DNA from: a virus
Reading direction: 5' to 3' (one strand)
Length of the DNA stretch: 59,931 bases
IMG/VR virus record: IMGVR_UViG_3300042294_003065
Coordinates: 1-59,931 of that record
This document shows, piece by piece, positions 1-59,931 of the stretch. Made by a program: the position numbers and the translations under genes. The notes beneath the pieces are model-generated. The model was not told the origin of the DNA, searched no databases, and worked only from the letters and a program-made list of their open reading frames with translations. The stretch's first letter is position 1, and each line of letters opens with the position of its first letter.

Positions 1-160
1 GCTCATCATACTCATCCCAGACCGCAAGCAGCGGCCATGGCCATCCAAAGTCTCCGAGGATGAGCGTGCCGTTTCTCGGGGCCGTGTCTGGCGGCGACCA
101 AGTGCCGAACAAGGCACTGCTGCCAACTTTCGGGGCGGATGTAGTCTTTCGTGTTTTCAT
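1..160 (-). CDS. Partial small phage protein, C-terminus off the left edge
   Basis: Only the first 53 residues are in the window. The start ATG overlaps the stop of the upstream gene (ATGA). The visible part ends in a Trp/Pro-rich stretch with GDFGWPWPLLAVWDEYDE, which looks like real protein rather than a shadow frame. No family was recognised. The tight overlap places it at the end of the same minus-strand operon as the next genes. Confidence 0.6.
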   Translation of the reverse strand, partial: MKTRKTTSAPKVGSSALFGTWSPPDTAPRNGTLILGDFGWPWPLLAVWDEYDE

Positions 161-462
161 GGCTTTTTCGCCGCCCCTTCGGTCGGCAGAGTTTGATCGT
201 TCGGCATGATGACAGTGCCGTCAGCGTCACCGCCCGGCGTAGGGAATACGCCCCCTCCGCCAGTTAGCTCTCCCCATTTCCACCCGCGTTCTACGCGCGT
301 CCACGAGCCCCCACCGATAGCCGGAGCCTTGGTTCCAATGGGATAGTCGCTCCATTTCATTGTGCGCTTCACTCGCCGCCGCTGTTCCGATTCGTAGCTT
401 TCCCACCACGCCGAACCACGCGCTCCAGCGGACAGCGCCGGGCTTGGGAGGTCAGCGGACAT
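157..462 (-). CDS. Hypothetical phage protein, 101 aa
   Basis: The 101-residue product contains MKWSDYPIGTKAPAIGGG and a following Trp-rich stretch, then a Gly/Pro-rich C-terminal half. It overlaps the downstream partial gene by ATGA and its start lies 11 bases inside the upstream gene, consistent with translational coupling. No family was recognised. Confidence 0.6.
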   Translation of the reverse strand: MSADLPSPALSAGARGSAWWESYESEQRRRVKRTMKWSDYPIGTKAPAIGGGSWTRVERGWKWGELTGGGGVFPTPGGDADGTVIMPNDQTLPTEGAAKKP

Positions 463-661
463 CGGTGCTCCTTTCGCCCGGCGTCGCCGCTGAGCTTGAG
501 ACGTTGCCGCCGGCAGCCCGCTCTACGGGCTGCGAATCACGTATTTCTCGGCACCATAAGCATTCGACCTTTCCGCCAATGGGGTGGCTCCAGAAGTGTT
601 CGCGCATCGGGCTCCGGCAATCCATGCGGGCGGCGCGCGTTTCCTTTCGTGGCTCGCTCAT
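452..661 (-). CDS. Small hypothetical protein with one CxxC-like pair
   Basis: The start chosen is the ATG at 661 that overlaps the stop of the upstream gene (ATGA), giving 69 residues. The middle reads REHFWSHPIGGKVECLWC and contains a single Cys pair; the C-terminus is Ser/Ala-rich and may be unstructured. It could bind a metal only as a dimer or with partner residues. Function unknown. Confidence 0.5.
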   Translation of the reverse strand: MSEPRKETRAARMDCRSPMREHFWSHPIGGKVECLWCREIRDSQPVERAAGGNVSSSAATPGERSTDVR

Positions 662-1254
662 TCGTGCTTCCCTGTCTTCACCCACCGATGGAACGCTGTG
701 GCGACGTAGCTCTCATGGGGCTGCAAGCTGTCCAGCGATTTGAACTTCCGCCACTTCTCATTGGGGTGTGTCTCGATGAAGCGGGTGAAGTCGGGCTGCA
801 AGTTTGCAGTCGGCGTTGTTGCGGCTGGCTTCATGTCCTTGGGGTCGAAGATGTCTCTCCACTGGTTGAGCGTGGATGCGTCCAGCGAGGCCAGGACGCC
901 TTTTGTGCCAAACCGCTGTCCGATGCTGCGCAGCTTGGGCACCAGCAGGCGCACCGCTCTCTCGGTCAGTGGGTACTTGATGGCGCGCATTTCCACGAAG
1001 CCCTTCCATGCGTCCGCGAACTTCAGGCTGGAGAGCCACTCGTTGGGCAGCAAGTCCACGAAGAGGTCGCCGGTCTTGCGCTTGGCTCCGTTGAGCACGG
1101 GCTCCGCGGTGAGCCGGAAGCCACCCTTGGGTTCCTCCTTGGGGATGTCGATCCATTTTTCCTCCCGGTAGTCGGAAGCGCTCTGCCATTTCTGCTGGAG
1201 CTTCCCGCTGGCGCTCCATCGCAGGTGCATGGTGGGCATGTAGATTTCGCTCAC
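658..1254 (-). CDS. Phage replication-type C-terminal domain protein
   Basis: The product is 198 aa if the GTG at 1254 that overlaps the upstream stop (GTGA) is used; an ATG 21 bases upstream is the alternative. Residues about 79-139 read FADAWKGFVEMR...PLTERAVRLLVPKL...ASLDASTLNQWRDIFDPK. This is the pattern of the C-terminal domain found in many phage replication and helix-turn-helix proteins, but the usual N-terminal DNA-binding domain is not evident. At residues 149-153 the linker TANLQ is encoded by a copy of the dispersed palindrome CTGCAAATTTGCAG (one mismatch). A short conserved tail (RFIETHPNEKW) follows. Role in replication is inferred. Confidence 0.65.
   Translation of the reverse strand: MSEIYMPTMHLRWSASGKLQQKWQSASDYREEKWIDIPKEEPKGGFRLTAEPVLNGAKRKTGDLFVDLLPNEWLSSLKFADAWKGFVEMRAIKYPLTERAVRLLVPKLRSIGQRFGTKGVLASLDASTLNQWRDIFDPKDMKPAATTPTANLQPDFTRFIETHPNEKWRKFKSLDSLQPHESYVATAFHRWVKTGKHE
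796..809. repeat. Dispersed palindrome, copy 1 (one mismatch)
   Basis: The sequence is CTGCAAGTTTGCAG, one base off the perfect 14-bp palindrome CTGCAAATTTGCAG found elsewhere in the window. It lies in frame inside the replication-type gene and encodes TANLQ on the minus strand. Confidence 0.8.
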
Positions 1255-1457
1255 AGCTCCCCCCATTCCGGACACGCCTCACGGGCGGCGATGTCCCATT
1301 TGACCAGCTCGCCTCTGGTGTTTTTGCCCTTGCTTATCGGCGCAGAGAGGCAGGCAAGCAGGCGCTCAGCGCGCTCCCTCATGGCCGGCGTGCTCTTCCT
1401 GCTCATCACCACGCAGGCGAGGTTCAGGATGGCCTTGAGTTTGTCCGAATCAGTCAT
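1251..1457 (-). CDS. Small helical hypothetical protein, 68 aa
   Basis: The ATG at 1457 is chosen because an AGGG stretch lies about 10 bases upstream. A TTG at 1466 overlapping the upstream stop (TTGA) is possible and would add three residues. The protein (TDSDKLKAILNLACVVMSRK...) is predicted mostly helical. Unknown function; its operon position suggests co-expression with the downstream replication-type gene. Confidence 0.6.
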   Translation of the reverse strand: MTDSDKLKAILNLACVVMSRKSTPAMRERAERLLACLSAPISKGKNTRGELVKWDIAAREACPEWGEL

Positions 1458-1462
1458 GGCAG

Positions 1463-2254
1463 TCAATCCCTGACCTTCATCACCCGGACGTGGGCGACGG
1501 GATGGATTTGGGTCTGGAGGGGTGCTGGCGGGGCTGGTGGCGCTGCGGCGGCCCCATTGGCGAGGATCTCCACGTCACGCATGAATGGGCGGATGCCGTC
1601 GAGGATCTCGTAGCGCCCCATCTTGATCTGCATCTCGTCCACCATGAATACCTCAGCCCTGGAGTGGCACTCGAAGAGCAACTCGAACTGGCGGGTTTCG
1701 TAGTTGGTCCTCACGCTGGACGGGCGCAGGTCTTTCTTGCACAGGGCGCACTGGAAGTAGGCGCGCTCCAGATCGTAGGCGTAGTCGGAGCGTGGCGGGA
1801 TGTAGGCGCGGTCGTCGCGATATGAGATGGAGTCGGGCGGACTTTTGAAGAAGCTCGGCGGGATCGCGGTCTCATCTTGGATTATGCGCAGCATCTCTTT
1901 CGTGAGATCAAAGGTGGAATTTTTGAATGTCACACTGGCGCTGTCGAGCGCCTTCTTCACCTCTGGATTCTTCGTATTCCACGGACTGCTGAACTCCAAC
2001 CACGTCGGGCCTACCGGGCCGAAGGGGATGATGGTGTCCAGCCAGCTTGCGACCTTGATGGCGATGGCGGTGGATTTGATCTGGATGTTCCCGAGTGACA
2101 TTGAACGCAACTCGCCGTGGCATCTGAACTCCAGCCAGTCTGAATCGCTGTCGGCTATCCTTCTGACCGTTGGGATCACCGGCACTGCGCACTTGGGGCA
2201 CTCCCACTTCCGGGAGTTGATGAGGTCCTGAATGATCATGATTGGGAGGTTCAC
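1463..2254 (-). CDS. Hypothetical phage protein with two Cys-pair motifs
   Basis: A GTG start overlaps the upstream stop (GTGA), giving 263 residues. Two CxxC pairs are visible: CPKC near residue 19 with a later Cys, and CALC in the second half followed by a Cys about 25 residues on. This suggests one or two small zinc-binding folds around a middle domain. The C-terminus contains a Pro/Ala-rich linker (AAAAPPAPPAPLQ). No family was recognised. The start codon could instead be a downstream ATG. Confidence 0.7.
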   Translation of the reverse strand: MNLPIMIIQDLINSRKWECPKCAVPVIPTVRRIADSDSDWLEFRCHGELRSMSLGNIQIKSTAIAIKVASWLDTIIPFGPVGPTWLEFSSPWNTKNPEVKKALDSASVTFKNSTFDLTKEMLRIIQDETAIPPSFFKSPPDSISYRDDRAYIPPRSDYAYDLERAYFQCALCKKDLRPSSVRTNYETRQFELLFECHSRAEVFMVDEMQIKMGRYEILDGIRPFMRDVEILANGAAAAPPAPPAPLQTQIHPVAHVRVMKVRD

Positions 2255-2529
2255 TTGGCGTCCGGGAGCTTGCGCAGCTTCGATCTTTCGATCCAGCGAA
2301 TCTTCGGTGGCTTCACGCGGTCGTCGGGGCGATCGAGATTGCAGGCGACCTTCTTGTGCTTGATTGGACGGAAGCAGGGGACCAGCAGGGGCTCACCGCG
2401 GCGCTTCGGGAAAGCGAGGGCATCGGCGATTTCGTAGCGGAACTTGATGACCCGATCGGGCTTCTCGGCTGTTGGATACGGCTTGGCGAACACACATTGG
2501 TCGCCGGGTGTGAGTTTTTCGAGTGCCAT
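2251..2529 (-). CDS. Hypothetical phage protein, 92 aa
   Basis: A compact basic protein beginning MALEKLTPGDQCVFAKPY. The first half looks like a small beta-rich domain and the C-terminus is Lys/Arg-rich (KPPKIRWIERSKLRKL), which suggests nucleic-acid contact. It sits directly upstream of, and overlaps, the CxxC protein gene. Function unknown. Confidence 0.7.
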   Translation of the reverse strand: MALEKLTPGDQCVFAKPYPTAEKPDRVIKFRYEIADALAFPKRRGEPLLVPCFRPIKHKKVACNLDRPDDRVKPPKIRWIERSKLRKLPDAK

Positions 2530-2530
2530 G

Positions 2531-2896
2531 TCAGGTCTCCTTCACGAAGACTCCGCCGGTCATCCGCCCCTTGCGATCCTTGATCTCCTGCCACGCAGCC
2601 TCGATGCACTCCTCCATGGTGAGGTCCCACATCTGGGCCTGCATGACTAGGGTTACGACGATGTCGCCGATGGCGTCCTTGGCCTCCTCCTTGAATTTCC
2701 TGTGATCACTCTTTGCGTCGATGGTGCCGTGCATCACCCCGCTGGCGTGGCCTTCCGCGCCCTCAATCGCAGCGCGAAGCTCCGCCACTTCCTCCTCGGT
2801 CTTCTTTTGCTGCCCGAGGCATGTGGCCTCTCCGGTTGGACCGATGAGGTTCCTGTCGATGCCCCATTGGATGATGTCTTGTTCTCTGTGGATCAT
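2531..2896 (-). CDS. MazG-like nucleotide pyrophosphohydrolase
   Basis: The start is taken as the ATG at 2896 preceded by AAGAAAG, giving 121 aa. The all-alpha NTP-PPase pattern is visible: an EEEVAEL helix near residue 34, then EEAKDAIGDIVVTL, which supplies the conserved acidic residues (ExxE...ExxD) that bind Mg in MazG and dUTPase-like enzymes. Phage MazG proteins hydrolyse (d)NTPs to monophosphates and can alter host nucleotide or alarmone pools. The gene sits beside the RecT-like recombination genes, consistent with a DNA-metabolism segment. Confidence 0.8.
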   Translation of the reverse strand: MIHREQDIIQWGIDRNLIGPTGEATCLGQQKKTEEEVAELRAAIEGAEGHASGVMHGTIDAKSDHRKFKEEAKDAIGDIVVTLVMQAQMWDLTMEECIEAAWQEIKDRKGRMTGGVFVKET

Positions 2897-2918
2897 GATT
2901 TGTCTTTCTTGGTTTGGG

Positions 2919-3125
2919 TTATTTTGCCAGCAGGAAGTCTCTGGCTCTCTCACGCCGCAGGTTTCCGCTCTTGGGCAGCACCTTGCCGGCTTTCTCCAGC
3001 TCCTCCCATGTGGTGTCTCCGGCCTTCACCAGCGCCCATGCGCTCATGTAGTCGAAGCGGCAGAGGCCGCGGGAGAACGCCTTGTTCTTGCATCCGGGGA
3101 CGAGGCATTTGGGCTTGGCGCTCAT
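2919..3125 (-). CDS. Small zinc-finger protein
   Basis: The 68-residue product has an N-terminal CLVPGCKNKAFSRGLC pattern (C-x4-C-x8-C), the usual start of a small treble-clef-like zinc finger seen in many phage proteins. The fourth ligand is not obvious; an Asp occupies the usual His position (RFDY). The rest is helical. It overlaps the stop of the RecT-like gene by ATGA, so it is probably co-translated with the annealing protein. Confidence 0.7.
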   Translation of the reverse strand: MSAKPKCLVPGCKNKAFSRGLCRFDYMSAWALVKAGDTTWEELEKAGKVLPKSGNLRRERARDFLLAK

Positions 3126-4294
3126 TTCTTTGGAGTGTTCAGCGCCTCAAAGGCCATGGCGATCATGCTGGCCTCCTTGCGGATGTCTGGCTTGGCCTTG
3201 CCGAGGTCCTTCTTCTGGTAGGCCGCGTGCAAGACAGACACTTCCTCTTTAGAAAGAGAGCCGAGTCGCTTGTTGCCGTATTTCGTCACCTCGTAGTCCT
3301 GCCATTTGGTGAGCCTGGGCTCGGGCGCTGGCTCAGCGAGCCCCGGAAGCTGGTCGGGTGGCTCCACGGTGGCGTCGGTGGCGTCCACGGTTTTCATGCC
3401 GGCGTTGTGAGTGTCCGGAACCTCGGCGGCCTTCATCGGAAGGTCGCTTGAAATTCTGCTGGTGATGTCCATTTCCGCCAGCTTGCACCGCAGGTCCGAA
3501 GCCAGTCCGAGCAGCTCCTTGCGGCGCTCTCCAGTGGCCTGCTCGGCGTCTTCAAGGTGCTGGGCCATCATGGACTTGATCGCGTCCTTCTCGCGCTCCT
3601 GGGGGCTTTTCTGTTCGATGGCGAGGCGTTGCTCGACCACGCGGGCGTCCTGAAGGTCCACGTCGGAGGAGAGGCCGGACATCACCGAGGGGTCGATGAG
3701 CTTCACGGCGTCCGTCACGCAGCGCCACTGAAGCATGCTGATCGCTCCCGCGGCCCAGTTGTTCTTGGTGCCGCTCTTGCCCTGCGTGATCCCCTTGGCC
3801 TCCGCGTCCGCGAGGGTGCGAATGACGGTGCATTCGTTCTCCCGCGCCAGCTTGGAGAGGGCCAGCATCAGCTCGCTCTCCCGCTTGCGGTCCCACTCGG
3901 GCTGCATCTGCATGATGTCCAGCTCGTACTGAAGCCCGAAACGCTCGCAGGCCCGTTTCCGGTCCTCATCGGTGATGGGCTTGATGGTGAAGAAGCTGCC
4001 GGCGACCACGGTGTTGGTGCGCAGGTGCCAGAGGATGGTTCCGTGCTGCTGGAAGACGCTCTGGGTGTAGTCGGCGCGCTGGGAGAGCTTCCCGGTGTCG
4101 AAGACATGGACCTCCTTGAGGAGCTGAGCCAGGGTCTTGCCTTCCTCGCGGGCCATCATCATCAGGGTGATGGCCTGGGCTGGTTTCGTGATGCCGAAGC
4201 AGCCGGAGTCGGCGATCTGTTTGGCCATGGCCATCGCGTCCTCCATGGTGGCGAGGGCGAATGGGTTGGGTTGGGTGGCGAGTTGGGTTTCCAT
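3122..4294 (-). CDS. RecT-like single-strand annealing protein
   Basis: The 390-aa product begins NPFALATMEDAMAMAKQIADSG, followed by KPAQAITLMMMAREEGKTLAQLL and VFDTGKLSQRADYT. That order (cell-wide search helix, two-helix core, GK-x-S strand) is typical of RecT/Red-beta-type annealing proteins. The C-terminal third is acidic and variable. Such proteins coat ssDNA and pair complementary strands during phage recombination and replication. No partner exonuclease (RecE or lambda Exo type) is visible next to it. The downstream DUF736-like and MazG-like genes support a DNA-metabolism operon. Family assignment rests on pattern, not on a search. Confidence 0.7.
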   Translation of the reverse strand: METQLATQPNPFALATMEDAMAMAKQIADSGCFGITKPAQAITLMMMAREEGKTLAQLLKEVHVFDTGKLSQRADYTQSVFQQHGTILWHLRTNTVVAGSFFTIKPITDEDRKRACERFGLQYELDIMQMQPEWDRKRESELMLALSKLARENECTVIRTLADAEAKGITQGKSGTKNNWAAGAISMLQWRCVTDAVKLIDPSVMSGLSSDVDLQDARVVEQRLAIEQKSPQEREKDAIKSMMAQHLEDAEQATGERRKELLGLASDLRCKLAEMDITSRISSDLPMKAAEVPDTHNAGMKTVDATDATVEPPDQLPGLAEPAPEPRLTKWQDYEVTKYGNKRLGSLSKEEVSVLHAAYQKKDLGKAKPDIRKEASMIAMAFEALNTPKK

Positions 4295-4296
4295 AG

Positions 4297-4638
4297 TTAA
4301 AAAATGCGGTTTCCGTCTTCATCGACGGGGTCGAGCTTGCGCTCTGGTTGCGCTGGCTGGTGAAGGGGCGGTGGTGGCATGTGGCGGCGGGCGCTCTCCC
4401 GTCCGGCGGAGGATGCAGGGCCTCCGGTGACCGGGCGCTCGGGGCGGGCGTCCTTGGGGCGGAAAGAGACGGAGAAGAAGCCCTTCTTGTCGTCCTTCGG
4501 TGGCTTGGTCCACATATCGACCCAGAAGGCTTCGCCGTTAATGACGGCGCTGCCGGTGAAGTCGGGGTCCTGCTTACCTTCGCGTTTCCGGTCATTGCGG
4601 AAGACTTTAGCTGTGTTGTCTTTTTGATTGTAGGCCAT
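4297..4638 (-). CDS. DUF736-like ssDNA-binding type protein
   Basis: The 113-aa product has the order FRNDRKREGKQDPDFTGSAVINGEAFWVDMW...GFFSVSF. This matches the small OB-like proteins (DUF736-type) found beside phage and plasmid recombinases, where they resemble ssDNA-binding proteins. The tail from residue about 65 is Pro/Arg-rich and ends in the acidic DPVDEDGNRIF, similar to the acidic C-terminal tip of SSB. It lies immediately upstream of the RecT-like gene in the transcript, so a role at ssDNA is likely but inferred. Confidence 0.65.
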   Translation of the reverse strand: MAYNQKDNTAKVFRNDRKREGKQDPDFTGSAVINGEAFWVDMWTKPPKDDKKGFFSVSFRPKDARPERPVTGGPASSAGRESARRHMPPPPLHQPAQPERKLDPVDEDGNRIF

Positions 4639-4640
4639 GG

Positions 4641-4919
4641 TTAAGATTGGGGCTGTGGATCAGGAAACACCAGCGTCTTGCATTCGGTGATGCTGCGCAT
4701 TAGGGAGTCGAGCTGGTTGGCCTTGCGCGCCTTTTCGTCCAGTCGGTCGAATGCGGGCTTGAGGTCGATCTCCGTGCCGAGCCGGAACTGGACACCCTTC
4801 TGCTTAATGAGCCTCAACTGATCGTCTGTGATAAGTCTGCACGCCTCGTCTTCCGAAAGCTCCACCACGAGCCTTCGATCAGCCGAGTATCCTCCGTCGC
4901 TGTAGCTGATGACTTTCAT
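4641..4919 (-). CDS. Hypothetical protein, 92 aa
   Basis: Begins MKVISYSDGGYSADRRLVVELSEDEACRLI, with a helical C-terminal half. It lies one base downstream of the coiled-coil gene and two bases before the DUF736-like gene, within the recombination operon. No family was recognised. Confidence 0.7.
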   Translation of the reverse strand: MKVISYSDGGYSADRRLVVELSEDEACRLITDDQLRLIKQKGVQFRLGTEIDLKPAFDRLDEKARKANQLDSLMRSITECKTLVFPDPQPQS

Positions 4920-4920
4920 A

Positions 4921-5808
4921 TCAGCGCGCCTTGGCCGAGAACACCGCCCGCTTGGTCCAGGTGATGCCGGGGATGCGGAGGTTCGGGTCGTCGGAGTTGT
5001 TGATCACGTATTTGAGCTGGACGAGATCGGGGCTGAGGCGCACGCAGTCCGGCCGGGCCTTGTAGAGGGCGAGAATGTCGAGCACCTCGATGTCAATTTC
5101 TGTGCGCTGGGCTCCGCCTGTGGCCTTCTCCTGCCGCAGCTTCTCGGCTGCCGCCAGCTTCTCGCTTTCGAGCTGCCGCAGGGCGCGGTCGGTGGCTTCC
5201 TGCTGCTCCTTGCGGGCGGCCTCAATGGCCTCTGCCCTTTCCTCTGCGTCCAGTTGGGCCTGTAGCTGCGCGGCCTTCGCTTTGGCTGTCAGCTCCTTGC
5301 CGGCGGCTTCCGCGCGGTCCTGGGCCTGTTTCTGCTTCAGGGCGCGGGCTTCCTGTTCTTTGCGCAGACGCTCGGCTTCCGCTTCCGCCTTCCGTTGGGC
5401 CTCCGCGGCCTCCTGCTGGATGCGCCGGGCCTCGCGCTCGCGGGCCTCCAGCTCGCGCTGGGCTATCATTTCCTGCTCGGCGTTGTAGGCACCGACGAGC
5501 TGGTTGAGGCGGCGCTTCTCGGCTTCGAGTTCCTTGACGTGATCGGCGGCGGCCTTGTCGATGGCCTGCCCCATCCGGAAGAACGGGTCCTTGATGGCCT
5601 TGCGATCCTTCTCGACCTGCGAGATGTGACCGGCGATGTGACCGGCGACCTTGATGGCAAAGTCGCGGGTGCTGGCGTCCGGAATGACTACGAGGTGGTT
5701 GGACTGGACGAGCAGCTCAGCTTTGAGCTTCGCTCCCTCCTCGTTGATGATTGGGGCTGGCGGGGCCGCGGAGATCTCCGGGGCGATGATGAGTTCGGTG
5801 TGGGTCAT
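4921..5808 (-). CDS. Long coiled-coil phage protein
   Basis: The ATG at 5808 is chosen (295 aa) because the upstream extension is basic, Cys-rich and unlike the rest. An N-terminal domain (about 1-90) is followed by an Ala/Glu/Arg/Gln coiled coil over roughly residues 95-235 and a C-terminal domain containing IPGITWTKRAVF. This layout recurs in phage proteins next to RecT-type recombinases (DUF1351-like in general form), where some may act as host-nuclease inhibitors. That role is not shown here. The leader (CATACCA before ATG) has no Shine-Dalgarno sequence. Confidence 0.7.
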   Translation of the reverse strand: MTHTELIIAPEISAAPPAPIINEEGAKLKAELLVQSNHLVVIPDASTRDFAIKVAGHIAGHISQVEKDRKAIKDPFFRMGQAIDKAAADHVKELEAEKRRLNQLVGAYNAEQEMIAQRELEAREREARRIQQEAAEAQRKAEAEAERLRKEQEARALKQKQAQDRAEAAGKELTAKAKAAQLQAQLDAEERAEAIEAARKEQQEATDRALRQLESEKLAAAEKLRQEKATGGAQRTEIDIEVLDILALYKARPDCVRLSPDLVQLKYVINNSDDPNLRIPGITWTKRAVFSAKAR

Positions 5809-5881
5809 TGGTATGAGGTTGGCGTGAGGCCCAATCATTCCCACGGGTTTTCGCGGGGCGCAAGTTCTTTTTGAAAGTTTT

Positions 5882-7735
5882 TTAACTTTGCACGTTTTGT
5901 TGCTCCGTCTCATTGGGCGGAGACAGGAGGCCGAGCTGGAGGGCGCGGATGGTCACATGCGATTCGCAGTCCGCCAAATGGTTCCGCTGATGAAGCTCGT
6001 GCCACACCCACTCCACTTTCCCGGTGCGTTTGTTTTTCTCTTTGCGCTTCACTCGACTATTGAGATGCGCGGCGTAGTCCGGATGGACATTCACGGTGCA
6101 GTGCCACATGGCCGGCTCGGCATAGCGCAGGCTGGACACCATATCGAGCGCGTCGTGCTTGCTGAAGAGACAGAACACCGCCCGCTGGAACGTCCGGTTC
6201 CCCCATGATGTCCCGAGCATCGGGTCACGAAATTGAGGGACCGAGTAGGGCCTCCAGACCCGCTTGCCGTCGATGGTCCACTGGAATTTGCGGGTGTTGC
6301 TGCCCCACACGCCGCGCCAGTTGCGCTCGATGATCATGCGCGCCACTTGGTTTGGTCGGTGGGCCATGTCCATGGTGACGTTCTCCCCGGCTACGTTGTA
6401 TTCCTTCTGCTTCTCATCCAGCTCTTCGATGGTGTGGGCGAACCCGGCATCCAGCAGCCAGCTCTGGCCGCGTGAAAGCTCTGGGCTGGGGCGCTGGAAT
6501 TTCCTGATGAGATACCAGTAGCCAATCTCCTGCACGTCGATCGACATCAGCGGAACTGCGTCGTCGGCGATGTCCTGCGGCGTGAACAGCTCCAGCTTCA
6601 CCTCCTTGAAATCGTAGGCCATGGACTCGTCGAACGGTTCAGCCAGCCAGCCGTTGATGAAGTTCTGAAGTTCGCTGCGCAGTCCTTTGGCGAGCAGGAA
6701 TTTCACAGCGATGGACGCGAGCGAGGTTTCCTGCCCGAGGATGGAGTATAGCGAGCTGAGCTGGTAGCCGCGGCGGCCGGTCTCGGCGTTGGGGTTGCTG
6801 GGCCTCCAGATGCCGGCCTCCAGCATGTCGGGGCGCTCGAAGCTGTGGATCATCCCGCCGCATTCCTGGCACTTGTAGTGGGCCAGGGCGCGAACCTTCT
6901 TCATGTCCCAGTTGCCGTTGGTCTTGGCTTCGTCCGCGTGCTCGTGCCACCACCGCACCCCGCAGTCCCCGTGCCTCTCGCTCTTGATGCTGAACTTCAG
7001 CAGAATCTCATGCGAGCAGCGCGGGCATGGGACGTGAAACTTCCGCTGGTCGGTCTTGAGGTATTCGACCCAGATCATCCGGTCGGCGAGCGTGGGGCTG
7101 CTGGCCTTGACCGACATCGGGAAGTGGAAGGTCTTCTGCCGCTCCTCGACCAGCGCGATGGTGCCGGCGTCGAACCCGAGCTGGTCGTAGAACTTGTCCA
7201 CCTCGTCCTGCTGGATGAGTCCGCGGGGACGGGAGGCCAGGTTGGCTGGTGAGCCGGCTCCACCGAAGTTGAGCACCATGCTGCTGTAGTGCTGGGCCAG
7301 GAATCCCCAGAGGTGTTTGTCCACAGCTCCCTTGGCGGTGCGCGGGACGAGATCCATGACCGACTTGCAGTGGCGCACGAATCCCATGAAGCGCTCCTTG
7401 TTGAAGTCGCGGGCCTGGTCCCCGTTGGCCATGATCCACAGTGCGTCCTCCGGGTCGCGGGCAATGCGGAAGAGCATGCCGAGGATGAGCAGTGTGGTCT
7501 TTGCCGATTGCGTCGCGAAGGCGAGCACCAGATGCCGGATGGTCTTGTCGGCGTAGCACTCCAGGATCTCCCGGCCGTAGGGGATGTATTTCATCTGCAC
7601 CTTGCCGGTGATCGCTCCGGTGGGCAGCTCGCAGTTCCGCTCCACCCACGACACCACACTCTCGATCTGAACCGGGGAGAGGCTGTCTTCGAGGCTGTCG
7701 AAGATCGACTCGACGGATGGCTGGTTATATCCCAC
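5882..7735 (-). CDS. terL: Terminase large subunit, GpA type
   Basis: This is the DNA-packaging motor: an ATPase pumps DNA through the portal and a nuclease cuts genome ends. The start is taken as GTG at 7735 with AAGGAGG seven bases upstream, giving 617 aa. The N-terminal ATPase has an atypical P-loop, ATQSAKTTLL, as in the lambda GpA family, then IMANGDQARDFNKERF and the adaptor region QQDEVDKF. A Cys-rich insertion CPRC...CQEC (zinc ribbon) follows in the middle, then a C-terminal nuclease domain containing SIDVQEIGYWYLI and MDMAHRP. It overlaps the small subunit gene by 11 bases. Confidence 0.9.
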   Translation of the reverse strand: MGYNQPSVESIFDSLEDSLSPVQIESVVSWVERNCELPTGAITGKVQMKYIPYGREILECYADKTIRHLVLAFATQSAKTTLLILGMLFRIARDPEDALWIMANGDQARDFNKERFMGFVRHCKSVMDLVPRTAKGAVDKHLWGFLAQHYSSMVLNFGGAGSPANLASRPRGLIQQDEVDKFYDQLGFDAGTIALVEERQKTFHFPMSVKASSPTLADRMIWVEYLKTDQRKFHVPCPRCSHEILLKFSIKSERHGDCGVRWWHEHADEAKTNGNWDMKKVRALAHYKCQECGGMIHSFERPDMLEAGIWRPSNPNAETGRRGYQLSSLYSILGQETSLASIAVKFLLAKGLRSELQNFINGWLAEPFDESMAYDFKEVKLELFTPQDIADDAVPLMSIDVQEIGYWYLIRKFQRPSPELSRGQSWLLDAGFAHTIEELDEKQKEYNVAGENVTMDMAHRPNQVARMIIERNWRGVWGSNTRKFQWTIDGKRVWRPYSVPQFRDPMLGTSWGNRTFQRAVFCLFSKHDALDMVSSLRYAEPAMWHCTVNVHPDYAAHLNSRVKRKEKNKRTGKVEWVWHELHQRNHLADCESHVTIRALQLGLLSPPNETEQQNVQS

Positions 7736-8318
7736 GGAGCGCCTCCTTGCCGGACAGCATGATCTCATCGCACGCCCGCTGCAAAATGGTCACGGCCTTC
7801 AGTGGCTCCTGCTCGTTGATCTGCGGCCCCACCTCCTGCGGCAGCTTCTTCAGTCGTTTGGTCATCGCCTCGATCGCTCTCCTCACTGCGTCGAGGATCT
7901 GCTGCTTGTTGACCAGCAGGCCGCGCCGCTCCTGCTCCTCCCGGACCATCCGCTCGATCTTGACCAATGCCTCGCTCGCCTTGGTGTGGTTGGAGAGCAG
8001 CACCGCCTGGTCTCGGGTTTCGGCTGTGTGGTATTCCTGAAAGGCGGCGTCGGCGGTGATCCGGGAATTGGTCAGGATGTCCCCGAGGGTGTCCCCGGTC
8101 TTCGCGGGCTTGGGCGGGGCCTTCGGCCGGCCTCTTTTCGCGGACTGCAAATTTGCAGTCCTGCCGTTCGTCGCCTCGCGTCTCTTGATGTCCCTGTCCC
8201 GCCAGAGCTTCGCGGCCCGCAGGCTGTTGATCGGCATCCCCTTCAGCTTCAACTCTGCTGCCCGCGTTTTGGAGACGCCGAGATGTTTTCCGATCTGGGA
8301 CAGTGATGGTGCGGGCAT
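7725..8318 (-). CDS. terS: Terminase small subunit-like DNA-binding protein
   Basis: The 197-aa product starts with a helix-turn-helix (LSQIGKHLGVSKTRAAELKLKG) of the Nu1 type and is followed directly by the large subunit gene, so it probably recognises the packaging site. Residues 54-58 read TANLQ and are encoded by a complete 20-bp palindrome GGACTGCAAATTTGCAGTCC. This sits in a basic linker (KRGRPKAPPKPAKTG) between the HTH and the helical C-terminal domain that would oligomerise and contact the large subunit. Assignment as TerS rests on position plus the HTH. Confidence 0.75.
   Translation of the reverse strand: MPAPSLSQIGKHLGVSKTRAAELKLKGMPINSLRAAKLWRDRDIKRREATNGRTANLQSAKRGRPKAPPKPAKTGDTLGDILTNSRITADAAFQEYHTAETRDQAVLLSNHTKASEALVKIERMVREEQERRGLLVNKQQILDAVRRAIEAMTKRLKKLPQEVGPQINEQEPLKAVTILQRACDEIMLSGKEALRGI
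8142..8161. repeat. Dispersed palindrome, copy 2 (full 20 bp)
   Basis: GGACTGCAAATTTGCAGTCC is a perfect 20-bp palindrome. It is read in frame by the small terminase gene as RTANLQS. Confidence 0.9.
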
Positions 8319-8355
8319 TGGCTTGGGAGTGAGGTGGACTCGCTATGCCTCGGTG

Positions 8356-8490
8356 TCAATTACGTTCGGCGTTCGGCCTATTATTTACAGAGGTGGCACA
8401 GAAAAGGGAAACACTCGTTCCGAGGAGACCTAACGACAGCCCCGCAAGAAGACTCCCTATCCACCACGGCACTTTTCTCTCGATGCTCAT
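8356..8490 (-). CDS. Small single-pass membrane protein, 44 aa
   Basis: This short frame translates to MSIERKVPWWIGSLLAGLSL followed by more hydrophobic residues and a polar tail ending RPNAERN. It has one likely membrane segment at residues about 9-32 with basic residues before it. AGGTGAGG lies just upstream of the ATG. It sits alone in the 204-base gap between two real genes and upstream of terminase. Function unknown; holin-like or immunity-like roles are possible but unsupported. Confidence 0.55.
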   Translation of the reverse strand: MSIERKVPWWIGSLLAGLSLGLLGTSVSLFCATSVNNRPNAERN

Positions 8491-8522
8491 CACCCTCACC
8501 TAATCCATGTGCTGCCGTCCCC

Positions 8523-8882
8523 TCACATCCTGTCGATGAAGAGCATATCCCTGTCCACTCTGCGCACTACGCCTCCCTGCCATTGGGGTGTGCATGAAAG
8601 GCTTGCGCCCCTGAGTGCGTGCAGCTCAGCGTACTGCACTCTCTGGCCTGGGATGAATGAGCGGGCTCGCTTGATGATAATCGTGGTTGAGCCATGGGTG
8701 CCTATCTTGGCGTGGTAGGTGGGCTGGCGTCCGCGCTTGCCATTGGGCTTTGTTGCGTAGGAAGCGTCGATGTAGCGCTCGGGTGTGGTGCTGGGGGGCG
8801 GGCTGTCCCATTTGATTTGGCGACGCTCTTCCTCGTATGCTGTGCGTGGGTCCATGCCTCCGTCTGAGATGATGTCGCTCAT
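8523..8882 (-). CDS. Hypothetical phage protein, 119 aa
   Basis: N-terminal polar region (DPRTAYEEERRQIKWD), Pro-rich linker, then a basic beta-rich C-terminal half (TIIIKRARSFIPGQRVQYAEL). The start overlaps the upstream stop by ATGA. No family was recognised. Confidence 0.65.
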   Translation of the reverse strand: MSDIISDGGMDPRTAYEEERRQIKWDSPPPSTTPERYIDASYATKPNGKRGRQPTYHAKIGTHGSTTIIIKRARSFIPGQRVQYAELHALRGASLSCTPQWQGGVVRRVDRDMLFIDRM

Positions 8883-9289
8883 GGCTTCTTGATGTAGATG
8901 TACTCAACGTCACCATCACTCTCTCTGGGCCTGTGCTTGGGCTTGCGCCAGAACACTCTGATGCCGTCGATCTTCAGCTCGGTCGTCACTCCCACTGTGC
9001 GGTGGGTGAATGGGATGCGATCCTCAAGGCTCACGCGGTTCATCCACACCCACTTCTTCTGCTCGCCTGCGTAGATGTGTGGCACCATGCCGTCTTCATG
9101 ATCCTCCCACACGTCGCTCGTAACGCCATTGGAGTGCATGGTGTGATCTACGTGGTTCTTCATATTGGCAATGGCCTCAGCGAGCGTGATGTCGCCGTAT
9201 CCAATTTGGCAGATGCACCAGTGATTGATCCAGCATGACAGGTATATCATGCGGTGCTTCTGGGGTTCCCTGATGGGGTGCTCGCTCAT
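8879..9289 (-). CDS. Hypothetical phage protein, 136 aa
   Basis: The start at 9289 overlaps the stop of the 53-aa gene (ATGA). The protein is rich in His, Trp and charged residues and contains MIYLSCWINHWCICQIGYGD, then a region ending VEYIYIKKP. His/Cys/Trp clusters suggest a small folded domain, possibly metal-binding. Not recognised. Confidence 0.65.
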   Translation of the reverse strand: MSEHPIREPQKHRMIYLSCWINHWCICQIGYGDITLAEAIANMKNHVDHTMHSNGVTSDVWEDHEDGMVPHIYAGEQKKWVWMNRVSLEDRIPFTHRTVGVTTELKIDGIRVFWRKPKHRPRESDGDVEYIYIKKP

Positions 9290-9447
9290 GTGCTTGGCGG
9301 GTACGTGCTGGTATCCCCAAACAGCTTTACCCCTTGGCGCTTCAACGCCCTGATGGCCCTCCAGCGCTCCCTGCGGTTCCTCATCTTGGCGAACCTGGGG
9401 TGCAGCGCGATGTGCTGGTATTTGACTGTGGCTTCCAAGTAGCTCAT
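9286..9447 (-). CDS. Small basic protein, 53 aa
   Basis: Begins MSYLEATVKYQHIALHPRFA and continues with an Arg/Lys-rich helix (MRNRRERWRAIRALKRQG), which could bind nucleic acid. Both ends overlap neighbours by ATGA, fixing the start at 9447. Unknown function. Confidence 0.6.
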   Translation of the reverse strand: MSYLEATVKYQHIALHPRFAKMRNRRERWRAIRALKRQGVKLFGDTSTYPPST

Positions 9448-9701
9448 TCGATGATGTCGAAGAAGCTGAAGGTGGCAGTGTGGCGTGCTGGTGATCCAAT
9501 TTGTCTCCACTCTTGCGTCTTGGAGTGGAGCGTGGCGGTCACTCTTTGCTCGTTGAGGCTCATCATGCTGCTGCCGCATTGCAGCTCATTAAACTCCTCT
9601 GGTGTGACCTCGATGGCCTGCTTCTGGTAAGCCCTTGGGAATTGATCCTGGCAGAATCTCGCAACGAGCCTGGGCCTGATGCTCTCTGGTATGGCCTTCA
9701 T
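9444..9701 (-). CDS. Hypothetical protein, 85 aa
   Basis: The start at ATG 9701 overlaps the upstream stop (ATGA). The sequence MKAIPESIRPRLVARFCQDQ is followed by an acidic segment (VTPEEFNEL) and a C-terminal beta-rich part ending TATFSFFDIIE. Not recognised; part of a run of five tightly coupled small genes. Confidence 0.65.
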   Translation of the reverse strand: MKAIPESIRPRLVARFCQDQFPRAYQKQAIEVTPEEFNELQCGSSMMSLNEQRVTATLHSKTQEWRQIGSPARHTATFSFFDIIE

Positions 9702-10042
9702 CCCCTTGTGAAGAACGATGGTGTGCCCTCGCCCATCCATGCTCCGATCATGTTGAAGTTGAAGTATTCGATTGCGTCCTCCTCGGCCTGCTCCCTGACT
9801 GCTTTGTTTCTCGCTACTCCCTTCGGCACCATCTCGAAGGCCAGCTTCGCGATCACCTTCTCCTTGTCGTAGAGAATAGTGGCCTTGTTGAACTGCGTGG
9901 TCACGCCCATGATGCAGTCGTCGTAGCCGTCCATGGTGAGCATGTCGCCATAGCGCTCATTGATCATTCCAAACCATGCTTCTGTGCCTGGGGTCTCTGC
10001 CTCCTCGGTGAATACCTCTACGAGTGTCTTGCGCTTCTTCAT
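9698..10042 (-). CDS. Conserved-looking phage protein, 114 aa
   Basis: Acidic N-terminus (VEVFTEEAETPGTEAWFGMI) and C-terminal DAIEYFNFNMIGAWMGEGTP. The last part resembles small phage proteins of unknown role that carry an EYFxFNxxGAW pattern. ATGA overlaps on both sides. Function unknown. Confidence 0.7.
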   Translation of the reverse strand: MKKRKTLVEVFTEEAETPGTEAWFGMINERYGDMLTMDGYDDCIMGVTTQFNKATILYDKEKVIAKLAFEMVPKGVARNKAVREQAEEDAIEYFNFNMIGAWMGEGTPSFFTRG

Positions 10043-10347
10043 GGGAGCTTGGCGGCGAGGGCGAGGGCGGATTCACGCATCCGCGTGGCTTCTTGCAGAT
10101 CCGGCGTTGCGCTCCTCACGTATTGCTCCAGCGCCTTCCGCGCCTCGCGCTCGGCGTCCCGCTCGGCGGTGAGCCTCTCCAGCGCATTTTTGGTCACACG
10201 CAGGACTTCCTGTGTGACGCCCTGCTCGGCGGTGACAGCGGTGAGTTCACGCTCTAGCTGAACGCAGAGGTCGATTGGCTTCTCAGCGCATGCGCAGCGT
10301 AGTCCGTTAGCTTCGAGCATCGTGGCTGTTCTTGGTGCGGCGGTCAT
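10039..10347 (-). CDS. Coiled-coil small phage protein
   Basis: 102 aa. A short N-terminal part with a CAC pair is followed by a continuous Ala/Glu/Arg coiled coil (VLRVTKNALERLTAERDAER...). Proteins of this shape are common in phage accessory regions. Start overlaps the upstream membrane-protein stop (ATGA). Function unknown. Confidence 0.65.
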   Translation of the reverse strand: MTAAPRTATMLEANGLRCACAEKPIDLCVQLERELTAVTAEQGVTQEVLRVTKNALERLTAERDAEREARKALEQYVRSATPDLQEATRMRESALALAAKLP

Positions 10348-10493
10348 TTCAGGTAGTGCTCAGCCACGAGATACCAGGCCCACGGAGGGAAAATGCAGCC
10401 GGCTGTTGACCAGAAGCCCTTCGCAAGGGCGATGCCCATGATCCATGGGACGACAACGATGGACAGCGCAAGTGCGTCGCTGAGAGATTTCAC
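10344..10493 (-). CDS. Small two-segment membrane protein, 49 aa
   Basis: A GTG start overlaps the stop of the upstream gene (GTGA) and the stop overlaps the next start (ATGA), so this frame fills the gap exactly. The product has two hydrophobic stretches, SDALALSIVVVPWIMGIALA and, after a short polar turn, CIFPPWAWYLVAEHYL. The FPPWAWYLVAE end resembles a pattern common in small phage and bacterial membrane proteins. A role in superinfection or lysis is possible; nothing here decides. Confidence 0.65.
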   Translation of the reverse strand: MKSLSDALALSIVVVPWIMGIALAKGFWSTAGCIFPPWAWYLVAEHYLK

Positions 10494-11209
10494 TTCTTCG
10501 CCTTCCTCTTGGCGGCCGGCTTCCTGGTCTTCTTCTTGGGCTTGCGTGGTGCCTCCGTGAGGGCCTTATGGATGTCCACAGCCAATTTGAGCTGTTCGGC
10601 GAGCATCTTGCGCTCGTCGGCCGGCTTCTTCCGTAGAGCGTCCAGTCCGCCAGCCCGGCGCAGCCACACTTCCACGCTCATGGAAATGCCGTGCAGGGAG
10701 AGTGTGCCGTGGTTCTCCTGCCTGGCCTGGGTCTCGGTGATGACCTCGCCGTGCTGGATGCTGACCTTGAGCTGGCCCGCGGTGAGGTTCTGCTCGCTGG
10801 CGATCTTGCTCCACTTGGCCATATCGCGCTTCTTGAGGCCGCTGCGCGAAAGAGCAATGTAATGCTCGGCCTTGAGGTTGTCGTGCCGGATGTCTTCGGG
10901 GATGCTGGCGATCTCCACGGCCTTCTTGGCATCGTCGAGGTCGAACTCCAGTTGGGCCATGCAGGCATTGATGCGCTCTGCTCCGAACTTCAGTTGGCCG
11001 AATGCGACGTACTGGGAGTAGTAGAGCTTCAAGTCGCTGTTGAGCTTCTTGAAGAGCGCCATTCCGCTGACGTATTCGCTCCATTCGAGGTCGTCGTTGA
11101 TGATGAGCTTCCGCCCGTCGATGCGGAAGTATTGCGAGGGCGCAGCACCATCAGAGGAGATGGAGATGCTGAGGTCGGTGGGGATGGTTGTGTCGGTGTC
11201 GGTGTGCAT
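10490..11209 (-). CDS. Hypothetical phage DNA-binding-like protein, 239 aa
   Basis: The ATG at 11209 is chosen because the upstream extension is shadow sequence. The N-terminus is Thr/Ser-rich (HTDTDTTIPTD). The middle is helical (LEWSEYVSGMALFKKLNSDLKLYYSQY, then FDLDDAKKAVEIASIPEDIRHDNL). The C-terminus is strongly basic (PRKPKKKTRKPAAKRKAKK), typical of DNA or RNA binding. The leader is A/C-rich without a Shine-Dalgarno sequence. No family was recognised. Confidence 0.65.
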   Translation of the reverse strand: MHTDTDTTIPTDLSISISSDGAAPSQYFRIDGRKLIINDDLEWSEYVSGMALFKKLNSDLKLYYSQYVAFGQLKFGAERINACMAQLEFDLDDAKKAVEIASIPEDIRHDNLKAEHYIALSRSGLKKRDMAKWSKIASEQNLTAGQLKVSIQHGEVITETQARQENHGTLSLHGISMSVEVWLRRAGGLDALRKKPADERKMLAEQLKLAVDIHKALTEAPRKPKKKTRKPAAKRKAKK

Positions 11210-11226
11210 GGGTTGTTGGTGTTGAG

Positions 11227-11562
11227 TTAGGTGTGAGATTTGAGATTCTGCGTGCGCTCCCACTCTAGGGCTGCATTCCAGCATTTGAAGAAATCGTCTC
11301 CTGCCATGGAGCGAAAGGAAAAGGAGCAGCCTGAGACCTTCTTCCATGCCTCGTAGGCGGCGCGGTCGGCTGTGGTGTCCCATGTTGGAGGCGGCTCCGC
11401 CTGCATTGTCGCCAACGGCGGAATCATGCTCTCGAAGAGGGCGCGGGAGGCTGCCTCAGTGCTGGTTACTGGCATCAGGCGATCGTCCTCCATTCGCGCC
11501 TCGGCCGACTTCTCCTCGATCTTCCCGTTGATTTCGATTCTGCGTGTTACTTTGATGGTCAT
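11227..11562 (-). CDS. Hypothetical protein, 111 aa
   Basis: Begins with a beta-rich segment (MTIKVTRRIEINGKIEEKSA), then a helical region and a C-terminal DFFKCWNAALEWERTQNL typical of small phage ead/ea-type proteins. The ATG follows an A/C-rich leader (CCCACACCA). Function unknown. Confidence 0.65.
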   Translation of the reverse strand: MTIKVTRRIEINGKIEEKSAEARMEDDRLMPVTSTEAASRALFESMIPPLATMQAEPPPTWDTTADRAAYEAWKKVSGCSFSFRSMAGDDFFKCWNAALEWERTQNLKSHT

Positions 11563-11589
11563 TGGTGTGGGCGTGAGCTGCTGAAAACT

Positions 11590-12282
11590 TCAGGCTTTGA
11601 CTTTGGCATGCCGCCAATGGGGTCGCAAGCGATATTTGGCCTTGGCCTCCTCGCTCTTCTTCTCGTTGGCCGGCACTGGCAGCCCGAGCCACTCGCACGC
11701 CTGATCCCTTGCCTGCTTCATCCATTCCGGGGAGACGCCACAGATCTTTGCTGACTCACGCAGGCTGCGGATATTCGAGCTTTGGGGGAGGCCGGGGATG
11801 CTGTGCATGACCCCGTGGATTCTCGCTCTGGCGTTCCCCTTTGGACACATTATCAGCCATGAGACCACTCGGATGATTGCCCCGGCCTGCGTGCGATACG
11901 ACTCCATCTTCATCGGCTCCTCCAGGCTCGCCACGATCTCCCGAACCAGCGACTCATTTCCATGTCGCTCGATCAGCTTTTCCACGGTGCTGTCGATCTG
12001 CTCGGCGAAATCCGGGGTGTGAGACACCGTATCGCGAGCCTCGTCAAAGGCCATGGCGACCCCTGTGCGGCGTTCTGGATCAGCTTCAATGCCAAGGGAG
12101 CCGGCGGACCTTTTGAACGATTCTGGGGCATCCTGCCACGCCTTCCGATATTCCGAGTCCCGGCGGTCCTGCATCAAAATCTCCCCGCGGTTCCCCAGCT
12201 CATATGATTCGGTGGGGTTGCCATGCGGAGAGTTGGGGTGGTGCATGGGCTGATGGATACTCTGCGACCAGTTCAGTGTCAA
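11590..12282 (-). CDS. Hypothetical phage protein with C-terminal HTH
   Basis: A TTG start overlaps the stop of the upstream coiled-coil gene (TTGA); an ATG at 12246 is the alternative. The middle is helical (STVEKLIERHGNESLVREIVASL). The C-terminal region SNIRSLRESAKICGVSPEWM followed by a second helix has helix-turn-helix spacing, then a basic tail. This layout fits phage regulators or DNA-binding proteins of unknown family. Confidence 0.65.
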   Translation of the reverse strand: MTLNWSQSIHQPMHHPNSPHGNPTESYELGNRGEILMQDRRDSEYRKAWQDAPESFKRSAGSLGIEADPERRTGVAMAFDEARDTVSHTPDFAEQIDSTVEKLIERHGNESLVREIVASLEEPMKMESYRTQAGAIIRVVSWLIMCPKGNARARIHGVMHSIPGLPQSSNIRSLRESAKICGVSPEWMKQARDQACEWLGLPVPANEKKSEEAKAKYRLRPHWRHAKVKA

Positions 12283-12443
12283 GCCGCAACAAGCTCCCGA
12301 TCACGCATCATCTTGGTGAGGAACTGCTCCAGCTTCCGCATCTCCTCCTGCTCCTTCTCCTCGCGCTCCAGGCGCAGGGCGAAGTCCGCAGCGCTTTCGA
12401 TGGCGCTTTTTGCCTCCGGCTGCTGTGGGCGTAAGCTCTGCAT
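12279..12443 (-). CDS. Small coiled-coil protein, 54 aa
   Basis: The product begins MQSLRPQQPEAKSAIESAAD and continues as one charged helix (LRLEREEKEQEEMRKLEQFL), ending DRELVAA. Its stop is shared with the TTG start of the next gene, which supports both calls. Unknown function. Confidence 0.6.
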   Translation of the reverse strand: MQSLRPQQPEAKSAIESAADFALRLEREEKEQEEMRKLEQFLTKMMRDRELVAA

Positions 12444-12476
12444 TTGTGCGGATTGTGGATTGGGTTCTGTGTGCTG

Positions 12477-12896
12477 TCAAGGGTTTGGACTGCAAATTTG
12501 CAGCTCAGGCGTGGTGGCGTCGAGGGTTTCGCCTGCCGTGTCGGCGATGTGGTTCAGCGCAATGGTTTCGTCGCTGTCGGAGTTTGCGCGAGCGTTGGTT
12601 TCCGCGCAGCCGGCGATGTTTTCGAGCGCCTCGCGGCACTTGGCGAGCTTGGCGAGGGCGGCATCGCGTTCGGCGGCTATTATATCCCTGTCCTCATACA
12701 TACCGCGTGCGGCAAAAAGCTGTCCGGCGATCAGGTCTTTGTCGGCTTTGAGCGCGTCCCTTTCCTCCCTCGCCTCGTCGCGTTCGTTTTCGAGCTTGCG
12801 GGCGAGGTGGCGCAGTATGACGAATCCATCAGCATACGCCATCGGGCGCGGTAACACCGCTGCCTCATCGGTCTCAGGCGTAGCGCGGGTGCTCAT
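12477..12896 (-). CDS. Coiled-coil phage protein ending in a palindrome
   Basis: 139 aa from the ATG that overlaps the upstream stop (ATGA). Residues about 30-90 form an Ala/Glu/Arg coiled coil (RKLENERDEAREERDALKAD), then a short domain with AKCREALENIAGCAETNA. The last ten residues, ELQICSPNP, are encoded by a palindrome copy in a different frame from the others, and the stop follows directly. The palindrome may therefore have created the present C-terminus. Function unknown. Confidence 0.65.
   Translation of the reverse strand: MSTRATPETDEAAVLPRPMAYADGFVILRHLARKLENERDEAREERDALKADKDLIAGQLFAARGMYEDRDIIAAERDAALAKLAKCREALENIAGCAETNARANSDSDETIALNHIADTAGETLDATTPELQICSPNP
12490..12503. repeat. 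Dispersed palindrome, copy 3
   Basis: Perfect CTGCAAATTTGCAG at the very 3' end of the coiled-coil gene, read as LQICS rather than ANLQ. Confidence 0.9.
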
Positions 12897-13267
12897 AACG
12901 AGTCCTCCGGCCATGCGGCGAGGATCATGGCGGCTCGCCTATGTGCGTATCGAGACAGCGGAGTTTCGATTTCTGGCCTACCAAGCAATGGCAGCAGCCC
13001 TTCTATTTCGTCTGCGGTCGATAGCCATGCCCGCTCCGCGTCGCCGGCACAGGCGGCGATGTAGGCGGCGTTGCATTTCGGGTGCGGTGCCCCATGCGTT
13101 TCCTCTACAAGAAACCACGGCTCATCCTCGTCGGTATGAACCACTTGCATTCGCTCATCACCATAATCCTGTGAAAAAACCCACCGCCCCGGCGTCCGCT
13201 TCTCCGCGAGCGCGAGGTTGGCGCGGCACTTGGCTTTGATGTTTTCGAGGTGTTCGGTGGTGGTCAT
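12893..13267 (-). CDS. Ead/Ea22-like phage protein
   Basis: The ATG at 13267 gives 124 aa (MTTTEHLENIKAKCRANLAL...). The order LALAEKRTPGRW...CNAAYIAACAGDAERAW matches the loose Ead/Ea22 type of phage early proteins, whose function is not established. The C-terminal segment (RYAHRRAAMILAAWPEDSL) extends beyond it. Overlaps the downstream gene by ATGA. Confidence 0.65.
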   Translation of the reverse strand: MTTTEHLENIKAKCRANLALAEKRTPGRWVFSQDYGDERMQVVHTDEDEPWFLVEETHGAPHPKCNAAYIAACAGDAERAWLSTADEIEGLLPLLGRPEIETPLSRYAHRRAAMILAAWPEDSL

Positions 13268-13289
13268 TTCGGGGAGGTCAAGGGTGGGT

Positions 13290-13658
13290 TTATTTTGTTG
13301 CTGGGTCAAAAAGTTGCTCCCCAGTGTCGCTGAACACGCGGTTCGCCGGGCGACCGCATCGCGCACAGTGGAAGTCGGTGAGGCTCGGCTGGATGCGTAG
13401 CGGGCCATAACGCCACCGTGCTCCGCAACACGCGGTTTGGGATTCGGGCTTCCGGGCCGCCCGCTGAGGCCGGTGGTCAATGCCTTGTTTCGCCGCGGAC
13501 ACCAGGACGGCGAGATCGTCGCCCGAAAGCCCGCGGTCAATTTCGTCGGGGCTGGCAATCAGCACAAGATACCTCCCGGCTTGCCAGCCCTCGCGGGATT
13601 CCCCGGCTTGGGCGTCCAGAATGGTGATTTTAGAGTCTCGATATGTTTCGGTTTGCAT
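13290..13658 (-). CDS. Hypothetical protein with zinc-ribbon tail
   Basis: 122 aa. The N-terminal half is a small alpha/beta domain (SKITILDAQAGESREGWQAG). The C-terminal half has Cys pairs CCGARW and CARCGRPANRVF, spaced like a zinc ribbon. The leader CACCCACACCAA before ATG lacks a Shine-Dalgarno sequence. It is the first gene after the 560-base non-coding segment, so that segment may contain its promoter. Confidence 0.65.
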   Translation of the reverse strand: MQTETYRDSKITILDAQAGESREGWQAGRYLVLIASPDEIDRGLSGDDLAVLVSAAKQGIDHRPQRAARKPESQTACCGARWRYGPLRIQPSLTDFHCARCGRPANRVFSDTGEQLFDPATK

Positions 13659-13710
13659 TTGGTGTGGGTGTGAGCGACGCCATCCAAGCTCATGATCACA
13701 TTTGGCGCAA

Positions 13711-13724
13711 CTGCAAATTTGCAG
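13711..13724. repeat. Dispersed palindrome, copy 4
   Basis: Perfect CTGCAAATTTGCAG in the non-coding segment, followed on the plus strand by TCC. Confidence 0.9.
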
Positions 13725-13849
13725 TCCTGGAAGAAAGTTCTTGCGCTCGTTCTGATTCTCGCTTCAATCGCTCCGTCCGCAGACTACTAGCTGCACGACG
13801 AGACTTTTTTAAGAACCGGGGCCGCTCTATCAGGCGACCCCATCGAAAG

Positions 13850-13890
13850 CCCGGTCGAGCGTCTAGTAGCGCCGATCGGGTTTTCCCTTT
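13850..13890 (+). terminator. Terminator-like hairpin reading plus strand
   Basis: Arms CCCGGTCG (13850-13857) and CGATCGGG (13873-13880) pair with one G-T, with an inner GCG/CGC pair after a bulged A. TTTTCCCTTT follows on the plus strand. All nearby genes are on the minus strand, so this would end an antisense or non-coding transcript. Confidence 0.5.
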
Positions 13891-14003
13891 CTGGCATGCG
13901 GGCCTGCGGAGCGCACAAAGATGCGCCTTACGGACATCGCTACAGGCGGGCCGTCGTATGAAGGCACGCATTGCACACCCGCGATACCGGCCTTGGATGC
14001 AAG

Positions 14004-14042
14004 GTAAAACCACGCCCTCTCTGCGGAGGTGGCGTAGTTTTA
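14004..14042. other. Long hairpin in the non-coding segment
   Basis: GTAAAAC (14004-14010) and GTTTTAC (14036-14042) close a stem that continues inward through ACGCC/GGCGT with few mismatches. TTTTCTT follows on the plus strand. It may act as a terminator or be part of a structured RNA. Confidence 0.6.
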
Positions 14043-14128
14043 CTTTTCTTCCTTCTCTCTGTACTCTTCTTGGGGGGACTTGTCCCATCTCTGGTTCCTT
14101 CGTTTCCTTTTGGGTGATGGTCACTGAG

Positions 14129-14142
14129 CTGCAAATTTGCAG
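14129..14142. repeat. Dispersed palindrome, copy 5
   Basis: Perfect CTGCAAATTTGCAG, seven bases before the 12-bp inverted repeat at 14150. Confidence 0.9.
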
Positions 14143-14149
14143 TCCGAAG

Positions 14150-14215
14150 GGAGCAGGGATGTATGACGGTCAACGCGAACCGACCGGCCCTTGCGGCCAC
14201 CGGCATCCCTGCTCC
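14150..14215. other. 12-bp inverted repeat enclosing two small hairpins
   Basis: GGAGCAGGGATG (14150-14161) and CATCCCTGCTCC (14204-14215) are perfect inverted arms separated by 42 bases. Inside are CGGTC/GACCG and GGCC/GGCC arms, so the unit can fold as a closed three-way junction on either strand. It begins three bases after the stop of the gene at 14219 and may be the terminator or processing site for the lysis operon, or a structured RNA. Confidence 0.65.
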
Positions 14216-14218
14216 AGA

Positions 14219-14413
14219 TCAGCCCTTGGACACTGCGTAGCGGGCCATGTCCTCAAGGTATCGGCGGATCTCGGATGCCCTGGCCCTCTCATCAGGCGTG
14301 ACCTGGGCCTCCTCGTGGCGTCTCCATGCCTCGGCCTGCTGCTGGAAGGACTCAAAGTGGGTGCGCTTGATGTCCGCGATGGTGCGCTTGGGGTCGGGCG
14401 CGGCAATCAGCAT
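14219..14413 (-). CDS. Small helical protein after the endolysin
   Basis: 64 aa from an ATG overlapping the endolysin end by seven bases, with GGGAAG just upstream. The product MLIAAPDPKRTIADIKRTHF... is a charged helix-rich protein (QQQAEAWRRHEEAQVTPDER). Last gene of the lysis cassette. Function unknown. Confidence 0.6.
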   Translation of the reverse strand: MLIAAPDPKRTIADIKRTHFESFQQQAEAWRRHEEAQVTPDERARASEIRRYLEDMARYAVSKG

Positions 14414-15081
14414 ATCTTCCCTTTCTCCGCGATGCGAAGCGGGCAACTGAACCCCCAGTTGTTTGCCTTCATCTGCTCAAGGAAAAACTTGGGACGAAAG
14501 ACGCAGGTGCCGAGCGGCCCGGCGCTGCGCTTAAACCACGCCATCCGCTGCGTGCAATAGGAGCGCATCCATATCTGCTCATTCCCGCCATTGCGCGGAG
14601 TTGGTTCGCTAAACTTGTCTCGCAGATGTGGGCTCATCCTGCCGGAGTGCAGGAACGAATCCACGGCTATCGCATAAGACAGCGGCAGCGTGAAGCCCTC
14701 GCGCTCGGCCCATGCGATAGCTGGCCCAAGGTAGGCGTCCTTGAAAACCTTGTCCTGTGCGCGCTTCATGGGGCTCTCTGCTCCGGCCTTGGACAGCGCG
14801 CTGCAAAAGGCTTGGTCGGCGGCGAGTGCTCCTTTGCCGACTTGTCCGCGCTTCGATTTCAATTCCGCGCTGGTGCCTCCGTTGGCGAAGTAGGCGTCGA
14901 GAACTTTGCCTAGATTCCCGCCGTCCTCAGTGAACCCCATGCCTAGCGTGACTTGCCGCCTGCCGCCGTTGCCATCCTTGTAGCGATAGACAGCGCGGTA
15001 GTCCACTTCGGGCGAGCCGCTGTCATTCTCGCACAAACACAGGAAGCGAGTGAACAGCCGGATGTGCTCGTCAGTTATCAT
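14407..15081 (-). CDS. Endolysin, GH46 (chitosanase)-like fold
   Basis: 224 aa from the ATG at 15081. The sequence follows family GH46: LCENDSG with a likely catalytic Glu at residue 18, then VYRYKDGNGGRRQVTLGMGF matching the DGxGxxxTxG region that holds the second acid, a KRAQDKVFKDAYLGPA motif, and LSYAIAVDSFLHSG. GH46 enzymes cut beta-1,4 amino-sugar polymers. Next to holin and spanin genes this one most likely cuts peptidoglycan at host lysis. Substrate is inferred from context. No signal peptide is seen, so export would need the holin. Confidence 0.75.
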   Translation of the reverse strand: MITDEHIRLFTRFLCLCENDSGSPEVDYRAVYRYKDGNGGRRQVTLGMGFTEDGGNLGKVLDAYFANGGTSAELKSKRGQVGKGALAADQAFCSALSKAGAESPMKRAQDKVFKDAYLGPAIAWAEREGFTLPLSYAIAVDSFLHSGRMSPHLRDKFSEPTPRNGGNEQIWMRSYCTQRMAWFKRSAGPLGTCVFRPKFFLEQMKANNWGFSCPLRIAEKGKIC

Positions 15082-15490
15082 TGTCGGCGATGGGTGTCCA
15101 AGGTCTGCGCGCTGGCGCTCCGGGCGCTCCCTCGTCAATGATGCGCTCGATGCGCTCTGTCTTGATGTGTTCTTCCCGCTTTTCAAGCAGCCCTTGTCCC
15201 GCCGCCGCCAGCGTCCCAACAAATGAACCCGCCGCCTTGTAGGATGTTTCCACGTTGAGATATTTGCTCACAGCGACCCCAATAAGCGCCATCACGCTCG
15301 CGAACATCCCTCCATAAACGTATGCCTGATGATCTCCGAGAACGTAAAGGTGATTGACTCCGCGTTCCAAACACAGCCATGAGACTACGACTGCTACGAG
15401 CATTGACCATAACTTGCGCGAAGTGAGTCGCGTTCGGAGTGGCAGCGGCGAATCGGGTCGCTCTTTGGAGTTAGTGGTTTGCTCGCTCAT
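15071..15490 (-). CDS. Holin-like membrane protein
   Basis: 139 aa, start at ATG 15490 overlapping the spanin-like gene stop (ATGA). Two membrane segments are visible, residues about 27-42 (LWSMLVAVVVSWLCLE) and 57-76 (YVYGGMFASVMALIGVAV), with a polar Pro-rich N-terminus and a charged C-terminal tail. Small size, two TMs and position directly before the endolysin fit a class II holin that opens the inner membrane. Confidence 0.65.
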   Translation of the reverse strand: MSEQTTNSKERPDSPLPLRTRLTSRKLWSMLVAVVVSWLCLERGVNHLYVLGDHQAYVYGGMFASVMALIGVAVSKYLNVETSYKAAGSFVGTLAAAGQGLLEKREEHIKTERIERIIDEGAPGAPARRPWTPIADNDN

Positions 15491-16110
15491 CGGAAAAGTA
15501 GCCCGATAAACGGGACGGTTTTCAGGTAGTTCTTGAATGCAAAAAGCGCAATCACCGCCGCCCACGTTCCAATAGTCAGCAGCCTCCACTTGAGAATTAT
15601 CCCGTCCTGTTTTGCCTCTCGCTCAATCAGGTTGTTCACCTGCTCCATAACTTCGGGCACTAGCCGCTCATTGATCTTCTTAATCCCTGCCTCCGCTTTC
15701 GTGAGTCGCGCAATGCCGCTGTCTTGCTCCGTGTCGGCTTCATCCACTGCCGCCTTCGTTTCCGCGGTCGCTCCTACCGCCGCCGTGATTTCGGTGCTGA
15801 GGCTCTCCACCTTGAGTCGCAACGCCTCCACTTCGGGCTTCAAATCATCCGGCACCTTGAGGGCCAGTTGCTCCACGGCAGGCACGATGATGGTCATCCA
15901 GCGCATCGCCTCAGCCTGCCTCTCCGTCGCCTTCGCGTTGCTCTTTTTGGCGTCCCGTAGCTTCACGCTCGCCGCTGCAAAATGCGCCCTAGCCTCCGTT
16001 ACGTGCTGGGTTACTTCCGCCTGCTTTGCCAGCAACTTGCGCGCATCCACACGCCCACCGCATCCGGTGAGAAGGACGGCGAGCAGTAATGGCAGAACGG
16101 CGAGTTTCAT
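15487..16110 (-). CDS. Unimolecular-spanin-like lipoprotein
   Basis: 207 aa. An N-terminal lipoprotein signal MKLAVLPLLLAVLLTGC (lipobox LTGC, Cys at 17) is followed by a long Ala/Glu/Lys coiled coil across residues about 20-170 and a C-terminal membrane segment near 176-196 (LLTIGTWAAVIALFAF). A lipid anchor at one end and a TM at the other is the diagnostic layout of u-spanins (T1 gp11 type), which link outer and inner membranes and fuse them at the last step of lysis. The location beside holin and endolysin supports this. It implies a diderm host. Confidence 0.7.
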   Translation of the reverse strand: MKLAVLPLLLAVLLTGCGGRVDARKLLAKQAEVTQHVTEARAHFAAASVKLRDAKKSNAKATERQAEAMRWMTIIVPAVEQLALKVPDDLKPEVEALRLKVESLSTEITAAVGATAETKAAVDEADTEQDSGIARLTKAEAGIKKINERLVPEVMEQVNNLIEREAKQDGIILKWRLLTIGTWAAVIALFAFKNYLKTVPFIGLLFR

Positions 16111-16415
16111 TTTAACGGATTGGCCTTGTTGCCAATGACTGAATCCACGGCATACACAAGCCTGTCTTGTGTGCGGATGGCCAAGGACTGTGTTTCCGCG
16201 AGCTTTCGCATTTGATCCCGCTGATCTATCATCGCCTGCTCGACCACAGACAGGCGGACATCCTGCTTGGCCTGCACTTCGCGGCTCTGCCCCCAAACAA
16301 ATAGCCCGCCGCACAGCATCGAAAATGCCGTGAGCATGTGGCCGAGATTAACGGTCCCATCAAACTTGGGGCGGCGCTGTTCGTCGCGTTGTTCTTGTTG
16401 TTCGGCTTCGCTCAT
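16107..16415 (-). CDS. Single-TM coiled-coil protein of the lysis cassette
   Basis: 102 aa. A charged N-terminus is followed by one membrane segment near residues 22-42 (NLGHMLTAFSMLCGGLFVWG) and a coiled-coil C-terminus (LSVVEQAMIDQRDQMRKLAE). This may be an antiholin or second holin component. Stop overlaps the spanin-like start (ATGA). Confidence 0.6.
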   Translation of the reverse strand: MSEAEQQEQRDEQRRPKFDGTVNLGHMLTAFSMLCGGLFVWGQSREVQAKQDVRLSVVEQAMIDQRDQMRKLAETQSLAIRTQDRLVYAVDSVIGNKANPLK

Positions 16416-16426
16416 GGGTCACAGAC

Positions 16427-16816
16427 TCAGTTGATCGTCACAGTGCCATCCGGGTGGCTGGTGGTTGCCGGGATCGTCGCCAGACGCGCCATGATGCGCT
16501 CCTTCAAATCATCCGGTAGCATGGAGAGCAGATACGTCACATGGGCGCGGGAGAGCGCCATGATGCCCGCTGCCTTATCCCCTTGAGCCAAGAACCTATC
16601 CGCCGCCGTGATGGTAATCAGCCCCTCGGTGGATGGCATCTGTTCATCGCGCCATAGGGCGTCGGCGGCAGCAATCCAATCGCTCGTCATCCGTTCGGCG
16701 CTGGCTCGGGCGAGGCGGGTAACGCGGGCGGCGCTCTCGGCAATGAGGGTAGCCGGGGTTTTGAGTGGGCGTGGCTCCCGTTGCTGTGGGATTTCTCGGT
16801 CGAGGATGTTGGGCAT
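16427..16816 (-). CDS. Hypothetical protein, 129 aa
   Basis: Helical protein, N-terminal Pro-rich (DREIPQQREPRPLKTP), then ATLIAESAARVTRLARASAER and a segment with TYLLSMLPDDLKERIMARLA. It lies between the fibre genes and lysis genes; a tail-fibre assembly or lysis-control role is possible but not shown. Confidence 0.6.
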   Translation of the reverse strand: MPNILDREIPQQREPRPLKTPATLIAESAARVTRLARASAERMTSDWIAAADALWRDEQMPSTEGLITITAADRFLAQGDKAAGIMALSRAHVTYLLSMLPDDLKERIMARLATIPATTSHPDGTVTIN

Positions 16817-16828
16817 AGTCGTGTGCGG

Positions 16829-17485
16829 TTAGAAAAGTCCGGTGCTTAGAACGTCGAGGGGTAACTTGGGGGCCGATGCGTGCAGCCATGCAATCGGGAC
16901 CAGAGGCAAAGTCGAACCGCTGACGTAGCCTGCGCTGTAACTCCCTGAGCCGGTAAAAAAGGCATTTCCGCCGACTCCCCCTGCGTTGTAGCTCCCTGCG
17001 CCACTGAACAGGCAGTTGCCAGTGATTATGGTTCCGTCCGTGCGGCTATTCGCACCACTGAATAGGCAATCTCCAGTGATGGCACCGTTGAAAGCGTAAC
17101 TCCCTTCGCCGCTGAATACGCAATCACCAGTGATCTCTCCAAAACTCGCCGAATTGACACCGCTGAATACGACGCAATCGCCGATGATGTCGGCTCCGTT
17201 GTAGGCATCCGACCCAGCAAACAAGGCCGTCTGGACGGTGAGGGTGTAATCTGTTGCGCCGAGGTAAGTCGCCCCGCCGTTGCTAAGGTCAATGAACGCG
17301 AGGATGCTGCGGGGGGCGGATAGATAATTGATGGAGTTCACTGTGCCACCCCCCGGAGGGATGATGGCGACATCGTCTATGTTGTTTGGGAAGCTCGCGG
17401 ATGCGACGGTTAGCGCCTCGTCGTAAAACCAATTCGCACTGTTGTCCCAATAGTCATTTGCTCCGCCTTTCCAAAAATAGGTCAT
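16829..17485 (-). CDS. Repeat-containing surface or fibre protein
   Basis: 218 aa. The N-terminus WKGGANDYWDNSANWFYDE follows the WxGG-x-DxWxxxANW pattern seen at the start of many beta-solenoid adhesin repeats. From about residue 105 there are five 17-18-residue repeats centred on FSG at positions 107, 124, 142, 160 and 177, three of them preceded by ITGDC or ITGNC. This predicts a small beta-helix with a Cys ladder. Next to the long fibre gene it is probably a host-binding accessory. No catalytic motif is seen. Confidence 0.65.
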   Translation of the reverse strand: MTYFWKGGANDYWDNSANWFYDEALTVASASFPNNIDDVAIIPPGGGTVNSINYLSAPRSILAFIDLSNGGATYLGATDYTLTVQTALFAGSDAYNGADIIGDCVVFSGVNSASFGEITGDCVFSGEGSYAFNGAITGDCLFSGANSRTDGTIITGNCLFSGAGSYNAGGVGGNAFFTGSGSYSAGYVSGSTLPLVPIAWLHASAPKLPLDVLSTGLF

Positions 17486-17486
17486 G

Positions 17487-18944
17487 TCAGTATCCTCCTA
17501 CGAGTGAAATGAGTTTCCAAGCTCCCGCGATGTGCTTGAACTTGAGAATATAAACCTTGTTCGCAAGAATGTTCTTGGGCCACGTCAGCAGCGAATCAGA
17601 GGGGATGCCAACGGTATTAGGCGTGCCAGCCAACCCATAAAAGTCTCGGTTGGACGCCTGCCCGGTCAGCCACAACTCCAACTCATCCCCTGCCGCGCCG
17701 TTGGCAATAGGGCAGGCCGTGACCGTAAATGCAGGCATGGTCGCGGACTGCCTTGGCCCGTTGTTAAAATTAACGCCTGCCGCGGCTCCTAGTGTGCCGT
17801 GTGCATAAAGGGCTCCGGTCAGCGCGACGGTGCCGGTGGCGTTGGGTAGCGTGATGGTCTTGTTGCTGCCGCTGGCGCTGCCTTGCAGGGTTGTTCGCGT
17901 GCCAGTGACGCCCAGCCCGATGCTGCCGGTGCCTCGGGTGTCGATGCTGCCGCCGCCGTTGCTGGTGGTTATACTGCCGCCTGCAACCCCGCCGCCCGCG
18001 CTGGTATTGATTGATCCGCCGCTTGCGGTTCCGGAGCCGTTCATTGTCAGGCTGCCGCCTGATCCAGACGTGCCCGGTGATGAGGCAATGTTTCCGCCTG
18101 AGCCGAGAACGCCGTCCGGCGTTGATAGATTGATGCTTCCGCCACCCCCTGAGCCAATGCCCGTGGTGGTTACGATGTTGCCTCCTATGGCCATCGCCCC
18201 CGTTCCAGTGATCGCAACACCATTGATGGTCGTCGCCGTGGCTGCGCCGATGTTGCCGTTGAAGGTGACAATACCCCCCGAGGCGTTGGGGGTGTTGCCC
18301 AGCGCCGAGATAACTCCCGCGTCGGTCGCGGTTGATTTGATGACGGTCGTGCCGTTGCCCAGAATGATCGCGTCTGCGGTAAGGGTGCCGGAGTTCGTCA
18401 CCGTCCCCGCCGCCGCCGCGATGGCCGCGAGGTCGTAGGTGCCAGCGCCGAAGAGCGTGATGGTGTCGTTGACCGTGAGGGTCTTGCCGGATGCGATGGA
18501 CCAGCTTCCGCTCGCGCCGGTCGGGGCCGCTCCGGAGATAAGGTAGCTCTCGGCGATCTGAAGAGTCAGGGCCGGGAGGGTCTCGATGCCGTTGGCCGAA
18601 TCTCTGACTTCAAACGCAAAGAGGTTGCCGTAATTTAGTGCGGTGCGCAGCTCCTCGGAGTCGATTGTGATGGTGAACGTATAGACCCCGGCGCTGCCCG
18701 TGGGGGTCGTGGTTTGCACCAGAAAGTCCGCGTCGTGGTCGTTGAGAACCTTGATTCCCCCGGTCCACGATGGCGTGTTGGCCGGGGCGTGGGTCGCGCC
18801 GTCGCGCAGCAGCGTAAGAACGAAATCGACAGTGGTGTTGTGGCCAATCGTCAGCGGAGCATTGGCCCCCTGCTTACCGGGCCCAACCACCCAGCCCGGC
18901 TTGCTGAGGTTGAAGAAGATGGGGATGGAGATGGATGAGGGCAT
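17487..18944 (-). CDS. Tail fibre protein, Gly/Ser/Thr-rich
   Basis: 485 aa. The N-terminal about 150 residues look folded (DFVLTLLRDGATHAPANTPSW...TFTITIDSEELRTAL), resembling attachment domains of receptor-binding proteins. Then come Gly/Ser/Thr repeats with recurring GGSIxTS units (about residues 265-340), and a C-terminal domain ending KFKHIAGAWKLISLVGGY, a typical fibre tip. The position after tape measure and tail-tip genes supports a receptor-binding fibre. Confidence 0.7.
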   Translation of the reverse strand: MPSSISIPIFFNLSKPGWVVGPGKQGANAPLTIGHNTTVDFVLTLLRDGATHAPANTPSWTGGIKVLNDHDADFLVQTTTPTGSAGVYTFTITIDSEELRTALNYGNLFAFEVRDSANGIETLPALTLQIAESYLISGAAPTGASGSWSIASGKTLTVNDTITLFGAGTYDLAAIAAAAGTVTNSGTLTADAIILGNGTTVIKSTATDAGVISALGNTPNASGGIVTFNGNIGAATATTINGVAITGTGAMAIGGNIVTTTGIGSGGGGSINLSTPDGVLGSGGNIASSPGTSGSGGSLTMNGSGTASGGSINTSAGGGVAGGSITTSNGGGSIDTRGTGSIGLGVTGTRTTLQGSASGSNKTITLPNATGTVALTGALYAHGTLGAAAGVNFNNGPRQSATMPAFTVTACPIANGAAGDELELWLTGQASNRDFYGLAGTPNTVGIPSDSLLTWPKNILANKVYILKFKHIAGAWKLISLVGGY

Positions 18945-18965
18945 GGCCTTTATCAGGAGCCGGTG

Positions 18966-19763
18966 TCAATGGCCGGCAAAATACTCGTCCCAGCGATCCA
19001 GCACGGCCTCAAACTCCTCCGGGAAGTCGTGGCGGAAAAACTCCAGCATCTCCATGCGAGATCCGGCGTTCTTCTTCAGTCCGCAGGCGTGCATGTATCC
19101 AGAGCGGTAGTAGCCGAGCTGGTCGTTTGGGCCTCCAGGAATGAGCATCTCGCCGTCCGGGAACGCCTCCCCGAAGCTCAGCTCGCCGAGGATCGTGGAG
19201 GCGAGGTATCCGTCCGCCTTGGACAAGATCTCTCGATTCTGAGGGTGCAGCGCCACGGCCAAAGAGTCGCGGCAGGTCTTGGTTATTCGCTCGCAGTCGC
19301 TTCCTCCCATGACGCCGCTCGCAATCCCCCGTGGCAACTCTCCAATAAAGCGCGGAACCGGCAGTTTGGCGTGCATCCCTTTGATGGGCTCGCTTGGGTC
19401 GTAGAAGAACTCGCCCATGTATGGAGCCAGCCGAACGCGATCCGGAATGGGCCTGCGCAAGAAGGCGTCGTGATCCACCATGATGGCTGGCCTGCCCTGC
19501 TCCGCGAGCATGAGAAGCGCGGTGATCTTGGCAATGTCATAGACATGCGCCAGCTCGTCGGGGATTGGCGGCATGTGGAGAATCTCGTCGTATGGCAGCT
19601 TCAGTCCCTCCACAAGAACGTCGATGCCAAGCCTGTCGGCTATCAGCACGGTCCTCATCTCGGATCTCTTGGCGTAGAGCATCGAGGCGGCCCACATCCG
19701 GCAGTAGCTCGGTGAGAGCGGCGGGGATTTGTAGTTCCAGCAGAAGAGGGCTACGGGGCTCAA
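18966..19763 (-). CDS. GT-A-like glycosyltransferase beside tail genes
   Basis: A TTG start at 19763 has GGAGG six bases upstream and overlaps the upstream stop (TTGA), giving 265 aa. The N-terminus MSPVALFCWNYKSPPLSPSY, then MWAASMLYAKRSEMRTVLIAD, a helix DIAKITALLMLAEQGRP and the metal-site-like MVDHDAFLRRP (DxD at 97-99) follow the order of GT-A fold transferases that act on sugar nucleotides. It lies inside the tail operon between the tail-tip and fibre genes, so it could glycosylate virion proteins or modify host surface glycans. Family not confirmed. Confidence 0.6.
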   Translation of the reverse strand: MSPVALFCWNYKSPPLSPSYCRMWAASMLYAKRSEMRTVLIADRLGIDVLVEGLKLPYDEILHMPPIPDELAHVYDIAKITALLMLAEQGRPAIMVDHDAFLRRPIPDRVRLAPYMGEFFYDPSEPIKGMHAKLPVPRFIGELPRGIASGVMGGSDCERITKTCRDSLAVALHPQNREILSKADGYLASTILGELSFGEAFPDGEMLIPGGPNDQLGYYRSGYMHACGLKKNAGSRMEMLEFFRHDFPEEFEAVLDRWDEYFAGH

Positions 19764-20575
19764 AATCCACCTCCAGAGCTTCCTGATCCGGTAATGATTC
19801 CGGATTCCACAATGGCCTCGACCCCGATGTAGTAAAGTTCGCCGCAGGAGTCGAACTTCTTCTCCCGCGTGAACATCCTCTGGGTAAATGTTCCATCTCC
19901 GTTGTCCTGAACCCAGACGCGCACTTCTGATGGGATGATTACCCCATCGGTGCCCACTGGAGGAGACGACCTGCTCCATGTTTGAGTGCTGGCGGTTCCT
20001 GTGGTGAGAACCTCCATGGTGTGCGGAGTGACATGGGTGCATGCCTCCGGCACCTCATTAGCGAAGAGCACCTCCGCGCCAACCGAAACAAGCTCACCCA
20101 GCGTGTCGAATACTGGCTTCCGGATGAAGGTCTTTTTCCCGTATGTGTCCGAGTATTCACGGATCAGCACAAGTGAAACCCCGAAGGATCGGCGGTCTGT
20201 GGCGGCGCTGGTGCTACCGGGGATCAGGGGCGGGCGGTCCCGGTGCCATGTGTCCGTGGCTGCTGTGCCGCCCCAGACGGCTTCGCTTCCGGTCCATCCG
20301 GGTCCCTTGTTGTCCCAGCCACCGTATTTCACCGGGTTCGATGAGTAGCCGGTGCTGCCCTGGAGGGTGCTGCCGAGGATGTAAGGATCGTCCCCGTTGC
20401 CCGTGGCCAGGGAGCCATCGGCGCTGAACCGATGCTCGGTGATGCTGAGTCGCACCAACTGATGGAGGATCTCCTGAATGGCGTTGATCCGGCCGGCGGT
20501 GAGGACCGTCTTGGGGTCCTGGCCGGCCGTGACGGTCGTGAGCTTGGGCAGCAGTTGGGCGACGGAGGGGAGCAT
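19760..20575 (-). CDS. Tail-associated virion protein, 271 aa
   Basis: Starts MLPSVAQLLPKLTTVTAGQD; the middle is Gly/Ser/Trp-rich (STGYSSNPVKYGGWDNKGPG) and the C-terminus beta-rich, ending in GSGSSGGGF. Lies between two tail genes in a co-directional, overlapping run (TGATG and TTGA junctions). Likely a distal tail or baseplate component; family not recognised. Confidence 0.6.
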   Translation of the reverse strand: MLPSVAQLLPKLTTVTAGQDPKTVLTAGRINAIQEILHQLVRLSITEHRFSADGSLATGNGDDPYILGSTLQGSTGYSSNPVKYGGWDNKGPGWTGSEAVWGGTAATDTWHRDRPPLIPGSTSAATDRRSFGVSLVLIREYSDTYGKKTFIRKPVFDTLGELVSVGAEVLFANEVPEACTHVTPHTMEVLTTGTASTQTWSRSSPPVGTDGVIIPSEVRVWVQDNGDGTFTQRMFTREKKFDSCGELYYIGVEAIVESGIITGSGSSGGGF

Positions 20576-21435
20576 CAGCTTGAGAACTGCCTATAGACAT
20601 CCGTGTTCCAGCCGCGCCGGCCGGACAGCTCCCACTCCAGGGTGTTGGCATAGATCTTCCCGCGCTGGGTGGAGTTCACCCCGCGGTTGAACCAGTTGCG
20701 GTTCTCGTCGAAGAAGGCCGAGTAGGGATTGCCCTCATCCGGAACGCTGATGTTGGCCACGTCCCTGATCTGGTTCTCCGGCACCGAATCGAATGTGAAC
20801 CACGTCTTGCGCAGCGTGACACAGACATCGTAGTAGCTCTCCATGCCGGCGAATGGGTTCAGCACCCACTGCTCGGGACCAAAGTTCACTGTGTCTTGCA
20901 CGAGGGTCTGGAACCTGCGGAAGGTGTGCCCTGCGTTGGTGGTTGGCCTGGTCGGGGCGTCCGGCGTGACCTCTCTCTGGCTCTTGTGATCGAACCAGAT
21001 GGCCCCGTTTTTAACGTCGGCCGCGGCATCCATGGGATAGCCGGCGAACGCACGGAAGTTTGGATGAGTGGCGATCGGCTCCTCCCGCGTGCCGCAGACC
21101 AGCTCCCAGACCGGCGTGGTGCCGTCCGGATACAGCTCCGGGTCCAGTCCGATGAAGTTGGCCGAGCAGTAGGCGTATGGACCCTTCAGCGACACCTTCT
21201 TTGTCTCGATGAAGAGGTGCTGGAAGATGGGGTGGAAGTCTCCGATCTTCGGGAGGTTCTGGTAGTTGGAGGCGTAGGTGCGAAAGAGGGCGGTGCAGGT
21301 GTCCAGCGCGAAGCGGTCGGTAACGATCTCACCGGGGTCCTCCAGACCGATCTCCACTCCGGGTCCGTGGTAGTCCAGTTGAGATGAGGGGCCGCCTCCG
21401 AGAACAACTTTGCTTTGAGGAATGGCGATGGGCAT
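20575..21435 (-). CDS. Tail-tip type virion protein, 286 aa
   Basis: The ATG at 21435 is five bases after the tape-measure stop. It begins MPIAIPQSKVVLGGGPSSQL and contains beta-rich segments with Trp/Tyr/Asn (WVLNPFAGMESYYDVCVTLR, GWNTDVYRQFSS at the end). The gene immediately after the tape measure normally encodes the distal tail protein, so that role is inferred from order. Confidence 0.6.
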   Translation of the reverse strand: MPIAIPQSKVVLGGGPSSQLDYHGPGVEIGLEDPGEIVTDRFALDTCTALFRTYASNYQNLPKIGDFHPIFQHLFIETKKVSLKGPYAYCSANFIGLDPELYPDGTTPVWELVCGTREEPIATHPNFRAFAGYPMDAAADVKNGAIWFDHKSQREVTPDAPTRPTTNAGHTFRRFQTLVQDTVNFGPEQWVLNPFAGMESYYDVCVTLRKTWFTFDSVPENQIRDVANISVPDEGNPYSAFFDENRNWFNRGVNSTQRGKIYANTLEWELSGRRGWNTDVYRQFSS

Positions 21436-21439
21436 GGCG

Positions 21440-23671
21440 TTATTCGGGTATTCCGGCTTTGATGTTCTTGATCTCGGTGAGAATCTGCTCCATGCGCGTC
21501 GAGACCTCAAGGTGTCTCTGTGCCACGCTGAGTAGGTCGTTCTGCACCTCCTCCACCCCTCCGCCTCCTCCGACCCTGGCCATGCTGCTCACTGCGGCTG
21601 CGGCGTCCGCGGCCATGTTGCCCTGGCGCTGTTGCAGGGAGATGGAGTTGTGAAGCTCGGCTCCGGCCAGGGTCTTGGCCTCGGCTGCCCCGAGGCCCCC
21701 GGCCTCCAGTTCGAGCGCCCTTTTGGCGGAGGCGGCGGCAAGCCTGATGGTGTCTGCCTCATCGAAGTTACCCTGCACCTCGGCGGTCTGTCCTTGCAGG
21801 CCCGTGCGGGCGTCCTGTCTGGTGAGCCCGGCGTTGATCTCGCTGATCCGGCGCTCCTCTTCCCTCTGCTTATTCGCCTGCTTGTTGGCGAGGATCTCCT
21901 CCGGGGTCGCGTTCTTTTGGGCCAGCTCCAGCCGGGTTCTGGCTGCGGCCTGCATTTCCATGAGTTTCCCGCCGTCCATCCCGATATAGCCACCGCCCAC
22001 GGCCTCGCCGAGCTTCATATCGAGTTTTTGCTTTCTAAGGGCCTCGCCTCTGCCAGCGTCATTGGGAATGCCTCTCCCTTTGGCCTCTTGGTAGTTTCTG
22101 GCGGCTGTGATCGCGTCCAACTCGGCCTGCGCCGCCATGGTCTCGGACCCGCTTCCGCTCATTATCCTCTGCCGCTCCTTGGCCCTGTTTGCCATGGCGT
22201 CCCTTGTGATTTTGATGCCCTGTTTTAGCTCCTTCCTTTCCCTGACTGTCTCCATGTTCTTTTCCAGCCGATCCATGTAGCCGCCATCCATTGCAGTGTC
22301 TGCCGTTCCCTTGGCGTAGGATGCAGCAAGGCGAGCCTCGGCCTCCTTGAGATAGTTGGCGGCCGCCTGATCTTCAACCCCCAATTTTCCGAGTGCCTCG
22401 CTGGTCCTGCTCTGGGCGTCCACGTCTGCCGCTCCCCTGCTCGCTAGCGCTCCGGTCCTTGCTATCTCCTCGGCCAACATGACGCGCTGCTGCTCGGGCG
22501 TGGCCCGGCTCAGCCTGTTCTCGAAGTCCTGCCTCCTGCTCTGCTCAGTCAGATCCCGTTGCAGGGTGTCTGATCGCCTGTCCTTTTCCACTGGAGCGCG
22601 CTTGGTGCGCTCCACAGCGGCCTGCGCTGTGGCGGCCTGCGCCTTGGCTTGATTGGACTTTTTCTCATCGGTCCCAGTCATCCACCCGATGAGCGACCTC
22701 TCTTCCTGAACCTCTCTGTATTTCCTTCTCGCCTCAGCGGCGGCGTCTATCGCCGTAGCGAGGACGTTGTATTTGTCCGCCAGAGTATTGATCGCGCTGA
22801 TCTGCGCGTTCATGGCGTTGTTGGCCCTGGTGTTCTCCGCGGCAAATCTGGCCAGCTCTTTGTTCGCCTCCTTGACCGAGTTGTAGAGCCCGACAAGACC
22901 AATGATGACAGCTCCGATGACGGCCGCCCCGGCCAGAACACCGCTCCAGCTCAAGCCTGTTTTCAAAGCGTTGATTCCACCCAGAGCCACTCGCGCGGAC
23001 TTGTTGGCTCCAAGAAGCCCGAAGCTCATGGCTTCCACCCCCTTGCCAAAGGTTAGCGCACTGCGATGCGAAAGCGCCATGCTGCCACCGAGGTTCTTGA
23101 ACCAGTTGCCGAGCTTGATCGCGGAGATGGCGCTGATGATCGGGATGACGACTGCGAGCGCTGTCCCAAAGCCCTCGATGGCGTCGCGGCCAATCTTGCT
23201 GGTGGCGACGGTCTGGACCATGCTCGCCTTGAAGGTGGACACCCCTCCGTAGATCGCATGGTAGGTCTTGGCCAGCCGGTTGACCACCGGGACCATGGCT
23301 TCCATGGCCTTGGTCATCTTCTTGGTGTTCTCGATCTCCGCCTGCTCGAAAGGCTTGGCCAGCCCCTTGGCCATCTTCTCCTGCACCCGAGCGTACTCCT
23401 CCTTCACCTTCTTCAGGGCGTTGGAGAACTGACCCAGCTCACCGACTAGGGATTTGACCATCTTGCTCATCCCGCCGAAGGCCGCGGTGCCCATGAGCAT
23501 GAGTCCCGGCTTCATCAGCACGATTTCTTTCAGGAGCTTCAGGACCGCTTTGAGGTGGCTCTCGCCCGATGCCAGGTCCGCTACGAATCCGGCCCCGAGA
23601 ATCCCCTTGCCGAGGGCACCCTTGGTGTTGTCCCCGGCCTGCTGTTTCATCCAGTCTGTGAAAGCGCTCAT
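21440..23671 (-). CDS. Tape measure protein
   Basis: 743 aa, the longest tail gene. The N-terminal third has hydrophobic, Gly/Ala-rich segments (LMKPGLMLMGTAAFGG; TALAVVIPIISAISAIKLG; WSGVLAGAAVIGAVIIGLVG). The remaining part is a charged helical region (KYREVQEER; QRDLTEQSRRQDFENRL). This is the usual plan of tape measure proteins, which set tail length and pass into the membrane during DNA ejection. By the common scale of about 0.15 nm per residue the tail would be around 110 nm, an inference only. Confidence 0.75.
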   Translation of the reverse strand: MSAFTDWMKQQAGDNTKGALGKGILGAGFVADLASGESHLKAVLKLLKEIVLMKPGLMLMGTAAFGGMSKMVKSLVGELGQFSNALKKVKEEYARVQEKMAKGLAKPFEQAEIENTKKMTKAMEAMVPVVNRLAKTYHAIYGGVSTFKASMVQTVATSKIGRDAIEGFGTALAVVIPIISAISAIKLGNWFKNLGGSMALSHRSALTFGKGVEAMSFGLLGANKSARVALGGINALKTGLSWSGVLAGAAVIGAVIIGLVGLYNSVKEANKELARFAAENTRANNAMNAQISAINTLADKYNVLATAIDAAAEARRKYREVQEERSLIGWMTGTDEKKSNQAKAQAATAQAAVERTKRAPVEKDRRSDTLQRDLTEQSRRQDFENRLSRATPEQQRVMLAEEIARTGALASRGAADVDAQSRTSEALGKLGVEDQAAANYLKEAEARLAASYAKGTADTAMDGGYMDRLEKNMETVRERKELKQGIKITRDAMANRAKERQRIMSGSGSETMAAQAELDAITAARNYQEAKGRGIPNDAGRGEALRKQKLDMKLGEAVGGGYIGMDGGKLMEMQAAARTRLELAQKNATPEEILANKQANKQREEERRISEINAGLTRQDARTGLQGQTAEVQGNFDEADTIRLAAASAKRALELEAGGLGAAEAKTLAGAELHNSISLQQRQGNMAADAAAAVSSMARVGGGGGVEEVQNDLLSVAQRHLEVSTRMEQILTEIKNIKAGIPE

Positions 23672-24333
23672 CAGTTAAATTGGTACTCCTTCGGCAGTTG
23701 CTCGCGCCACGCTTTCTCGTCCGGGGTGGTGATGCTGATGTCGAGTCCTTTGTCCCGCAGCCACGCGATGTAGTAGTGGTTGGCCAGCCCGATGGGCATC
23801 TCCCATGCCCGGCGCTCCGGGATGCCCATGAGGATCAGTCCGGTGACTTTCTCGAACTCGTCGGTGAAAGTGCCTCTGGGGACTCGCGGCTGGCTCGGGG
23901 CGCTCCCGGTGTCCGGTTTGTGGACACAGTATTCCGGGTTCTGAAGGTAGTCGCCGCAGTGGATCATGAATTTCTCGATCTGGCCTTGCAGCATCCTCTG
24001 GAGCGCGTTGAGGTCGCCTTTGGCTGTCCTGCCCTTCCACGAGAATAAAAGACGCGCCACGGCCCAGCAGTGCAGCAGGAATGGCCGGATGGCGGGCTTG
24101 TTGGTCTTGCTGACGCCGAAGGGCAGCTCGCAGATGGCCACGGCCACCCGCAGATCCCGCATGGTGGCTTCCCCGGCCCTGATAAAGGGGCTGTCGATGG
24201 CCCGGAGCAGGAGGCGGTGCCAGAGCGAGAACTGGCGGAGGCGGCGTCCGAGTATCCGGGTTCCCGACCATCCCGGTGTGTCCGAGTTGTCGATCAACGC
24301 CGCACTGAGGTTGGTGTCGATCGTCATCAGCAT
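23671..24333 (-). CDS. Probable tail assembly protein before the tape measure
   Basis: 220 aa; start either ATG 24333 or the second ATG six bases on. Contains LRVAVAICELPFGVSKTNKP and a C-terminal GLANHYYIAWLRDKGLDI helix. Its position directly upstream of the tape measure, sharing one base, is that of the tail assembly chaperone. No slippery site for a frameshift product was found. Assignment by position. Confidence 0.55.
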   Translation of the reverse strand: MLMTIDTNLSAALIDNSDTPGWSGTRILGRRLRQFSLWHRLLLRAIDSPFIRAGEATMRDLRVAVAICELPFGVSKTNKPAIRPFLLHCWAVARLLFSWKGRTAKGDLNALQRMLQGQIEKFMIHCGDYLQNPEYCVHKPDTGSAPSQPRVPRGTFTDEFEKVTGLILMGIPERRAWEMPIGLANHYYIAWLRDKGLDISITTPDEKAWREQLPKEYQFN

Positions 24334-24358
24334 GGAACGGCTCCCATGGCCGTTGAAG

Positions 24359-24799
24359 TTATGCCTTGGAGACCCCGGAAATCACAATCTGGAAGTTCAC
24401 AACCCCATCAGTGGCCGCTTTCACAATGCCAACAGAGGTCACGAAATCCACCGCTCCGCCAGCATCCAGATCGGTCCAGGCATCGACGAGTCCGCCTGCG
24501 GTTGCGTCGTCGATATACAACGTCTCGCCAGCGGCCAAAGCTGCGGTGGTTCCTAGCTTGAGCGCTGGATCAGAGGTGACATACCGCACAACCTGTCCGG
24601 GACCACCGCCATTGAGGGTCATGCCCACTGCCGCAGCCGCCAATGCGCTGGTGGCAATGCACTTGAGAAGGGTTCCGTCCGTGTGGAGATACACCATCAC
24701 TCCGGCTGTTACCGTGACTCCGACTCCGAGTGTTCCGGTGCGAATTGAGGCCCCTGTGCTTGGGAAGACCTCTGCTGGTGTGATGGATACGGCTGCCAT
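24359..24799 (-). CDS. Small beta-rich virion protein
   Basis: 146 aa, Ala/Gly/Val/Thr-rich and beta-rich (MAAVSITPAEVFPSTGASIR; GTTAALAAGETLYIDDATAG). The composition resembles capsid decoration or tail-tube proteins such as DUF2190-type. Sits between the tail-tube-like gene and the tail assembly gene. Confidence 0.6.
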   Translation of the reverse strand: MAAVSITPAEVFPSTGASIRTGTLGVGVTVTAGVMVYLHTDGTLLKCIATSALAAAAVGMTLNGGGPGQVVRYVTSDPALKLGTTAALAAGETLYIDDATAGGLVDAWTDLDAGGAVDFVTSVGIVKAATDGVVNFQIVISGVSKA

Positions 24800-24825
24800 A
24801 TTTTAGAAGGGTGACTTTGTTGAGG

Positions 24826-25194
24826 TTAAGATTCGATCAGGGGGTAGCTGGACGCGGAGATTGAAACTTCCACGAAATTGCCCTTGGGGCGCGGATCGCT
24901 GATCTTCGTGATGAAGAAGAAGCGACCCAGGAAGCTGAAGGTGTTGTCGATCGTGAGAGGGTTGAAGGCGTCTGCGATGTAGCCGACAAACTCGCACGCC
25001 ATCATCTTGTTGGCTTTCTTGCTGATGGCCACAGCCTCCACATGGCCCTCACCGTTGGTGGCGGTGACGAAAATTTCCGGGGTGCGGTCCATGCTCGCCA
25101 CGCTGCGCGCGGTGAAGTTGGCGATGCTGGGAGCGTCGGCGGCGGCGAACCCAAAGACGTATTGTGCTCCTTGGATGTCTGTATTGATGGGCAT
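24826..25194 (-). CDS. Probable tail tube or neck protein
   Basis: 122 aa, beta-rich with ARSVASMDRTPEIFVTATNG and a central FVGYIADAF. Located after two connector-size genes and before tail assembly genes, the usual place of a tail tube or neck protein. Not recognised by family. Confidence 0.55.
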   Translation of the reverse strand: MPINTDIQGAQYVFGFAAADAPSIANFTARSVASMDRTPEIFVTATNGEGHVEAVAISKKANKMMACEFVGYIADAFNPLTIDNTFSFLGRFFFITKISDPRPKGNFVEVSISASSYPLIES

Positions 25195-25217
25195 AGAGGT
25201 TGTCTAAATTCAATCTG

Positions 25218-25634
25218 TCAACCGGACACCCCGACCGTGAAGTGGATCACGTCGGCGTGGGCGCTGTCCCCCTTGCCCTCGTAGTCCGAGTTCGAGAGGT
25301 TGGTGATGTCGATCCCATGGAAGATGAAGTCGGACTCCCGCGTGGAGGAAAGCGCTCCCAGCACCTTATACACATCCCTCACCATCTGGGCGTGGTCCTC
25401 GCTTTCGGTCTCGTCGATGTGGCTGATGATCTGCGCGGTTCCGGGGATCAGGAACGTGGATTCCTGCACGAGGGTCTTCTCGGCGGTCCCCATGAGGATC
25501 ACCACGTAGGGCGGCTCGATAGGCTCCTCGTTGAGCCCGAAGCCCGTGAAGGGCAGGAAGGTGATGTCCGGCAAGGCCAGCCGCATCCGGTCGCACAGGT
25601 GGACCTCGCAGGCCCGGTTGATGTCGGCTCCCAT
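25218..25634 (-). CDS. Head-tail connector or tail terminator protein
   Basis: 138 aa. Alpha/beta pattern VVILMGTAEKTLVQESTFLI...QMVRDVYKVLGAL resembles tail-terminator-size proteins (lambda gpU class) in length and composition. Function inferred from order between capsid and tail genes. Confidence 0.5.
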   Translation of the reverse strand: MGADINRACEVHLCDRMRLALPDITFLPFTGFGLNEEPIEPPYVVILMGTAEKTLVQESTFLIPGTAQIISHIDETESEDHAQMVRDVYKVLGALSSTRESDFIFHGIDITNLSNSDYEGKGDSAHADVIHFTVGVSG

Positions 25635-25635
25635 A

Positions 25636-25980
25636 TCAGATGATCGGACCTGTCTTCAGGATCTTGGTGTCGTCACCCTCGTCCACGATGGCGATGACCC
25701 GCATCCGCTTGCCGCGCACCACCAGCTTGGTGCCCTCGACGATGCCGGCGGTGGCGATGACGGTGGTTTTCACATAGATGTCCACGGTGACATCGGCTGC
25801 CGTGCCGCCCGGCGTGGCGCGCTGGGAATACTCCACGTCGTCGATGTTGATCGCGCTGTAGGTCCCCGGATTGCCCAGGGCGGCTGCATTGCCCTTGGGG
25901 AGGGCTACCTCGAAGGTCTCGCCCGCTATGACCCCGAAGGCGGTGTTGGCGAGGTTGAGGGCTGTGGTGAACGTGGACAC
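25636..25980 (-). CDS. Head-tail adaptor-like protein
   Basis: 114 aa from a GTG start. The C-terminal part KLVVRGKRMRVIAIVDEGDD is a beta-barrel-like end typical of head-tail adaptor proteins. First gene after the capsid terminator, so it begins a new segment. Family uncertain. Confidence 0.55.
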   Translation of the reverse strand: MSTFTTALNLANTAFGVIAGETFEVALPKGNAAALGNPGTYSAINIDDVEYSQRATPGGTAADVTVDIYVKTTVIATAGIVEGTKLVVRGKRMRVIAIVDEGDDTKILKTGPII

Positions 25981-26003
25981 GTCTCAGGGATAGGTGTCAA
26001 TGC

Positions 26004-26033
26004 AAAAGGCCCGAACCATTGCTGGTCCGGGCC
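26004..26033 (-). terminator. Rho-independent terminator after the capsid gene
   Basis: On the minus strand GGCCCGGACCA, a GCAA loop and TGGTTCGGGCC form an 11-bp stem (one G-T), followed by TTTT. It lies 22 bases after the capsid stop and would limit read-through into the connector and tail genes, raising capsid over tail protein. Confidence 0.9.
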
Positions 26034-26055
26034 ATTTGTTAATTTCAGTCAGCTC

Positions 26056-27066
26056 TTAGCTGACGTTCTTGAGAAGTTGGCAGGCGTCGGTCAAGAGGAT
26101 CTTGTTGGTGCGGTTGCTGCGGACGCGGAGCTTGCTGCCGCGGCGAGCTTCGTCGCGGTACGACTCCGATGTGAAGAGGCCGCCGGGGCTGTCGGCGCTC
26201 CAAACGATCGTGCGACCCAGGCCGCCGTTCATGAAGTCGCCAGCGCCGGTCTTGACGAGCGCGGCGTAGGTGTTTCCCCAAACCGAGGCCAGGGACACAT
26301 CCTTGCCCTTCAGAGCGACGTTCACGCTCTTCTCGGCCACCAGCACCCGCTTGAGGCGGAAGGCGGCGGCGACGTTGCTCTCGACGATTGCCGATCCGCC
26401 GGCATTGGTGTTGAGCGTGCCATAGATGTAGGTCGAGAGGTAGGTGTTGCGCCTCCAGAGATTCCAGTTGGTCAGCGAAAGAACAAGGGTGTCCGGTCGT
26501 TCGCCGCGCAGTGTCATCGCCTCGATGGCCGTGTTGACCTGCGCCGGGATGTTTGAGGCGGTGGCTGCTGTCTCGGGAGTGGTGGACCAACCGGTGGCGG
26601 TGGCCGCGGTGATGTTGCCGCTGAACGTCGTTGCGTTCATCAGGGCTGCCGCGCACTCCATCTCGTAGTCGAGCATGAGGGCGTTGGCGAGCAGCTTGCC
26701 TGTCACCATCTCCGCATCGAAGAAGTTCGCCATGCGAGTGGCAACCACATCGTCCACGCGCTCTTCGAGGCCGTATTCCTCGGTGAAGTACGAGCCCCAG
26801 GTGAACTTGCGGTCGAGTTCGTTGTAGGTGCCGGTTTCGTTGCGCTTGGTGACGCTGTTGAACACCGTGCTGCTGGTAGGGGATCGCCCGGCGTTGAGCA
26901 GCTCCGCTTCCTTCTTCGGGAAGATCGGGTAGCGGCCCGTCTCGGTGTCGGACGGATAGATCGGGAAGATCTCCTGCCCGATGTAACCGGCCTCCTGGCC
27001 AACCGCTTCCATGAGGAGCGTGCTGATCTCGGGCCGGGGCGTTGAGTCTGCTGTATTGTAGGGCAT
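26056..27066 (-). CDS. Major capsid protein
   Basis: 336 aa. Begins MPYNTADSTPRPEISTLLME and continues with GQEIFPIYPSDTETGRYPIF, a WGSYFTEEYGLEERVDDVVA segment, and a C-terminal half with LVLSLTNWNLWRR and VSLASVWGNTYAAL. This order matches the HK97-fold capsid proteins of the lambda gpE type (N-arm, E-loop, P-domain with long helix, A-domain). Flanked by the decoration-like gene upstream and a strong terminator downstream, as expected for the most abundant virion protein. No cleavable N-terminal scaffold domain is present; the scaffold is in the adjacent gene. Confidence 0.8.
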   Translation of the reverse strand: MPYNTADSTPRPEISTLLMEAVGQEAGYIGQEIFPIYPSDTETGRYPIFPKKEAELLNAGRSPTSSTVFNSVTKRNETGTYNELDRKFTWGSYFTEEYGLEERVDDVVATRMANFFDAEMVTGKLLANALMLDYEMECAAALMNATTFSGNITAATATGWSTTPETAATASNIPAQVNTAIEAMTLRGERPDTLVLSLTNWNLWRRNTYLSTYIYGTLNTNAGGSAIVESNVAAAFRLKRVLVAEKSVNVALKGKDVSLASVWGNTYAALVKTGAGDFMNGGLGRTIVWSADSPGGLFTSESYRDEARRGSKLRVRSNRTNKILLTDACQLLKNVS

Positions 27067-27100
27067 GGCTTTTTAGTGGGTGAGTGGTGTCCTGTTGTGG

Positions 27101-27736
27101 TTAGAGGAAGAGAGCGCGGATTTGTGCGTCAGTGCTGGTGCCGGGAGCGGCGTCGAAGGCGAGGACGATGCGGCCACTGGCGTCGCCGACGTTCTGGATG
27201 ACCGCCCCGGTGTTGTTGGTCGTCCATGTGACCAGGGCTGATCCCTTGGTGGCCGAAAGCGTGAAGGTGTCCGCGGACGGGACTGTGGAGACCACGTAGA
27301 GCGCTCCGGCGGTAAGTCCTGCCGTAGTGCCCGTGAAGGATACCATCCGGATGCGATCGCCGACATTCAGGCCGTGAGCGACCAGGGTGAAGACGCCCGT
27401 GGCCGCAACACCAGAGGTCACGGCGATGGTGGACTTGCGGACGTAGCGGCCAGATGCAGCCGCCTCCAGCTCGTCGCCCGTGGCGATGTCGGTCGTGTTG
27501 GTTCCGATGGTGATCTCATGGATGCCGTTGCCGCCCCAGAGCTTCACCGCTGCCGAGCGGCCAATCACCGTGTCGCCGACGTTGGCCGCGGCACTGTTGC
27601 CACGGATCATCGTGCCGATCGCGAGGTCCTGCGTGCCAGCCAGGGCAATGCCGGTGCTGGTGAGTTTTACCGCCACATGGCTGTGGGCGGAGAGGTCGGC
27701 GCTGACCGGAATTGAGATGATAGGATTGTCGTTCAT
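27101..27736 (-). CDS. Capsid decoration protein, DUF2190-like
   Basis: 211 aa. The first about 95 residues (DLSAHSHVAVKLTSTGIALA...GDELEAAASGRYVR) and last about 35 (VGDASGRIVLAFDAAPG) look like one small beta-tulip domain of the decoration type. An Ig-like beta insertion (VTSGVAATGVFTLVAHGLNV...) lies between. Such proteins bind capsid lattice points and stabilise the shell. The position directly before the capsid gene fits. Confidence 0.7.
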   Translation of the reverse strand: MNDNPIISIPVSADLSAHSHVAVKLTSTGIALAGTQDLAIGTMIRGNSAAANVGDTVIGRSAAVKLWGGNGIHEITIGTNTTDIATGDELEAAASGRYVRKSTIAVTSGVAATGVFTLVAHGLNVGDRIRMVSFTGTTAGLTAGALYVVSTVPSADTFTLSATKGSALVTWTTNNTGAVIQNVGDASGRIVLAFDAAPGTSTDAQIRALFL

Positions 27737-27763
27737 GGTTCGAGGATTTGGAGAGTTGGTCGC

Positions 27764-28579
27764 TTAGGCGTGGATGGTCCGGGACTGCACCCAATCGGCG
27801 TGCAGGGCGGGGCCGTTGGGCTCCTTCATGGCGAATAGGATGGCCTGGCCGGGAGTGCATTTCTTCTCGGCTTCGATGGCCTTCAGGCGGGCCTGGAAGG
27901 GGTGGAGTTCGCCGCTGTTCGCGTGGAAGAGGCGGATGCCGTTGTCCACGCCGGCCTTGACCGGGCGGGTGCCCGTGCGGACGTGGAGTTCGAGGGCCTC
28001 GATCTGGGCCACGGCCCGTGCGGAGAACTCCTGGAGTTCCCGGTTCTGGTTGGCCAGGGCGATGAATTTCGCCTCAACCTTGCCGGCCTCCTGCGCTTCC
28101 GCAAAATTGATTTCGGCCTGCTCCTTGGCGTTGAACTTCGCTTTGAGCTGGATCAGCTCCCGCTGGAGAGCGGCGAACTGTGCGCTGCCTGCGCCCGCTG
28201 CGGCACCTGCGCCGGACATCTCAGCGCCAGCGGACTGGCCCTGCTCGCCCTGGTATCCGCCCTGCTCGCCGCCGTATTGCTCGCCGCCCTGCTCCTGGCC
28301 CTGCTGTTCGCCACCGAGGTTCGCGTTGTATTCGCCGACTGCGGCATCTACTTCATCGCGGGTGATCCCGTTGGCCGCCAGCTCCTCGTCGCTCATTGCG
28401 TTGAGCTGCGAGAGCTGGTCGAAGAGTTCGTTGTCACCGGGCTCTTCCTGCTGACCCTGCGACTGGAAAGCCTCGGCCACTTCGGCTTTGAAGGCGTCGT
28501 GTTCAGCGCGCATGGAGCGCACCTCGTTGAGGATGTCTTGGAGCGAGGGCTCGGCGTTTTGATTGTTGGGATCGGCCAT
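27764..28579 (-). other. Possible internal scaffold start (lambda Nu3-like)
   Basis: ATG at 28577-28579 lies in frame in the protease gene exactly where sequence changes from protease to scaffold. It is preceded by the A/C-rich GCAAACCACTTACTTTT, like the leaders of other genes here. It would give a 271-residue scaffold. Confidence 0.4.
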
Positions 28580-29188
28580 AAAAGTAAGTGGTTTGCGAGT
28601 TACGGAAAAGTTCCGAGTGTCAACCGAATTGGATTTCGCCAGCGCGATGATCTGCCGCTTTAGGTCGGCGGAAGTGGGTCCTTCTTTCGAGGAGAACAGC
28701 CCGCCCTTGTTGGCCGCGGCACGCTTCACCACGTCGCAGCTCATCACCTGCTCAGCCCGCGCGCACTGCCTGCCGTTGACCGTCGTGCCCTTGGGATCAC
28801 CCTTGAAGCTGAAGCTGAGTCCGAAGGTCTTGGGTTGCTTGCGCGCACGCTCCAGCATGGTCGGCGTTTCCTTGTGGGTCTCCAGCAGCACCCAGTCCGC
28901 GCGCAGCTTGTTGCCATCCACCCGGAAGTTCTGGAGCCATCCATTCACGTCCTCGACCTTCCCCTCGTGATTGATCGTCACTGGCACCTGCCCCATGGAC
29001 TTCGAGAGGTCGTGGAGCTGGGTCAGGGTGGTCTTGTCCACGAACAAGGAGTGCCCTTCGGCCTCGCACTCGCTGGTGATGCAGCTCACTCCACGGATGG
29101 TGAAGTTCTGCTCATCGACGACGCCGGTATCCCCGGCGAAGAGTTCGGGGCTGTTGCTGCGAAAACGAATAGTGGCGAGCTGGGACAT
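27764..29188 (-). CDS. Head maturation protease fused to scaffold
   Basis: 474 aa. The N-terminal domain (about 1-200) has INHEGKVEDVNGWLQNFRVD, LRADWVLLET and PKTFGLSFSFKG, giving a His at 74 and Ser at 125/127 in the pattern of phage prohead serine proteases. From residue 204 (MADPNNQNAEPSLQDILNEV) the chain becomes helical, with a QG/GE-rich linker and coiled coil (QFAALQRELIQLKAKFNAKE), typical of scaffold. The C-terminus is basic/aromatic and could bind capsid. An in-frame ATG at 28579 could start a separate scaffold as in lambda C/Nu3. Likely substrates are itself and packaged proteins next door. Confidence 0.7.
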   Translation of the reverse strand: MSQLATIRFRSNSPELFAGDTGVVDEQNFTIRGVSCITSECEAEGHSLFVDKTTLTQLHDLSKSMGQVPVTINHEGKVEDVNGWLQNFRVDGNKLRADWVLLETHKETPTMLERARKQPKTFGLSFSFKGDPKGTTVNGRQCARAEQVMSCDVVKRAAANKGGLFSSKEGPTSADLKRQIIALAKSNSVDTRNFSVTRKPLTFMADPNNQNAEPSLQDILNEVRSMRAEHDAFKAEVAEAFQSQGQQEEPGDNELFDQLSQLNAMSDEELAANGITRDEVDAAVGEYNANLGGEQQGQEQGGEQYGGEQGGYQGEQGQSAGAEMSGAGAAAGAGSAQFAALQRELIQLKAKFNAKEQAEINFAEAQEAGKVEAKFIALANQNRELQEFSARAVAQIEALELHVRTGTRPVKAGVDNGIRLFHANSGELHPFQARLKAIEAEKKCTPGQAILFAMKEPNGPALHADWVQSRTIHA

Positions 29189-29216
29189 AATGCCCTAGCC
29201 CGCCATGTCAATCCGA

Positions 29217-29230
29217 CTGCAAACTTGCAG
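29217..29230. repeat. Dispersed palindrome, copy 6 (one mismatch)
   Basis: CTGCAAACTTGCAG on the plus strand, two bases after the stop of the 790-residue gene and between it and the protease gene. Confidence 0.8.
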
Positions 29231-29232
29231 CT

Positions 29233-31605
29233 CTACCGCTTCAGCTTCGCCATGAGTTTCTTCACCGCGCTCTGCTCCTCTTCCGGCTCGGCCTGCTGCT
29301 GCGGCTGGGTCTGCATCGGCTTTTGGTAAGCCACTGCAATCGAGTTCGGATCAATCATGTTCCCGTTGGCGTCGGTGAACTGGCCCTGCTGGTCGCGGGG
29401 GCGGGGGTCGGTGCCGAAGAGGATGGTGTTCAGTTCATCGGCTGCGCTGAGCTGCTGTGGCTTGATGTATCCGCGCGCAATCAGTTCGCGGGCATATTGC
29501 CGCAGGCGCTCTTTCTTCTCGCCTTCTTTCTTTCCCATGTGGTGCCCGGCCACCCCGGCTACGATTGGGCCGCCAATAACGCCGGCTCCAAGTAAGGCTG
29601 CTCCGGGTCCGGTCAGCTTGCCAACATCGCGAGCGCCAATGTATCCGAAGAGGATGGTATCAAGCTGTTCACGGGCGCTCATATTGAAAAGCGCCCGGCT
29701 CTTCCTGGCCTTCTCGAAGAAGTCCTCCAGCTTCATCCCCTTCTTGGCCGCCAGGGTGCTCTTGGTGGTCATGTCGTTCACCAGCTTGAGTGGTCCCATC
29801 CGGCCGGCTGGTTTCAGGGTGAGGGCCTTGTAGGTGTTGATGTCCTGGCGGAGGCCGAGCTGGATGAGGTCGAGTTCGTCCGCGGCGGACATCCGCACCT
29901 TGCCCTTGGCGAGGAGGTGGGGCTGCTTCTCCTCATACTTGGACCGGATGATATTGTGGTCGGCGCGAGATCTGTCGATGAGATACCCGATTGGCAGGCC
30001 GATTGGGCCGCCGAGGACCGTTCCGATGTAGCGACCGGAGGCCCGATTGAAGTGCGCTCCGATGCCCTTCTCTTTTCTCACGCCCTCCTCGGTGTTGATG
30101 TAGCCGCCGGCCAGCTCGATCAGCTCTTCGCGGGCGGACATCTCAAACCTGTCGTCCTTCTTCTTCGCCATGGAATACAGCGCGCCAGCTCCGGCGAGTG
30201 CAGCTCCGACGCCGGCCCCGATCCTCACCTTGCGAGAGCTTGCGATCTGCGCGGCCTTGTCCCTGGCCCTGCCGTAGGCCCCCTTGGTGAAATCCTTGGT
30301 CGCCTTCACGGCCTTCCTGCGCACCGCTCCGTAGCCTCCGCGCGCCATGATCTCCTGATGGGTCAGGTAGGCCCCGCCAACGCCTGCGACAGCGCCGGCC
30401 GAGGTGGCTGCGGAGCTGAGGAAGTCGCTGGTGTAGCCAAGTTCGATGATGGAATGGAGTTCATCTCTGGCGGACATGAGCCTGAGTCGGTTGGGGATGC
30501 CTTGGGCTTGCTTGATTCCCTCGGGAAGGTGATCGACGACCTCGACGCGGCCCTTGGTGGCCCTGGCCATGGTCTCGTTCACAAAATCCTTGGTTGAATT
30601 AGCCGCTCTACGCGATGCCGCTCCGGCCCTGCGTGCGCCACGAAGCATTGATCCGCCCTTAAACAAGATGCCGAGCCCGGCGGCTCCAGCGGCCATGGCT
30701 GGGGCAGCGCCAAGCGCTTGGGCGCTGTGTTTCCTGCCTTGCTCCTCCAGTGCGTTGATCCTGTCCCCGAGGGCGTATCGAGCTGCCGTGGTCCCGATGG
30801 CCCCGACGCCAGCGCCGATGGCTGCCGCCCTCTTGCTGCCGCCTAGAAGCAGCCCGGACATGGCTCCGCCGGCTGCCCCATACATTGGAGACGCCATGTA
30901 GCTTTGGACCCGCCGGACTCCAGCTAGTCCGTCTTGGTCGAACTGGATGATCTCCTGAAGCTCGTCCCTTGCGGAAAGCTCACGCGGCCTCAGAGCGCGG
31001 CGGATGTTGTTCCCTGCGGCCCCGGCATAGCTCCCGAAGCTGCCTGCTGCCGCCCGGAGTCCGCCGGGTTGGGTGAGGGTTCCGCGAAGTGTGGCGTGGC
31101 CCTCAAGACCGAGCTGCGGAAGATGTCCGAGAACGGTTCCTGCGACCCGCTTTCCGGTCCCGACGTTCGATCCTGCGAGCTTTGCGGCTGCTGCGCTGGC
31201 CGCATTGGCTCCAGCGAATACCGCGGTCGCGGAATGCTCCACTGCCTCCTCTGGCAGACCTGCGCGCTTGGCGAGGTCTTTGATCATCCTTGCCTGTGCG
31301 GCATGAGTGCCCTCGTGGGCTGCCACCGCTGCGCGCGGGGAGGTCTGGATGGTGTCGGTGGATGGGTTGTAGTGGCTGCCGGGATTTTGGGCTTTCTGCA
31401 CTCCCGACATCGGCCCAGCTTCAACGCGCCCAACATGGGTGACGGTCGTTCGTCCGGCCATGGTTGGATCACCCGCGGCCCTCGCGGCGATGGCCTTGGC
31501 TTTTCCGACGCTGATCCGCTCGCCGCCGGTCAGGGCCATCTCAAGTTTGGCCTTGAGTTTGCCGATCTTCCCGAGTCCCTTGTTGATCTGTGAGTGCGAA
31601 AACAT
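29233..31605 (-). CDS. Motif-repeat membrane-active virion protein with HExxH
   Basis: 790 aa. Residues 97-104 read HEGTHAAQ, an HExxHxxQ zinc-peptidase signature like DUF4157, in a helix AAVAAHEGTHAAQARMI. After residue 209 the protein is a chain of modules, each begun by a variant of [ML]SAxxEL-x-x-I: residues 210, 377, 489, 572, 642 and 719. Glycine-rich membrane segments lie between, for example IGAGVGAALAGAGALYSMAK near 462-481, followed by basic patches. The end has PRPRDQQGQF and an acidic/basic tail. It lies in the block between portal and protease and shares its motif with the next three proteins. Probably packaged in the head and ejected with DNA; enzymatic activity unproved. Confidence 0.75.
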   Translation of the reverse strand: MFSHSQINKGLGKIGKLKAKLEMALTGGERISVGKAKAIAARAAGDPTMAGRTTVTHVGRVEAGPMSGVQKAQNPGSHYNPSTDTIQTSPRAAVAAHEGTHAAQARMIKDLAKRAGLPEEAVEHSATAVFAGANAASAAAAKLAGSNVGTGKRVAGTVLGHLPQLGLEGHATLRGTLTQPGGLRAAAGSFGSYAGAAGNNIRRALRPRELSARDELQEIIQFDQDGLAGVRRVQSYMASPMYGAAGGAMSGLLLGGSKRAAAIGAGVGAIGTTAARYALGDRINALEEQGRKHSAQALGAAPAMAAGAAGLGILFKGGSMLRGARRAGAASRRAANSTKDFVNETMARATKGRVEVVDHLPEGIKQAQGIPNRLRLMSARDELHSIIELGYTSDFLSSAATSAGAVAGVGGAYLTHQEIMARGGYGAVRRKAVKATKDFTKGAYGRARDKAAQIASSRKVRIGAGVGAALAGAGALYSMAKKKDDRFEMSAREELIELAGGYINTEEGVRKEKGIGAHFNRASGRYIGTVLGGPIGLPIGYLIDRSRADHNIIRSKYEEKQPHLLAKGKVRMSAADELDLIQLGLRQDINTYKALTLKPAGRMGPLKLVNDMTTKSTLAAKKGMKLEDFFEKARKSRALFNMSAREQLDTILFGYIGARDVGKLTGPGAALLGAGVIGGPIVAGVAGHHMGKKEGEKKERLRQYARELIARGYIKPQQLSAADELNTILFGTDPRPRDQQGQFTDANGNMIDPNSIAVAYQKPMQTQPQQQAEPEEEQSAVKKLMAKLKR

Positions 31606-31650
31606 TTTTGAAGAAGGTTGGGTCTGCTTTACTACTTCTGTGTCATCCTG

Positions 31651-32427
31651 TCAGTATGCTCCTGCTGTTTGGGGCATGGAAGGTATCACGCGCCCTCGGA
31701 TGGTTTTGATGGGCTGGTAGCGGCTGACCGCGGGACGCAATGTGGAGCCGGCGTCGCGGGCGATATTGAGTGATGGAGACACCAGTAGGTCTTGCAGGTG
31801 GCGGCCGACACCTTCCTGAGCGCCGTGCTCCGCCCCTTTCCTCATCTGTGCCGTCATTGCCCTCTTGCCGATGGCGCTGTTGCCGATCAGGGTTCGGGCT
31901 GCATTCACAACCGGAAGGACCGGATCGACCAAGGCTGCGCCGGCTCCACCGACTGCTCCTCCGGCGATGCGTGCGCCCGCGGATTGGCCCGTCGATCGCG
32001 GCAGCCAGGAGATGAGTCTGTCGGCGAACTTGGATCGCTTCCCGGTGGCGATCTCGCTCAGGCCGGCTCCCAGCTTTCCGGTTACGCCCTCTTTGGCGAG
32101 CGCCAGGGACTTGCGGGCGATGCGGTTGCTCTTGAGTCCGGCGTCGTATAGGTGGCCAAGTTCAGGCCCGGCCATGACATCCACAGCCCCGCGAATCGCC
32201 GGGTGGATCGCTTTGCCTGTTTTGGCGTGGCGAACTCCGGACTGGAAGACGCTCGATCCTACTCGTTGCTGCCACCCGCCTGGAGTCAGCATTTTCCTGA
32301 AGAGATGATTCGATCCGATGTGCGCAGCGGCTCCGGCCAGCATCCCTGTGATGAGGCTGAACTGGATGGTATCGTCTTTCTCCCGAAAGCGATCGAGGAT
32401 CTCCTGAAGCTCGTCGCGTGCTCCCAT
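31651..32427 (-). CDS. Motif-bearing membrane-active virion protein
   Basis: 258 aa. The very N-terminus, MGARDELQEILDRF, is a copy of the motif that recurs inside its neighbours. Then come a hydrophobic stretch (FSLITGMLAGAAAHIG), a basic middle and a Gly/Ala membrane-like segment (AGARIAGGAVGGAGAALVDP). Ends in a basic Pro-rich tail. Its N-terminal motif suggests that internal copies elsewhere were once protein starts. Same operon, four bases from the next gene. Confidence 0.7.
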   Translation of the reverse strand: MGARDELQEILDRFREKDDTIQFSLITGMLAGAAAHIGSNHLFRKMLTPGGWQQRVGSSVFQSGVRHAKTGKAIHPAIRGAVDVMAGPELGHLYDAGLKSNRIARKSLALAKEGVTGKLGAGLSEIATGKRSKFADRLISWLPRSTGQSAGARIAGGAVGGAGAALVDPVLPVVNAARTLIGNSAIGKRAMTAQMRKGAEHGAQEGVGRHLQDLLVSPSLNIARDAGSTLRPAVSRYQPIKTIRGRVIPSMPQTAGAY

Positions 32428-32430
32428 GGC

Positions 32431-32901
32431 TCAGAGGTTGATCAGCGCGTCGAGGCGGGCGTTGAGCTGCACGAGCTGGGAGTGGCGGGCGGAGAGGCCG
32501 ACCATTTTCGACCTGCCCTTGGTGACGGATCGCGCCGCGCCCCGGAGGCCGCGGAGGATGGACGCCAGCCTGCCCTCGCCTGCGTAGGCTGCCCGGTCAG
32601 CGCCCTTGGTGAAGGCTTGCCCGACGCCGCTGTTGGTGATGGTATCCTTCACGGTGCCGGCGTATCCCGCTGCGCGGCCGTAACCCTTGCTGATGGTATC
32701 CGCCACACCCATCGTGCCTCCTCGCACTGGTCCGGAGACTCCGCGACCAGCCGCGTAGAGCCCGCCTGCTGTGCCGGCTCCCAGTACGCCAGCCCCGATG
32801 GCCGTGTTACGCAGTCCGTGGCTTTCCTCCTCGTCATACGGATGCTGGAAGTTGATCTGGTCGATCTTGGCGTTCAGGGCGATGAGGCGGTGTAGTTTCA
32901 T
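32431..32901 (-). CDS. Small motif-bearing membrane-active protein
   Basis: 156 aa. The motif occurs at both ends: LIALNAKIDQINFQHP at the N-terminus and LSARHSQLVQLNARLDALINL (residues 136-156) at the C-terminus. One Gly-zipper membrane segment lies at about 51-71 (NTAIGAGVLGAGTAGGLYAAG), with a basic, Gly-rich rest. It resembles a single module of the larger proteins and may show the ancestral unit. Confidence 0.7.
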   Translation of the reverse strand: MKLHRLIALNAKIDQINFQHPYDEEESHGLRNTAIGAGVLGAGTAGGLYAAGRGVSGPVRGGTMGVADTISKGYGRAAGYAGTVKDTITNSGVGQAFTKGADRAAYAGEGRLASILRGLRGAARSVTKGRSKMVGLSARHSQLVQLNARLDALINL

Positions 32902-32915
32902 TGGCGAGGTTGGTT

Positions 32916-35900
32916 CTATGAATTGAGGATGGTGTCAAGGCGGGCGGAGAGACTGGTGCCGGCTTTCTTGCCCAGTCCGGCAAATGCCTCCGGGGCGAAC
33001 TTGCGGCCGATGTAGGCGGTGCCGATGACTGCTGCTCCCAGCTTGGCGGCGTTGATCATCCCCTTGTTCTCCTCCCGCTCATACCAGCGCTTGGGGCGGC
33101 GGTTGCGCTTGATCACGCCGGGGCGGTTGCGGACCCAGTGCTCCCATTGGTCGGGATACTGGGTGTTCTCGTCGAGCTGGATGAGCTTCGCGCCGGAGGA
33201 TAGCAGGCGGTCCGTGAGCTTCTTGGCCTCCTCGGCGATCTCGGCCTCCCGCTCCGTGCGACCGAGCTGACCGGGAGTGGCGGAGCGGACAGTCTTGAGG
33301 GCCTCCGGTGACATCCCGGCGGCGGCCTCATTGAGGGCTTCCTGCTTCTGCTGCGAGGTCATGTGCGGGAAGGGCGTGACCTTGGATGTCTCGGCTGCCT
33401 TGGTGGCTGCCCCGACGTTCTTCGAGTCCACCCATTTGTTCACTTTCCCAACGATCCCACCAGCGACTCCGGATGCCTCGTTGCCGGCGTTCTGTGCGGT
33501 CTTGGGAAAGAAGCTGCGCACCTTGTCGTAGGCTTCCGCCACGGGCTTGGGGACTGACTTGCGGATGGCTGACTGGACCTCCCCTTTGTTCCATCGGTTC
33601 TGGAATCCACGCATGGCAGAGTCGCCAGCGAAGCCCGCCTTGCCGCGCATGATCTTTCCTGCGGCCAGGAGGGAGCCTCCGGTGATTCCGATCGCGATCA
33701 GATTCTTCGCCCACGGCTTCTCCCACTCCCTCTTGCGCGGGCGTCCACGGGTGTCCACGGCCTTCTCTCCGCGCAGGGTGCCGCCGATGTCCTTCAGGAC
33801 TCCGGTGCCCCGGCGGTAGGCTTGCTGAATGTCCTGTCCGCGGCGGCTGTAGTTGACCTTGATCTCCTTGCCGGTGGCGGTCTCGCCTCCGATCCAGCGG
33901 CGGCTGTCGAAGTAGTCGAAGTTGATCACGGGCTGGCGGGCGCTGAAGAGCCTGCTGGCCCCGTAGAGCCCGAGTCCGGCGATGCCGAGCCCTGCTGCCC
34001 GGCGGCCCATCTTGGAGGCGGCCAGCTTGGCGCTCACGAGCTTGTCGTAGCCGCGCTTGCCGGTGAGTCCGATGGCCCCAATGGCGGCGGCTTTCCACGG
34101 CATACCCTCAGCCTGCTTGGCTCCACGGGAGCGGTCCCCGTAGATGTCCTTGGTCCCCGCGGTGGAGGCGCGCACCCCGATGGCGGTAGCTGCTCCGGCC
34201 CCGGCCCCGATGAGCGCACGGGCCTTGGCTGGCATGGTCCCGCGAAGGGCGGCTCCGAGTCCGGCTCCGGCTACAGTCGAGCGGAGGATGTTTGCGTCCC
34301 GGCGGTCGAGGTCCTCGTCCTGGATCTTCTTGCGGTAGCGGTCGGCGGCCAGCTTTCCGGTGAGTGGGACCTCGGCGAAGCGGATGGGAATGAGGCGCGA
34401 GGACATGCGTTGATCTTCCTTTGCCTTCTTCCTTCGGTTCTCCATGTATTTTCTAAAACCATAGACGCCTCCGATGACTCCGAGGCTGGCTGCACCGACG
34501 CCGATCATTGCTTTGTGTGTGCCGCGACTGGCATTCGCATCCGCCTCGTCAATCTGCTTTCCGAGCTTCTGTCTTGCAGCGTCTCCGCGCTCCTTCATTA
34601 CGCGCAGTTCATCAAGATCGCGCTTGATTGCATCCCGCTGCTTTAGGACTGGCCTGATCTTTCTGACGACCTCCGCGACAATCTTCTGATCATGCCCGCC
34701 CCCTTGCGCGACAGCCCTTTTGAATGTGCCCGAAAGCCGGTCTCCGAGACCTCTCTCCATGGCTGTGCCCTCCGCCAAAACCTTGGCGGCGTAATTTCCC
34801 CTAGCAAAGTAAATGGCGCTGGCTCGCGAGGACATGCGTTTGGTCTTTCCTCCATGCAGGGCGTCAACCGCGCTGCCCTCGTCCACGCCCTGATAGACAC
34901 CGTAGCCCCCGCCGCCGATGGCTCCGATGGCCGCTGCGCCAGCGGGTCCGGATCGGTTGGCCCAGGTGATCGGCCGCCAGTCAGCGTGCTTCGTCATAAA
35001 GGCGCGGCCCTTGGCGGTCTTGAGAGCCAGTAGCCCGGCGGCTCCGCCGGCTACGGCTCCACCGATTCCTCCGCCGAGCGCCGCCCGCTTGGTGTAGGCG
35101 GCCCGCTCGCCGGGCTTTGGATTGCCGCTGATGGCGTTGCCGATGAGGACTGATCCGGCGGCCAGTCCGGCGAGGGTTCCGCCTACTTTGCCGGCGATCT
35201 TGAGGGTTGGGCCGACTCTTGATCCTACCTTCAGGGCGGTTGGGATTCCGGCCACAAGTGCTCCGGTGGCTCCCGCGGAAAGTCCGGCCACGATGGATGG
35301 ATGGAGATGCTTCTTCTCAGCGAAGTGAATCGAGTTGCCCTTGGCGGCGAGCTTGCGCTGATAGATGTCACTGCGCCTGGGCGCGGGTTGCTTGACGGGC
35401 CATGCTGCGGGCTTATTTCCGATCCAGAGCGGGCGGGCCTTGATGACCTTCTCCACGTTATGACCGATGGCTGCCCCGGCGAGTCCTGTGCCGGGGGTGA
35501 CGCCGCCTCCGGCTACTACTCCGGTGACGTAGCCCACCTTGGCTCCCGTGGAGAGTCCCTTGAACTTGGCGAGCAGCTTCTTCACGAGGCTGGGCTCGGC
35601 GGGGCGCGAGGTCTGGATGAAGTTGGAGAACTTGCTGGAGAACTCGGTGGCGTATTCCGGACGGCGGGAAGCGTATCCCCCTGCTCCGCCGATGGCGAGA
35701 CCGGAGCCGATGCCGATGGCGATCTTCTTGCGGGCACCTCTGCGGATACCGGCGATCTCCTCGGCTTTCTTGGCGTTGGTTTCCCCAATGAAGCTCTCGC
35801 GGGCGATGGCGTATTCGTTGCGCTGCTTCTCACGCAGGGCTTTCTCGGAGGCGCGGACGCCCGCTGTTTCCATCCTGGCCTTGGCGATCTCAACTTCAGC

Positions 35901-38900
35901 GGCGTGGCCTGCCGCTTTGTCTCCAGCTCTCTCGCTGACGATTCCGTTGTACATGCGCGCCTTCTCGCTGGCGGCTTTGCGGGTCTCCCAGTCGTGGCTG
36001 ATCTTGATGTCCGGCTTCTTCCGCTCGGCATCCCGGCGCAGGACGATGCGCTCGTGGCGCTCAAGTCCCGGATTGGAGATGCGTGGCGCGGCCTTGCGGT
36101 CTTGCTTGATGAAGCGCGCCAGTTCTCTTCGGGCGTAATCCATGGTGTCCATGACCGGCGCTCCGGATGCCTGTGCTTTCTCCCAAATCCTTTTGGCGTA
36201 CGGGTTGTTGGGGAGCTTCCAGTTCTTCGCGCTGACTCCAAAACGGATCAGGCGCAGTCGCGATGCCATGAGCCGTTTCTGCGGCTCGTCCTTTTTCTTC
36301 AGGAGCCTGTTGGCGAGGTATCCGGCTCCGAGAATGCCGGCTCCGATGCCGATTTTTTGCAGGGTTCCAGTGCCGGGGTTGGGCGGGTATTTCCGCACGC
36401 GCGGGCGCTGGCTGATACCCTCGAAGAGTTCGCCCGAGTTGATGATGCGGCGCTTGATGATCCGCTCGGCTTTCTCTCCTCCGGCGGATTGCAGGAGTCC
36501 GAGGCGGGCCTGGGTGCGGTCGAAGCGGGCGCGCAGCTTCTCGGGGTCGGTCTCCTTGGACCAGATGGCGGATGCGGTGGTGTCCTTGACGGCTGCCTTG
36601 ATCGGGTTCTCGGATGGCGTGGCGAATCCTCCCTGCGGGGCCGGCTTGTTCTTGATCGGCGCGAGGATGTTCTCGGCCTTGGCGAGCCGCTCGGCGTCAT
36701 CCAGTCCATCGGTCGGGATGTTCTTCAGAGCCCGCTTCTCCAGTGCCCCGGTGTACCATGCGGCACGCTTCTTCCAGCGGGCCTGCCTTTCCTCCACGAG
36801 CTTCGGCAGCTTGGCCATCGCCTCGTTGACGATGCGGGGCTGCACTCCGCGGTCCATGGTCCTGCCGGTCCAGTTGGTCACGGGCCTGCCGAGATACTGG
36901 CGGCCGTAGGCTTGGGTGATCTCCTTGCGGGTGGCGAGTTCCTTGGCCAGGTCCCGGCGCACGGGGGTCATCGCCTCTCGGAGCTGCTCGCTGTTGCGGG
37001 TCAGCTTGGAGCTTTCCTTTTGAAACTGATCAGAAAGCGGGTCGCTGGTCGGCGCTCCGTCGCGGCGCACCTCGATGAGCTGCTGCTTCTTGGTTTTGAT
37101 CTTTGCCCCCTTGGCCTTGAGGTCCGCGAGGTTTCCCTTGATGACCGGCTCGGAGGCTTTGCGGAAGCCCTCGGTGTCCCGCCAGTCTGCCGGGTAGTGG
37201 CCGTAGCCCTGCTTGAAGGGCGGAAGCTCCTGATGCTTCTTGGCCCTCGGGGCGGCGGCGTAGTCCTCACCTTTTTTGAATTCCCCCTTGGGGTATTTCT
37301 CCATGCCGGGAAGGAGCTGGGTGGACTCGGCTCCGCGGCGGCGCTCGGGTGCCCCGCTCACACTGGGGTCGAGGATGCGCTGGCGTCCGCCGACATCCGT
37401 GACGCGGGGCGTGATCTTCTTCTCGCCTCCCTTGAAGCTGGCGAACACCGGGTCCGCCTTGCTCTGCACGGCCTGCCGGATGGCGCGGAGGTCGGCGTTC
37501 TTTTCCCATACGGAGCCGCGCAGGAGGGCACTGGCGCGCTTCTGGCTGGCTGCGGTGCGGGCCTCGCTGGGGCGGTCGAATCGGATGGTCTTCATCTTGC
37601 TGGAAAGCAGCCGTGTGATCTGCCGCGCCACCTCATCCTTGTCGCGGGCGGAGTCATTGAGCAGATCCTCCACGCCCTTGCTGGAGCCAGGGAAGAAGCG
37701 GTTCTTCGGGCGACCCACGTAGGAGCGGACATCCACGCTGCGGTCCTCGGGGTCCAGCGAGGCGTGGCTGCCCATGCGGGCCGAGCGTCCGACGACCTGC
37801 CGGATCTTGGCGTTGTTGAAGTGGGGTTCGAGGACCTGCACCATGCGGGTGCCCTTGAGGTCGAGGCCCTCCGCTCCGGAGGAGGAGACGAGCAGCGCGC
37901 GGTGCCTACCCTCGTTGTAGTCACGGACGGTCTGGTTGCGGACCTTCATGGTCTCGTTGCCGGTGAAGACGCCGTGCGGGATCTTGGCGGCGGTCAGGCG
38001 TTGCTGGAGAGGCTCGATGCCGTGCTTCAGCCAGTTGGAATAAACCAGTGCCTTGCCCTTGGGGTTCTTGAGGTGGCCTTCGAGATCGCGGAAGGCGCGG
38101 TCGATCTTGGGCTCATCCGCGCTGGAGGGATCGAGAGCGCGGGCGCTGTTGCTCACCTGCCGCGGGCCGGTCAGGTAGGGCTTGAGCCGGTCGATGTTCT
38201 CCTGGCTGATCTTCAGGCCCTTGGGGACACCGCCGAGGCTGGCTCGGTAGAGGGCGCTCTGGTGCTTGGTCATCTCCACCGGGATGGTCTGCGATGTGAC
38301 CTTGGGCAGCATGGAGGGATCGCCCTTGTGGTAGTCCACGTATTTGTTCAGCACCTTCTTCAGCTCGCCGGAATGACTGAGGCGCTCACCCCTCCAGCGG
38401 GAGAAGAAGTTCGGACGGGTGTAGCGGTTCTCGAATGCCTTGCCCTCGCGCAGGACGGGCTTGCCGGCGGCCTGGTTGACCAGTGTGCCGATGTCGGAGG
38501 GGTTGTTGAAGATCGGGGTGCCAGTGAGCAGCATCCGCTTTTGCGCAGGGCTGCCCTTAATCGCGTCCGAGAGGGCCGACTTGGGGTTACGTGCCCGGTG
38601 GGCCTCATCGACGATCAGGAGGCGGCTTTTTAGCGCACCACGGCCCTTCAGGGAGAGGGCCTGCTGGCTCATCACGTTGGCTTCAGGGCCTCCCCAGCGG
38701 GCGGTCTCCTTCCGGTAGTTCTCACGCAGGGCGGCCGGAAGGATCACGTCGGCACTTCCGCCCATGGCCTTGTGGGCTTCGATGGCAGTTCTGGTTTTCC
38801 CCGAACCGAGGCCGTGGGCCACCACGAGACCGGACTGGCTGGGGTCCTGGATGCGGCGGATGACGCGGCGCTGGTGGGGCTGGAGTTCTTCGGCAAATTG

Positions 38901-39608
38901 GATGGGCTTCGCCGCGATCTTCTTCCTCTTCGCGATCGTGCGGCGCTTGGGACCTGCGATCGGTGATCGCTTGCCTCCTGTGTCTCCGTCCGGTTCTGCG
39001 GTGCAATACATGAACTGGATGAGGGGGGCTTTGGACGAGCAGTTCCACTTCCGTAGCGAGAGCGCCTTGCGGGTCGGCTCCCCGTTGGGCTTTTCCATCG
39101 GACCCTGCATGCCGGACATCCGGGCGCAGAAAGACTTGCGGCGCTTGGCCGGCTTGGAGTCGGGATCGAGCTTCGAGGGCGGCGTGGTCACGGCCGTCTT
39201 GAGCTTGCTGCCGGGGTTCTCTCGGCGGTAGCTGGCTACGCCCTTGCGGTTGAGTCCGCCTGATTCGCTCTTGCCTTCCTTGCGCTGCCACGCTGCGGAT
39301 GCCAGCTCGATCGGCGCTGCGGCGGACTGCATGCGCTGGACCTTCACGGTGATCTTCTGCTTGCCCTGCTTGAGGGCGGCGTTTGCGCGGTGATTGCCAT
39401 CAAGGATCGAGTATTTTCCATGCCCGCGGTGCGAGACCGTCACGGTGCCCGGCATGTTTTTTGTGAACCTTGCCAGTTTCTTGATCTTCTTCTCGCTCAC
39501 CGTGCCCTGCGTGCTCACAAGGTTCTTGAGCTTGATCTTGCGCTCGGTGCCCTTGCCGATGCGGTGCATCCCTGGCTTGAGTCCTTCGACGTAGAGTGGG
39601 TTCTTCAT
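32916..39608 (-). CDS. Giant polyvalent virion protein with ParB-like and helicase domains
   Basis: 2230 aa, the largest gene. N-terminus: a ParB/sulfiredoxin-like region with ILDGNHRANAALKQG (68-82). Residues 105-191 resemble DUF6321 (GGLNRKGVASYRRENPGS; KSFCARMSGMQGPM; LRKWNC). Residues about 238-665 form an SF2 helicase: Walker A GLGSGKT 266-272, DEAH 334-337, LTGTP 361-365, motif VI QVVGRSARMGS 604-614. From about 1080 come at least ten Gly-rich membrane segments separated by basic linkers. Motif copies of the MSSRxxxIRFA type stand at 232, 667, 1113, 1418, 1592, 1735, 1888, 2135 and 2218. Such multi-domain polyvalent proteins are thought to be packaged and delivered into the host. It overlaps the portal stop (TGATG). 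Confidence 0.8.
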   Translation of the reverse strand: MKNPLYVEGLKPGMHRIGKGTERKIKLKNLVSTQGTVSEKKIKKLARFTKNMPGTVTVSHRGHGKYSILDGNHRANAALKQGKQKITVKVQRMQSAAAPIELASAAWQRKEGKSESGGLNRKGVASYRRENPGSKLKTAVTTPPSKLDPDSKPAKRRKSFCARMSGMQGPMEKPNGEPTRKALSLRKWNCSSKAPLIQFMYCTAEPDGDTGGKRSPIAGPKRRTIAKRKKIAAKPIQFAEELQPHQRRVIRRIQDPSQSGLVVAHGLGSGKTRTAIEAHKAMGGSADVILPAALRENYRKETARWGGPEANVMSQQALSLKGRGALKSRLLIVDEAHRARNPKSALSDAIKGSPAQKRMLLTGTPIFNNPSDIGTLVNQAAGKPVLREGKAFENRYTRPNFFSRWRGERLSHSGELKKVLNKYVDYHKGDPSMLPKVTSQTIPVEMTKHQSALYRASLGGVPKGLKISQENIDRLKPYLTGPRQVSNSARALDPSSADEPKIDRAFRDLEGHLKNPKGKALVYSNWLKHGIEPLQQRLTAAKIPHGVFTGNETMKVRNQTVRDYNEGRHRALLVSSSGAEGLDLKGTRMVQVLEPHFNNAKIRQVVGRSARMGSHASLDPEDRSVDVRSYVGRPKNRFFPGSSKGVEDLLNDSARDKDEVARQITRLLSSKMKTIRFDRPSEARTAASQKRASALLRGSVWEKNADLRAIRQAVQSKADPVFASFKGGEKKITPRVTDVGGRQRILDPSVSGAPERRRGAESTQLLPGMEKYPKGEFKKGEDYAAAPRAKKHQELPPFKQGYGHYPADWRDTEGFRKASEPVIKGNLADLKAKGAKIKTKKQQLIEVRRDGAPTSDPLSDQFQKESSKLTRNSEQLREAMTPVRRDLAKELATRKEITQAYGRQYLGRPVTNWTGRTMDRGVQPRIVNEAMAKLPKLVEERQARWKKRAAWYTGALEKRALKNIPTDGLDDAERLAKAENILAPIKNKPAPQGGFATPSENPIKAAVKDTTASAIWSKETDPEKLRARFDRTQARLGLLQSAGGEKAERIIKRRIINSGELFEGISQRPRVRKYPPNPGTGTLQKIGIGAGILGAGYLANRLLKKKDEPQKRLMASRLRLIRFGVSAKNWKLPNNPYAKRIWEKAQASGAPVMDTMDYARRELARFIKQDRKAAPRISNPGLERHERIVLRRDAERKKPDIKISHDWETRKAASEKARMYNGIVSERAGDKAAGHAAEVEIAKARMETAGVRASEKALREKQRNEYAIARESFIGETNAKKAEEIAGIRRGARKKIAIGIGSGLAIGGAGGYASRRPEYATEFSSKFSNFIQTSRPAEPSLVKKLLAKFKGLSTGAKVGYVTGVVAGGGVTPGTGLAGAAIGHNVEKVIKARPLWIGNKPAAWPVKQPAPRRSDIYQRKLAAKGNSIHFAEKKHLHPSIVAGLSAGATGALVAGIPTALKVGSRVGPTLKIAGKVGGTLAGLAAGSVLIGNAISGNPKPGERAAYTKRAALGGGIGGAVAGGAAGLLALKTAKGRAFMTKHADWRPITWANRSGPAGAAAIGAIGGGGYGVYQGVDEGSAVDALHGGKTKRMSSRASAIYFARGNYAAKVLAEGTAMERGLGDRLSGTFKRAVAQGGGHDQKIVAEVVRKIRPVLKQRDAIKRDLDELRVMKERGDAARQKLGKQIDEADANASRGTHKAMIGVGAASLGVIGGVYGFRKYMENRRKKAKEDQRMSSRLIPIRFAEVPLTGKLAADRYRKKIQDEDLDRRDANILRSTVAGAGLGAALRGTMPAKARALIGAGAGAATAIGVRASTAGTKDIYGDRSRGAKQAEGMPWKAAAIGAIGLTGKRGYDKLVSAKLAASKMGRRAAGLGIAGLGLYGASRLFSARQPVINFDYFDSRRWIGGETATGKEIKVNYSRRGQDIQQAYRRGTGVLKDIGGTLRGEKAVDTRGRPRKREWEKPWAKNLIAIGITGGSLLAAGKIMRGKAGFAGDSAMRGFQNRWNKGEVQSAIRKSVPKPVAEAYDKVRSFFPKTAQNAGNEASGVAGGIVGKVNKWVDSKNVGAATKAAETSKVTPFPHMTSQQKQEALNEAAAGMSPEALKTVRSATPGQLGRTEREAEIAEEAKKLTDRLLSSGAKLIQLDENTQYPDQWEHWVRNRPGVIKRNRRPKRWYEREENKGMINAAKLGAAVIGTAYIGRKFAPEAFAGLGKKAGTSLSARLDTILNS

Positions 39609-41428
39609 CAGTTCTTCGAGGATGATCCGTTGACCTTCGGCTTACTGCCGTTGCTGCTGGTGGTCTTGGGTCCGGCGACGACGGGGGCGTGGGCTCCCTC
39701 CGGGGTCAGACCGGCGTTGCGGTTGAGTTGCTCCTCCTCGGGTTCTTCCGGAATGATCTTCTCGGCCTCCGATCGGGTGGAGCCGGGGAATCCCTTGAGG
39801 ATCATCTCGACCGCCGATTCGCGGTCGATGGTGCCGTTGCCTACCTTCTCCATGATCTCGACGATGAGCTTGAGGCCCTTGTCGCCCACGGCCTGGATGC
39901 TGAGCGGTGGAGGCGGAGGCATCGGTGTGGGCGTAAGGAAGGCGGCCTTCTCCTGTGTAATCGACCCGAAGAGGCCGCGGGCCACGGTCTCCCCTGGTAG
40001 CTGAGCTTTTGCCGCTTCTTCGATGAGCTTGTTCCCCGCAGCGAAGTTGGAGGCGACGACCTCGCCAAAGGATTTTCCAGTGTGCTTGGCGACGACCTCC
40101 TCGATTTCAAGGATGCCAGCGGCGGCGAGGCTGAGATCGGCCTGGGCCTCGTGGCCCAGGTCGGCGGTGATCGGGCGGCTCCAGTGCCATGCACACTGCT
40201 TCCAGCCGGGAGTGGGCGGCAGGACGCCGAGGGAGATGCCCTGCGCGATGACCTTCTGGCGCACGCGGTTGAGGACGAGGTTTTCGAGGAGTCCCTGCCA
40301 GCTCTCGATCTTGCGCAGATCAGCCTGGATCTCCACTCGGGTATTGGCTCCGCCGAGCACGGAGATGTCCCAGAGCAGGCCATAGCTGATGCCGAGGCTG
40401 ACGCTCATCTTCCGGATGAGGGTCTGGACGAAGGCCATGAACGCTCCACTCGGGCGAGCGCTGGGGCTCATCATGGAGAAGTTCTCACCCTCGGCCAGCT
40501 TGAGCAGCTTGCCCCATTGGGCGTCCTGCGTGGGCGTGCCCTGCGCCGTCTTGCCGTCCCATGCGCCGGGGCCGTTGCCGTTGAAGGGGTCCTTGGTGCC
40601 GATCAGGGCGGCGTACTGCGCCTGCACCTTGCCGGCGATCTTCTCCGCCTCGATCCACTCGCGGATGTCCCGGATGTCGTTGAGGCAGCGCAGCAGCTTG
40701 GTGCGTCCGCGGTATTCGCCGGGCCGGTAGGGGTCGTGCAGATGGATGAAGGAGTCCATCGGGACCTCCTGCGGTTCCACGTATGATCCGTCCTTCTTGT
40801 GGCGGAAGATGCGGGCGCTCAGGATGCGGCCGGTGTTCTCGTCGATGGTGAAGCCGCCGATGTAGTTCTCCGCCTGCGTCGCCTCGGTCGGGGAGCCGAT
40901 ACGGTCAGCCTCGATGGACTGAAGGCAGTAGCCGCCGGTCGGGCTGAACTGCGGGGCGATCTCCACGAAGCCGGCGTCGCCGTCCACCATGAAGCCGTGG
41001 TAGGCCATCTGGACCATCTCGATGAAGCGGGCGCGGCCCGAGAGATCGCACATCGTCCCGCCGTCCTCCCCTCGGTCGTCGCCACACCAGGAGTGGAGGT
41101 AGCCGTCGTATGCTGCGTCGATCTGTCCGTCCCCGGTGTTGGATTTGCAGTGAAGTTTTCCCGCGACGTACAGGGTGAGGCGCTCGATGACGCCACCCAC
41201 GAAGTCCAGCTCGACAGCCTCCCGCGCATCGGCCATCGCGGTGTAGCGGTCCCGCTGCTTGCGCCATGACTCAGCTCCGGTCTGACTGACCGGCTTGGCT
41301 CTCCCGCGCCTTTCAGGATTCGGATTGTACTCGCTGAACTCCAGCAGACGCGAGCGGAAGTCCGGGTGGATCTCGGTGATGACCCTGCCGCCGGAGTCGA
41401 GCAGACGGATGAGATTGTCTTTGGCCAT
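39608..41428 (-). CDS. Portal protein, lambda gpB type
   Basis: 606 aa. The core order LDFVGGVIERLTLYVAGKLH, GDAGFVEIAP, IGGFTIDENTGRILSARIFR, MDSFIHLHDPYRPGEYRGRT, IREWIEAEKIAGKVQAQYAA and SYGLLWDISVLGGANTRVE matches the clip, wing and stem regions of lambda-type portals paired with GpA terminases. The C-terminal about 120 residues (SIQAVGDKGLKLIVEIMEK...) are an acidic, Pro/Ser-rich extension that may bind scaffold. Shares bases with the genes on both sides (TAATG and TGATG). Confidence 0.85.
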   Translation of the reverse strand: MAKDNLIRLLDSGGRVITEIHPDFRSRLLEFSEYNPNPERRGRAKPVSQTGAESWRKQRDRYTAMADAREAVELDFVGGVIERLTLYVAGKLHCKSNTGDGQIDAAYDGYLHSWCGDDRGEDGGTMCDLSGRARFIEMVQMAYHGFMVDGDAGFVEIAPQFSPTGGYCLQSIEADRIGSPTEATQAENYIGGFTIDENTGRILSARIFRHKKDGSYVEPQEVPMDSFIHLHDPYRPGEYRGRTKLLRCLNDIRDIREWIEAEKIAGKVQAQYAALIGTKDPFNGNGPGAWDGKTAQGTPTQDAQWGKLLKLAEGENFSMMSPSARPSGAFMAFVQTLIRKMSVSLGISYGLLWDISVLGGANTRVEIQADLRKIESWQGLLENLVLNRVRQKVIAQGISLGVLPPTPGWKQCAWHWSRPITADLGHEAQADLSLAAAGILEIEEVVAKHTGKSFGEVVASNFAAGNKLIEEAAKAQLPGETVARGLFGSITQEKAAFLTPTPMPPPPPLSIQAVGDKGLKLIVEIMEKVGNGTIDRESAVEMILKGFPGSTRSEAEKIIPEEPEEEQLNRNAGLTPEGAHAPVVAGPKTTSSNGSKPKVNGSSSKN

Positions 41429-41691
41429 TACTGGTTCGAGAAATCAACGACTCCGACTTGGACGTTTGGCGTGGCGCGCGGGCCGTCAGGGACAGTGTAG
41501 CCGCGCTCCCTGCGGACGAAGGCGATGGCGTTGAGCTTGTCGTTGTTTTGCGCCGTGGCCAAGGCGAACTGCTTTGTTCCCATGCCCATGGTCAAGAAGC
41601 CGTTGTCCAGCGCCTCCAGCCGTGTGATCTCGGCAAGCAGCTCCGCCTCGGTCTTCTGTCTATAGCGTAGGAGATGATCGGCGACGGCCAT
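41428..41691 (-). CDS. gpW-position head protein, 87 aa
   Basis: The ATG at 41691 gives MAVADHLLRYRQKTEAELLA, a helical protein with LLAEITRLEALDNGFLTMGM followed by KQFALATAQNNDKLNAIAF. First gene of the left transcript and directly before the portal, where lambda has gpW. Sequence similarity to gpW is weak, so the role rests on position and size. Confidence 0.6.
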   Translation of the reverse strand: MAVADHLLRYRQKTEAELLAEITRLEALDNGFLTMGMGTKQFALATAQNNDKLNAIAFVRRERGYTVPDGPRATPNVQVGVVDFSNQ

Positions 41692-41874
41692 TTGTGAAGG
41701 GGAGTATGTCAATGAGTCGCAGGGGAGCAAGCGGCAAATGGGAGGTCCGCCTTCCAATTTTTCTCGGTCGCCAATTTCTCACTTTTTAAGGTTGGTTATC
41801 CATAGGGGAATTTAGCCCGTTTCTAGTGTGGGAGGTCGTTTTTCGACCACAACAAATCCCCGCAAATCAGTATC
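41692..41874. promoter_or_regulatory. Divergent intergenic control region
   Basis: 183 bases separate the minus-strand head operon from the plus-strand operon, so promoters for both arms are expected here. Visible are an AT-rich stretch (41755-41790), a TTGACA on the minus strand at 41707-41712, and a hairpin GGTCG-TTTTT-CGACC at 41834-41848 just before the plus-strand gene. No convincing -10/-35 pair or operator repeat was found. Confidence 0.55.
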
Positions 41875-42132
41875 ATGAAAACGAAACAACTAGACCTGTT
41901 CGCCCCCGAACCGAAGAAGGAAGTGCCCGAGTGGGCGCGACCCATGCCAAGAACCCCCAAGTGGATGAGGGAATCCGACCCCGTGCGGCCCATCGCCGCC
42001 AATGGGGTGGGTGAGTGGAGCGCCCGGAATGCGCGCCTCAATTCAAAGAAGGGCCAGGACTGCCTGATGAGGCAGGAAAGCACCGGCTCCAACTTCCGCC
42101 ACGAGCTGGCGCAGTACGACGGGGAGGCTTGA
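41875..42132 (+). CDS. Small hypothetical protein, first plus-strand gene
   Basis: 85 aa, begins MKTKQLDLFAPEPKKEVPEW and is polar and Pro/Arg-rich. No SD is obvious (AATCAGTATC before ATG). First gene rightward from the divergent region, so perhaps an early regulator. Not recognised. Confidence 0.6.
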   Translation: MKTKQLDLFAPEPKKEVPEWARPMPRTPKWMRESDPVRPIAANGVGEWSARNARLNSKKGQDCLMRQESTGSNFRHELAQYDGEA

Positions 42133-42240
42133 GCAGCGAAGTGAGCCGCGTGACAGGCGGTTCCATTCGCCCTTCAAACGAAGAGTGGAGGCATAACACC
42201 GGACCAAGCCTCGGTCCACAAAACAGAAAGGCCAAAGCCA

Positions 42241-42345
42241 ATGACCACACAAAGCAGCGACAAACCGGAGCTTGATCTCGTCCTCGACGAGCCCGAGCAC
42301 ATCATCATGACCACGGAAGATGGAATCGTGGAGGTGATCGAATGA
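42241..42345 (+). CDS. Very small acidic protein, 34 aa
   Basis: Begins MTTQSSDKPELDLVLDEPEH and ends EDGIVEVIE. AGAAAGGCCAAAGCCA before the ATG matches the common leader of this arm, and the stop overlaps the next start (ATGA). A GGACC/GGTCC hairpin (42201-42217) lies just upstream. The 108 bases before it hold nothing else seen. Confidence 0.5.
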   Translation: MTTQSSDKPELDLVLDEPEHIIMTTEDGIVEVIE

Positions 42346-42593
42346 GCGCCTGCAATGATCGCAGGCCAGCCCTGATAAGCCTAGAGCTGGCGATCCGACT
42401 CTTCCGCTATGAGCGCGAGAGCGGCATCCGCGAAGTGAGACAGGCCCTCAAGGGAACCGGCGAAAGGCTCCACGAGGGGCTCACAAACATCATCGAGCAC
42501 TTCCTGTCGAGCATCTCGACATGGGAGGAGCTGGATAAAGCCATCTCCATCTCTTGCCGGATGAGTTTGGACGAGTGGCTGAACAGCCTCTAG
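42342..42593 (+). CDS. Helical hypothetical protein, 83 aa
   Basis: Begins MSACNDRRPALISLELAIRL; mostly helical (RLHEGLTNIIEHFLSSISTW). ATGA overlap with the upstream 34-aa gene. Unknown function. Confidence 0.65.
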   Translation: MSACNDRRPALISLELAIRLFRYERESGIREVRQALKGTGERLHEGLTNIIEHFLSSISTWEELDKAISISCRMSLDEWLNSL

Positions 42594-42640
42594 CCGCGCA
42601 GACGAACGCCTCTCTCCAATGGGTGAATGGGGAGAGGGGC

Positions 42641-44032
42641 GTGGTCTGCCTGATTACTCAGGTGAGGGGAAAACAAAACGGCACGACCCCTGTGCCAAAC
42701 CAACCGGATGCCCAACCGTTTCAAAGCGGGCAAACAAACGCAGTGAAAAACAAAAACCAAAACAACAACACGGCTGCAAATTTGCAGTCCAACCGCCCGA
42801 GCTACGCCGCCTTCCTGGCCAGCAAGGGAATCCAGCAACCCCGCCAGCAGCGTCCGCAGCAGATGCGGCGGCCCCAGCCCATGCAGCGCCCTCAGCCTGT
42901 CCTCTCGCCTGTGGAGCGGGGGGAGATGGAGCGCAAAGCGTGGCTCGCCAAACTGCCTCCGGGCATCAGTCATCAGTCCTACTCGTGGCTCTTTGAGGAG
43001 CCGGAGAATCCGGGTATGCGGGTGAAGCCGGTGGAAGCTCCGGTGGTGAAGTCTGCTCCGGTTGCGCCCAAGCGCGCCGAGAAGCGCCGCCACCCCCTGA
43101 GCCGGGAGGACATCGCCGAGGCGTTCGCCTTGGAGAAGGCGGAGATGACCGATGCGTATCTGGCCAGCATCGCCCGGCAGCACAGGCTGCAAGCCGAGCT
43201 GAGCAAGAAGAAGGCTGAGTTGGTGGCGCTCGGGCTGGTAAAAAAGGGCGAGGTGGTGCCGGATGCGTTCAAGCGCAACGGGGTGTTCCTCTCCTTCGAG
43301 GTGGAGCATCAGCTCCGCAAGGCCCAGAGCATCCTCCATGACGCCGGGAATAATGTGTTCCTGACCAACAAGGCCGCCTCAGACCCCACTAACCCGTGGG
43401 CCAAATGGCTGGAGACGCTGTTCACCGCGGTCTTCCGTGAGGTGGTCGAGGAGATCCGCTCGAAGCCGGCTGTCCGCCCGGATGGCGGCCGTTGGCATCT
43501 GGCCGATGTCTGGGACAGGCTCAGCGCCGCCGACAGGGCGAGGATGCTCGGAGCCAAGACCTCCATCGAGATCGAGGAAGCGCACATACTGGACACGCAC
43601 ATACTCAGCAGTAGGTCCGTTGTCCGCAAGGAGCCGGGTGTATTCACTCGTCCGCAGGCCAGCAACGACCGGGTGGTGGAGCAGGCCGAGAAGGCCCACC
43701 AGTCAGACTACGAGCGCTTCCGGGCCGGCTGGGTGGCCCCGCGCATCAGTGGGAGCCGCAGCAGCAGCAAGCCGGTCCACAAGGGCCAGGCCAAGGTGGT
43801 GACCAAGCGGGACGTGGGTGTGGTCGTGGACCCGAACATGGTCGGGAAGGTTGCCTTTGATAAGGCGGCCAACCGTCCGTATGTCAGCGCGAAGTCTGCG
43901 CGAGTGATGGACTACGCCGCCGAGAGGCTGGCGCGGAAGGGGTCGCCGTGCGCCGCAGACGGCCCTGTGGCGCGTCCTGAGCCCGTAGTGGACCTGCTGG
44001 CTCCCGCCGGCAAGAACAGGAGGGTGTGGTAA
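42641..44032 (+). CDS. Large hypothetical early protein with Gln-rich linker
   Basis: Start taken as GTG 42641 with GGAG six bases upstream (463 aa); the frame is open back to a TTG at 42554, so the start is uncertain. The N-terminus is low-complexity (Asn/Gln/Arg/Pro), with AANLQ at residues 45-49 encoded by a palindrome copy. The folded part begins near residue 105. A central helical region has LSREDIAEAFALEKAEMTDA and FEVEHQLRKAQSILHDAGNN, then WAKWLETLFTAVFREVVEEI. The C-terminus is basic. No family was recognised. Confidence 0.65.
   Translation: MVCLITQVRGKQNGTTPVPNQPDAQPFQSGQTNAVKNKNQNNNTAANLQSNRPSYAAFLASKGIQQPRQQRPQQMRRPQPMQRPQPVLSPVERGEMERKAWLAKLPPGISHQSYSWLFEEPENPGMRVKPVEAPVVKSAPVAPKRAEKRRHPLSREDIAEAFALEKAEMTDAYLASIARQHRLQAELSKKKAELVALGLVKKGEVVPDAFKRNGVFLSFEVEHQLRKAQSILHDAGNNVFLTNKAASDPTNPWAKWLETLFTAVFREVVEEIRSKPAVRPDGGRWHLADVWDRLSAADRARMLGAKTSIEIEEAHILDTHILSSRSVVRKEPGVFTRPQASNDRVVEQAEKAHQSDYERFRAGWVAPRISGSRSSSKPVHKGQAKVVTKRDVGVVVDPNMVGKVAFDKAANRPYVSAKSARVMDYAAERLARKGSPCAADGPVARPEPVVDLLAPAGKNRRVW
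42774..42787. repeat. Dispersed palindrome, copy 7
   Basis: Perfect CTGCAAATTTGCAG read in frame as AANLQS inside the Asn-rich N-terminal linker of the large early gene. Confidence 0.9.
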
Positions 44033-44226
44033 TGGAACTCTGCGCCCAACTGCATCTCGTCCTACAGTCTATGCCGGACGAGGAAATAGCCAAGGTCTGC
44101 AACCGGCTTTTCACCAGAGGCCCCTCCGGGATCATGGCGAGCCGGTCCATCGAGATGGCCAACAAGGCCATGAACGAAGCCATCACTCAGGCCCTCCTGA
44201 TGGTGCAGGCGGAGGACGCGAAGTGA
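44032..44226 (+). CDS. Small helical protein, 64 aa
   Basis: The ATG shares a base with the upstream stop (TAATG). Sequence MELCAQLHLVLQSMPDEEIA continues as helices (EMANKAMNEAITQALLMVQA). Unknown function. Confidence 0.65.
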   Translation: MELCAQLHLVLQSMPDEEIAKVCNRLFTRGPSGIMASRSIEMANKAMNEAITQALLMVQAEDAK

Positions 44227-44417
44227 GCGCCCAGCAGGCCATGCTGCGCCTCATGGCGTGCGGCTTCTGCGCCAGGGATGCCTACGATCTACTGGCGGAC
44301 GCGGGGTTCGATCCGCATCCGCAAGCGGAGCCGGTGGAGATCAGTGAGAGGCGACTGTGCGCAGAAGCGCTGGAGTGGCTGGGAAAAGCGGATGGGGTGG
44401 TGGGGTTGGGTCAGTGA
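44223..44417 (+). CDS. Small protein with Cys pair, 64 aa
   Basis: GTG start overlapping the previous stop (GTGA). MLRLMACGFCARDAYDLLAD and LCAEALEWLGKADGVVG; UBA-like helix composition. Unknown function. Confidence 0.6.
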   Translation: MSAQQAMLRLMACGFCARDAYDLLADAGFDPHPQAEPVEISERRLCAEALEWLGKADGVVGLGQ

Positions 44418-44422
44418 AACCC

Positions 44423-44442
44423 GGACTGCAAATTTGCAGTCC
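44423..44442. repeat. Dispersed palindrome, copy 8 (full 20 bp)
   Basis: GGACTGCAAATTTGCAGTCC, a perfect 20-bp palindrome, lies between two genes five bases after a stop codon and just before the GAAAGGAAAC leader of the next gene. Confidence 0.9.
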
Positions 44443-44457
44443 AAATGAAAGGAAACA

Positions 44458-44643
44458 ATGAGTGATCACATCAAAAGCCCGGTCGAGCTTCAAATCGACC
44501 AACTGGCCGCCTGCAATGTGGGCGGTCGGATTCGGGCGGCGATCTACAAGATCGACAACCAGGAGCCCGGATCGGCCACGCTGATCCTGATGGAGCTGCT
44601 CTGCTTCATCGAGCAGCGCGACCTGCCGGAGGAGGGGAAGTGA
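44458..44643 (+). CDS. Small hypothetical protein, 61 aa
   Basis: Begins MSDHIKSPVELQIDQLAACN, helical, ends in an acidic tail. Preceded by GAAAGGAAACA. Overlaps the next start (GTGA). Confidence 0.65.
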   Translation: MSDHIKSPVELQIDQLAACNVGGRIRAAIYKIDNQEPGSATLILMELLCFIEQRDLPEEGK

Positions 44644-45011
44644 AGAACATCACCTCAATCCTCATCGAGCGTGGCGAGGGCCTGCTCGACGACGACGGTG
44701 TGGATGCGGCGGTCGCGGAGACCATCGCGTTTGAGATCATGCACAGCCTGGCGGTTCAGCCGCAGTGTGTCTATGCCGTCACCAGTGACTTCTACTGGGG
44801 CCGCGGCGCGGACCTCGAAGGGGCCATCGCGAGCTGCTACAAGAGCGGCTCGCGGGGCTCCCAGGATGCGGTGATCTACATCTACACCGGCCCGCAAGCG
44901 GAGCTGGACAAGATCACCGTGGATGGCAATGCGGCGATCCACTACCCGCAGACCGTGACCAGCAACCGGGTGGGCAAGGTGAAGCTGCCCATGAAGCAGG
45001 GGGCCAGATGA
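44640..45011 (+). CDS. Hypothetical protein, 123 aa
   Basis: GTG start. An N-terminal helix (AVAETIAFEIMHSLAVQPQC) is followed by an alpha/beta region with DFYWGRGADLEGAIASCYKS and IYIYTGPQAELDKITVDGNA. No family was recognised. Confidence 0.65.
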   Translation: MKNITSILIERGEGLLDDDGVDAAVAETIAFEIMHSLAVQPQCVYAVTSDFYWGRGADLEGAIASCYKSGSRGSQDAVIYIYTGPQAELDKITVDGNAAIHYPQTVTSNRVGKVKLPMKQGAR

Positions 45012-45409
45012 GCATGCCGATCGTCAATGCCGCGCAGATCGCGCTGAGCATGAGGCATGACGGCACCAGCTCGCTGTGCGGCAAGATAGCGGATGCCGCC
45101 GTCCTGCTGGACTCCATCGAGACCGAGATCGTCGATCCCCATCTTGATGGGTGGTCCGGCATGCCCAACGACTGGGAGACGGTATGCGAGCGCATCGCTG
45201 AATACATGAGCGATGGGCCAGTGATGCCGGCTCGCCAGCCTGACCGGGAAGTGATCCTGGGGTTCATCAACCACTCGGAGGCCGAACGGAAGAGGTGCCC
45301 GAAGTGCGGAGGCTCCTGCACAGTGTTTGTGCCGAACCGGAATCCGCTGCATGACAGTGAGATCGAGGTGGCCTGCGATGAGTGCGGTGGCCGCGGCTTC
45401 ATCCGATGA
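45008..45409 (+). CDS. Protein with DnaJ-type zinc ribbon tail
   Basis: 133 aa. The N-terminal helical domain is followed by CPKCGG (near residue 97) and CDECGGRGF at the C-terminus, two CxxCxG units like the DnaJ Cys-rich domain. Probably zinc-binding. Role unknown. Confidence 0.7.
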   Translation: MSMPIVNAAQIALSMRHDGTSSLCGKIADAAVLLDSIETEIVDPHLDGWSGMPNDWETVCERIAEYMSDGPVMPARQPDREVILGFINHSEAERKRCPKCGGSCTVFVPNRNPLHDSEIEVACDECGGRGFIR

Positions 45410-45555
45410 AGCGCGCCAATGCCCCGCGCCTGCTGGATGTCCCAGTGGGCAGGAAACAGTGGGACCCGAAAGCCAGGGAGCTGCTCGGGATGTTGAGGAA
45501 AGAGATAGCGAAACCCGCCGCTGATAGTGGCACAAAGAAAGGAAACCAACAATGA
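45406..45555 (+). CDS. Small basic protein, 49 aa
   Basis: MKRANAPRLLDVPVGRKQWD then a basic helix (ARELLGMLRKEIAK). ATGA overlaps at both ends fix it; the next gene's GAAAGGAAACC leader lies within its 3' end. Confidence 0.55.
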   Translation: MKRANAPRLLDVPVGRKQWDPKARELLGMLRKEIAKPAADSGTKKGNQQ

Positions 45556-45821
45556 GGATACCAGCCAACCTGCTCGATGAGCTGATTGAAAATGAAGGCG
45601 AGCTGAAAAGCGGCCCTGTCGCAACAATGGGAGTGCTCCGGCTTGCGCTGGATCTTCGTGATGCTCGGCGCGCTCAGCGCATGCTGCCGAAGCTGGTGGA
45701 GGCGCTGCAAGCCATGCTGGCGCACACGGAGCCGAACTGTGGGGTAACGTCCACGCAGTCGGTCTGGAATGTGGCGCGGCGCGTCCTCGCCGAAGCCAAC
45801 AACCCGGAGGTGACGAAGTGA
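45552..45821 (+). CDS. Helical hypothetical protein, 89 aa
   Basis: Begins MRIPANLLDELIENEGELKS, then LRLALDLRDARRAQRMLPKL and a Trp-containing C-terminal helix. Overlaps the next gene by GTGA. Confidence 0.65.
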   Translation: MRIPANLLDELIENEGELKSGPVATMGVLRLALDLRDARRAQRMLPKLVEALQAMLAHTEPNCGVTSTQSVWNVARRVLAEANNPEVTK

Positions 45822-46705
45822 GCGCCTACGACTGGCTGGAAGCGGTGAAGGACAGCCTCAAGATCAGCCGCGAGAGCCGGAACAGACTGGAGGAAATCCA
45901 GTTCTACTCCGAGTATGCGGAGCCCGGCTACAGTGACCCGAGCAGCGGGATCATTGCAGTGGGGAACTGGAACAACGCTGACAAGCGGAATCCTGCCTTC
46001 GACGACAAGAAGCCCTGCGGTGGGGACAATCAGCTCTGGATCAAGGCTGATGACTACGTGGAGCGCGTCGCTCACGTTCTGGAGAAGCGCTACGGAGCTG
46101 AACTGGAATGGTGCGACGAATGGTGCGGGTGCAGTGAGTGCGACAAGCTCATCCGCACCTCGCCCGACTCATACCAATGGAGCCCGGCGTACTACATGGG
46201 TGATGGGGTGATCCTCTGCTCGGAGTGCGCGAAAGGCAGCGCCGACACCATCCTCGCTGAGTATGAGGGGAATGAGCGTAAGGCGCTGACGCGGGACCTC
46301 GGGATTGATCCGGGTGATCACGGCTACGTCCAGCTTCTCGATAAGCTGGAGAATGGCTTCCATGAGGGCATGGCGGCCGATCCGAAGGTCATCGCCAAGA
46401 GCCTGCGCGAGAAAGGCGTGGAGCGGTTCCTGTTCAGGATTGATGAGCAGAGCCAGTTCTACATCACCTTCTCGTGCTGGGTGCATGAGGATGAGATCGA
46501 GAAGTGCGAGGCGTCTGCTGGCTCCATGAAGGTGGATGCCGATGTGTCGCCGGCTGAGGTGATGAAGCGTGCGCTGAGCACCGGGGAGGGAATGACGACC
46601 ACGGTGATGACGCATGATCTGATCATGCGGTGCCCGAGTCGCATCCTGAGCCCGGATCACTACAACGCGGATGGAAGCTGCAAGTGCAGGGAGGCTCAGC
46701 AGTGA
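45818..46705 (+). CDS. Zinc-finger-containing phage protein, 295 aa
   Basis: GTG start. The middle holds WCDEWCGCSECDKLIRT and later CSECAKGS, spaced like a split zinc site. The end (CPSRILSPDHYNADGSCKC) has more Cys. Between lie acidic helical segments and a beta-rich part (ERFLFRIDEQSQFYITFSCW). A GTG-initiated 17-codon frame at 46702-46755 bridges it to the next gene and may be a short leader. Unknown function. Confidence 0.65.
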   Translation: MSAYDWLEAVKDSLKISRESRNRLEEIQFYSEYAEPGYSDPSSGIIAVGNWNNADKRNPAFDDKKPCGGDNQLWIKADDYVERVAHVLEKRYGAELEWCDEWCGCSECDKLIRTSPDSYQWSPAYYMGDGVILCSECAKGSADTILAEYEGNERKALTRDLGIDPGDHGYVQLLDKLENGFHEGMAADPKVIAKSLREKGVERFLFRIDEQSQFYITFSCWVHEDEIEKCEASAGSMKVDADVSPAEVMKRALSTGEGMTTTVMTHDLIMRCPSRILSPDHYNADGSCKCREAQQ

Positions 46706-46751
46706 AGATGATCGAAGAGTGGGAGATCGCTCTGGAGATCGAGGAGGAGGA

Positions 46752-46976
46752 ATGAGCCCAGTCCCTCCGCAAGAAGAGCTGGATAAGGCTCAGGCGCTCG
46801 CCAATGAGCGCGGTGAAAGCGCGTGGCTGTCTGTGGGGATGCCCCTCACATACGGCGGGCCGATCAAGTGGAGAATCGTGATGCAATCACAGCTCTCTCC
46901 GATCGCCGCCCACTGCGCCCACATAGAAGTGAAACCCGCTGCCGATGTGCAGCACAAAGAGAAAGGACAGAAGTAA
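46752..46976 (+). CDS. Hypothetical protein, 74 aa
   Basis: Begins MSPVPPQEELDKAQALANER; start preceded by GAGGAGGAGGA, a strong SD-like stretch. Central SVGMPLTYGGPIKWRIVMQS, polar C-terminus. Unknown. Confidence 0.6.
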   Translation: MSPVPPQEELDKAQALANERGESAWLSVGMPLTYGGPIKWRIVMQSQLSPIAAHCAHIEVKPAADVQHKEKGQK

Positions 46977-46977
46977 T

Positions 46978-47265
46978 ATGAACTACCACATAACAGTCAA
47001 CGGGGTGCCTCATTGTCAGGCCCCTATTTATCAACTCAGTAAGGCTGCCGGTCTTACCGCCAAGCAGATGTGCGAATGCTCGTGCGCCTGCGGATACGGA
47101 TCGCGACTGGAAGAGGCAGATCGCGATGCGGCTAAGCTGGCCGCTGCGCTGCCGGATGCGAAAGTGTATGTCGTGGAGGGACAGTGCCGCGAAGACTCAT
47201 GGTGGAGCACGCCAGAGGGCCGCGCCGCCATCGAATCCGAGAACTGGCTGGAGGAGAACAGATGA
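46978..47265 (+). CDS. Cys-rich small protein, 95 aa
   Basis: ATG at 46978 after GAAAGGACAGAAGTAAT. Contains CECSCACGYGS, a dense Cys cluster, then a helix and DAKVYVVEGQCREDSWW. Probably metal-binding. Overlaps the next gene (ATGA). Confidence 0.65.
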   Translation: MNYHITVNGVPHCQAPIYQLSKAAGLTAKQMCECSCACGYGSRLEEADRDAAKLAAALPDAKVYVVEGQCREDSWWSTPEGRAAIESENWLEENR

Positions 47266-48035
47266 GCAGCAACTACGCAGGAATCGACTGGTCCGGCCCC
47301 GGCTCGACCACCAACCGCGATGTGGCCACCGGCATCCGCTACGGCGTCATCAGCCAGAACTCCATCCAGTCCGATGTGATGTCGGGCATCTGGCAGGAGT
47401 CCCGTGATCTCAGCTATGAGGCCGCGAAAGAGGAGCTGGAAAACTCCATCTATCGCGTGATGCAAAACGCGGAAGATGAAGATCGCAAGGATGGCCTCAA
47501 GTCCGCCCTTGGCGACCTCTACTACGGGGATCGCCGCAGCGCAGAGCTGGAGGATGCGTGTGGCGAGATTATCGACATCTGGGACGAGTTCCTTGGCGAC
47601 ACGCTCACGGAGGCCGACAGGCTGGCCATCTGGGAGGTGGTCTCGGATCGCTTCGGCGACACCTACGAATCCGGCGACGGTCACGACTGGCTCTGGGAGA
47701 AGGACGGCTACACGCTGTCGAACTGTCTGCAATCGGACGTGTTCGTGGGCAAGTCGCCTTACTTCACCTATGCGCAGTTCTGCTCTCCGTGTGTGCCGGG
47801 AGCAGGGAATCTGGATAACTCCTACGAGCCGCAAGGCAAGTCCAAGGAGCAGATCGAGACCGTGAAGCATGTCGCCCCGCTGGCCCTCGGCGAGGCGATC
47901 AAGAGCTGGGCGGAGCAGGATGGCTACCCGCAGGTCTTCTGCCTCGGCCACGACTTCTTCGACAACGAAGAGGCTCCGTATCCGGTCTTCAGTGTCGCCA
48001 CTGGGAAGCGGGTCCTGCCGGGAGGTGAAGAATGA
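47262..48035 (+). CDS. Conserved-looking phage protein, 257 aa
   Basis: Begins MSSNYAGIDWSGPGSTTNRD and has GVISQNSIQSDVMSGIW, LYYGDRRSAELEDACGEIID, DGYTLSNCLQSDVFVGKSPY and FTYAQFCSPCVPGAGNLD. The last block, with CSPCVPGAG, resembles a recurring phage early-protein family without known function. Possibly metal-binding. ATGA overlaps on both sides. Confidence 0.7.
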   Translation: MSSNYAGIDWSGPGSTTNRDVATGIRYGVISQNSIQSDVMSGIWQESRDLSYEAAKEELENSIYRVMQNAEDEDRKDGLKSALGDLYYGDRRSAELEDACGEIIDIWDEFLGDTLTEADRLAIWEVVSDRFGDTYESGDGHDWLWEKDGYTLSNCLQSDVFVGKSPYFTYAQFCSPCVPGAGNLDNSYEPQGKSKEQIETVKHVAPLALGEAIKSWAEQDGYPQVFCLGHDFFDNEEAPYPVFSVATGKRVLPGGEE

Positions 48036-48475
48036 GAACTCACGGAAGATCGCCGAAGGGGCTGTATAACACATGGAGTTCCATGAAGGATCGCTGCTCG
48101 AATCCACTTCACATAAGGTGGGCCAGATACGGCGGGCGCGGGATTACCGTATGTCCAGACTGGCATCCGTTCGTTAAGTTCAGAGCGTGGGCGCTGTCGA
48201 ATGGGTGGAAGTCTGGTCTGGAGATCGACCGAATAAACAACGACGGGGACTACACCCCTGAGAATTGCCGCTTCGTGTCGAAGGTCGTCAATAACCAGAA
48301 TAGGTCGGATACCAAGCTGACCGCCGCCATTGCCGCCGAGATCAAAAAGGCAGCGTCCGCAGCGGGCGCTAACTGCCACGCCATCGGTAGGGAATACGGC
48401 GTGTCGAAGACACTGGTTCGCCTGATTCGCGACGGCAAGTGCTGGCGTGAAGAGAAGGTGGAGGCGGAGCAGTGA
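48032..48475 (+). CDS. HNH/AP2-like endonuclease
   Basis: 147 aa. LYNTWSSMKDRCSNPLHIRW, YGGRGITVCPDW, FRAWALSNGWKSGLEIDRIN and PENCRFVS...NNQNR follow the layout of phage free-standing HNH endonucleases with AP2-type DNA-binding modules. The C-terminal REYGVSKTLVRLIRDGKCW is a helix-turn-helix repeat (NUMOD-like). These genes are usually selfish homing elements. It is inserted cleanly between two overlapping genes and its 5' part is less GC-rich than its neighbours, suggesting recent arrival. Confidence 0.75.
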   Translation: MRTHGRSPKGLYNTWSSMKDRCSNPLHIRWARYGGRGITVCPDWHPFVKFRAWALSNGWKSGLEIDRINNDGDYTPENCRFVSKVVNNQNRSDTKLTAAIAAEIKKAASAAGANCHAIGREYGVSKTLVRLIRDGKCWREEKVEAEQ

Positions 48476-48753
48476 AACTCGTCACCTTCATGGCGAAAGC
48501 CTGCCACTACGCGCAGAGTCACATCGACGATGCCGATGCGTGGCCCACAGATAGGCACGAGCGCGAGGATTACTTGCAATGCGTGTCGATGCAGATGGCC
48601 TGCTTCTTCGCTCAAAACACCCCGCTGGGTGACGAGGGCGTGGAGTGGGAGATCGTGCTGGAGGAACTGGCCGCGCACCCAATGAAGTCGGTGAAGAAGT
48701 GGGAGCAGATCCTCGGAGGAATCGCAAGGAAGCTAGGGGGATGGAAGCAGTGA
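48472..48753 (+). CDS. Hypothetical protein, 93 aa
   Basis: GTG start. MKLVTFMAKACHYAQSHIDD, helical with several Met/Cys, ending KKWEQILGGIARKLGGWKQ. Unknown. Confidence 0.65.
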   Translation: MKLVTFMAKACHYAQSHIDDADAWPTDRHEREDYLQCVSMQMACFFAQNTPLGDEGVEWEIVLEELAAHPMKSVKKWEQILGGIARKLGGWKQ

Positions 48754-49016
48754 GCGCAATGGTCACAGACCCGCCAGCTCCGGATGCGGTGATAGCGGCA
48801 CTGGAGCACGTCCGATCCATCTTTCCAGAGGTGGTGATGGTTGTGTTTCAGCGAGACACACGCTGGCAGTATATGGGACAGGATTTCGATCACCCGGTCT
48901 TCGACGACCGGGTGAATACCGGAATCCTTGAGGATGCCTCGGCGGCCGTGGAAGAGTTCCCGGCCGTGTTCGAGGTGGTGCCGGAGGAAGAACAAGTAAC
49001 CAAGAAAGGAAACTGA
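48750..49016 (+). CDS. Hypothetical protein, 88 aa
   Basis: GTG at 48750 overlaps the previous stop (GTGA) with AGGGGG upstream; an ATG nine bases earlier is possible. Contains VVMVVFQRDTRWQYMGQDFD. The reading frame includes a perfect 9-bp inverted repeat (48891-48914). Acidic C-terminus. Confidence 0.6.
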   Translation: MSAMVTDPPAPDAVIAALEHVRSIFPEVVMVVFQRDTRWQYMGQDFDHPVFDDRVNTGILEDASAAVEEFPAVFEVVPEEEQVTKKGN

Positions 49017-49020
49017 AAGT

Positions 49021-49596
49021 ATGAGCGAACATATCGAAGAGGAGTTCACGGTGGGTCGGTGCAACGTGAAGATCATCCGGGACAGTGATGCTCAGTCGCC
49101 GTCTGAATACGGTGACGAGGGCCTGTTCATCGTGGCGAACCACCGGCAGTTCTACGTCCCGGAGCCGGGCGAGAAGCGCTGCCCGGAAGACCCGGATGAG
49201 GTGGTCGAGCGCTACAAGAAGACCCACTGGATCTTCCCGCTGGAGGCTTACATCCACAGCGGGGTGCATCTGTCCTTTGGGCGTGAAGGCAACTACCCGG
49301 ATCGCAGGTGGGATGTATCCCAGGTGGGATTCGTCTTCGCCAGCAAGAAGGAGTGGCGCTTGAGCAAGAAGGCTCGGGAGGCGGCGAAGTCCAAGATCGA
49401 CGAGTGGAACCAGTATCTCTCCGGGGATGTCTGGGGCTACGTCGTGGAGGACGAGCGTGGTGTTTCTTTGGATAGCGTCTGGGGATTCTACGGGATCGAA
49501 TACTGCAAGGAGCAGGCCCGCGAAATCGCGGAGCACTACTCCAGGAAGTGCGAGACGATCGAAATGGAGACCGCGATGGCGGAGACGATGCCGTGA
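49021..49596 (+). CDS. Conserved-looking phage protein, 191 aa
   Basis: Acidic N-terminus MSEHIEEEFTVGRCNVKIIR, then DEGLFIVANHRQFYVPEPGE, a central LEAYIHSGVHLSFGREGNYP and DVWGYVVEDERGVSLDSVWG near the end. The pattern (VWGY-x(10)-SVWGFYG) matches a widespread phage early protein of unknown function. Leader GAAAGGAAACTGAAAGT. Confidence 0.7.
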   Translation: MSEHIEEEFTVGRCNVKIIRDSDAQSPSEYGDEGLFIVANHRQFYVPEPGEKRCPEDPDEVVERYKKTHWIFPLEAYIHSGVHLSFGREGNYPDRRWDVSQVGFVFASKKEWRLSKKAREAAKSKIDEWNQYLSGDVWGYVVEDERGVSLDSVWGFYGIEYCKEQAREIAEHYSRKCETIEMETAMAETMP

Positions 49597-49638
49597 AAGC
49601 CGCGGATGCGCTTAAATCTAACCAAGAAAGAACCAAAA

Positions 49639-50067
49639 ATGGGTCAATCCAATAATCGCTGTGCATCCGTTACGGGTGCAGGCTTCTGTCTGCAATGCCT
49701 GCTGAGTGAGGGGCATGAAGGGGATCATCAGTTCGATCCAATGAAGAACTTCGACCACGACCCTCGCTTCGATGAGGGCGGGGAGTTCCACGAGGAAGCA
49801 AATGGCGACGAGCAGATGCCGGAGTCCATTCAGGATGACGGCAGCATTGCTGTGCCGACTGCAAATTTGCAGCCGAGCCCATCCCTCGCCTGGCGCACGC
49901 TGGGTGTGGCCCAGAACATAGTGAAGCGGGTGGCGGATAGCATCTGCTCGCTCGGCGGCGGGCCGCTCGACAAGAACCAGGCGTATCTGGACCTTCAGAG
50001 CGCCATCGGCATGATGGAGACCGCTCTGGATGCCCTGCGCGCTCACGAGGATGAGGGGGGTCAATGA
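49639..50067 (+). CDS. Zinc-binding small protein with palindrome linker
   Basis: 142 aa from the ATG preceded by AAGAAAGAACCAAAA. N-terminal C-x(8)-C-x-x-C-L-x-x-GHEGDH motif (a short Cys/His zinc knuckle). Residues 74-78 read TANLQ, encoded by a palindrome copy at the border between the acidic first half and a helical second half (AWRTLGVAQNIVKRVADSIC). Unknown role. Confidence 0.65.
   Translation: MGQSNNRCASVTGAGFCLQCLLSEGHEGDHQFDPMKNFDHDPRFDEGGEFHEEANGDEQMPESIQDDGSIAVPTANLQPSPSLAWRTLGVAQNIVKRVADSICSLGGGPLDKNQAYLDLQSAIGMMETALDALRAHEDEGGQ
49859..49872. repeat. Dispersed palindrome, copy 9
   Basis: Perfect CTGCAAATTTGCAG, in frame as TANLQ between the two halves of the zinc-knuckle protein. 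Confidence 0.9.
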
Positions 50068-50091
50068 GCCTACATAGGAACCGATTGCTTA

Positions 50092-50556
50092 ATGCTCATA
50101 GCGGTGCATTATGTGCGAATGAAAAGGAAACCAGAACGAGAGTCGGAGTGTGCCGTTTGCAAGAGGCCATTCCGGTCGGCATTATCATGGCAACGATTCT
50201 GCGGATCGGTGTGCCGCAATCGAAACCAAAACGGAGGACTAACATCCGGCCTTCAAGCGTCCACCGGGACCATTGGAGCGGTCGCCGAACTGCGAGTGGC
50301 TGCGGATTTAATGACCGCCGGCTACGAGTGTTATCGGGCGCTGAGTCAGTCATCGAGCAGCGATCTGATGGCCCTCAAGGACGGGCTTGTGTTTCGCTTC
50401 GAGATCAAATCGGCGGTGCGCCTGAAATCGGGCGGGGTCTCATTCCAAAAAGCAAACATCAGGGCCGAGAACGTGGCGCTGTTCATACACCGAGAATCGC
50501 TGGTGGTTTTGATTCCGGAAATTCCGGTTCCGCTTCAAGCTGCGCCTTCTCCGTAG
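50092..50556 (+). CDS. PD-(D/E)XK-like nuclease with zinc ribbon
   Basis: 154 aa (ATG at 50119 possible). An N-terminal zinc-ribbon-like CAVCKRPFRSALSWQRFCGSVC is followed by GTIGAVAELRVAADLMTAGY, then SSSSDLMALKDGLVFRFEIKSA: Glu in the first helix, Asp in the strand and E-x-K after it, which is the order of PD-(D/E)XK nucleases related to intron endonucleases. It may be a homing or repair nuclease. Two other frames are open over much of the gene; this one is chosen for its motifs. Confidence 0.65.
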   Translation: MLIAVHYVRMKRKPERESECAVCKRPFRSALSWQRFCGSVCRNRNQNGGLTSGLQASTGTIGAVAELRVAADLMTAGYECYRALSQSSSSDLMALKDGLVFRFEIKSAVRLKSGGVSFQKANIRAENVALFIHRESLVVLIPEIPVPLQAAPSP

Positions 50557-50575
50557 AGCGGATCGGAGGGAGGCG

Positions 50576-50794
50576 ATGAGCGCCACCCTCGCCGAAATGG
50601 AGGAGAGACAGCAGGAGTTGGTCTCGCAGCGTGATCAGGCGGAAGACGATGCCGCCTTCTACAAGGCCATGTTCGCTCGGGCTCGGTGCGGGTGCATTCA
50701 GAGAGACTGCACGCTGCATGGGGCGTGGGCCGCGGAGGACATCGACCGGCTGATGGCGGCCGGGCTGCTGAGTCCGAGGGAGGCATCCAGGTGA
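50576..50794 (+). CDS. Small coiled-coil protein with Cys pair, 72 aa
   Basis: ATG after GGAGGGAGGCG, a strong Shine-Dalgarno. Helical N-terminus (MEERQQELVSQRDQAEDDAA), CGCIQRDC, then a C-terminal helix. Overlaps the next gene by GTGA. Unknown. Confidence 0.65.
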   Translation: MSATLAEMEERQQELVSQRDQAEDDAAFYKAMFARARCGCIQRDCTLHGAWAAEDIDRLMAAGLLSPREASR

Positions 50795-50991
50795 GTGCTC
50801 CTCTGACCAAGGAGCAGGTGGAGGCGTATCTCAACGCCTCGCATCTGTGTCCCTACTGCAAGTCCAACCGGATCGAAGCTGGGGATAAGGACTACTCGGG
50901 CAATGGTATCTCGCAGGAAATCGAGTGTCTGAGCTGCGAGAGGCGGTGGACCGACATCTACGAGCTGGTGAGTGTAGAGGGGGTCGAATGA
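50791..50991 (+). CDS. Small zinc-ribbon protein, 66 aa
   Basis: GTG start (GTGA overlap). CPYCKSNRIEAGDKDYSGNG...CLSCERRW, a C-x2-C...C-x2-C zinc ribbon. Similar ribbons are common in transcription or replication accessory proteins. Confidence 0.7.
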   Translation: MSAPLTKEQVEAYLNASHLCPYCKSNRIEAGDKDYSGNGISQEIECLSCERRWTDIYELVSVEGVE

Positions 50992-51218
50992 GCGACTTCA
51001 AGAAAGGCGACCGTGTGTGCTATGCGGCGAAGTTCCTGAACTCGATCGGCGAATACTCGAAAGAGGCCGCGGATCAAGTCGGTGTGGTCACGGAGATCAG
51101 GGACTATGACCTGAAGCATCCGGTCCTGCACGTCCGGTGGGGTGGGGAGGATGAGGATCGGAGCGGTCTCGCCTGCAACTTCATCCATGCTGATCGGAAG
51201 CATCTGGAGCCACGATGA
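50988..51218 (+). CDS. Small SH3-like protein, 76 aa
   Basis: MSDFKKGDRVCYAAKFLNSI...GVVTEIRDYD...VLHVRWGGED fits a small beta-barrel (SH3/KOW-like) fold by its KGDRV and GVVTEI strands. ATGA overlap both sides. Unknown role. Confidence 0.65.
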   Translation: MSDFKKGDRVCYAAKFLNSIGEYSKEAADQVGVVTEIRDYDLKHPVLHVRWGGEDEDRSGLACNFIHADRKHLEPR

Positions 51219-51514
51219 GAAAGCTCACCGCCGCGCAGTTCGCGGAGAAGTATCCGGACGCTGAGATCAATGAGAGCTGCCTGCTGAACATCGCCTGCTC
51301 GACATGCGGAAACCGCGTGAAGTTCAGGATCGAGTCGAAGATCACCGCCGAAGTGACCGATGATGGCACTGATCGGGATGAGAGTGACTGTGAGTGGGAT
51401 GAAGACTCGGAGTGTAACTGTGAGTGCGGTGAGGCCGGAAAACTCCATCGCTTCACCATCGCGGGTCTGGATGACCTGCTGGAAGAGAAACAACAAACAG
51501 AGAAAGACCAATAA
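51215..51514 (+). CDS. Acidic protein with Cys pairs, 99 aa
   Basis: CLLNIACSTCGNRVKFRIES and CNCECGEAGKLHRFTIAGLD, with a very acidic middle (TDDGTDRDESDCEWDEDSE). Probably zinc-binding. Unknown. Confidence 0.65.
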   Translation: MRKLTAAQFAEKYPDAEINESCLLNIACSTCGNRVKFRIESKITAEVTDDGTDRDESDCEWDEDSECNCECGEAGKLHRFTIAGLDDLLEEKQQTEKDQ

Positions 51515-51515
51515 C

Positions 51516-52322
51516 ATGAGTGAACCAAAACCAATGGCGGGCTTCCGCGTAGTGCGGCTGCCCTTCTTCCCTGGCTTCTACGAGTCGATGCTTTCGGGCG
51601 CGATGGACAGCTACGGGGAGCGGGAGGCTGAATACATGGCCGACCGGGAGATTCCGGTGCAGAAGATGGAGCCACAGACCCTCGTGCTCAGCGCTGAGGA
51701 TGGCGAGAATCCCGAGTGGCAGCCGGCGCATCTGAGGATCAGCGCCTCGGAGTATTCGGAGCTGTTCTACGACTGCTGCAACTACCAACTGGTCTATCAT
51801 AAGATCGCCCAGTTCTGGGTGGAAGCATTCGACTGGTGGTGCAAGGAGAACATTGGCACCCCGGAGAAGTCCTTTCTCTGGGAGTCGATGACCTCTCCGC
51901 GGGAGTACAACTTCACGACCGACGTGGTGTATGCCTACGTCCCGGAGGCGGTGCTGGAGTCGCTCTTTGCCAAGAGCGCGGCCGAGGGACACAAGACGCT
52001 GGCGCAGGTCATCAAGGACAGCTTCACCAGCTACGATGGCTTCATCTCGTTCTACTCGAACGACATTGAGACGTGGCTGGAGAAGGGCTTCGCCGAGTGG
52101 GATTACAACGAGCTGGGATCGTTGGTCGCCGCAGCCATCATCGGCTGTGAGGAGTTTGAGAGCCGTGGGGATTTCTCCATGACGATCTACGAGATCCTCT
52201 TCTCGGGCAACAACGAGGACGGAGAAGCCTTCGATGCCGGTATGGACTGGCCGAAGTTCGAGGAGAAAGTGAAAGAGCTGCGGGCCGAGAAGGCTGCGGA
52301 GCATGAAAACGAAACCAAGTAA
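51516..52322 (+). CDS. Conserved-looking phage protein, 268 aa
   Basis: Begins MSEPKPMAGFRVVRLPFFPGFYESMLSG-type sequence; the FxGFYxS block and AHLRISASEYSELFYDCCNY recur in uncharacterised phage and plasmid proteins. Strongly acidic and aromatic, as in DNA-mimic or antirestriction proteins, although no such role is shown. Leader AGAAAGACCAATAAC. Confidence 0.65.
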   Translation: MSEPKPMAGFRVVRLPFFPGFYESMLSGAMDSYGEREAEYMADREIPVQKMEPQTLVLSAEDGENPEWQPAHLRISASEYSELFYDCCNYQLVYHKIAQFWVEAFDWWCKENIGTPEKSFLWESMTSPREYNFTTDVVYAYVPEAVLESLFAKSAAEGHKTLAQVIKDSFTSYDGFISFYSNDIETWLEKGFAEWDYNELGSLVAAAIIGCEEFESRGDFSMTIYEILFSGNNEDGEAFDAGMDWPKFEEKVKELRAEKAAEHENETK

Positions 52323-52335
52323 CGAAAGGAACAAC

Positions 52336-52569
52336 ATGAAGACAATCGCATCAGAAGAGTTCGAGTTCAAAACCCGGTATCTCAAGCAGGCCAGCTCCGG
52401 CACCTACTTTGTGGGTGTGCAAAATGGCGGGTCGCGCGGCAGCCATCAGCCTGCGGATCAGGTCAATGGCAACTGGGGGTTCTGGCATGAGCCACTTCAC
52501 GCCATCAGCGATGATGAGGCGGAGGCTATCGCGGATGAGATGGGGGTCGAGCTGAACGCGGCGAAGTAA
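52336..52569 (+). CDS. Small hypothetical protein, 77 aa
   Basis: MKTIASEEFEFKTRYLKQAS, then QPADQVNGNWGFWHEPLHAI and an acidic helix. Leader CGAAAGGAACAAC. Unknown. Confidence 0.65.
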   Translation: MKTIASEEFEFKTRYLKQASSGTYFVGVQNGGSRGSHQPADQVNGNWGFWHEPLHAISDDEAEAIADEMGVELNAAK

Positions 52570-52591
52570 CAACGAAAGGAACCAAGACAGT

Positions 52592-53317
52592 ATGAAAATA
52601 GGAACACTGGAGTTCAAGTGGACTGTCTCGCGTGGGCGGGACAGCTACGGCTACAACATCTGCACGCTCTTCCTCGATGGCGAGAAGGTGGCGCGCTGCA
52701 ATGGCGGTGGCTACGACATGAAGGGGACGTGCCTCGGGGACTTCATCGCTGATCGGTTCGCCGACCGGCTGCTGAAGCTCAAAGAGAAGAGCATGCCGGA
52801 GCAATCTCATTGGGAGCCAAGCAACAAGCGCCGCTGCGCCAACCTGGACTGCTTGCTCGCCAAGCATGACGTTGGTGCGCCGGAGGAGCTGTTCGCGCCC
52901 GATGTGATGGAGTGTCCCTACTGCCACGGGGCGACGCGGGCTGCCTCGAACGACGGCAAGCAGGTTGTTACCGGCCGGTCCTTCTATGGGCTGCGCTACA
53001 TCAATCCGACGTTCGATCCGGGCAAGGCTGTGGTGAAGCACGCGCCTGTCTTTGGTAAGGACGATGACGCAGGCAAGACCGTGGCCGTGCTGGAGAAGGA
53101 GGGTAAGAGCCTCGGGCTGGAGCGCTATCAGGCGTTCTGGTCTGCGACCTCCAAATTCCCCACGAGGAAACACCGCATCCCGTCCATCGACGGAGCCTGC
53201 GGGATGTCCTCGGTGCAGGAGATCATGCGGGCCATCAAGCTGGACATCGAGTATGTCCCCACCAAGGGAAGCAACTCGATCTACCTGCTGCATGATCACA
53301 AGAGGAGCCGGCGGTAG
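52592..53317 (+). CDS. Hypothetical phage protein with Cys pair, 241 aa
   Basis: The N-terminal beta-rich domain (MKIGTLEFKWTVSRGRDSYG; RCNGGGYDMKGTCLGDFIAD) resembles a recurring phage domain of unknown role. A CPYCHG motif lies mid-protein. The C-terminal domain has YVPTKGSNSIYLL. Leader CGAAAGGAACCAAGACAGT. Confidence 0.65.
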   Translation: MKIGTLEFKWTVSRGRDSYGYNICTLFLDGEKVARCNGGGYDMKGTCLGDFIADRFADRLLKLKEKSMPEQSHWEPSNKRRCANLDCLLAKHDVGAPEELFAPDVMECPYCHGATRAASNDGKQVVTGRSFYGLRYINPTFDPGKAVVKHAPVFGKDDDAGKTVAVLEKEGKSLGLERYQAFWSATSKFPTRKHRIPSIDGACGMSSVQEIMRAIKLDIEYVPTKGSNSIYLLHDHKRSRR

Positions 53318-53428
53318 ATGTCGCGCAAGCAGGCATCCGACAAAATCCTCCGCATCGTCGAGGTGACGATCGAGGTGGTGGGATTGGTGGTGATGATAAT
53401 CCCACTTATTCTGAGGAGGAGGAAGTGA
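53318..53428 (+). CDS. Small membrane protein, 36 aa
   Basis: Abuts the upstream stop (TAGATG) and overlaps the next start (GTGA). MSRKQASDKILRIVEVTIEV then a hydrophobic stretch GLVVMIIPLIL and RRRK at the end: one membrane segment with basic flanks. Unknown role. Confidence 0.6.
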   Translation: MSRKQASDKILRIVEVTIEVVGLVVMIIPLILRRRK

Positions 53429-53658
53429 TCGCCATTCGTGTCTGCGCGGAAGCGGGTAGCGCGGTTCGGATGTTCAAAATCAAGGAGGACCCGTATGGGG
53501 CGTCCTTGATTGATGTGGAGAGCGGTCTTGCGGTGACGCTCGACTGGAATGGAGAAGAAGTGAAAGCATTCATCACTGCCGAGGGGCAGGATGAGCCGAC
53601 CCACATGCACATCATGCGGGTCGTTAAACCAAACAAGAAAGGCAACAAAAACCAATGA
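53425..53658 (+). CDS. Small hypothetical protein, 77 aa
   Basis: GTG start. Beta-rich (MIAIRVCAEAGSAVRMFKIK; VTLDWNGEEVKAFITAEGQD) with a basic tail. Unknown. Confidence 0.65.
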   Translation: MIAIRVCAEAGSAVRMFKIKEDPYGASLIDVESGLAVTLDWNGEEVKAFITAEGQDEPTHMHIMRVVKPNKKGNKNQ

Positions 53659-53846
53659 CAACAACACTGATCGCCCATCTCGGGCACTCAATGCACCTCC
53701 ACTCTGCCGACCTGCTCGGCATCGTGGTCCTGTCCACCCTGATCTACTGGGCTGCGCTCTATGTGCAGCGGCCCAGGAGGGTGACTGCGGGGCGCATCAG
53801 GGCGCTGCGTGAATACGTTCACGCCATCGGTCGGAGGTCGAAATGA
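53655..53846 (+). CDS. Small single-TM protein, 63 aa
   Basis: ATGA overlap with the upstream gene. Hydrophobic segment at about 19-37 (DLLGIVVLSTLIYWAALYVQ) followed by a basic tail (RPRRVTAGRIRAL). His-rich before the segment. Unknown. Confidence 0.65.
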   Translation: MTTTLIAHLGHSMHLHSADLLGIVVLSTLIYWAALYVQRPRRVTAGRIRALREYVHAIGRRSK

Positions 53847-54019
53847 AGATCGAGGCAACTCTGTCCGAGGTTTCCTACGACTTCGTTCTACAGATCAGCG
53901 TAGGAGCTGATGTGTCCAAGGAGATCGTGCTGGAGCGCGTGAATCGAATCCTTGATCTTGGCGAGGCCGCCGAGCTGAAGGAGTGGCGCAAGAAGAAGGC
54001 CAAGAAAGGCTCGAAATGA
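53843..54019 (+). CDS. Small protein before the AAA+ gene, 58 aa
   Basis: MKIEATLSEVSYDFVLQISV, an amphipathic helix (LERVNRILDLGEAAELKEW) and a Lys-rich tail. ATGA overlaps with both neighbours; a likely co-translated partner of the AAA+ ATPase. Confidence 0.65.
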   Translation: MKIEATLSEVSYDFVLQISVGADVSKEIVLERVNRILDLGEAAELKEWRKKKAKKGSK

Positions 54020-55527
54020 GCTGGATCTCCTCATTCCAGGACGCCCGCGACGCCGGGGTGCCGATCATCATCATCCGCTGCCCAGATAATGCGGCGGTCA
54101 TGGATGCAGTCGTGAAGTCGGACGGGGACTCAGCCCTGACGGTCTGGGACATCAACCGTGGCGTCCGGGGGCTCAACACCCTCGGAATGGCGGCGGCCAA
54201 TGAGGTCAACAAGGACTCGAAGAAGCCGGCGGCCCTGACCACCGGGAATCCGCAGGAGGCGCTCATGAGGGCGCTGGAGTTCATGCCGAGTGGCGCGGTC
54301 CTGTTCATGGAGAATGCCCAACTCCTCCTGGAGTGCCGGGAGGAGGCCAAGAAGCTGGTCATGGTGCAGTGCGTGGCCAACTGCCGCGATCCGTTCAAGT
54401 CGAGCGGCCGGACGCTGGTGCTGCTCTGCCCGGACATCAAAGTTCCGATCGAGCTGCGCCATGACGTGATCGTGTTGGATGTCCCGCTGCCGGATGCCGC
54501 AGAATTAACCGAGGTGGTCACAGGGCTCCTCAAGGCGGGTCAACAGCCAGATCCGACCCAGGAGGCCCTTGGCGGGGCTGTGGCGGCCATTACGGGCCTG
54601 TCCCGGTTCGTGGCTGAGAACGCCGTGGCGATGTCGCTGCGGAAGTCCGGCCTGGACCTGGAGGCCCTGTGGGAGCGGAAGATCAGCGCCATCAATGCGG
54701 TGGGTGGCCTGACCGTCAGCCGGGACAAGGTGGTGTTCGATCAGATTGGCGGGCTGAATGCCGTGAAGGCGTTCTGCAAAGCCAAGGTGTCCGGCAAGCG
54801 CCGGCCGCGGATCGTGGTGCTGGTCGATGAGATCACCGATCAGATGTCCGGTCGGGGTGACTCGAACGGCATCAACCGGGACGCGCAGGGGCAGATGCTC
54901 CAGTGCATGCAGAACTACCGCTGGTCGGGTGCTCTGTTTCACGGGTTCGCAGGAACCGGGAAGACGGAGATCGCCAAGGCCATGGGCTGTGAAGCTGGTG
55001 GTCTGTTCGTCGCGTTCGACATGGGCGCGATGAAGGGGGGCATCGTGGGTGACTCGGAGAAACTGATCCGGGACGCCATGAATGTGCTATACGCCATGGG
55101 CGGGGAGGACGTGTTCTTCATTGGCACGACCAACTCGGTGGATGAGCTGACCCCGCAGATGAAGAGAAGGTTCGGCGTGACCTTCTTCTTCGATCTGTTG
55201 AAGAGCGAGGAGCAGCTACCGATCTGGGACATCTACATCCGGAAGTTCAAGCTGGATGGAACCCAGAAGCTCCCGGACCACGAAGGGTGGACGGGTGCGG
55301 AGATCCGCAGGGTGTGCGAGCTGGCCGATGAGTTCGGGATCAGCCTGATCGAGGCCAGCAAATACATCAGCCCGGTCGTGAAGGCGATGGGTGATGATGT
55401 GGAGACAATGAGGCAGAGCGCCTCCGGCAAGTATCTCTCTGCCGCGAAAGAGGGTTATTACGAAACAAAACGGTCTCTGGACACCAGCAAGGTGCGCCGG
55501 ATGATCGACAAGAAAGGAACCAACTAA
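54016..55527 (+). CDS. Ycf46-like AAA+ ATPase, apparently permuted
   Basis: 503 aa. Residues 1-240 resemble the degenerate N-terminal half of Ycf46-type ATPases (WDINRGVRGLN; RTLVLLCPDIKVPIELRHDV; AITGLSRFVAENAVAM; FDQIGGLNAVKAF). The catalytic half has Walker B-like IVVLVDE at 266-272 before Walker A GFAGTGKT at 310-317, then a DMGAMKGGIVGDSE block, sensor-1 FFIGTTN at 367-373, KRRFG (384-385 as likely Arg fingers) and GAEIRR 427-432. In ordinary AAA+ domains Walker B lies between the DSE helix and sensor 1, so the order suggests circular permutation. Neighbouring DUF1257, DUF2997 and DUF3150-like genes are likely partners. Confidence 0.8.
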   Translation: MSWISSFQDARDAGVPIIIIRCPDNAAVMDAVVKSDGDSALTVWDINRGVRGLNTLGMAAANEVNKDSKKPAALTTGNPQEALMRALEFMPSGAVLFMENAQLLLECREEAKKLVMVQCVANCRDPFKSSGRTLVLLCPDIKVPIELRHDVIVLDVPLPDAAELTEVVTGLLKAGQQPDPTQEALGGAVAAITGLSRFVAENAVAMSLRKSGLDLEALWERKISAINAVGGLTVSRDKVVFDQIGGLNAVKAFCKAKVSGKRRPRIVVLVDEITDQMSGRGDSNGINRDAQGQMLQCMQNYRWSGALFHGFAGTGKTEIAKAMGCEAGGLFVAFDMGAMKGGIVGDSEKLIRDAMNVLYAMGGEDVFFIGTTNSVDELTPQMKRRFGVTFFFDLLKSEEQLPIWDIYIRKFKLDGTQKLPDHEGWTGAEIRRVCELADEFGISLIEASKYISPVVKAMGDDVETMRQSASGKYLSAAKEGYYETKRSLDTSKVRRMIDKKGTN

Positions 55528-55854
55528 ATGCACAAGCTCAGTAAGAAGGAAAAGATCCGGAAGGGCGGCAAGCTCGCCTCCCTTTTCAACCTGAAGCTCG
55601 ACCCGAAGACGAAGCTCTACCGCCTGGCCCCCGGACTCCGGGAGCGCTCGGCGGAGGAGGTCTTTGATCTCGTCCATGATGTGGTGCTCCATGTGGAGTA
55701 CTGCGAGGCGGTGAAAGAGGCGGTGAAGGCGCTGGAGGGCTTCGTCGCCTGCGCGGACGAGGCGGTGAAGCAGGGCGGTGACTACCGGGACGATGGAAGC
55801 TGCATGCGGAACGCCCGTAAGGCGCTTGCCGGTTTCAAGAAGGAGGGCGCGTAA
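55528..55854 (+). CDS. Hypothetical protein after the ATPase, 108 aa
   Basis: Basic N-terminus (MHKLSKKEKIRKGGKLASLF), then helices (DLVHDVVLHVEYCEAVKEAV...). Leader AAGAAAGGAACCAACTAA. Unknown; probable member of the ATPase module. Confidence 0.65.
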   Translation: MHKLSKKEKIRKGGKLASLFNLKLDPKTKLYRLAPGLRERSAEEVFDLVHDVVLHVEYCEAVKEAVKALEGFVACADEAVKQGGDYRDDGSCMRNARKALAGFKKEGA

Positions 55855-55855
55855 G

Positions 55856-56182
55856 ATGCCCTGCAACAGCATCCGCGTAACCAGCATCACGCTGGAGAAC
55901 AAGGAGCCCGCCACGCTGGCCGACGCCCTCAAGGCGATGGGCTACAACGTGCGGGCGATCGGCAACCAGGTGAACTTCTCCGGCTACAACAAAGCCGGGG
56001 AGTACGCCGAGGGGTCGTATCTCGCAGGCGAGCTGAAGTATCAGGGCACGGTGCGGGTGGCGGAGGTGAAGCAAGCCTACGCCGCCCAGATCGTGGAGGC
56101 GACCTACTCGGGATACGGGTGGGAGCTGACCAAGCAAGAGGATGGCAGCTATGTGGCGGAGAAACAGACGGGGGCTTGGTAG
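55856..56182 (+). CDS. DUF1257 (Ycf35)-like protein
   Basis: 108 aa. ATLADALKAMGYNVRAIGNQ, then a short beta region, then VAEVKQAYAAQIVEATYSGY and QEDGSYVAEKQ follow the DUF1257 layout (helix, glycine turn, VxQxYA helix, DGS strand). In cyanobacteria and plastids Ycf35 is of unknown function. Its neighbourhood here, a Ycf46-like ATPase and a DUF2997-like protein, repeats a known gene association. Confidence 0.55.
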   Translation: MPCNSIRVTSITLENKEPATLADALKAMGYNVRAIGNQVNFSGYNKAGEYAEGSYLAGELKYQGTVRVAEVKQAYAAQIVEATYSGYGWELTKQEDGSYVAEKQTGAW

Positions 56183-56183
56183 C

Positions 56184-56396
56184 ATGAGTTCATACACCGG
56201 CTTCTGCCGAGAAGTGAACGGACTCGGAACCATCTGGATTCAGTCCTTTGATGCGAAAGATCGCGAGGACGCAATCGAAGTGGCCCAGAAGCTCTGCGCG
56301 GAAGCGTGGGGCTGCGGAGAGGATGGTGTGCATGTGCTCGGGATCGCCCGTGGCAATGTGGACATCATCTATTGGGAAGACATCAACGAAAACTAA
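56184..56396 (+). CDS. Small hypothetical protein, 70 aa
   Basis: MSSYTGFCREVNGLGTIWIQ, DAIEVAQKLCAEAWGCGEDG and VDIIYWEDINEN: a small alpha/beta protein seen in other phages beside DUF2997-type genes. Function unknown. Confidence 0.65.
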   Translation: MSSYTGFCREVNGLGTIWIQSFDAKDREDAIEVAQKLCAEAWGCGEDGVHVLGIARGNVDIIYWEDINEN

Positions 56397-56413
56397 GAAA
56401 GGAACCAAGTAAC

Positions 56414-56620
56414 ATGAGCGACAAAATGAGAATCACCATCCTGCCCGATGGTAGCATCAAGGTGCAGACGGATGAGATTTCCGCACCCAACCACATGGAG
56501 GCGGAAGCCCTGCTGGCCAGGCTGGAAGAGCTGGCGGGCGGCAAGACGGAAGTGGAGCACGCGGGCCATGAGCACGGCCACACCCATACCCACGCGGATG
56601 GGACAACACATCAACACTAG
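56414..56620 (+). CDS. DUF2997-like protein with His-rich tail
   Basis: 68 aa. MRITILPDGSIKVQTDEISA and AEALLARLEELAGGK match the short DUF2997 form (xDGSxxV strand then helix). The tail HEHGHTHTHADGTTHQH has nine His in the last about 20 residues, a likely Ni/Zn/Co-binding extension not usual for the family. Leader AAGAAAGGAACCAAGTAAC. Confidence 0.6.
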   Translation: MSDKMRITILPDGSIKVQTDEISAPNHMEAEALLARLEELAGGKTEVEHAGHEHGHTHTHADGTTHQH

Positions 56621-56632
56621 AAAGACAAACAG

Positions 56633-56809
56633 ATGAGCAACACAGCCAGAAACATCCTCGCGCAGTTCAGTGACACTGCGCTGGTGGAGATTGCGGAGAT
56701 CGCCCGAGTCGCCATTGAGCGGCACCGGGACGACATCAGCGAGCAATGCGACCTGTCCGATGAGTATCTGGACGGGCTTTTCAACGAACTCTGTGCAGTT
56801 CTTGAGTAA
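56633..56809 (+). CDS. Small helical acidic protein, 58 aa
   Basis: MSNTARNILAQFSDTALVEI, helical and acidic, ends FNELCAVLE. Leader GAAAGACAAACAG. Not recognised. Confidence 0.6.
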   Translation: MSNTARNILAQFSDTALVEIAEIARVAIERHRDDISEQCDLSDEYLDGLFNELCAVLE

Positions 56810-56841
56810 GCAAACCAAACAATAGGAAGACCAAAGACAAT

Positions 56842-57309
56842 ATGAAATCAGCTAAAGAACTCGGCATCGAACAATGGGAGCTTGATGCACTCCTGAAGAC
56901 GCGGGAATTTCTCCAGCGCCAACATCCTCCGCTTCCGGAGGACGTGAATAGTGATGCCGGATTCCCGGATGGCCCTGGGGTCACGCGGTTCTGCATGAGC
57001 TACCCGGTTCAGGCATTCGACTGCGGGACCGCCATGTGCATTGGTGGCTTCGTGAAGATCTTTGGCCAACTGGAGATTCCGGTTGGGAGCAAGATTACTA
57101 TATCTCGCGATGAGGCAGAGGGCATTAGCTCTTATGTCGAGTCTTTCAAACTAGGTAGCAGCCTCCGTGATCTGTTCTATCCGGAAAGCAGGTTCGACTA
57201 CACAAGGATCACCGCCGAGCAGGCCGCGGTGGCGATCACCAACTTCCTCGAAGAGGGCGATCCTGCGTGGGCTACTATCGAGGGGATTCCGGTAGAGGAG
57301 GGCGAGTAA
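56842..57309 (+). CDS. Hypothetical protein, 155 aa
   Basis: MKSAKELGIEQWELDALLKT, then FCMSYPVQAFDCGTAMCIGG and LRDLFYPESRFDYTRITAEQ. The TAMCIGG and RITAEQAAVAI segments recur in uncharacterised phage proteins. Shares a base with the DUF3150 start (TAATG). Confidence 0.65.
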   Translation: MKSAKELGIEQWELDALLKTREFLQRQHPPLPEDVNSDAGFPDGPGVTRFCMSYPVQAFDCGTAMCIGGFVKIFGQLEIPVGSKITISRDEAEGISSYVESFKLGSSLRDLFYPESRFDYTRITAEQAAVAITNFLEEGDPAWATIEGIPVEEGE

Positions 57310-58412
57310 TGACCAAGTTCCAACAATACGCCCGCGAAAACTACAAGCCCTTCGGGGTGCGGGATGAGATGTGGCATGACGCAGTGATCGCCGAGTGCAA
57401 CGTGATCGACGCTGAGGAAGCCGCGCGCCGCGAGGGCGAGCTGAGAAAGAAGGAGGCCGACCGCAAGCGCATCAGCGAGGTGGTCGAGAGGACGGCGGAC
57501 ATCAACGCCGAGCTGGCCGGCCGCATCGTGGTGAAGGTCAAGTTCGAGGGCAGCCACGCCAAGAAGAAGGCCCTGACCCGCGATGAGAAGAAGCTGGTGA
57601 TGACCCTGCCGGCGGACGTGAAGACGACCATCGGCGGAGACAAGCCGCTGTTCGAGTGCAAGGAATACGATGAGCTGATGAAGTTCATCTCCGATCGCCG
57701 GGACCAGTTCGCCAGGTTCGGTATCCCGCACATCCAGTTCGAGGCGGCGCACGTCACGGATATTAACAACATCCCAGACATCGAGGCCCTTGCCGAGAAG
57801 ACGGAGGCCCAACTGGTGTATGCCGTGGCTCGCTTCATCGAGGCGTGGCCATCAGCAATCGAGCGGGCGAAGGGCGATCTGGGTCCGTTGTTCAATCCGA
57901 ACGACTACATGGCCATCGAGGCTCTGGAGAAGCTGTTCCGGTTCTCATACAACTGGATGGCCTTCGGTGTGCCCGATGAGCTGAAGCAGTTCAACCCGCG
58001 CATCTACGCCAAGGCGAAAGCCAAGGCGGAGAAGGTGTGGGCGGAGATCGAAGCCAATGGTGTGGCGCTGCTGCGGGAGACCGTGGCGGACCTCGTGGGT
58101 GGGCTAGCTGAAAGCCTGACACCCAAGGACGGCGGGGAGAAGAAGAAGTTCTATCCCTCCTCGGTGGAGAAGATCACGGACTTCATCGAGTCCTTCAAGA
58201 AGCGGAACATCTGCAACGATGTCGAGCTGGAGGCTGAAGTGGAGAAGCTCTCCGGGCTGGTGAAGGGTATCAATGTGGAGAAGCTCTCCGCGGGCGAAAA
58301 GGGCGACAACGCCCTGCGTGAAACTGTGCGCAAGCAGATGGAGGAGGCCAAGGGGTCTCTGGACCAACTGCTGGTGAGCGCCAGTGCGCGGGTGATGAAG
58401 CTCCGCGATTAA
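57309..58412 (+). CDS. DUF3150 protein
   Basis: 367 aa. The N-terminus is helical; the middle has a conserved-looking PDVELEAL/EAWP region; the C-terminus KKFYPSSVEKITDFIESFKK...VELEAEVEKLSGLVKGINVE...LDQLLVSAS has the helical DUF3150 pattern. DUF3150 genes usually accompany AAA+/MoxR ATPases and VWA proteins in phages; here the ATPase is present but no VWA protein is in the window. Confidence 0.65.
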   Translation: MTKFQQYARENYKPFGVRDEMWHDAVIAECNVIDAEEAARREGELRKKEADRKRISEVVERTADINAELAGRIVVKVKFEGSHAKKKALTRDEKKLVMTLPADVKTTIGGDKPLFECKEYDELMKFISDRRDQFARFGIPHIQFEAAHVTDINNIPDIEALAEKTEAQLVYAVARFIEAWPSAIERAKGDLGPLFNPNDYMAIEALEKLFRFSYNWMAFGVPDELKQFNPRIYAKAKAKAEKVWAEIEANGVALLRETVADLVGGLAESLTPKDGGEKKKFYPSSVEKITDFIESFKKRNICNDVELEAEVEKLSGLVKGINVEKLSAGEKGDNALRETVRKQMEEAKGSLDQLLVSASARVMKLRD

Positions 58413-58437
58413 CAACAACAAGAAAGGACCAAGACAG

Positions 58438-58722
58438 ATGGCTAAAGAAAAACCATGGGCCGGGAAGTTCCGGCCGGATCGGGATCTCGACGACAATGGC
58501 AACACCAATGAGGTCAGGGCGGGCCGTGGGCGCAGGGCGCTTGATGCCTATGCAGAGGGTATCTATTCGGGGCCGCCCTATGACGACCCCTGCATCATCC
58601 AGGATCTCATTTGTGATTTACTCCATCTCAAAGACTCCATGATCGCAAATGGTGTCTGGATAGATGAGGACGTGGGCGACGTGGTGGATAAGGCGGTGTC
58701 CTGCTATGAGGAGGAGCGGTGA
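58438..58722 (+). CDS. Hypothetical protein, 94 aa
   Basis: MAKEKPWAGKFRPDRDLDDN then a helical acidic C-terminus (DLICDLLHLKDSMIANGVWI). Leader AAGAAAGGACCAAGACAG. Overlaps the next gene by GTGA. Unknown. Confidence 0.65.
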   Translation: MAKEKPWAGKFRPDRDLDDNGNTNEVRAGRGRRALDAYAEGIYSGPPYDDPCIIQDLICDLLHLKDSMIANGVWIDEDVGDVVDKAVSCYEEER

Positions 58723-59030
58723 AGACCATCGAGCAAATCGCAGAAGACTGCGGGATCAACGGGGCAGACACCTCGTTGCTTGGAGCTGTCATCAAGGACA
58801 TCTCGGGTCCCATGGGTCCGCGTGAGGAGCGGCTGGAGGAGATCATCGGCGCGCTCTACCGGCGCATCGAGAAGCTGGAGGTGGACAAGTCTGAGTGCCA
58901 TGAGGCGCTCGCTGGGCTTGCCGACTCCGGGCAGAAGATCATCGACAACTGGGAGCGCGGTGATCTGGCCGGGGCCGTGACTGACATGGACCCGTGGATC
59001 ACCTGCGCTCGGGATGTGCTGTCCAAATGA
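58719..59030 (+). CDS. Coiled-coil hypothetical protein, 103 aa
   Basis: GTG start. MKTIEQIAEDCGINGADTSL and a coiled coil (EERLEEIIGALYRRIEKLEV). C-terminal Trp/Cys region. Unknown. Confidence 0.65.
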   Translation: MKTIEQIAEDCGINGADTSLLGAVIKDISGPMGPREERLEEIIGALYRRIEKLEVDKSECHEALAGLADSGQKIIDNWERGDLAGAVTDMDPWITCARDVLSK

Positions 59031-59239
59031 GCGACGACACCAAACCGGAGCCCAGGCCCAAGAAGGTCCTCACCGTCCGCAAGAAGAAGCCCCAGCGCCT
59101 CAAGGTGCGGCCGGCGAAGGTGGACCCCGTGGATGCCATCCATGAGGCTGTGCATCACACTGGCAAGGCGGTGAAGGCGTGCATCGCGGTGTATGAGATG
59201 GCCAAGCCGGTGATCGCGGCCATGAGGAGGAAGAAGTGA
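59027..59239 (+). CDS. Small basic protein, 70 aa
   Basis: MSDDTKPEPRPKKVLTVRKK, strongly basic N-terminal half, then a helix (HEAVHHTGKAVKACIAVYEM). Probably binds nucleic acid. ATGA overlaps upstream, GTGA downstream. Confidence 0.6.
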   Translation: MSDDTKPEPRPKKVLTVRKKKPQRLKVRPAKVDPVDAIHEAVHHTGKAVKACIAVYEMAKPVIAAMRRKK

Positions 59240-59445
59240 GTGGCGCTCCATACGGGGTGTGTCCGCACTGCCTGCATCCGAACGTGCATGTGCGCGACGG
59301 GAGACTGGCGATGCACTGCCTGAGCGTGACATCGGACACACGCTGCGAAGGGTCTTTTCAGATCGCTCTGGAGCAGCATGACCACTGTATGAATCGCCAC
59401 ACCAATGAGTATGATGTGGCGCTTGGGAAAGCCCAAGGTAAGTAA
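59236..59445 (+). CDS. Small zinc-finger protein, 69 aa
   Basis: GTG start. CPHCLHPNVHVRDGRLAMHC...CEG then HDHCMNRHTNEYD; the Cys/His layout fits a small zinc finger. Unknown role. Followed by a terminator. Confidence 0.65.
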   Translation: MSGAPYGVCPHCLHPNVHVRDGRLAMHCLSVTSDTRCEGSFQIALEQHDHCMNRHTNEYDVALGKAQGK

Positions 59446-59452
59446 CAACCGT

Positions 59453-59483
59453 GGGACGCAGAGAGAACCTCCGCGTCCCTTTT
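59453..59483 (+). terminator. Rho-independent terminator
   Basis: GGGACGC (59453-59459) and GCGTCCC (59473-59479) form a perfect 7-bp stem with a purine-rich loop, followed by TTTT. It ends the long plus-strand run; the next gene starts 14 bases on. Confidence 0.85.
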
Positions 59484-59496
59484 ACGAAAGGAAACA

Positions 59497-59835
59497 ATGA
59501 CACCAACTGAATCAATCATCGCGAAGCTGGACGCCAAGATCGAGGCCCTGCAAAAGCTGCGGGGCGCGCTCTTTGAGGCGCGGGAAGCCGTGGATGCAGC
59601 ATCCACCACCTGCTCGTCCGTGGGCACTGGAGCGGAGATGCTCTACGTTCACATGCCTCACGGTCTGGAAAATCCCGCCGAGGCTGCGCACGCGCTGGCG
59701 AAGGCGCTGGGCGGGCAGTGGAGAAAAGAGCGAAACGGCGGGAAGATCGACTACCGCGGCGCGCTGGAGTGCGGCCATCCGGTCTGCATCTTTGGCGCTG
59801 AGCTGGTCCCGGAGCCGTCTCCGCTCGTGTTATGA
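59497..59835 (+). CDS. Hypothetical protein, 112 aa
   Basis: MTPTESIIAKLDAKIEALQK, coiled-coil start, then AAHALAKALGGQWRKERNGG and a Cys-containing C-terminus (GALECGHPVCIFGAELV). Leader CGAAAGGAAACA. Unknown. Confidence 0.65.
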   Translation: MTPTESIIAKLDAKIEALQKLRGALFEAREAVDAASTTCSSVGTGAEMLYVHMPHGLENPAEAAHALAKALGGQWRKERNGGKIDYRGALECGHPVCIFGAELVPEPSPLVL

Positions 59836-59931
59836 AGAAGCGTCGCCTGAAACGCGGTAACTACTGGGCTGCGGTGTGGCCGAATGGCCGTCAGCTCTGG
59901 GGATCGACCGTGCGCCGTGAGGTGGAGCGCG
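59832..59931 (+). CDS. Partial basic protein running off the right edge
   Basis: Only 33 residues visible: MKKRRLKRGNYWAAVWPNGR and QLWGSTVRREVER. The ATG overlaps the previous stop (ATGA). Strongly basic, perhaps nucleic-acid binding. Confidence 0.6.
   Translation, partial: MKKRRLKRGNYWAAVWPNGRQLWGSTVRREVER

Follow-up and report, generated by a model that had tools for sequence, protein, structure and literature searches.

A repeated, scaffold-like tag on proteins encoded between portal and protease in a group of uncultured phages, a candidate capsid-targeting signal

How phages select large head-internal proteins is a question raised by a locus in which four genes lying between those for the portal and the head protease share a recurrent peptide motif. 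The locus is found in an IMG/VR phage record of 59,931 bases, which was analysed in full and is referred to here as the window. Its source is an uncultured bacterial virus that is part of a group.

Gene order and domains of the block

On the minus strand the order of genes is portal, the 2230-, 156-, 258- and 790-aa proteins, protease-scaffold, a decoration-like protein and the major head protein (Table 1). The lambda-type head order, in which the portal gene is directly followed by the protease/scaffold gene, is not found in the window. The four intervening reading frames and their coordinates are as given in the original prediction, a reading of this DNA that had picked out the block for its shared motif. 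Searches with the single sequences of the 790-aa, 2230-aa and protease proteins returned no viral relatives. The portal sequence retrieved two contigs, a long relative and a short one whose portal is identical, and the remaining relatives were reached through a two-sequence portal alignment and a five-sequence protease alignment; a portal alignment was made with seven relatives. The short contig (L004, 8,085 bases), with a portal 100% identical to that of the window, also carries the start of the same 2230-aa protein and probably comes from the same virus population. No relatives were found in the genome collections searched. A gap between portal and protease of ~8-15 kb, filled mainly by putative cargo genes, is seen in the window, in four of the long relatives (G1, G3, G5 and G6) and in the contigs L047 and L051, and the relatives carry homologues of the 2230-aa protein, of 1415-1691 aa, in the equivalent position.

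The proteins of the block had been described as membrane-active. This is only partly borne out. Gly-rich hydrophobic segments and tags follow one another in turn along the 2230- and 790-aa proteins, but soluble enzyme and DNA-related domains make up the N-terminal part of the larger one. Its ParB-like segment shows 56% identity to residues 1-103 of a 1460-aa protein in G5 and resembles the N-terminus of a ligase protein in G6 and G3, while the PDB matches of its SNF2 domain are chromatin remodellers. DUF6321 is also found in cyanophage proteins annotated as structural. The N-terminal domain of the 790-aa protein, which has no Pfam hit (the AF2 model of the protein has a pLDDT of 33), contains HEGTH at residues 97-101, with HEATH in G1 and HEAGH in L051, so that HExxH, the motif of a candidate zinc metallopeptidase (zincin), is conserved.

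Several further features of these loci were noted. The closest cultured relatives of the SNF2 domain of the window, at 34-41% identity, are in PA-SR01 (L002) and Arash (L003), where they are likewise encoded among head genes; neither of these two phages has the tag in its helicase-bearing locus. In G4 (L022:9923-12277) the portal has a C-terminal extension of ~170 aa with a single long-form tag (MTARLDRIIQFG) along with a repeat rich in proline and valine, and several unrelated genes separate this extended portal from the cargo block. A GIY-YIG homing endonuclease-like gene, recognised by eye, lies between cargo block and protease in G1 (L005:20432-21346), and the 94-aa module that ends the 481-aa protein of G1 has no match in cultured phage records. 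Opposite the 2230-aa gene, on the plus strand (window 35301-38633), is a 1110-aa open frame, probably a by-product of GC-rich coding sequence. Shine-Dalgarno-like sequence is missing from most of the late-gene starts inspected (window 26056-41428, minus strand), which may hint at the host group.

Table 1. Coordinates of genes, domains and tags in the head locus of the window.
Feature	Position	Strand	Basis
Portal protein, lambda family, 606 aa; upstream block border	39608..41428	-	Pfam Phage_portal_2, PF05136 6e-32
2230-aa multidomain putative cargo protein	32916..39608	-	ORF
ParB-like (DGNHR) segment, 2230-aa residues 1-102	39303..39608	-	By motif; no Pfam hit
DUF6321, 2230-aa residues 112-188	39045..39275	-	PF19846 4e-22
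Tag NCSSKAPLIQFMYC, 2230-aa, directly after DUF6321	39003..39044	-	Leave-one-out model
Tag RKKIAAKPIQFAEE, 2230-aa, directly before SNF2	38886..38927	-	Leave-one-out model
SNF2-type helicase/ATPase, 2230-aa residues ~240-620	37749..38891	-	PF00176, PF00271; phrog_62
Tag LLSSKMKTIRFDRP, 2230-aa, after SNF2	37569..37610	-	Leave-one-out model
Tag LMASRLRLIRFGVS, 2230-aa	36231..36272	-	Leave-one-out model
Tag KLAAKGNSIHFAEK, 2230-aa, weaker	35313..35354	-	One model run; below leave-one-out threshold
Tag-like RMSSRASAIYFARG, 2230-aa	34797..34838	-	By eye; below leave-one-out threshold
Tag RMSSRLIPIRFAEV, 2230-aa	34368..34409	-	Leave-one-out model
Tag LFSARQPVINFDYF, 2230-aa	33909..33950	-	Leave-one-out model
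Tag LLSSGAKLIQLDEN, 2230-aa	33165..33206	-	Leave-one-out model
C-terminal tag SLSARLDTILNS-stop, 2230-aa	32919..32954	-	Leave-one-out model
156-aa Gly-rich protein, tag-like at both ends	32431..32901	-	ORF
C-terminal tag LSARHSQLVQLNARLDALINL-stop, 156-aa	32434-32496	-	Leave-one-out model
258-aa protein, begins with tag	31651..32427	-	ORF, tag scan
790-aa protein with HExxH domain followed by six modules, each led by a tag	29233..31605	-	ORF, leave-one-out tags
Tag LSARDELQEIIQFD, 790-aa	30937..30978	-	Leave-one-out model
Tag MSARDELHSIIELG, 790-aa	30436..30477	-	Leave-one-out model
Tag MSAREELIELAGGY, 790-aa	30100..30141	-	Both model runs
Tag MSAADELDLIQLGL, 790-aa	29851..29892	-	Leave-one-out model
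Tag MSAREQLDTILFGY, 790-aa	29641..29682	-	Leave-one-out model
Tag LSAADELNTILFGT, 790-aa, leads DPRPR module	29410..29451	-	Leave-one-out model
Head protease with fused, predicted coiled-coil scaffold, 474 aa	27764..29188	-	AF2 model, Foldseek
Tag-like scaffold segment RELIQLKAKFNAKEQAEINFAE, residues 343-364, in modelled helix 334-405	28097..28162	-	Long-tag matching
Major head protein, downstream head module	26056..27066	-	phrog_1005 8e-28

Forms and placement of the tag

The motif is real, but what had been described as a single pattern is a family of three overlapping forms. These are a long form, L-[NS]-x-[KR]-L-D-x-[LIV]-I-[EQ]-F, which is often preceded by another L-I-x-L turn, a middle form, [ML]-S-A-R-[DE]-[EQ]-L-[DN]-x-I, and a short form, [MLF]-S-[SA]-[RK]-x-x-[LP]-I-[QR]-F-[AGD]. 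As a helix the long form is strongly amphipathic (moment 1.32 versus 0.83 when shuffled, sd 0.07). The short form (S-S-R-x-x-x-I-x-F-A) has no measurable amphipathicity as a helix, and so may be a different element with a different role. The forms can replace each other, as seen before the DPRPR module of the 790-aa protein, which is common to the window and six relatives. In the window, G1, L047 and L051 this module comes after a tag of the middle form, whereas G3 and G6 have a long tag in that place and G4 a mixed one.

The literal expression of the original prediction matches seven times in the block and not at all in 15,825 aa of other reading frames, with a mean of 0.004 matches in shuffled block proteins. 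Leave-one-contig-out models were built for the window and the five long relatives (G1, G3, G4, G5 and G6) as three position weight matrices, with seeds taken from the remaining contigs and thresholds set on shuffled proteomes. With models trained on the five relatives only, the 3,434 aa of the window block yielded 16 tags and the other 15,840 aa yielded 3. Over the six contigs together the blocks (17.1 kaa) contain 71 tags, and the remaining 108.8 kaa contain 14. Since the seed expressions had been chosen after viewing these six contigs, the cleanest test is provided by L047, L050 and L051, which lay outside the training and were unseen when the tag forms were fixed. The blocks of these three contigs (6,903 aa) contain 31 tags. 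Their other 6,074 aa contain 3, and each of these lies within residues 310-356 of the protease-scaffold protein, beyond its protease domain. The tag is thus confirmed as confined to the block, and as a larger phenomenon than was first described. One match of the leave-one-out models, MSQLATIRFRS at the N-terminus of the protease, forms the first beta strand of the model and was taken as chance. A scan of viral contigs with a DNA pattern gave no match, which is uninformative because the pattern was one codon too long for the commonest form. No tags were seen in the sequence examined of L053-L059, which are distant relatives by protease only.

Within the window, models trained on other phages recovered all six predicted copies in the 790-aa protein (residues 210, 377, 489, 572, 642 and 719). 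In the 2230-aa protein those at 228, 667, 1113, 1734, 1887, 2135 and the C-terminus were recovered, the copy at 1419 passed in one model run only and that at 1592, seen by eye, fell below threshold; a further tag at residue 189 had been missed. The predicted N-terminal copy of the 258-aa protein, MGARDELQEIL, passes the threshold weakly. The 156-aa protein had been credited with a copy at each end: the C-terminal one is clear, and the N-terminal MKLHRLIALNAKIDQINF is a related long form recognised by eye only.

Altogether 109 tags stand in 45 block proteins, 88 of them internal, 13 N-terminal (3.1 expected) and 8 C-terminal (1.1 expected), and 10 of the 45 proteins have no tag above threshold. 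The 13 N-terminal copies are on unrelated proteins. The domains that flank tags are also unrelated to one another, and include ParB-like, DUF6321, SNF2 ATPase, LigD phosphoesterase with ligase, HNH, HExxH and Gly-rich segments. DUF6321 lies directly beside a tag both in the 2230-aa protein, where the tag starts at 189 immediately after the domain, and in a 97-aa protein of G5, where the tag comes first and the domain occupies 26-95; in a 962-aa protein of L047 tags at 758 and 850 bracket a domain at ~763-849. An HExxH domain followed by a tag is present in three contigs, and a ParB-like segment followed by a tag and then by LigD phosphoesterase/ligase also occurs. The tagged proteins at L042:12221-13861 (G6) and G3_63256_65217 combine a ParB-like segment with a LigD-type 3'-phosphoesterase and an ATP-dependent DNA ligase, a content that suggests DNA end repair delivered with the genome.

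The original prediction would have been refuted had homologues lacked the motif at their module borders; in the relatives the motif does stand at such borders. The module after tag RMSSRLIPIRFAEV is conserved in relatives. A 448-aa protein of G1 consists of an extra domain, a tag and then a homologue of the window 258-aa protein, and in G3 and G6 the extra domain forms the C-terminal end of the giant protein. A 1276-aa protein of G4 starts where the 1691-aa protein of G1 has an internal tag. Module ends defined by BLAST fall within 10 residues of a tag in 35 of 142 cases, compared with 12.4 ± 3.2 expected from rotated tags, an enrichment that is supportive rather than decisive because conserved tags attract alignment ends. 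In these arrangements the tag behaves as a transferable element, and genes have been split, fused, lost or swapped at or close to it.

Internal translation starts at the MSAR/MSSR sequences were considered, as the tag ATGs are richer in Shine-Dalgarno-like sequence than other internal ATGs. This reading was set aside: most of the gene starts inspected in the window are without Shine-Dalgarno-like sequence, and the Lys/Arg codons upstream of the tags are purine-rich.

Resemblance to the scaffold and alternative readings

The AF2 model of the protease-scaffold protein has a pLDDT of 57 overall and ~80 over most of the protease domain. In Foldseek the protease model comes closest to T4 gp21 (5jbl, E 1.2e-4, probability 1.00); herpesvirus proteases are among the hits that follow. 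His74 and Ser125 are invariant in five sequences. By its fold and these two residues the neighbouring protease models as a head protease of the T4 gp21/herpesvirus type. Helices at 216-245 and 334-405 around a low-complexity linker are also predicted, at low confidence. When the first half of the long tag was compared with 112,670 positions outside the blocks, the top score went to RELIQLKAKF, at residue 343 in the scaffold helix of the window; for the full long tag, compared with 109,346 such positions, it went to the scaffold of G5. Scaffolds scored 50.8 against 20.5 for shuffles (sd 6.0) with the first half and 33.0 against -4.0 (sd 7.3) with the full tag, although part of this similarity could be generic since coiled coils generally resemble amphipathic tags. 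Scaffold matches recur in G5, G6, L047, L050 and L051.

On balance we lean towards the motif being a capsid-targeting (cargo-loading) tag that docks cargo to the scaffold. This is favoured because it would explain the confinement to cargo genes, the independence of position, the C-terminal copies, the interchange of forms and the resemblance to the scaffold. Cargo encoded beside the portal and protease genes would carry one or many tags, and during procapsid assembly these would dock onto the predicted coiled-coil scaffold half of the protease-scaffold protein, at least for the long form through an amphipathic helix that imitates a segment of the scaffold. We infer that the docked cargo is incorporated in the head core and afterwards injected together with the DNA; it would bring with it SNF2 ATPase, ligase, nuclease and metalloprotease-like domains, and its Gly-rich hydrophobic parts may help in crossing the envelope. 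As the tag is short and position-independent, domains could be gained, lost or moved between cargo proteins at or near its borders.

The original prediction had coupled targeting with cleavage by the adjacent protease, and it is the targeting half that the gp21-type model and the scaffold resemblance support best. The main rival reading takes the motif as a maturation site: a cut by the head protease within or just behind I-x-F (L-I-E in the long form) would turn the long cargo proteins, perhaps after targeting, into separate mature domains. This seems unlikely. The protease type would suit such a role, tags sit between domains, and T4 gp21 cuts after L/I-x-E (PMC9026906), to which the Glu found before the F position in 17 of 29 long tags may be compared. 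An I/V-x-F-like sequence is also present in portal N-termini (F31 is invariant in eight portals) and in scaffolds, which are usual protease substrates, and the models match in the G3 and G5 portals too. Against this, the short tags mostly have Q or R before the F, the residues flanking the I-x-F core vary widely with no invariant P1 residue, and an ending in the gp21 motif L/I-x-E does not define the tag family. Moreover, eight copies lie at or within 4 residues of the C-terminus, where a cut would release almost nothing, and most of them, such as LDTILNS, LDALINL, LDNLLT, LDYLIS and LDDVL, end before or without the F.

It had also been proposed that the copies are N-termini of once-separate proteins fused in frame. 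As an evolutionary process this stands, since relatives start separate proteins exactly at copies that are internal elsewhere, and of 35 internal copies 15 have Met before S[AS], compared with a background of 2%. That the internal copies are mainly relics and now functionless is much harder to credit: Leu or Phe occupies the same position in 18 of the 20 others, which fits a hydrophobic preference, and fusion leaves unexplained the retention of the tag, the C-terminal copies and the fronting of unrelated domains, while core residues conserved in every position class suggest ongoing selection. Association of cargo with cargo, or membrane insertion of an ejected conduit, in place of packaging would suit the alternation of tags with Gly-rich hydrophobic segments and the cross-linking that several tags per chain would permit, but is improbable given that soluble, non-membrane cargo (DUF6321, ligase, SNF2) is also tagged and that it is the scaffold, and not tail or membrane proteins, to which the tags are similar.

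Relation to known packaging systems

Encapsulin cargo-loading peptides are short and terminal and load cargo into an HK97-fold shell. The tag described here differs in apparently matching the scaffold rather than a shell pocket. In T4, the capsid-targeting peptide (CTS) is carried by the internal proteins IPI-III and Alt and is trimmed by gp21, the propeptide binding core proteins until gp21 releases it (PMC9026906). The tag is likewise a short peptide, encoded next to a gp21-type protease, and can precede unrelated proteins; Alt has a C-terminal propeptide as well (PMC9026906). Unlike the T4 CTS, the tag is longer, reaches nine or ten copies per protein and frequently stands inside the chain or at its C-terminus. 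It also resembles the scaffold and has no invariant Glu at which cleavage would occur, with no sequence relation shown between tag and CTS. The ejection proteins of phiKZ and SPN3US have propeptides of 20-254 residues and a cleavage motif A-x-E, and many head-internal proteins are processed there by a gp21-related protease (PMC10052503); in contrast to those long propeptides the tag is short and repeated.

The P1 Dar proteins (DarB, DdrB and DarA) are described as large, head-packaged multidomain proteins that include a SWI2/SNF2 ATPase, with genes near the portal and protease (PMC9024508; PMC5512222). An N-terminal packaging signal of DarB is sufficient for a reporter, and no common signal was found among the Dar proteins (PMC9024508). 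The proteins of the block are similar in being multidomain, with an SNF2 ATPase and genes near portal and protease, and would also be packaged, but most of them share one tag family. They also fit the class of phage polyvalent proteins (Iyer et al, 2017), which are predicted to be packaged, are encoded with portal and head genes and are multidomain, with ParB-like, SWI2/SNF2 and metallopeptidase domains (PMC5512222). Several effectors are combined in one protein here too: ParB-like, DUF6321 and SNF2 in the window, and ParB-like, LigD phosphoesterase and ligase in G6. Relative to that account, whose consulted passages describe no recurring tag between domains (PMC5512222), the present proteins add the ligase with LigD phosphoesterase, DUF6321 and the Gly-rich hydrophobic modules. 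Within a limited search of the open-access literature, a repeated, seemingly mobile, scaffold-like tag common to most cargo appears to be new among targeting peptides.

Because one recognisable tag appears to mark most cargo, packaged proteins could be predicted from sequence alone. More tentatively, and somewhat short of probable in our view, the tag may represent a general 'add-a-domain' packaging code, in which a short helix mimicking the scaffold, at any position and in any copy number, brings arbitrary proteins to the core of the head and drives the shuffling of domains between cargo proteins. Confirmation of the tag as a mark of cargo would provide a compact, position-independent loading signal, and the mixing of domains in polyvalent proteins would be explained by exchange at tag borders. 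The ligase with LigD phosphoesterase and the SNF2 cargo suggest that the functions delivered are in DNA repair or anti-restriction.
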